IMG/VR virus record: IMGVR_UViG_3300051212_000613
Location: 1-20,566 of that record
From: a virus
Reading direction: 5' to 3' (one strand)
DNA: 20,566 nt
Shown here piece after piece: positions 1-20,566 of this stretch. Positions within the stretch are counted from its first letter, which is position 1, and each line of letters opens with the position of its first letter. The notes under the pieces were generated by a model. It saw nothing but the letters and a program-made list of their open reading frames with translations, was not told the DNA's origin and searched no databases. The position numbers were made by a program, and so were the translations under genes.

Positions 1-2213
1 TATCGTAATCCTGCTATTTTTAAGATAGCACCCAATTCACCACTTTCTCTAGTTACTGGCTTGCCTTTTGGTGGAGGCGCTGTGGCACCATCTGGAGGAC
101 TTGGTACATTATTGGTCACAGGCTTAAACTTGGGATTAGTTGGCTTTGGAGGTGATGATGGTTTATTATATGCCTGTGCACCACCGCCTGCTCTTGCGCT
201 TCCATAATTTGGGCTCATTTGTCCGCTTACAATACCTTCTTCTGCGCCTTGGTCAAAACTTGGTGTTTTAATACCTGATAATTCCAACATACGAGCCTGT
301 TCATATCGTGAGTGATGACGCTCTTTAAGTTTGCTCATTATACGACCACAGGCACCTTCTACCATACGATCAAACATTTCTGCTTTAGGATGTTTTGGAT
401 CAATACGATATTTTTCCTTTAACTCCTTACACATCTTTGTGACAAAGCCTTCTTCACCAATAGTAAATGTACCATTGTTCTCATTGAAGAACCCACTAAC
501 ACGACTAAAGATTTCATCTACTATACGGTGCATCATCTTTCCTTCCATCATAGGGGCAGGATTTGGTACCATTGGTCCTGGTGCTGCTCCACCGGCTGCT
601 GCCATAGGATCCATTGGAGGTGCTGCTGGTGCTGCCATATCAGGTGCAGGCGGTGCAGCGGCTTCAGGAGGAGGTGCTGCTGGTGCTGGGGCAGGTGGTT
701 GTGCGGGTGGGGGAGGAGCTGCTGGCACTGCGCTTGCTCCATCAAATCCTAAACGATCACTTAAGTCTGTTCCATTCTCTGCATCATAACTTCTTAAAAA
801 TTCATTAATGATTGGTCTAGCATCCATTTCATCTAAACCTAAATCAGCTAACAGAGCAAATGCTTTATTAAGTTTTTTCTCATCAATCATTCCGGCAACA
901 CTATCTATAGCATTATCACCATTTGTACCTAATGGAACTTCACTGGCAAATAATTGTTTCAATTGTTCCATTGCTTGATTTTGTACTTCCTCATCACCAC
1001 TAAAAACATCATCTGTTTCACTGACAATTTGATTCAAATACTGTTCAAATGTACTAAATTCTTTAACGTCTTTTTCCTTACCTTTCATAGCCTGCTTGGC
1101 AAGATGTTTAGCACGACTTTGTCCACCATGTTCGGCCTTGTCACCGGCATCTTTCTTTTTCTTAGGAGGATCAGGATCAAATGGTGGATCATTTTCATCA
1201 TACTCTTTATCACCTTCTAGGATATCATCTGCTGATAACTCTTTAATAGGTATTTGTGTTTCATCAACTAACTTATAGATATATGGAAAGGCATCTTTAA
1301 GTTCTTCATTAAAACTACGTACGGTTAGTCTATCAACCCAATCATTTAATATATCTTCTGGGACTTCATTCTTTTCCGCTACACTGAAACTTTCTCTAAA
1401 CTGACCGTAATATTTTTGTGTTTGTAGTGCGTGAATTTCTTCTTTAATACCAGCTATACGCTCAATCACTTTTTCCTGTACAGTGCTCATATTCTCACTG
1501 ATTACAGGACTACGATCAACATAATTCTTGAATATTCTTAACTTACCTAATTCTTCACTTAGTCCAATAATATAGTTGCCAATATCATCAAAGAAACTAC
1601 CACCTTCGCTGATATGGTGAGCCATTGCTCTGGCACCATTTAAGTGTTTAATTGGATAGCGAAAACGTTCTCCTATGCTGTTTTCCACATAGATATTTTC
1701 AATATGTTGAGTACGTCCGTTTGGAGCATTAAAGTTAATAGGCTGTGTGTGCCTTACTATAATCTTTGCTTCACCCATTTCTTGGTAGCTAGTCTTGCTA
1801 GTACCAAATAATTTTGATTCATTCATATTACCTTCCCCGATAGAGTGACGTCTTACTAGATTACTTTGACTTGGGTTTTGTGCGTTAAAATTAAGTCCAT
1901 GTGTTTGAGCAAATTTTGGTAATATGCTACGGATAAATCTATCCCAAGACCTACTTTGAACCTGTTCATTCCAACTAACATCTAATCCAGGACTGCCATC
2001 CCCTTCTTCTTTTTCGTTTAGACTGACTGTTACATTAACTAATTTTTCACCACTTTCATCTACAAAATCAAAATTAAATTTACGGGCATCTTGATCTTTA
2101 AGATTTACTCCATCAATAGGTTTATCGTCTGCTGTACTCTTTTTTAGACTGGGAAATCTAGTCTGTAATTGACGACCCAAATCTACAGCTATGCGTTGAA
2201 AATTAGCACTCAT
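1..2213 (-). CDS. Large conserved phage protein of unknown function, 3' end cut by window
   Basis: The frame is open from the ATG at 2213 to the left edge with no stop, giving at least 737 codons; the C-terminus lies outside the window. I do not recognise a domain. Visible regions are a polar N-terminal part (about 1-320) with a conserved-looking stretch around 125-230 rich in Gly, His and aromatic residues, a Lys/Asp-rich linker near 345-375, an acidic helical part to about 480, a Pro/Ala/Met-rich linker at about 493-553, another helical region, and a Pro-rich tail before the edge. The linker layout suggests a multidomain structural or assembly protein. It follows gp17 by 11 bases and has its own late promoter. 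It is not the portal gp20: neither length nor sequence pattern fits. Start choice: the only ATG beside the promoter; no Shine-Dalgarno is present, so the transcript may be leaderless. Confidence 0.85.
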   Translation of the reverse strand, partial: MSANFQRIAVDLGRQLQTRFPSLKKSTADDKPIDGVNLKDQDARKFNFDFVDESGEKLVNVTVSLNEKEEGDGSPGLDVSWNEQVQSRSWDRFIRSILPKFAQTHGLNFNAQNPSQSNLVRRHSIGEGNMNESKLFGTSKTSYQEMGEAKIIVRHTQPINFNAPNGRTQHIENIYVENSIGERFRYPIKHLNGARAMAHHISEGGSFFDDIGNYIIGLSEELGKLRIFKNYVDRSPVISENMSTVQEKVIERIAGIKEEIHALQTQKYYGQFRESFSVAEKNEVPEDILNDWVDRLTVRSFNEELKDAFPYIYKLVDETQIPIKELSADDILEGDKEYDENDPPFDPDPPKKKKDAGDKAEHGGQSRAKHLAKQAMKGKEKDVKEFSTFEQYLNQIVSETDDVFSGDEEVQNQAMEQLKQLFASEVPLGTNGDNAIDSVAGMIDEKKLNKAFALLADLGLDEMDARPIINEFLRSYDAENGTDLSDRLGFDGASAVPAAPPPPAQPPAPAPAAPPPEAAAPPAPDMAAPAAPPMDPMAAAGGAAPGPMVPNPAPMMEGKMMHRIVDEIFSRVSGFFNENNGTFTIGEEGFVTKMCKELKEKYRIDPKHPKAEMFDRMVEGACGRIMSKLKERHHSRYEQARMLELSGIKTPSFDQGAEEGIVSGQMSPNYGSARAGGGAQAYNKPSSPPKPTNPKFKPVTNNVPSPPDGATAPPPKGKPVTRESGELGAILKIAGLR

Positions 2214-2218
2214 AGTAA

Positions 2219-2226
2219 TATTTATT
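2219..2226 (-). promoter_or_regulatory. T4-type late promoter (AATAAATA) for the large unknown gene
   Basis: On the minus strand the sequence reads AATAAATA-TTACT-ATG. It matches the phage late -10 consensus NATAAATA, with the last A six bases before the A of the start codon. It overlaps the gp17 stop codon (2225-2227) by two bases. T4 late transcripts start about six bases after the motif, which would place +1 at the ATG. Confidence 0.65.
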
Positions 2227-3802
2227 AGAAACTTTGGGAAAGGAAGATTGGTAATGGCGCAACAAAATCATCCTCTGTGTGTACACCGCTGAGGCTTTCA
2301 AACACTCTAGGATCCCAATCTGCTACTAGATTACTCATTCTACATAGTAATAATAAAGCACTGACAAGATCATCGTGTTCACCCTCTTTAGCTTTGAAAG
2401 TAAAGCCATGTGCTATAAATGACTTTAATTCTGTGATCATAGGGCGACTGGCTATATCCATTTGTCCTGTCTCTATAAGAGCTTTTAATCTAGCACAAGC
2501 AGCAATTTTAGCACTATGCGTGGTGTTAAATCCTTTTCGAAACTTGCGTACATGTCCTTTGCGTATTGGTTCGCTTACCATAAGTCCAGGAAATTTTTCT
2601 TCACCTTGATCACGTATAACAACAAGTCCTGCCTCACCTACGGTATTATTTTCTATACTCCAATAAATGTTGTTTGGGTTTACTTTTTCAGCTAGATGAT
2701 CTAATATATCTTTTAATACCTTAATCTGACCCTGTATTGGTGTAATATTATGATACCACTCTGCTATTTGCTTGAATGTAGGAAGTTCAAACACTACAAT
2801 AGCACTATAGTTTCCACCAGTACCTAAACTAGGATCCAATGCTACAAGATATAGCATTTCTGGATCTATCTTACGATACCAACGTGTTTGCCCCATTTTC
2901 CATATAGGATCACGTCCAACAAGTTCACTTAATCTAATACTGTTGATCAGCGTTTCATCATAGATCAAGAACTCACAGCCATATTCACGACGGAAACGTT
3001 CTTCACCAATACGACCTTGTTCTTCTCTAGCCCACTTCTCATCACGATCTGGGTGTTCATTCCAACTACAAGTAAACGGGAAGAATCCATTCAATCCCAG
3101 TTCTGCCTCATTGCCAAACTCGTCAAACTTATTATTAGCTTCTTTCCATATATTAGCAAAAGTATCCTCATCACTGTTTGGGGTACTGGTAATAATAGCA
3201 CGACCACCAGTTGCTAGTGTTGGAGATATTGAAGTCCAAAACTCGTCAGCAATATTAGGTGGAACGAAAGCAAACTCATCACAGTATAGTAGGGATATGG
3301 ACATACCACGACCAGTATTACCAGTAGTTGTAGCACTGACAATACGACTACCGTTATCAAATTCTATACTACCTTTGTTATAGTTTATAACACCACAACG
3401 TATAAAATCAGGACACAATTCATAAGCATAACGTAATCGTTGCATAATTTCGTATGCACCAGTGTATTTGTGTGCTGCTATAAGAATTGTTTGATCTGGG
3501 TTAAACATAGCATACCATAACAAATAACACACAGCACAGGTAGTTTTGCCCATCTGACGTGGTAGCATATTAACTGTGAACCTATGATTATGATAGGCAT
3601 GCATGAGCCTTTCTTGAAAGTCAAAAGGTTCAAATAACAACTTACCTTGTACAGGATGTTGAATATAGTAGAAGTTTTTGCTAAAATGTAGATATCCAGT
3701 ATCAGGATCGCTACATAGTAGCAAATCCTGAATCTGTTGTTCTGTAAATTTTTCTTTCTTGTGTGCTTTTTTAGTTAGTACACCATCTAACGACTTAACC
3801 AT
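2225..3802 (-). CDS. gp17: Terminase large subunit (packaging ATPase/nuclease)
   Basis: This is the motor that pumps concatemeric DNA into the prohead at the portal and cuts it. At 525 aa it is shorter than T4 gp17 (610 aa) but has the full motif set. The ATPase half has Walker A at 81-88 (PRQMGKTT, like the SRQLGKTT of T4), Walker B LLYCDE at 171-176 with catalytic Glu176, and the coupling motif STPN at 206-209. The RNase H-like nuclease half has the expected acidic triad: Asp323 (ALDPSLG), Glu384 (WSIENN) and Asp477/478 (GEHDDL). The start overlaps the stop of the upstream Asp-rich gene by one base (TAATG), so translation is probably coupled. It has no late promoter of its own and is probably read from the promoter at 5009-5016. 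Confidence 0.97.
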   Translation of the reverse strand: MVKSLDGVLTKKAHKKEKFTEQQIQDLLLCSDPDTGYLHFSKNFYYIQHPVQGKLLFEPFDFQERLMHAYHNHRFTVNMLPRQMGKTTCAVCYLLWYAMFNPDQTILIAAHKYTGAYEIMQRLRYAYELCPDFIRCGVINYNKGSIEFDNGSRIVSATTTGNTGRGMSISLLYCDEFAFVPPNIADEFWTSISPTLATGGRAIITSTPNSDEDTFANIWKEANNKFDEFGNEAELGLNGFFPFTCSWNEHPDRDEKWAREEQGRIGEERFRREYGCEFLIYDETLINSIRLSELVGRDPIWKMGQTRWYRKIDPEMLYLVALDPSLGTGGNYSAIVVFELPTFKQIAEWYHNITPIQGQIKVLKDILDHLAEKVNPNNIYWSIENNTVGEAGLVVIRDQGEEKFPGLMVSEPIRKGHVRKFRKGFNTTHSAKIAACARLKALIETGQMDIASRPMITELKSFIAHGFTFKAKEGEHDDLVSALLLLCRMSNLVADWDPRVFESLSGVHTEDDFVAPLPIFLSQSF

Positions 3803-4431
3803 TATCTAACTTTAATTTCTTTGTATAAATTTAGTAAACGATAGCGTAAGTTTTCACTCATCTGCTGCATGGGGTTATCACCACCTGCTACTTTAGGAAA
3901 TGTCTTTTTTGGTCTATCTAAACCTTCACCGCTACCATCTGTTCCTGACATACGATCAAATCCTGCGGCCATACGTTCCTGTGGTTCATTAGAATATTCT
4001 TCATCCACATCTGGTTCACGACCAAACATAGGTTTTTGTCCATCTGAATCATCATCGCCGCCCATGTCATCACTTGGAGGTTCATCCCCACTATCATCCA
4101 TGTCTGGACTACCATCTGGACCCATATCAGAACTATCATCTTGGCCATCTGATCCTATGCTTAATATACCGCCTGCTGGTCCTGCATCTGGATCATCCAT
4201 TCCCATGCCACTGTCGTCGCCTTTGCCTTGTAGAATGTTTAGTAGTTCACGTATACCTTCTGCACCACTAGCGTTCATATTAACACTCATAGTAGTTGGA
4301 CGTTCGTCCATACCACCTATTGGGCTCATACCCATCATGCCACATTCTTCTACTGGCTGTTCACTTTCGTTTAGGATTTGGCGTCCTTGATCTAAATCTG
4401 CTATTTTTTTATAAAGTTTGTTAAAATCCAT
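3802..4431 (-). CDS. Asp/Gly-rich low-complexity protein upstream of gp17, unknown function
   Basis: 209 aa. A short N-terminal helix (about 1-22, KLYKKIADLD) leads into Met/Gly-rich sequence, a conserved-looking patch at 45-68, a strongly acidic Asp/Ser/Gly/Pro tract at about 71-132, and a basic helical C-terminus (ENLRYRLLNLYKEIK, 193-207). I recognise the type from marine T4-like phages but know no function. It sits one base after the 185-aa gene and overlaps the gp17 start by one base, so the three are probably translated as a unit. An AAGGA ribosome site lies about 8 bases before the ATG. The acidic, disordered middle and terminase linkage would suit a scaffold or packaging-associated protein; that is inference only. 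Confidence 0.8.
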   Translation of the reverse strand: MDFNKLYKKIADLDQGRQILNESEQPVEECGMMGMSPIGGMDERPTTMSVNMNASGAEGIRELLNILQGKGDDSGMGMDDPDAGPAGGILSIGSDGQDDSSDMGPDGSPDMDDSGDEPPSDDMGGDDDSDGQKPMFGREPDVDEEYSNEPQERMAAGFDRMSGTDGSGEGLDRPKKTFPKVAGGDNPMQQMSENLRYRLLNLYKEIKVR

Positions 4432-4432
4432 G

Positions 4433-4990
4433 TTAGCGTCCTTTTTCTTTTGGTGATGATCCTGTAGGCACGCTCTTGGCTAATAACTGATCATTTACAC
4501 CTTTAACTTGTTCACCTGCGTGTTTTACTTTACCCAACTCTTGTAAGAAGCTAAGTCTTTTATCTCCTACAAGATGTTGATAATTGGATTCTTCGTATGG
4601 TTTGCTCAATAAAGCTTCTGTGCTTGTACCAATTCTTTTATATGCTTCTATATTATTAGTTTGTTCTGCGTCTTCAGAATCAGTTTTAACTCTGATACAT
4701 GATGTGTGTACTCTTAGCTTTTCTGCTAGATATGTAGCTAATTCTACTGTGTTAGCAGGATAGTTACAGGTAACATCAAATATATTTACATGAGTAAATT
4801 TTTGATCAGGAAAGTCTAAAGGAGACTCTGTTATAGGAGTTCTTTTAGGTTTACTTACATTAGTACAGTCAAATTTGTTCAAAGCAATTTTCATTTGCTC
4901 ACTGACTTTTTTATCGACTTCACCTGCGATCTTTATTTTAAAACTATAAGTTTTTTTACTTTCTGAAAGGTATTCTTTAAATGTACTCAT
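4433..4990 (-). CDS. Unknown protein with capsid-targeting-like N-terminus
   Basis: 185 aa. The first ten residues, MSTFKEYLSE, resemble the T4 internal-protein targeting peptide (MKTYQEFIAE), after which the gp21 prohead protease cuts at (I/L)-x-E. Cleavage would fall after Glu10. Residues about 15-125 alternate strands and helices in a way compatible with two small alpha/beta units; the last 40 residues are polar and probably flexible. No catalytic motif was seen. It is the first gene after a late promoter (5009-5016) and is followed by the Asp-rich gene and gp17. The ribosome site is weak (GGA about 7 bases before the ATG). A head-internal or prohead-core role is inferred from the N-terminus and the terminase neighbourhood. 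Confidence 0.8.
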   Translation of the reverse strand: MSTFKEYLSESKKTYSFKIKIAGEVDKKVSEQMKIALNKFDCTNVSKPKRTPITESPLDFPDQKFTHVNIFDVTCNYPANTVELATYLAEKLRVHTSCIRVKTDSEDAEQTNNIEAYKRIGTSTEALLSKPYEESNYQHLVGDKRLSFLQELGKVKHAGEQVKGVNDQLLAKSVPTGSSPKEKGR

Positions 4991-5008
4991 ACTATTTCCA
5001 ATATAGTA

Positions 5009-5016
5009 TATTTATT
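5009..5016 (-). promoter_or_regulatory. Late promoter (AATAAATA) for the 185-aa gene / Asp-rich gene / gp17 unit
   Basis: The minus strand reads AATAAATA, followed 18 bases later by the ATG at 4990. Predicted +1 is near 5003, leaving a leader of about 13 bases with a weak GGA. The motif contains the TAA stop codon of gp16 (5012-5014). Confidence 0.65.
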
Positions 5017-5488
5017 TCATATTTTTAAGTTTTTCAAGTAAGCTGTTTCTGTCAGCAACAATATATCCATCACCTGGAATATTAATACCCTTATTGGTAT
5101 CTGATTCAGCATCTTGATCTAACTTAGCTTTTTTCAATTGTAATTCTATCATTCTGAGTTTTTTGTCTACCTTCGCAGCCTTAGCTTCTATAGCATTTTT
5201 AAGCATGGTACCAGCTACTTCAAAAATACGACCACTATAACGTGCTTCTACATTCATGCCCAAGTCCATTAGATCATCATAGGCATTTGTAGCACGATCG
5301 GCTAGTTCATCAAACTCATTATCACTCAAGTCACCCAAGCCTTTAACCTGTGGCAACGCAGCACTGATTTTATCAAACTCTGCTATGTCTCTTAAGAAAG
5401 TTTCTGGCTTGTTTTTTTCTTTCTTTTCTTCACTAGCAAGTTTTTTACTTTCTGGTAAATTTAATACTTCTTCGAGCTTTTTTGTCAT
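5012..5488 (-). CDS. gp16: Terminase small subunit
   Basis: 158 aa, close to T4 gp16 (164 aa). The small terminase forms a ring that recognises or regulates DNA for packaging and stimulates the gp17 ATPase. The layout fits: a polar, Lys/Glu-rich N-terminus (1-35), a central helical region (about 56-125) with heptad-like hydrophobics corresponding to the gp16 oligomerisation core, and a C-terminal tail with a short helix (about 146-158). The pattern NVEARYSGRIFEVAGTMLKNA is characteristic of the marine T4-like homologues. It lies between gp4 and the gp17 gene group. The stop of gp4 lies inside its promoter. There is no Shine-Dalgarno; the ATG is four bases after ATAAATA, so the transcript is predicted to be leaderless. 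Confidence 0.85.
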   Translation of the reverse strand: MTKKLEEVLNLPESKKLASEEKKEKNKPETFLRDIAEFDKISAALPQVKGLGDLSDNEFDELADRATNAYDDLMDLGMNVEARYSGRIFEVAGTMLKNAIEAKAAKVDKKLRMIELQLKKAKLDQDAESDTNKGINIPGDGYIVADRNSLLEKLKNMK

Positions 5489-5492
5489 ATTT

Positions 5493-5500
5493 TATTTATC
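5493..5500 (-). promoter_or_regulatory. Late promoter (GATAAATA) for gp16
   Basis: The minus strand reads GATAAATA-AAAT-ATG, with the last A five bases before the A of the gp16 ATG. The gp4 TAA stop (5496-5498) is inside the motif. No Shine-Dalgarno lies between motif and start, so a leaderless transcript is predicted. Confidence 0.65.
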
Positions 5501-5933
5501 GACGTCGACCTTGGTGGAAAATATCTGTTTCATTCAAAACTCTAAAGTTTAATCCAGAATTTTTACACCATGTTGTAGCTGCTGCCCATTTAGCTTGATT
5601 TACTACGAAGGAACTAGCTCTAGCATGATTGTTTCCTACCTTTTCCATTATCTGCTGATTTTGAGGTTTAATCTCTATAATTTCTGTCAACATCTTTCCT
5701 TTTTTATCTATATATTGTATAAAAAAGTCAGGAACATAAATTGTTTGTCTACCTGATAAAGGATTTTTGTAAGGTATTTTAACGGGTTCACTGGCCCAAC
5801 GTTGTATACTTGGGTTATTATCACAAAAGTTCATGAATGCCCATTCCCAACTACTACGGTATGTTGGGGTTCTCAATCCAACATATTTTTCTGGGTGTTT
5901 CGGGCTAAATTTACCTTTGGCAAATTTGCTCAT
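5496..5933 (-). CDS. gp4: Head completion protein gp4 (TnsA-like nuclease fold)
   Basis: 145 aa, against about 150 in T4. gp4 (gp50/4) is needed to finish DNA-filled heads before tail joining and belongs to the PD-(D/E)xK nuclease superfamily. The signature is intact: YRSSWE at 25-30 (Glu30), PDF at 68-70 (Asp69) and EIK at 87-89 (Glu87, Lys89), followed by the conserved AKW at 114-116. The N-terminal basic stretch (KGKFSPKHPEKYVGLR) is also typical. The start overlaps the stop of the 117-aa gene as ATGA, so it is probably translationally coupled to it. It is probably transcribed from the promoter at 7358-7365 with the two preceding genes. Confidence 0.92.
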   Translation of the reverse strand: MSKFAKGKFSPKHPEKYVGLRTPTYRSSWEWAFMNFCDNNPSIQRWASEPVKIPYKNPLSGRQTIYVPDFFIQYIDKKGKMLTEIIEIKPQNQQIMEKVGNNHARASSFVVNQAKWAAATTWCKNSGLNFRVLNETDIFHQGRRR

Positions 5934-6283
5934 ACAAGAATATTGCGACTCTCAAAACTAGTGTCTTTTTTTGAGTTTTTATATCCTAACACACTAGTTT
6001 GAATTCTATAATAATTTAATATTTGTGTAACTATTTGACCTAATTGTACGTTGGTAAAACTTTTAAGTTTATCTAATAATTCAAAAACATTTACATTATC
6101 AACTCTAGCTTGATTTAATAAAACTATGCCTGTGGTACGAGCAGCTTGTTCCTCAAATCCCCTACGCATAAAAAATCCAAGTACAGCGTCTATTTGGTTA
6201 CTTGGAAAACTAACTTCTGTACTGAAATAATTATCAAAGAAAACTCTAGTTTCTTTTGGGTCAGTATTTGTTGGTATGTTCAA
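5930..6283 (-). CDS. Conserved small phage protein, unknown function
   Basis: 117 aa, no membrane segment and no recognised catalytic motif. It is mostly helical; residues 13-45 (FFDNYFSTEVSFPSNQ followed by an aromatic/Gly motif, FFMRRGFEE) look like the conserved core, and the tail is polar. I recognise the type from marine T4-like phages but not its job. It lies between the tube-initiator-like gene and gp4 and overlaps both by four bases, so a virion-assembly role is likely. No ATG start is available: the frame reads TTG at 6283, overlapping the upstream TGA as TTGA, with GGAGG directly abutting the TTG. An ATA six bases downstream at 6277 would have better ribosome spacing. The start is therefore uncertain. 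Confidence 0.75.
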   Translation of the reverse strand: MNIPTNTDPKETRVFFDNYFSTEVSFPSNQIDAVLGFFMRRGFEEQAARTTGIVLLNQARVDNVNVFELLDKLKSFTNVQLGQIVTQILNYYRIQTSVLGYKNSKKDTSFESRNILV

Positions 6284-7353
6284 CCTCCACCTCCAAGATC
6301 TGTATTATTATTTAAATCACTTCTTGGAGCTGCTATTGTTCTGTTAGAAGTGCCTGTTGTAATTCCAGGAAAGGATGTACCTTTTAAAGCACTGAATCCG
6401 GCAGCAGCCACGCCTAATCCAACATTAGTGGCTAAATTATTCACTTCATTTTTAACAGTGCTCTTTTTAAGACTTTTTGCGTTTTTCACAGTGTTCACAG
6501 CAGCAATGGCGGCATTTAAAACATTACCCTTGCTCCATTGATCTGCGGCTGTTGCTACACCGTCAAATACTCCACCTACTCCAAAGACGGTACTTGAACC
6601 ACCGCCTAATGGACTTAATGGACTAGGCACTTTATCATAATGATCCTGTGCAAATCCTAAGATTTTTCCACTATCAACAGTGCCTATATCATAGTGTAAT
6701 GCTTCATAGACTATGGTCATTTGACATTCTGCACCTTGACTTCCGTTGTCACTCATGTTAGCAGTGTCGTGTTGAAAGTTTTGAATATGAGGATTTTTTA
6801 GTGTGTAACTAACAAATTCTTTTTTATTAATTTGATATAAAATTATTTCATTAAAAAAGGGTATAGTTGAGTTGTTATCAAATCCATAGGTATTAGAAAC
6901 TGTACCCCAGTTTCTCATAGCATTTCTTTTATAGCTTCCAGGATCTTTTGAAGTTATACTATCTGAATAATAATAAGCATAATAACTTTGCCAAAGCATA
7001 TTAACAATATTAGCTCTATCATCATGAAACCTAAAAGTCATCGGTCCAAAATCATGAGTTGTTTGAATAACTTTTTTTCTATTATACTGATTAAGTGTTT
7101 GCGTTTTTATATTAATTTTAGGAAAATCAACTTGTTTTACCAATAAACCTAATTCAGTTCTATGTCTTTGATCCAGTTGTGGGAACTTAACCGTACTAGG
7201 ATTTATTTTAAAAAAACAATGAAATAGAAATTTAGCTTTAGGAGCAAGTCTAAAATAGTCGTCAACAAAGGTTCGTGCGGCATGCTGCCAATCACCCATT
7301 TGACCTTTTGGACTTAAAAATCCACTAGCTACGCTACTTAAAAATCCTGCCAT
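6280..7353 (-). CDS. Tail-tube-fold protein, probable baseplate tube initiator (gp54-like)
   Basis: 357 aa. Residues about 40-135 carry a tube-protein-like pattern: a hydrophobic strand (KFLFHCFFKI), a K-Q-V-D-F-P-K-I segment, NQYNRKKVIQTT and PMTFRFHDD, then a helix with many Tyr residues. This is the arrangement seen in contractile-tail tube and tube-initiator proteins (gp19/gp54/gp48 type). A second strand-rich part spans about 160-230. The C-terminal 110 residues are Gly/Ala/Lys-rich and helical, ending in a Gly run. It is too long for the main tube protein, which is encoded separately at 7442-8113, so a baseplate or tube-end role is the best reading. It is the first gene after a perfect TATAAATA and a terminator, and has no Shine-Dalgarno. 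Confidence 0.62.
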   Translation of the reverse strand: MAGFLSSVASGFLSPKGQMGDWQHAARTFVDDYFRLAPKAKFLFHCFFKINPSTVKFPQLDQRHRTELGLLVKQVDFPKINIKTQTLNQYNRKKVIQTTHDFGPMTFRFHDDRANIVNMLWQSYYAYYYSDSITSKDPGSYKRNAMRNWGTVSNTYGFDNNSTIPFFNEIILYQINKKEFVSYTLKNPHIQNFQHDTANMSDNGSQGAECQMTIVYEALHYDIGTVDSGKILGFAQDHYDKVPSPLSPLGGGSSTVFGVGGVFDGVATAADQWSKGNVLNAAIAAVNTVKNAKSLKKSTVKNEVNNLATNVGLGVAAAGFSALKGTSFPGITTGTSNRTIAAPRSDLNNNTDLGGGG

Positions 7354-7357
7354 ACTA

Positions 7358-7365
7358 TATTTATA
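7358..7365 (-). promoter_or_regulatory. Late promoter, perfect TATAAATA, for the tube-initiator-like gene
   Basis: The minus strand reads TATAAATA-TAGT-ATG, identical to the T4 late consensus. The last A is five bases before the A of the ATG at 7353 and no Shine-Dalgarno is present, so a leaderless transcript is predicted. It sits just after the terminator that ends the gp19 unit. Confidence 0.75.
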
Positions 7366-7405
7366 ACCAAAGATTATAATATATTATAATGATTTTTAGT
7401 CAACA

Positions 7406-7428
7406 AAAAAGGGCCTAAGCCCCTTTTT
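7406..7428 (-). terminator. Rho-independent terminator after gp19
   Basis: An 8-bp perfect stem (AAAAAGGG at 7406-7413 with CCCTTTTT at 7421-7428) closes a 7-base loop. On the minus strand it lies 14 bases after the gp19 stop and is followed by a T run. The A-rich other flank makes it potentially bidirectional. It isolates the gp18/gp19 units from the next promoter at 7358-7365. Confidence 0.85.
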
Positions 7429-7441
7429 GTATAGGATATTT

Positions 7442-8113
7442 TTAGCCGCCACCAAATGATGTTTGACCAGGAGCAGTTGCCTGACCACCACCAGCTTGAC
7501 CACCTAACTCACGTAATACTCTGCCAACTGTAACGCCAACACCAGCACTATCAACTGGGACTTGTATACAGTTATCAGGCTGTATAGTAAGATCAATAGT
7601 TTGTGGAGCTGCTTCTTGATAACTCAATGATTGCCAATTAGCCTGTGTAATGTAGCAACCTAGACATTCCCATCTTTCTAAAACGCCGACTTCAAATGCG
7701 CCATTACCACCATCTAATACTTCGATTACTAGTTTAAATTTGTAGTCACCACTGGCACTGGCACTGGCTTGCTCATAGAAGTCAAATTGTTTCTGCATTT
7801 GCTCACCAACTAGCTTGCTTACAAAGCCTTGCTGATCGTCTCTTAAGCTGACAGCAATAGCCTGCCAACTTGGTTTACCAGCATAATTAATCTTACTGTT
7901 GTATGTATGAAGTTCTTGATTTTGAAATTGAACATTGGGCTTGGCTGCTGTAGCAACTTGTTTGGTCAATTCATAAACATTTTGTCCTGTACCAAAATTT
8001 TCAAAAGTAAGTCTGAAACGATATTTTAGTTTAGGCATTAAAGTACCTTGACTACTAGCACTTTGATTTGTTGCTAAAGGTACTGTAAATTTATTTAAAC
8101 TTGCTACTGGCAT
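7442..8113 (-). CDS. gp19: Tail tube protein gp19
   Basis: 223 aa, longer than T4 gp19 (163 aa) and in keeping with larger tube proteins of marine T4-like phages. It polymerises into the inner tail tube through which DNA passes. The core (about 25-190) is strand-rich: YRFRLTFENF near 31-40, then a strand and loop with KPNVQFQNQELHTYNSK, a helix (about 95-115), and a C-terminal beta segment with ERWECLGCYI and TIDLTIQPDNC. The last 25 residues are Gly/Gln-rich and probably flexible. It follows gp18 in T4 order and has its own late promoter, a GGAG ribosome site 8 bases before the ATG, and a downstream terminator. High-level monocistronic expression is expected for a major tail protein. Confidence 0.88.
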   Translation of the reverse strand: MPVASLNKFTVPLATNQSASSQGTLMPKLKYRFRLTFENFGTGQNVYELTKQVATAAKPNVQFQNQELHTYNSKINYAGKPSWQAIAVSLRDDQQGFVSKLVGEQMQKQFDFYEQASASASGDYKFKLVIEVLDGGNGAFEVGVLERWECLGCYITQANWQSLSYQEAAPQTIDLTIQPDNCIQVPVDSAGVGVTVGRVLRELGGQAGGGQATAPGQTSFGGG

Positions 8114-8133
8114 AGTATTAACTCCGTTTTAAT

Positions 8134-8141
8134 TATTTATC
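8134..8141 (-). promoter_or_regulatory. Late promoter (GATAAATA) for gp19
   Basis: The minus strand reads GATAAATA two bases after the gp18 stop (8144-8146). Predicted +1 is near 8128, giving a leader of about 15 bases with GGAG correctly spaced before the gp19 ATG at 8113. Confidence 0.65.
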
Positions 8142-8143
8142 TA

Positions 8144-11100
8144 TTATAGTCCGCCAATTTCACCAGTGTTCTTCAAACGCAATGGAATATAAATGAATTC
8201 AACTGCTTTTACTGGTTCTATAGCAATATCTACATACAGCTCATTTTTGTCAATTCTACTTGGTGTATTGTTACTCTCATCACACACTACAATGTAATCA
8301 TATAGAGCCCTTTGTCCAACTAGTTCAAGCATTAGAGCATCACAGGCACTCTTGATCTGATCTCTAGTGATTTTATCATTTGGTTCAAAGATATATGGTT
8401 TAGCTAAAATATCTAATTGTCTACGTAGATAAACTACTAGTCTTGCTACATTGATTCGATCAAGGGCACTGTCTGCTTTAGCTCTAGTCTTTTGTCCATA
8501 GTTAACTAATCCAACACCTGTAAAGAATGTAATAGGATTAACTTTAACTTCATAAAGAGTATCACGAGCAGCATTGCTTAGAGCAACTACAACAAATTCG
8601 CCTTCTTTATCAACATATCCTACATTAGTTGCGTTTGTAATACCGCCTCTACGTGTACCTGCTGGAGCGAACCATGGGAAGCTGACACTGTCACTTAATG
8701 CTATAGTTCTTAACATCATATGACTTGGTGGTACAACAATATTGTTACCAAAGTTATCACTTGTGAAACCCCATGGATAAAACATGGCTAGATATTCATC
8801 ATAGCTTGCTCCTCCAAAGTCATTGTCTTCCATAGCTAGTTTTAAGTTATCACCCCAAGATTTCAAACTTGTTGCGTCTGGGGTAAGTCTAGCTGGTGTA
8901 TCACCTACAACAAAGCCTGTTAGTGCTCTATCATAATTTAGGCTAATTAATTCACCAATAAGTTCTGGATATCCTGGGCAAGCTAGTAAATTGAATACAC
9001 GAGCTTCTTCACGAATATCTCTTGAACTGTTGGTCACTGCCTGTAGTGCTTGTACTACCACTCTACGCTGTGCCATACGACCAAAATTACCAGCACCGTT
9101 TTCAGCACGGCCACTAATTGTAACCCAACGATGTTGGTAGTAGTTACTCATTGGAGCATTGTTCATTCTTGGGTTATCTGCGTCAACATCAATATAATTT
9201 TGTCTAAATTCTTTTACATTGAATCCACTGCGACGCATATTCCATAACAACATTCCCCTAGGATATAAAGCAGGATCTGGAGCATCTGGATCTAGGAAAT
9301 CACTGGATAGTAGATCAGCGATTGTAGAATTAACATCACTACCATCTACATTCCAACGTGCATCAGCAAATAGTACTCCATCTTCACTACTTTGATCAGT
9401 CTTATCAACTAATACCCATCTTGTAGCAATAGGACCTAACTTAGATGCATCAAATCTATAGATCATTGGATAGTTTTCTAAATCACTAGTATCAATCCAT
9501 AAATCTCCATCTTCTAATTGTGTTCCATCACTTTGTAATACTGGTCTTGACGCACCAACTAATGGGCCATTAGGATCAGTGCTTGAAAACTGATTAGCAT
9601 AACCTACCCATGTGTCACCATCGTGTACCATGATATCTACTTCATCAACTACACTACTGTACCATACTTTACCATCTGCTGTTAGTGCTTGTGGTGAGGT
9701 AGTACTTGCTGTGAATGATAGTGGTTCCCAATGAGTTATCATCCAACCATTACTACCATCTGGATATGCTTGTAAATCTGGGTTGGCTACAGAAACAAAT
9801 AATGTTTCTATAAGATCATTACTTCCCCAATTACCATCATTAATTCTTATTTCACCACCTAGTCTATGACTTAGTACAAGTCTATTAGCATCATCAACTT
9901 CTGCTATAGTATTTGTAAGACCCATACTATTGATAGCAGTAGCTATGATTTCTGCGTCATCTGCTGTATTTGTTAAAGTGAAACTAGTATAATAAAACCA
10001 AGATAATTCTTTAGACCCAGCTGTTGATTCTCTAATTTCTAATGTCCTGTTGCCTGATCCTAAAGTACCAGTCTTAATAATCTGACTTGTAACCTTTGAT
10101 GGACCTGCTGCTCTTTTTCTATATAATTTAAAATCTGCAACTGCTTGTGGGTCTCTCCACCACCAATAACTATAGAAATTTTCTTCAGAATTTACTTGAC
10201 AATAAATTGCGCCTACAGGTATGTTAACACCGCCAGCTCTATCTAAATTGTAAATTGCTTCATGATTATTTTCATAAAGAGGAGAATTTACAACTTCCCA
10301 AATTTCACTTTCACTATTATATCTCTTTAGATTTAATCTTGTTCCGCCATTTGGTTCAGTAGTTTTAATCCAAACGCTACCACTTGGTCTTGGTTCCTGA
10401 TCTGTTCTTCTAAATGGTGGTACTTGTGTATGCGGTGTCATAGCCAATGATGGTCTATAATAATCGCCTGCTGTTAATCCTAGATCATTTAGAGCAGTAC
10501 CACCAAGTGTAAATCCATTGTCACTAGTGACAAAAAGAACTAGTCTTCCACTGGCACTTAATCCTGCTGATGCATTTGATCCAGGAGGTAATTCAGCATT
10601 GATTTCATTAACTATATCCTGTGTAGTTGTTCCACCACCTACACCATTAATAGTAACTGTTTGGCCATCTACAATTATGGTTTTATTAATAGAACCAGTA
10701 ATGTTAGATAATGTGCTTACAGCGACTGGCCAACTCTTTGCCCAATCACTGCTACCAACTACTACCCAAGTACCTGGGTCAATACCCTCTACAGCATTAC
10801 CGGCACTCTTAAACCAAACAACATCTGATCCTGAATAACTTGTGTCTAAATTCATTAAACTTACTACAGCGTAGTCACCAATAGCACCTACACTACCTTT
10901 TGGTGTATAATCACCGTTGGCAAAGTCAACTACTTTGGCAGTATCTGTAATTATGATAGCATTTTTCTTTGTGAATGTTTGGCCTTTTCCTGTACCCTTA
11001 GGATCTCCATTCCATTCAAATACTCCCCATGTACTATTGGCAGTATCTAACCAATATGTTCCATTATTAGGAGCTGCTTTAGGAGCATCTGCTAAAGGAT

Positions 11101-11461
11101 TAATTGACCCTAAATCCACATCAGCACGGACAACATATGCTCTATTGCTGACACCAAGTAAACTATATGCTGCTTGTAATCCATACTCGTTTTGTTCACC
11201 TGCATGAATTGGATTATTGTTAGCGTCAGTTTTGAAAATAGGAATACCAAATGTTTCAGCCAAATCTCTTTGACTGGTGATAAGGTATGCTAATCCTGCG
11301 TTAGCTTTTAGTGTTCCTGGTGCGATTCCGGTGTTAGCACCATTTGCTTTGTTTTCTTGAGTTGCTACTATAATTAAAGGTACTGTGGCAGGCGCAGCTG
11401 GTGTGTAAAAACTTTCATCGACTACGGTAACGGCTACGCCAGGTGAATTTAGTTGGGCCAT
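8144..11461 (-). CDS. gp18: Contractile tail sheath protein gp18, greatly enlarged
   Basis: 1105 aa, against 659 in T4. The sheath surrounds the tube and contracts at injection. The N-terminal core (about 1-125) has the usual LNSPGVAVTVVDES start and a VRADVDLG strand; the C-terminal core (about 715-1105) carries the polymerisation domain, ending in strands VDIAIEPVKAVEFIYIPLRL that fit the sheath handshake. Between them lie about 580 residues. These include two segments (about 262-334 and 455-556) resembling the flagellin/FliD IN motif, with strand, Gly-rich turn, helix (VNEINAEL; IATAINSM), RLVL strand and LGL ending in the first. They also include several GxxWxxT...W modules (near 134-152, 354-391, 591-621, 644-680). 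These probably project from the tail surface. It has a late promoter, a long leader and an AGGAG ribosome site. Confidence 0.93.
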   Translation of the reverse strand: MAQLNSPGVAVTVVDESFYTPAAPATVPLIIVATQENKANGANTGIAPGTLKANAGLAYLITSQRDLAETFGIPIFKTDANNNPIHAGEQNEYGLQAAYSLLGVSNRAYVVRADVDLGSINPLADAPKAAPNNGTYWLDTANSTWGVFEWNGDPKGTGKGQTFTKKNAIIITDTAKVVDFANGDYTPKGSVGAIGDYAVVSLMNLDTSYSGSDVVWFKSAGNAVEGIDPGTWVVVGSSDWAKSWPVAVSTLSNITGSINKTIIVDGQTVTINGVGGGTTTQDIVNEINAELPPGSNASAGLSASGRLVLFVTSDNGFTLGGTALNDLGLTAGDYYRPSLAMTPHTQVPPFRRTDQEPRPSGSVWIKTTEPNGGTRLNLKRYNSESEIWEVVNSPLYENNHEAIYNLDRAGGVNIPVGAIYCQVNSEENFYSYWWWRDPQAVADFKLYRKRAAGPSKVTSQIIKTGTLGSGNRTLEIRESTAGSKELSWFYYTSFTLTNTADDAEIIATAINSMGLTNTIAEVDDANRLVLSHRLGGEIRINDGNWGSNDLIETLFVSVANPDLQAYPDGSNGWMITHWEPLSFTASTTSPQALTADGKVWYSSVVDEVDIMVHDGDTWVGYANQFSSTDPNGPLVGASRPVLQSDGTQLEDGDLWIDTSDLENYPMIYRFDASKLGPIATRWVLVDKTDQSSEDGVLFADARWNVDGSDVNSTIADLLSSDFLDPDAPDPALYPRGMLLWNMRRSGFNVKEFRQNYIDVDADNPRMNNAPMSNYYQHRWVTISGRAENGAGNFGRMAQRRVVVQALQAVTNSSRDIREEARVFNLLACPGYPELIGELISLNYDRALTGFVVGDTPARLTPDATSLKSWGDNLKLAMEDNDFGGASYDEYLAMFYPWGFTSDNFGNNIVVPPSHMMLRTIALSDSVSFPWFAPAGTRRGGITNATNVGYVDKEGEFVVVALSNAARDTLYEVKVNPITFFTGVGLVNYGQKTRAKADSALDRINVARLVVYLRRQLDILAKPYIFEPNDKITRDQIKSACDALMLELVGQRALYDYIVVCDESNNTPSRIDKNELYVDIAIEPVKAVEFIYIPLRLKNTGEIGGL

Positions 11462-11466
11462 TGTTA

Positions 11467-11538
11467 GATTTCTCCTAAATCTTGCTCAAGTATTTAGCGG
11501 AAAATGGCAAAAAATACCGGCTAGATTGTGGAGAAGTC
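11467..11538 (-). promoter_or_regulatory. gp18 leader hairpin that can pair with the ribosome-binding site
   Basis: In the transcript, GACTTCTCC (11538-11530) can pair with GGAGAAATC (11475-11467), which contains the gp18 Shine-Dalgarno: eight of nine positions match. An inner stem AATCT (11527-11523) with AGATT (11482-11478) is separated from it by a 2x2 internal loop. The left arm begins immediately after the late promoter. If formed, the structure would limit gp18 translation. Predicted by eye; no energy was calculated. Confidence 0.4.
11491..11498 (-). promoter_or_regulatory. Possible second, imperfect late promoter (GCTAAATA) inside the gp18 leader
   Basis: The minus strand reads GCTAAATA, one mismatch from NATAAATA. 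Predicted +1 near 11485 would give a leader of about 24 bases that keeps AGGAG but lacks both left arms of the leader hairpin. The evidence is the motif alone. Confidence 0.25.
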
Positions 11539-11546
11539 TATTTATT
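11539..11546 (-). promoter_or_regulatory. Late promoter (AATAAATA) for gp18
   Basis: The minus strand reads AATAAATA, overlapping the kinase stop codon (11545-11547) by two bases. Predicted +1 near 11533 gives a leader of about 72 bases, far longer than at the other late promoters here. Confidence 0.6.
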
Positions 11547-12213
11547 AAGATCCTGTACTGTACAAATAAGCTACCTTTCCATCTGATGTTATAGTAGGTT
11601 TGTTTATAACTAGTGTTTCTATTTTATTGTATAGGTCATCTAAACCATGATTATTATCTAATACTAGATCAAAATCAGTACCGATCCATTTCCACTCACT
11701 GGGGTGAATTCCTATGTCTGTCATAATTTTTAGGGCACGTTTATCCCCTAGATTAGCATCAACAGCAGTATCGTACCAATCAGGAAGTTCACCCCGTTGT
11801 ACCCATACTATGATACCATCGTTTTTCTTAATGGCGCCTATCTCATTGGGGAATCTACAATCGCTTATAACCACACTATCGTTGCTATTTCTTAGCTTAT
11901 TTTCAAGACTAGCAATCCAAATATCATCATGAAATCCTTGACGACAAACTTCTGTACCCCAGTTTTGTAGTACCCAACGTGGGGTAATTTTCATCCCTAA
12001 ACGACTACTCCACCAAAAATCCACCTGCTCACGCCATTCTCTGCTCTGTTTGGTGCGACCTTCCAACATATCTCTATCCCAGCCAAACACAGCGGCTACA
12101 GCATCTTTTAAACTGCGAGCAAAACTTTCCCTACGAAACTCATGGAAATTAACTAGATAGTCAGCAATGGTATCCTTACCACTACCAATAAGACCGCAAA
12201 TACCCACAATCAT
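11545..12213 (-). CDS. gp1: Deoxynucleoside monophosphate kinase (T4 gene 1 family)
   Basis: 222 aa, against 241 in T4 gp1. The family phosphorylates dNMPs to dNDPs for phage DNA synthesis. The P-loop is intact at 7-15 (GLIGSGKDT); the family's SREWRE and FWW segments follow near 58-70, then TPR/LQ/WGTEV (about 78-90) and a Walker-B-like strand VVISDCRFPNE near 116-126. The ATG at 12213 is chosen because AGGAG lies six bases before it. An in-frame ATG at 12261 would add 16 residues that do not resemble the family and would abut the gp13 stop. It lies 50 bases after gp13 and is probably co-transcribed with it. A metabolic enzyme between neck and sheath genes is notable but echoes the nearness of gene 1 to head-completion genes in T4. 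Confidence 0.9.
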   Translation of the reverse strand: MIVGICGLIGSGKDTIADYLVNFHEFRRESFARSLKDAVAAVFGWDRDMLEGRTKQSREWREQVDFWWSSRLGMKITPRWVLQNWGTEVCRQGFHDDIWIASLENKLRNSNDSVVISDCRFPNEIGAIKKNDGIIVWVQRGELPDWYDTAVDANLGDKRALKIMTDIGIHPSEWKWIGTDFDLVLDNNHGLDDLYNKIETLVINKPTITSDGKVAYLYSTGS

Positions 12214-12263
12214 AGTATACTCCTTTTTCTGTATATTATGTGAATTCATGTGTAAAGTCAACT

Positions 12264-13031
12264 TTATCCGATAATAAAAGTGTATCCTGTGCCACCGGCT
12301 ACGTAGGTGTCTATCTCTTTTTCCAATTTCTCTATTTCTTCTTTGGCTGATGCTTTTAGGTCTGCGCCGTTAAGGCCTCCAGCACCACCAGGGCCTGCTA
12401 TTTGACTAAACTTACCTCTAGCTTCTCCTAGCATTAATTTACAATTGGCCAAGGTATAATCTTTGAACCATGGGGCAGCATATGGGTCTTGTAATAAGAT
12501 ATAGTCTGGTCTATGATTATACCCTCTAATTAATACTTGTTCACCATCCCCATAAGCACGTTGAAGAATACGTAAAGTATGTGTAGTTGGTATCCATTGA
12601 AACTCAATAAAAGCACCAAACATACGTCCTACTAATTCTTGATATTGAGCAAACATATCGTATGTTGCTATACCACCTAGCATAGTACTATTCAATAGAT
12701 ATGTGTTCGTATAGGCTAGGTTAAATGGCTCAAACTGTGTGCCACCACTACCACCTGCTGTACGACTACCTATAGTGCGACGAAATATACTACGCACTTC
12801 TATGATTTCTTTAGGTAATCTATAATCGTTAGTATCTTCCTTAAGTTCTAAAAAATAGTAAGCTTCTTCTACAGCGTTAGGGCTTTTTTGACGATATTTG
12901 GCTATAGCACGATCCAGAGCTATTTCATAGTGATCTGGGTCTAATTCTACATCAACCATACCATCACCCAGCATGGTTCTTACATATTTGTAAACATTTT
13001 CACGTTCTATTAGGGTAGTAGATTTTGACAT
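12264..13031 (-). CDS. gp13: Neck protein gp13
   Basis: 255 aa, against 309 in T4. gp13 with gp14 forms the neck that closes the filled head and receives the tail. The sequence matches the marine T4-like form: an N-terminal helix (VYKYVRTMLGDGM), ALDRAIAKYRQKSP, then YRLPKEIIEVRSIFRRTIGS near 73-92, FEPFNLAYTNTYLL near 101-114, ATYDMFAQYQELVGRMFGA near 122-140, a DYTLANCKLMLGEARGKF segment near 191-208, and the C-terminal GPGGAGGLNGADLK followed by a helix. The start at 13031 has GGAG seven bases upstream and a late promoter 17 bases upstream. It is transcribed away from gp14, whereas the T4 genes run in the same direction. Confidence 0.87.
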   Translation of the reverse strand: MSKSTTLIERENVYKYVRTMLGDGMVDVELDPDHYEIALDRAIAKYRQKSPNAVEEAYYFLELKEDTNDYRLPKEIIEVRSIFRRTIGSRTAGGSGGTQFEPFNLAYTNTYLLNSTMLGGIATYDMFAQYQELVGRMFGAFIEFQWIPTTHTLRILQRAYGDGEQVLIRGYNHRPDYILLQDPYAAPWFKDYTLANCKLMLGEARGKFSQIAGPGGAGGLNGADLKASAKEEIEKLEKEIDTYVAGGTGYTFIIG

Positions 13032-13048
13032 ATTTTGCTCCGGTACTG

Positions 13049-13056
13049 TATTTATT
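13049..13056 (-). promoter_or_regulatory. Late promoter (AATAAATA) for gp13 and the kinase
   Basis: The minus strand reads AATAAATA; predicted +1 near 13043 gives a leader of about 12 bases containing GGAG. It forms one arm of the inverted repeat TATTTAT-ttgtcg-ATAAATA (13049-13068), whose other arm is the gp14 promoter. Confidence 0.7.
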
Positions 13057-13060
13057 TGTC

Positions 13061-13068
13061 GATAAATA
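13061..13068 (+). promoter_or_regulatory. Late promoter (GATAAATA) for gp14-gp15-Nudix
   Basis: The plus strand reads GATAAATA-CCAT-ATG, with the last A five bases before the A of the gp14 ATG and no Shine-Dalgarno, so a leaderless transcript is predicted. It faces away from the gp13 promoter, with only six bases between the two core motifs. Confidence 0.65.
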
Positions 13069-13072
13069 CCAT

Positions 13073-14374
13073 ATGCCCCGCCTAAGCCTATATCGTCCAG
13101 AACGTGGAAATGATTTTAAATTCATAGATCGACAGATCAGTGAAATGTTTCAGATTGGCGGCACAGATTTTTATCTACACAAGTATATTGGTGTTAACAC
13201 GGCTCCAGAAAATGCCACATTAGATCAGCCTAATTATGCTGAAACTAAAGAAACTAACATACAAGATTTGTTGCTATTGGAGAATCGTGACAGAAAGTAT
13301 GACCCCAGCATTTATAAAATACGGGGCCATTACCAAGTTCAAAACTTGGATTTTAATCTCAGCCAATTTGGTCTTTTTATTGATAATGACACAATATTTG
13401 CCACTGTTCATATCAACGATTGGATTAGAACTGTGGGGCGCAAACCATTGATGGGTGATGTTTTTGAACTCCCACACTTGGTCGATGAATTTGCTCTTAA
13501 CGATTATAACATTGCCTTACCAAGGTACTTTGTCATAGAGGATGTTGCTCGTGCCAGTGAAGGATTCAGTCAAACTTGGTGGCCACATTTATATCGAATA
13601 AAATTAAAGAAAATAATAGATAGTCAAGCATTTGCTGATATATTGGATAAACCAGCAAAGGAAGGAAGTGATCAAACCCTTAGGGAGATACTCAGTACTA
13701 AAGGTGCAGAACTTCAAATTAACGATGCTATATTGGCTCAAGCTGAAGCAGATGTTCCAATGAGCGGATATGAGACTAGGCAGTTCTATACATTGGCTGT
13801 TGATGAAACTGGTAATCCTGTATTAGAAACTGTGGATCAAACAGATATAGATGCTAGCTCAACTGGATTAGATGCTAGTAGAATAAATGGTAGGCCTATT
13901 CGTAATGGATATTCTGGACATTTAGTTGGGGACGGTTTTCCACCGAATGGTCATGCTTTTGGTCATGGTGGATCATTTCCCAGTGAACCATTTTTAAATG
14001 ATTATTTTTTGAGAACTGACTTTTACCCTAATAGATTATTTAGATACGATGGGACAAGATGGGCTAAGATGGAGGATGCTGTTCGTCATACATTGACTAA
14101 TGCTGATGCTAATTTTGCTAATCCTAGAGGTGTATATGATATCAGCGTAAATTATGGCTTGAATGATCTTGTTACTTTTGGTGGAATAGAATATGTTGCT
14201 AAAATTAATAATATTGGACAAGAACCTTTAGATAATCCTACAGTATGGCGTCAAGTTAGGAAAACAGAGAAAACCAGTTTTATTAACAATACCAATGTCA
14301 ATACTATAAATGGTGAACAAGTTGTAGAAAGAGTCAGTTTAAGTAAAGCTCTAAAACCTAAGGCAGATTTATAA
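13073..14374 (+). CDS. gp14: Neck protein gp14 with C-terminal extension
   Basis: 433 aa, against 256 in T4. The conserved part is about 1-195, including MPRLSLYRPERGNDF, the strand LSQFGLFIDNDTIFATVHIN (96-115), GRKPLMGDVFELPHL (122-136) and a WWPHLYRIKLKKI segment (169-181), which matches the gp14 pattern of FG...VDDEVTLSIN and GKEPKEGDLIYFP. The remaining 240 residues are an extension. They contain a GH-rich loop (282-300), a YFLRTDFYPNRLFRYDG...W module (311-330), and a carbohydrate-binding (CBM5/12)-like hairpin (about 353-394: Y..NDLVTFGGIEYVAK...P..N...W). The ATG at 13073 is preferred because it begins the conserved MPRL sequence and fits the promoter. The gp15 start overlaps its stop by one base (TAATG). 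Confidence 0.8.
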   Translation: MPRLSLYRPERGNDFKFIDRQISEMFQIGGTDFYLHKYIGVNTAPENATLDQPNYAETKETNIQDLLLLENRDRKYDPSIYKIRGHYQVQNLDFNLSQFGLFIDNDTIFATVHINDWIRTVGRKPLMGDVFELPHLVDEFALNDYNIALPRYFVIEDVARASEGFSQTWWPHLYRIKLKKIIDSQAFADILDKPAKEGSDQTLREILSTKGAELQINDAILAQAEADVPMSGYETRQFYTLAVDETGNPVLETVDQTDIDASSTGLDASRINGRPIRNGYSGHLVGDGFPPNGHAFGHGGSFPSEPFLNDYFLRTDFYPNRLFRYDGTRWAKMEDAVRHTLTNADANFANPRGVYDISVNYGLNDLVTFGGIEYVAKINNIGQEPLDNPTVWRQVRKTEKTSFINNTNVNTINGEQVVERVSLSKALKPKADL

Positions 14375-16005
14375 TGCAGTTTTTCTATGACGGTCAGATA
14401 AGAAGATATCTTCTACAAACTATGCGTTTGTTCAGCAATTTTGTGGTAAAATATGGTGATGGTAGATTGATGCAAGTACCTGTCATGTATGGTGATCAGG
14501 ATAAACAAGTAGCAACTATACTAAGACAAAACAGCGAAAATAAAGTTAATTCTATGCCTAAAATCGCTGTATACATTTCCAATTTAGAAATGGACAAGGA
14601 AAGATTAGCTGATCCTACATTTGTTGGTAAGGTACATATCAGAGAAAGAGCTATTGAGGATGGTGAATATACCAGCGCACAAGGTAGTAATTATACTGTA
14701 GAAAGATTAATGCCCAGTCCTTATAAACTTACAGTAAAAGTAGACATTTGGACCGGCAGCACTGAACAAAAATTACAAATTTTAGAACAAATATTAATGT
14801 TGTTCAATCCTAGTTTAGAAATACAAACCACAGAAAATTTTGTAGATTGGACTAGTCTAAGTGTGGTTTACCTAGATCAAGTTGATTTCAGTAGTAGAAG
14901 TATACCTGTTGGTGCAGAGATACCCATAGATATAGCATCATTGACAGTTAGTATGCCAATATGGATAAGTCCCCCAGCTAAGATAAAAAAATTAGGCGTA
15001 GTAAACAGTATTCTAATGAGTATGTATACTAACATAGGAGCACCAGCTACTGGGTATATTGATGGATTTGGTCAAGATCCAAACGAAGGTACCAGAAATT
15101 TATACGACGTAGTCCCTATACCAGTTCAAATAAATGTAGTTGATTATGATATCATAGTGTTTGGTGGATGTGCTAAAGTTTATCAACCCAATGCTGCTGG
15201 AAAAATAATTAATGGTTTGGACGATCCAGATCTTGGTAGTATGGAGTCTGTAAATTGGGAAGTTATATTATTAAAACATCCTAATACCTATACTCCAGGT
15301 GAAAGTAAAATTTTTCTTCGTCAGTTTAACGGAAATGAAGTCGTAGGTACTATTGCTATAGATCCTTTTGATTATACTTGTCTAAATATAAATTGGGATC
15401 CAGATACATATCCAAGTAATACAGATATAAGTAGTTCTCTTAGACCTAATAGTCCTGGAACATTTGATGCTATTATAGATCCTCAGACTAAAGGACCAGG
15501 AAGTGGGCTTCCTCTACCCACAGCAGGTACAAGATATTTGATTATTAATAGCATAGGAGCAGGTATTAGAGAAACTATAATAGCAGAAAACAGCAGTAAT
15601 AGAATAGATACTACAGTAGATTTTGACCTAGTAGATGATGTTAAAATTTTTGTCAATGACTCGCCTGTTTCTTTTAATATTTTCAATGTTGATAACAAAC
15701 TAGTAATTAGACTAAATCAAAATGTCGCTGTTGATGACGTAATTTTATATATTTTAAATCTTAATTCAGATGGCCCCGATGCTTGGAAAAATTCTGATGG
15801 TACAGACTTTATTGCCAATGCCAATGATATAATTGAATGGACTGGCTCACGATGGCAAGTTATATTTGACAGTACAACTTCAAGAAATGTCATTAGATAT
15901 CTAACAAACATATATACTAATGTCCAATATAGATGGGATGGCATTAGTTGGACAAAAAGTTTTGAAGGACTATATCGTAAAGGTGATTGGCGATTAATTT
16001 TATGA
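14374..16005 (+). CDS. gp15: Tail completion / sheath stabiliser protein gp15, C-terminally extended
   Basis: 543 aa, against 272 in T4. gp15 caps the tail tube and sheath and joins the neck. The first 205 residues fit the family: FFYDGQIRRYLLQTMRLFSNF, QVPVMYGDQDK near 34-43, the SPYKLTVKVDIWT strand (115-127), a helix with QILEQILMLFNPSLEI (135-150) and the MPIWISPPAKIK segment (194-205). The remaining roughly 340 residues are not in T4 gp15. They are strand-rich, with Asn/Asp loops and aromatic hairpins near the end (IIEWTGSRWQVIFDS; YRWDGISWTK; KGDWRLIL). It is coupled to gp14 by TAATG and to the Nudix gene by ATGA, so all three are probably read from the promoter at 13061-13068. Confidence 0.82.
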   Translation: MQFFYDGQIRRYLLQTMRLFSNFVVKYGDGRLMQVPVMYGDQDKQVATILRQNSENKVNSMPKIAVYISNLEMDKERLADPTFVGKVHIRERAIEDGEYTSAQGSNYTVERLMPSPYKLTVKVDIWTGSTEQKLQILEQILMLFNPSLEIQTTENFVDWTSLSVVYLDQVDFSSRSIPVGAEIPIDIASLTVSMPIWISPPAKIKKLGVVNSILMSMYTNIGAPATGYIDGFGQDPNEGTRNLYDVVPIPVQINVVDYDIIVFGGCAKVYQPNAAGKIINGLDDPDLGSMESVNWEVILLKHPNTYTPGESKIFLRQFNGNEVVGTIAIDPFDYTCLNINWDPDTYPSNTDISSSLRPNSPGTFDAIIDPQTKGPGSGLPLPTAGTRYLIINSIGAGIRETIIAENSSNRIDTTVDFDLVDDVKIFVNDSPVSFNIFNVDNKLVIRLNQNVAVDDVILYILNLNSDGPDAWKNSDGTDFIANANDIIEWTGSRWQVIFDSTTSRNVIRYLTNIYTNVQYRWDGISWTKSFEGLYRKGDWRLIL

Positions 16006-16439
16006 AAGATCGTATTGTTTGTAGCGGTGCATTATTTTATGCTAAAAAAACTGACAGAATTTTATTACTACAAAAATCTAAAGGAAAACACAGTGGAACT
16101 TGGAGTCTGGTAGGTGGTACTACTGATTCAGGTGAAAACGCTTGGCAAGGTCTTGTTAGAGAAATTAATGAAGAAATAGGCTTTATGCCTAATATAATGA
16201 AGTCAATTCCTTTAGAAACATTTGTCAGTAACGACAGTGTTTTTAACTTTCATACTTTTCTCTGTGTAGTTCAAGATGAGTTTATACCTAATCTAAGTGA
16301 GGAACATAGTGGCTGGAGTTGGACCAGTATTGATATGACTCCAAAACCACTACATCAAGGATTACGTAGCAGTTTATCTAGTAAACCTATTAAAAATAAA
16401 TTAATAACTGTATTCAACCTTCTCAAGTTGATCCAATAA
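16002..16439 (+). CDS. Nudix hydrolase
   Basis: 145 aa. Nudix enzymes hydrolyse nucleoside diphosphates linked to another group, such as ADP-ribose, Ap4A, oxidised dNTPs or capped RNA; the substrate cannot be told here. The Nudix box is a perfect match to Gx5Ex7REUxEExGU at residues 39-61: Gly39, Glu45, Arg53-Glu54, Glu57, Glu58, Gly60, Phe61. The metal-binding Glu57/Glu58 pair is present. Before it are the usual first strands (VCSGALFYA, ILLLQKS) and the SGTWSLVGG lead-in. The ATG at 16002 overlaps the gp15 stop as ATGA; an upstream ATG at 15987 in gp15 is less likely. The 3' end overlaps the convergent glycosyltransferase-like gene by 39 bases. Late-operon placement implies late expression. 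Confidence 0.93.
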   Translation: MKDRIVCSGALFYAKKTDRILLLQKSKGKHSGTWSLVGGTTDSGENAWQGLVREINEEIGFMPNIMKSIPLETFVSNDSVFNFHTFLCVVQDEFIPNLSEEHSGWSWTSIDMTPKPLHQGLRSSLSSKPIKNKLITVFNLLKLIQ

Positions 16440-18293
16440 TCTAATTAAACTGAACTTATTCATAACATGAACATTCAAGGAATTAGTTTTAATTAGAGTA
16501 TATTCTCCTCTATGTTTTTCTTTTTCCAATAAAAATTTCATTTCAGTTTCATTATATTCCAGCAATAAATCTCTATCAGTTGTATAGTATAAAGAGCCTG
16601 GTAAACTATGAGCCCAAGTTCCTTTTTGATAACCATTCATAATGTGTATGCCTATACTATAAGCATAATCATTTCTATATAAACTATGCTCAATTTGGTA
16701 TACATGTCTGTAATAATTCCAATTATCCTGTATATGACCTAGTAAGTTAAAAAAGGTTTCTGTATTTTTATTTTTCTTAAAAAAGAATACTGTAGCCCAG
16801 TAAAAGTCCACACCTTTATCACTTACTGTATGTAATCTAGGATCATGTCTATATCCAGTTAAATCTTTAGATTCTTTAAAAATTAAAAAATCATGTGGTT
16901 GTTCCCAACAATATTTTAAGTTATCGTTATTAATATAATAGTCGCAATCAATTACTAAAGTTTCATTGTAAGGGCTAAGTTCAAAACTTTTTATTCTAAT
17001 ATCATTTTTAAATTTTAATCTTTTGAAACTTAGACTACCATCAAAATATCTTCTATATTGAGGAGTACTTTCAAATACAACTTCCCTTTCTCTCGTATCT
17101 TCCCATATATCATCTCTAATTTTATTTGGTATTCCGTCATAATTCACCGTACTTAACCAAAGAGTTCTATTATAAAGTAAAATATCACCTTTATTAAACT
17201 TATCTATACTAGTTAGATCTTTTACATTTTCAATTAGTATGTCATACATGTTTGCAAGAAAATCTATATTTTCACTATGATCAGTATGACACCTATATAG
17301 TGTATTATTATTCCAAACATGCTGCCCTGCCAAATAAGGAAGATTTGGATACCATTTATCAATATCAATACCTTGATATACTGGGTCTAAATCTTCTAAA
17401 TTATAATTTGTTGATATTTTTTGACCAAAATCAATATTTGATATCCATAATTTTCTGTCATGAAATCCTAAATCACCTTTTTTAATAATAGAAGTGTTAT
17501 CCAAATCTATCACATTTTCAATCATTATGATATATCTATGTTCACTAAATGTATCTGATTCTGTATAACCTATTTCACATCTATAAACATTATTGTTATA
17601 ATATACATGTTGTCCTTTTAAATAGGGTAGATCTGAATACCATCTGTCGATATTAATACCTTCATAAACTCTTTCAAAATCTTCTTCTTTAAATTTAAGT
17701 AAATTGTCTTTAACTTTTAGCCATAAAGATCTACGATTTAGAATTTTGTCACCAATTTTGATTTCATCTAAGTCATCGTAATCAAGAATATTTCCAACAA
17801 TTATATCATATTTGTCTATACTAAATTTATCCTCCTCTTCATAGTCAGTATGACATCTATATAAATTTTTTTCATACCAAACATGTTGTCCTTTTAGATA
17901 AGGTAAATTAGGATACCATTTATCAATATCTATGCCATCATATATTTTTTCATAGCAATCATCATCTTTATATTCGTGATGAACTAATTCAATTTTTTCA
18001 ACACCTTCTTTAAATTTATGCCATATTGTTCCTTTATAAAACGCTAGGCTATCTATATCATAGTTTTGACTGCTGCTCCAATTTTGTATTTCTGTTTCGT
18101 GAACAATTTTGATTAATATATCAAAAACTTCCTTATAATCTGGATATTGTTGTTTCAACCAATCAGCACTGTCAGTAATAATTGAAATTGGCAAGTTCAA
18201 ATGTTTTTTAGCTTGTTTTGCAGCATGATAGGCTATTTTAACATAATCTACCTGTTCATTATTAAGAGCGTAAATTATAATGCCTTTACTCAT
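16401..18293 (-). CDS. Glycosyltransferase-like protein split by three carbohydrate-binding-like repeats
   Basis: 630 aa. The ends look like one GT-A-type glycosyltransferase of a family common in marine T4-like phages. Residues 1-63 have a nucleotide-sugar-binding-like start (KGIIIYALNN, a helix, then LPISIITD). Residues about 405-630 have RYFDGSLSFKRL, ELSPYNETLVIDCDYYINND with the DxD-type metal motif at Asp449/Asp451, an HDFLIF strand, and VDFYWATVFFFKKN. Between them, about 340 residues hold three repeats (starting near 116, 208 and 305) with the pattern GI(D/N)ID(K/R)WY..LPYL.GQHV...N..YRC and then a KIGDK..NRRSLWL half. A lone half-repeat lies at about 80-104. The first half resembles CBM5/12 chitin-binding modules. 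The start overlaps the 116-aa gene by 8 bases. The sugar donor and acceptor are unknown. Confidence 0.75.
   Translation of the reverse strand: MSKGIIIYALNNEQVDYVKIAYHAAKQAKKHLNLPISIITDSADWLKQQYPDYKEVFDILIKIVHETEIQNWSSSQNYDIDSLAFYKGTIWHKFKEGVEKIELVHHEYKDDDCYEKIYDGIDIDKWYPNLPYLKGQHVWYEKNLYRCHTDYEEEDKFSIDKYDIIVGNILDYDDLDEIKIGDKILNRRSLWLKVKDNLLKFKEEDFERVYEGINIDRWYSDLPYLKGQHVYYNNNVYRCEIGYTESDTFSEHRYIIMIENVIDLDNTSIIKKGDLGFHDRKLWISNIDFGQKISTNYNLEDLDPVYQGIDIDKWYPNLPYLAGQHVWNNNTLYRCHTDHSENIDFLANMYDILIENVKDLTSIDKFNKGDILLYNRTLWLSTVNYDGIPNKIRDDIWEDTREREVVFESTPQYRRYFDGSLSFKRLKFKNDIRIKSFELSPYNETLVIDCDYYINNDNLKYCWEQPHDFLIFKESKDLTGYRHDPRLHTVSDKGVDFYWATVFFFKKNKNTETFFNLLGHIQDNWNYYRHVYQIEHSLYRNDYAYSIGIHIMNGYQKGTWAHSLPGSLYYTTDRDLLLEYNETEMKFLLEKEKHRGEYTLIKTNSLNVHVMNKFSLIRLLDQLEKVEYSY
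17139..17948 (-). repeat. Three tandem coding repeats of about 280 bases within the glycosyltransferase-like gene
   Basis: Repeat 1 is about 17948-17697, repeat 2 about 17672-17424, and repeat 3 about 17381-17139. Equivalent Trp codons (residues 126, 218, 314) give spacings of 92 and 96 residues. The best-kept DNA is the part encoding WY..LPYL.GQHV; repeats 1 and 3 are closest there in protein. Divergence between copies indicates old duplications rather than recent slippage. Confidence 0.85.
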
Positions 18294-18636
18294 TCATTAA
18301 AGCCTTTACAGATCTACTTTTTTTAAGACTTTGGTAATCATTAAAATAATTGTTTGTAGATATAAAATATTGATCTACGATATTATCAAGGAAATCTGTC
18401 AAATCATCTACACGAATTGGTAATTCATTATCATCGATAAGAACAATATTTTTAATATTTCCTAAGTCAATCAATGTTTTTACAAATGTGATTAGAGATT
18501 TGTCAATTTTAAATGTGCCACCAGAGTGATAATAAACACAATCTGTTTGGTATTTTTCTTGTAAACTTCTTTTTTGATTATTTAGAGTTACCATAAAATT
18601 GGCAAACTCCAATGCTTTTTCTAAACGTTCATCCAT
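18286..18636 (-). CDS. Small conserved phage protein, unknown function
   Basis: 116 aa, no membrane segment. A long N-terminal helix (about 1-32, ERLEKALEFANFMVTLNNQKRSLQE) is followed by a CVYYHSGGTFKIDKSL strand-turn, a helix (ITFVKTLIDLG), a strand with an IVLIDDNELPI turn (64-74), and a C-terminal helix. I recognise the type from marine T4-like phages but know no function. It has a good AGGAG site five bases before the ATG and overlaps the glycosyltransferase-like gene by eight bases, so the two are probably co-translated. The pairing with that gene suggests a partner or regulator of it, which is inference. A weak late-promoter-like motif lies upstream at 18656-18663. Confidence 0.85.
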   Translation of the reverse strand: MDERLEKALEFANFMVTLNNQKRSLQEKYQTDCVYYHSGGTFKIDKSLITFVKTLIDLGNIKNIVLIDDNELPIRVDDLTDFLDNIVDQYFISTNNYFNDYQSLKKSRSVKALMNE

Positions 18637-18655
18637 GATAACTCCTAATTTTTAG

Positions 18656-18663
18656 TAATTATC
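18656..18663 (-). promoter_or_regulatory. Possible imperfect late promoter (GATAATTA) for the 116-aa and glycosyltransferase-like genes
   Basis: The minus strand reads GATAATTA, one mismatch from NATAAATA. It lies in the 50-base gap after the 274-aa gene; predicted +1 near 18650 would leave AGGAG in the leader. The evidence is the motif and position only. Confidence 0.3.
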
Positions 18664-18686
18664 TAAGAATTCAGTCTAGTGAAAAA

Positions 18687-19511
18687 TTATGGTCCAGATG
18701 AGGTTGCTATTCCTGGAGCTGATACTGATACATTAGAACCAGAAGCTGTATATGACTTAACTGCGCTGGTAGTGGTTCCCTCTACATTTTCGTCAATATT
18801 TCCAAAAGTCCCATCATCATTAAATGAAATATTTATTGTTATAACTGTACTAGTTTTGCTGGCTGTAATAGTTAAATCATTTCCAGAATATGTTCCACTA
18901 TCAACATATTGGGCAATTTGTGATGCTGATCCTGATAAACTAGCCCATGTACTACGAGTAATTACAACACCATTTCCACCTATGCTATCAAACAGTGATC
19001 GCCATCTGCCACCTTTAGTTGTTCCAGCAGCCACGTCAATACTAGGTAGTATTCTAATTTGTCCGCCAGCGTTAAAAAAGAATCTAGCATGTTCTGAATT
19101 ATTAAATGTAGCTGTTACCACATGAGTTCTAGTTCCATTCCAATCACTGAATGTAGGTGCTACGCCGTCTACTAATGAGGCCTGTGCTGATGAAAGATTC
19201 AATCTATTGGTATCCAATGTAGAAGATTGACTGCTATATGTACTCCAATCACTGGCGTAAATAACACCACCGCTACTTACACTAGGAGCACTACTGCCGC
19301 CATTTGATTGATGATAACTAATTTTATCTAAATCACTTTTTAAATTTTGCATATGACTAGCAGTTATTGTATTTCCAGCAGCAACTTGGCTACTAGCAAC
19401 TGCTTGTCCATAACCCCTATCCCCAGATCCTGTGCCCAATATGTTAGCTACCGTAATTTGAATAGTATTATAGTCTGCTGCTAATATTGTATTCCCTACA
19501 CCGATAGCCAT
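18687..19511 (-). CDS. Probable virion structural protein, fibre-type composition
   Basis: 274 aa, rich in Ser, Thr, Gly, Asn and Ala with few Lys or Cys, as in phage fibre and appendage proteins. The N-terminus (MAIGVGNTILAADYNTIQ...ILGTGSGDRGYGQ) is a segment I recognise from uncharacterised virion proteins of marine T4-like phages. It is followed by a helical stretch with a SHMQNLKSDLDKI segment, and a beta-rich part with HVVTATFNNSEHARFFFNAG near 129-148 followed by GQIRILPS. The C-terminal 60 residues alternate strands in a beta-sandwich-like way. It follows the tail-fibre gene and has a perfect TATAAATA promoter and a GAGG ribosome site. An attached fibre or receptor-binding accessory is the likely role; the exact position in the virion is unknown. 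Confidence 0.65.
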   Translation of the reverse strand: MAIGVGNTILAADYNTIQITVANILGTGSGDRGYGQAVASSQVAAGNTITASHMQNLKSDLDKISYHQSNGGSSAPSVSSGGVIYASDWSTYSSQSSTLDTNRLNLSSAQASLVDGVAPTFSDWNGTRTHVVTATFNNSEHARFFFNAGGQIRILPSIDVAAGTTKGGRWRSLFDSIGGNGVVITRSTWASLSGSASQIAQYVDSGTYSGNDLTITASKTSTVITINISFNDDGTFGNIDENVEGTTTSAVKSYTASGSNVSVSAPGIATSSGP

Positions 19512-19527
19512 TAAATATTCCTCATTT

Positions 19528-19535
19528 TATTTATA
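19528..19535 (-). promoter_or_regulatory. Late promoter, perfect TATAAATA, for the 274-aa virion gene
   Basis: The minus strand reads TATAAATA; the tail-fibre TAA stop (19531-19533) is inside it. Predicted +1 near 19522 gives a leader of about 11 bases with GAGG eight bases before the ATG. Confidence 0.75.
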
Positions 19536-20566
19536 GTATAATACATTCGACCAACTTAACTTCTTGACTATCATTACTTTCTAATGCTATAGCAAATACA
19601 TCACCAGAATATACAGGACTAACAACTGCTGCGCCATCTTCACCTGCTATTAATTTTTGACCTTTAATTACAGCACCTCTGACCTTAACTGGTACACGAC
19701 CTTTTAGAGCCACTGCTGTTCCACCTTCTAAGTCTTTATTCATTAAATAAGCTGGGTTGGCACTGACTGCTCCAATAGCTCTACGACCTACTTGGCAGGC
19801 TGTGACTTCTTTCTCACCACCTACCATTAGCACAGTTCCAACTTCATATGCTTTATCAGCTAGATATTTTTCTGCCAAGTCAGCATAAGCAGCTGAGTTT
19901 GCTTGACCGTTAAAAAACCCAGCAGTTAAAGTGTTACTGTTAGGATTATATTTTAATGTACTAGTATCAATTTTTAATTCTTGAAAACTAGAAGTACCTG
20001 ATACAAATGTTATGTAATGATCTGTATTAATTAAATTAGCTTGAGTGACTTCGATCTCAGTAGCACTACCCGTACTTACTAAATCTGATATGGGTCTCCA
20101 ATCTAATGTATTACTAGGTCCTACTGTTAGTACTTGATCTTCACTACCTAAAGGTAAAAATGCTGTATTATCTGTCGCTGATTGATATACTATAGAACCT
20201 AATCCACCACCTTTTAAATCATCGGCGAAGTTGGCTATCCCTACAAACCTATTAGCATTAATATTTCCACTAGAATCTCTAGCAACTACTTTGTTAGCCT
20301 GAGTATCTACAGATCCACTTAAGTATGTACCACCTACATTTAATGCTGCTGCGTAATCAGCTGTACCTGTTAAGGAACCAATAAATTCTAAAGCGTGAAC
20401 AGCACTGAATTTTTGATCACTTCGACCTAACTTACTAGAACCCGCAACTCCTGGTAAAATATCTTTACCTTGCATTCTTAAGGCTGCTGCTGTAACTAAG
20501 TCTGTGCTTAATTTAGTTTTAAAAATAATTTCTGCGTTGTTGATTACGTTTTCAAAAGTTGGGTTT
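19531..20566 (-). CDS. Tail fibre protein, C-terminal part (5' end beyond the window)
   Basis: At least 344 residues. The frame is open to the right edge, so the ATG at 20475 is internal rather than the start. The sequence has typical fibre signatures: GSSKLGRSDQKFSAVHA followed by FIGSLTGTADYA, VVARDSSGNINANRFVGIA, and short Asn/Gly-rich beta repeats that would trimerise. The C-terminal 115 residues begin with AYADLAEKYLADKAYEVGTVL, a conserved end domain of many marine phage fibres, and continue as a beta-rich unit (GRRAIGAVSANPAYLMN, VKGRVPVKVRG-like strands). It probably contacts the host surface. The fold of the end domain, and whether it self-cleaves, cannot be judged here. Confidence 0.85.
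   Translation of the reverse strand, partial: NPTFENVINNAEIIFKTKLSTDLVTAAALRMQGKDILPGVAGSSKLGRSDQKFSAVHALEFIGSLTGTADYAAALNVGGTYLSGSVDTQANKVVARDSSGNINANRFVGIANFADDLKGGGLGSIVYQSATDNTAFLPLGSEDQVLTVGPSNTLDWRPISDLVSTGSATEIEVTQANLINTDHYITFVSGTSSFQELKIDTSTLKYNPNSNTLTAGFFNGQANSAAYADLAEKYLADKAYEVGTVLMVGGEKEVTACQVGRRAIGAVSANPAYLMNKDLEGGTAVALKGRVPVKVRGAVIKGQKLIAGEDGAAVVSPVYSGDVFAIALESNDSQEVKLVECIIL

Follow-up and report, generated by a model that had tools for sequence, protein, structure and literature searches.

The protein encoded at positions 16401..18293 of the window, a 20,566-base virus record carrying myovirus tail and packaging genes, was found to be, with a probability of about 90%, one GT-A-like domain that is split in hypervariable region 1 (HV1) by a variable array of CBM5/12-like units. 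The gene is read from the minus strand, from 18293 to 16401, and comprises 630 amino acids plus a stop; the 630-residue frame proposed in an initial annotation of the sequence is present at this location, the strand being minus. A 100% identical copy of the protein occurs in a 57,948-base IMG/VR record (the 58-kb record below), which matches the window at 99.98% identity across the 9,163 shared bases compared. Immediately upstream lies a gene for a 116-residue protein of unknown function (18286..18636, minus strand), which is kept in relatives whose locus reaches that far. On the other side, a convergent NUDIX hydrolase gene (15987..16439, plus strand; E 4e-18) overlaps the 3' end of the glycosyltransferase-like gene by 39 bases.

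The two ends of the protein had initially been taken for halves of one domain, and this claim was upheld by a repeat-free relative. In related phages, a second gene without repeats (~280 residues) adjoins the orthologue; it was present in 12 of the 16 records searched, and the window's own virus, whose record is a fragment, is not among the 12. In profile–profile comparison, residues 1–64 of the window family aligned with residues 1–60 of the neighbour (probability 90%, E 1.4e-6), and the window family tail aligned with neighbour residues 68–171 (probability 83%, E 9.5e-6). A search with the neighbour profile gave two colinear matches to the window frame in the 58-kb record, with profile positions 1–61 (E 5.2e-5) and 70–180 (E 3.1e-8); this search recovered the tail piece in 13 records but the head piece in only 2. 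The window protein as query likewise matched the neighbour in two pieces, 428–529 (E down to 1.8e-7) and 1–63 (E 9e-4 to 0.1). Because head and tail match a single repeat-free neighbour colinearly, they are read as two halves of one domain with the repeats between them. The head (residues 1–64; 18102..18293, minus strand) would comprise beta1, alphaA, beta2, alphaB and beta3, as taken from the model of a one-repeat relative, and the tail (residues 428–630; 16404..17012, minus strand), the first part of which matches the neighbour family, would comprise alphaC, beta4 and onward. The neighbour profile also matched glycogenin in the PDB over positions 14–105, DxD motif included (E 7e-4). The neighbour family, which matches phrog_1903 (function unknown), shares with the window family the order of head and tail and the DxD motif, and differs from it in having no repeats and a short HV1; phrog_1903 itself gave no match to the window protein at E <= 1. 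Downstream of the repeat-free neighbour in one relative (L012 4810-8759), the genes observed were two that match no family and two of the radical-SAM kind, one of these being of the twitch type.

Structure prediction gave a model of the 630-residue protein itself (with four relatives) that was too poor to use (pLDDT 46.9, pTM 0.23), and the structural check envisaged in the initial annotation failed at that point; it held for a natural one-repeat relative (L011), modelled with moderate confidence (pLDDT 66, pTM 0.57), in which both head and tail align to glycogenin. The alignment behind this model contained 27 unaltered natural sequences (15 of the window family, 10 neighbours and 2 of cyanophage type), and since repeat-free neighbours are among them, the model and the sequence matches are not independent lines of evidence. 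Five stretches of it fall below pLDDT 50, including the last 64 residues (371–434). With VIA-align, the model was aligned to glycogenin with Z 11.4 and 3.2 Å over 167 residues (model 1..374 on chain 2..178), and to LARGE1, UGGT and LgtC with Z 9.9–11.2. Foldseek against the PDB returned no match to the same model at E <= 0.001, with LgtC at 0.024; the first matches were phage tail fibre and baseplate chains and chitin oligosaccharide deacetylases, reported without aligned ranges. Among viral structure models, the best match was a 281-residue phage protein that is too short to hold repeats (E 2.5e-20).

The same model gives a site for the proposed insertion into a loop of the catalytic domain. 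Its beta3 spans residues 59–64 and its next helix residues 240–247, followed by the DxD-bearing strand, which places the insert between beta3 and alphaC. This loop is HV1 of GT-A enzymes, the hypervariable regions of which are tied to acceptor specificity in the sections of PMC7185993 drawn on here. The HV1 loop measures 11–14 residues in the 11 repeat-free neighbours examined and 170–506 residues in 12 full-length orthologue rows, two of them identical, the landmarks used for the two groups differing by a few residues. In the window protein, one half and three full CBM5/12-like units would replace it. Of the initial interpretation taken as a whole, this nested anatomy is the part that stands, on the neighbour matches and the relative's model.

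With regard to family, the best explanation of the modelled structure is a GT-A-fold glycosyltransferase whose fold would be nearest to that of glycogenin and other GT8 enzymes. As far as the one-repeat relative's model goes, the family resembles glycogenin and LgtC (GT8, GT-A fold) in the fold of head and tail and in a DxD motif after beta4, and the conserved H609 may correspond to their histidine near the C terminus. The window protein differs from them in its lack of a Glyco_transf_8 match (none in Pfam at E <= 10), in its lack of a KPW motif and in the length of HV1 in its family. KPW is common to the GT8 clade in the C-terminal tail, according to the portion of PMC7185993 consulted; the window protein has HVMNKFSL at 609. 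Filing under GT8 was rejected on these two grounds, absence of the Pfam match and of the motif. Glycosyltransferase families, against which the initial annotation had proposed a profile search, went unmatched by the window protein in sequence searches, and a PDB sequence search with the whole protein returned nothing. Several lesser candidates were set aside: PDB sequence matches of the tail are at chance level (best E 0.12), a YQBQ-like match of the head (E 0.063) is read as chance and the neighbour's NCBIfam match to Npun_R2821/R2822 (E 0.002) reaches 17.8 of 250 bits, below the cutoff. A further short, repeat-free protein with a GT-A-like DxD, YP_009778182.1 of cyanophage ACG-2014f, has a sub-cutoff Glyco_transf_8 match (E 0.013, 15.5 of 24.3 bits). 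Its sequence tie to the neighbour family is weak (21% identity, E 0.06) and was not found from another neighbour; a structural match (E 5.8e-4) also speaks for the tie.

Three candidate catalytic positions were located in the tail. The DxD-type motif noted earlier at 449–451 is borne out as D449–C450–D451 (16941..16949, minus strand); it reads DCD in 16 of 16 orthologue rows, and strand 252–257 of the one-repeat relative's model runs into it. D542 (16668..16670, minus strand) occupies an invariant column of alignment A6, where the cyanophage protein has the D belonging to a DQ stretch. H609 (16467..16469, minus strand), within HVMNK, is kept in all 16 orthologue rows and is a candidate C-terminal metal histidine; it may be the equivalent of the GT-A C-His, in a region that lies below pLDDT 50 in the relative's model.

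Three repeats and a lone half-repeat had been described between the two halves, and they are present as described. The lead half-repeat (residues 69–104; 17982..18089) is a single CBM5/12-like hairpin, predicted as a hairpin in both models, and is followed by unit 1 (residues 118–203; 17685..17942), unit 2 (residues 210–295; 17409..17666), unit 3 (residues 306–391; 17121..17378) and a post-repeat segment with a conserved QYRRYFD (residues 392–427; 17013..17120), all on the minus strand. The three units show 46–54% pairwise identity and local alignment scores of 226–251, against a best of 49–56 from 500 shuffles per pair. At the DNA level, the copies are ~64% identical, and Tandem Repeats Finder reported no array of repeat units, only one unrelated 19-base row; from both observations, the repeats are taken to be old copies and not a recent tandem array. 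The 17 units compared, drawn from seven records, share 21 invariant columns, including those of W-Y, L-P-Y-L, G-Q-H-V, Y and C. The further suggestion that each unit consists of two similar hairpins was sustained in part: two hairpins per unit are seen in AlphaFold models of low to moderate confidence, and the likeness in sequence between second and first hairpin is weak, though above chance, with 19 of 36 second hairpins exceeding the 95th percentile of shuffles. Of the lead halves, 8 of 13 also exceeded it; the sets compared include one identical record pair (L018 = L020). A simple EVVEVVE-type linker of varying length was observed between the lead half-repeat and the first unit, near residue 100, in L014, L015, L018, L019 and L023.

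The assignment of these repeats to CBM5/12 was examined on single units and on whole proteins. When units were scanned alone, 15 of 17 matched CBM5/12 at E <= 1 (best 1.9e-5), with no Pfam match for unit 1 of the window. The window protein scores 14.8 bits against CBM_5_12, where the Pfam cutoff is 26.2; the cutoff is passed only by the four-repeat relative (L021), whose 27.7 bits are summed over copies, with no single stretch above it. Foldseek comparison of the one-repeat relative's model with the CBM5/12 structures 2rts, 2d49 and 1ed7 gave probabilities of 0.99–1.0, but E values of 0.12–0.26 over 42–44 columns. The likeness to CBM5/12 (chitin-binding type 3; ChiA1 1ed7, ChiC 2d49) lies in the Foldseek probability and the Pfam matches; the units here differ in that they start every 92–106 residues and have two hairpins and an invariant GQHV of their own. 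From their sequence, the repeats are predicted to bind carbohydrate. In a PDB search with the repeat profile, ChiA1 1ed7 appeared at E 0.27 among the best 60 of 87 matches. The top of those 60 was taken by prion proteins (E 0.009 to 0.27), which are read as a chance likeness of tyrosine-rich sequence. Also discarded as weak and scattered were a PHROG match to 'head morphogenesis' (phrog_20922, E 4e-4, residues 351–413) and the PHROG matches of single units.

Among the sequences compared from beyond the family, the unit profile matched two proteins of Vibrio phage BONAISHI (1.6e-22 and 3e-7) and one large protein of Vibrio phage 2.275.O (1.1e-9), with a 3,149-residue frame in L079 as a marginal further match (0.0024). 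A tblastn search of annotated phages with the window protein found two records, aligned over residues 71–354 (22.8% identity) and 4–245 (19.9%), and both proteins bear CBM5/12; the same search with the window tail, and with a relative, found none. The Vibrio phage 2.275.O protein (L006 4243-8106; CBM5/12 at 3.5e-14) has a start that resembles, by eye, the baseplate wedge protein in L147, so baseplate proteins, too, may incorporate modules of this kind.

The number of units differs among relatives, as the initial annotation had foreseen, and its check on this point was satisfied for one to four repeats and for a repeat-free neighbouring gene; a repeat-free orthologue was not found. Among full-length orthologues, L011 has one unit, L012, L004, L018 (= L020), L019 and L023 have two, the window, L010, L014 and L015 have three and L021 has four. 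Partial orthologues show two units (L016, L017 and L003) or one (L005); the L017 frame is broken by one in-frame stop in the lead half-repeat (L066 3114-3365 and L017 2575-4002). No orthologue with zero repeats was detected among the relatives with tail profiles and a head DNA pattern (62 stretches); two of these relatives, L077 and L095, have sequences that end inside the insert. In a tree of units, read without support values, the unit adjoining the tail (unit 3 of the window) falls into a single class in all 16 rows, and the remaining classes are present in some rows and absent from others, in differing order. Head, tail, lead half and last unit are under purifying selection, with median dN/dS of 0.062 for the head, 0.095 for the tail, 0.141 for the last unit and 0.300 for the lead half; these four medians come from the pairs whose pS was below 0.70 (26 to 48 of 55), and the values are rough because silent sites are near saturation (mean pS 0.58–0.67).

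For the genomic setting, a T4-like sheath stabiliser, a head-tail adaptor and a terminase were recognized among the window genes; the best annotated matches of the terminase are large Pseudomonas phages (54%). The glycosyltransferase-like gene is flanked by fibre and baseplate genes on one side and, on the other, by those for the sheath stabiliser and the head-tail adaptor. In the 58-kb record, the order leading away from the neck and sheath genes runs from the glycosyltransferase gene through virion-structural and fibre-type genes to a subtilase-family gene, and then to a collagen-like tail fibre protein, a very large virion protein and the baseplate wedge and hub genes (24 frames listed, with PHROGs scans on 7 and Pfam scans on 5 of them). 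The very large virion protein, read as two pieces that meet at the junction of two sequence stretches, exceeds the Pfam cutoff for CBM_5_12 in both pieces (28.4 and 31.2 bits). In the same 24 frames, the hairpin profile found nothing and the unit profile gave a marginal score only (0.058). Two observations belong to this region: the subtilase-family gene amid the fibre genes lies at L146 8891-10528 (minus strand; E 5.8e-31), and a virion structural protein at 13025-14374 of the window (plus strand; phrog_11591) has a C-terminal part (about 368–433) that resembles tail-fibre families, with a weak CBM5/12 match (E 0.18). Pelagimyophages have a comparable arrangement, in that a host recognition cluster or island bounded by VrlC and gp14 contains tail fibres along with several glycosyltransferases; in those phages, GT8 is the most represented glycosyltransferase family and is read as modifying host O-chains, in the part of PMC7029224 consulted. 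Gene placement is alike here, but no gene was identified by name as VrlC or gp14.

With respect to function, the window protein may, by analogy, work like a GT-A enzyme with an enlarged acceptor loop. The chances appear even that it is an active transferase whose array holds the acceptor, probably a host surface glycan. In such a mechanism, D449/D451 and a metal would mediate the binding of a nucleotide sugar by the Rossmann part, and the array, lying beside the active site, would hold a repeating glycan acceptor and lead to selective or processive action. During infection, the enzyme would modify host surface polysaccharide and so mask receptors from rival phages; molecules of this class may also be what the virion itself binds with its baseplate and fibres.

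It is conceivable, if rather unlikely, that the same enzyme instead glycosylates the phage's own fibres or baseplate, its modules docking on these virion proteins or on glycans already present on them. The location beside fibre-type genes and the CBM5/12-like modules in the large virion protein of the same virus are consistent with this; the gene position also fits modification of the host surface, however, and the glycosyltransferases of the pelagimyophage island are read as O-chain modifiers in the sections of PMC7029224 available.

A virion-carried adhesin-enzyme, whose modules bind host polysaccharide and whose glycosyltransferase domain either acts outside the cell or has become a scaffold, is in agreement with the first Foldseek matches in the PDB, namely phage tail fibre and baseplate receptor-binding chains (9rkv, 8fqc), and with the CBM5/12 that two Vibrio phages, BONAISHI and 2.275.O, carry in large proteins. 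The structural matches are weak, however (E 0.003 to 0.011, TM-score by query about 0.1). Nucleotide-sugar donors are unlikely outside the cell, which counts against action there, and the DxD and H609 kept in all 16 rows, together with stronger purifying selection on the catalytic halves than on the lead half and last unit, argue against a dead scaffold. This possibility, which the initial annotation had also raised, is considered improbable.

Most doubtful is a structural spacer or oligomerization element that has ceased to bind sugar and drifts in copy number by unequal exchange. Copy number does vary between close relatives, several of which have the EVVEVVE-type linker, differing in length, ahead of the first unit, and unit 1 of the window has no Pfam match; but the 21 invariant columns, the last-unit median dN/dS of 0.14 and the presence of the last-unit class in every row all speak against it.

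The lectin domains of GalNAc-transferases and MGAT4A are attached to the end of the catalytic domain and are not known to lie within it. These enzymes are similar to the window protein in having binding and glycosyltransferase domains in one chain, and the lectin domain tunes activity, as described in the portions of PMC4432651 and PMC9296478 consulted. PGAP4 likewise has an interrupted GT-A domain, split by tandem transmembrane helices; it differs in that the insert is two transmembrane helices and the protein is a Golgi enzyme (PMC5785973, from the sections available). Among the papers listed, judged by titles and abstract openings (15 of 44 and 15 of 227 matches in two of the listings), no description was found of a binding module nested in a glycosyltransferase or of such a phage gene.

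A more specific form of the host-surface reading, unlikely as it stands, is a receptor-matched glycosyltransferase, in which an adhesin-type module, as in the phage's own large virion protein, sits in the acceptor loop, so that the enzyme would find and alter the glycan that the virion binds, the number of modules being tuned by gain and loss to glycan length or spacing in the manner of a ruler. Elaboration of the hypervariable loops is seen as a way for GT-A enzymes to acquire new acceptors, according to the part of PMC7185993 consulted. The graded series of one to four units at one loop, together with a neighbour whose loop has 11–14 residues, makes the link between loop modules and acceptor choice directly testable. 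If true, it would tie the modules that phages use for adhesion to alteration of the host surface by the phage's own genes.
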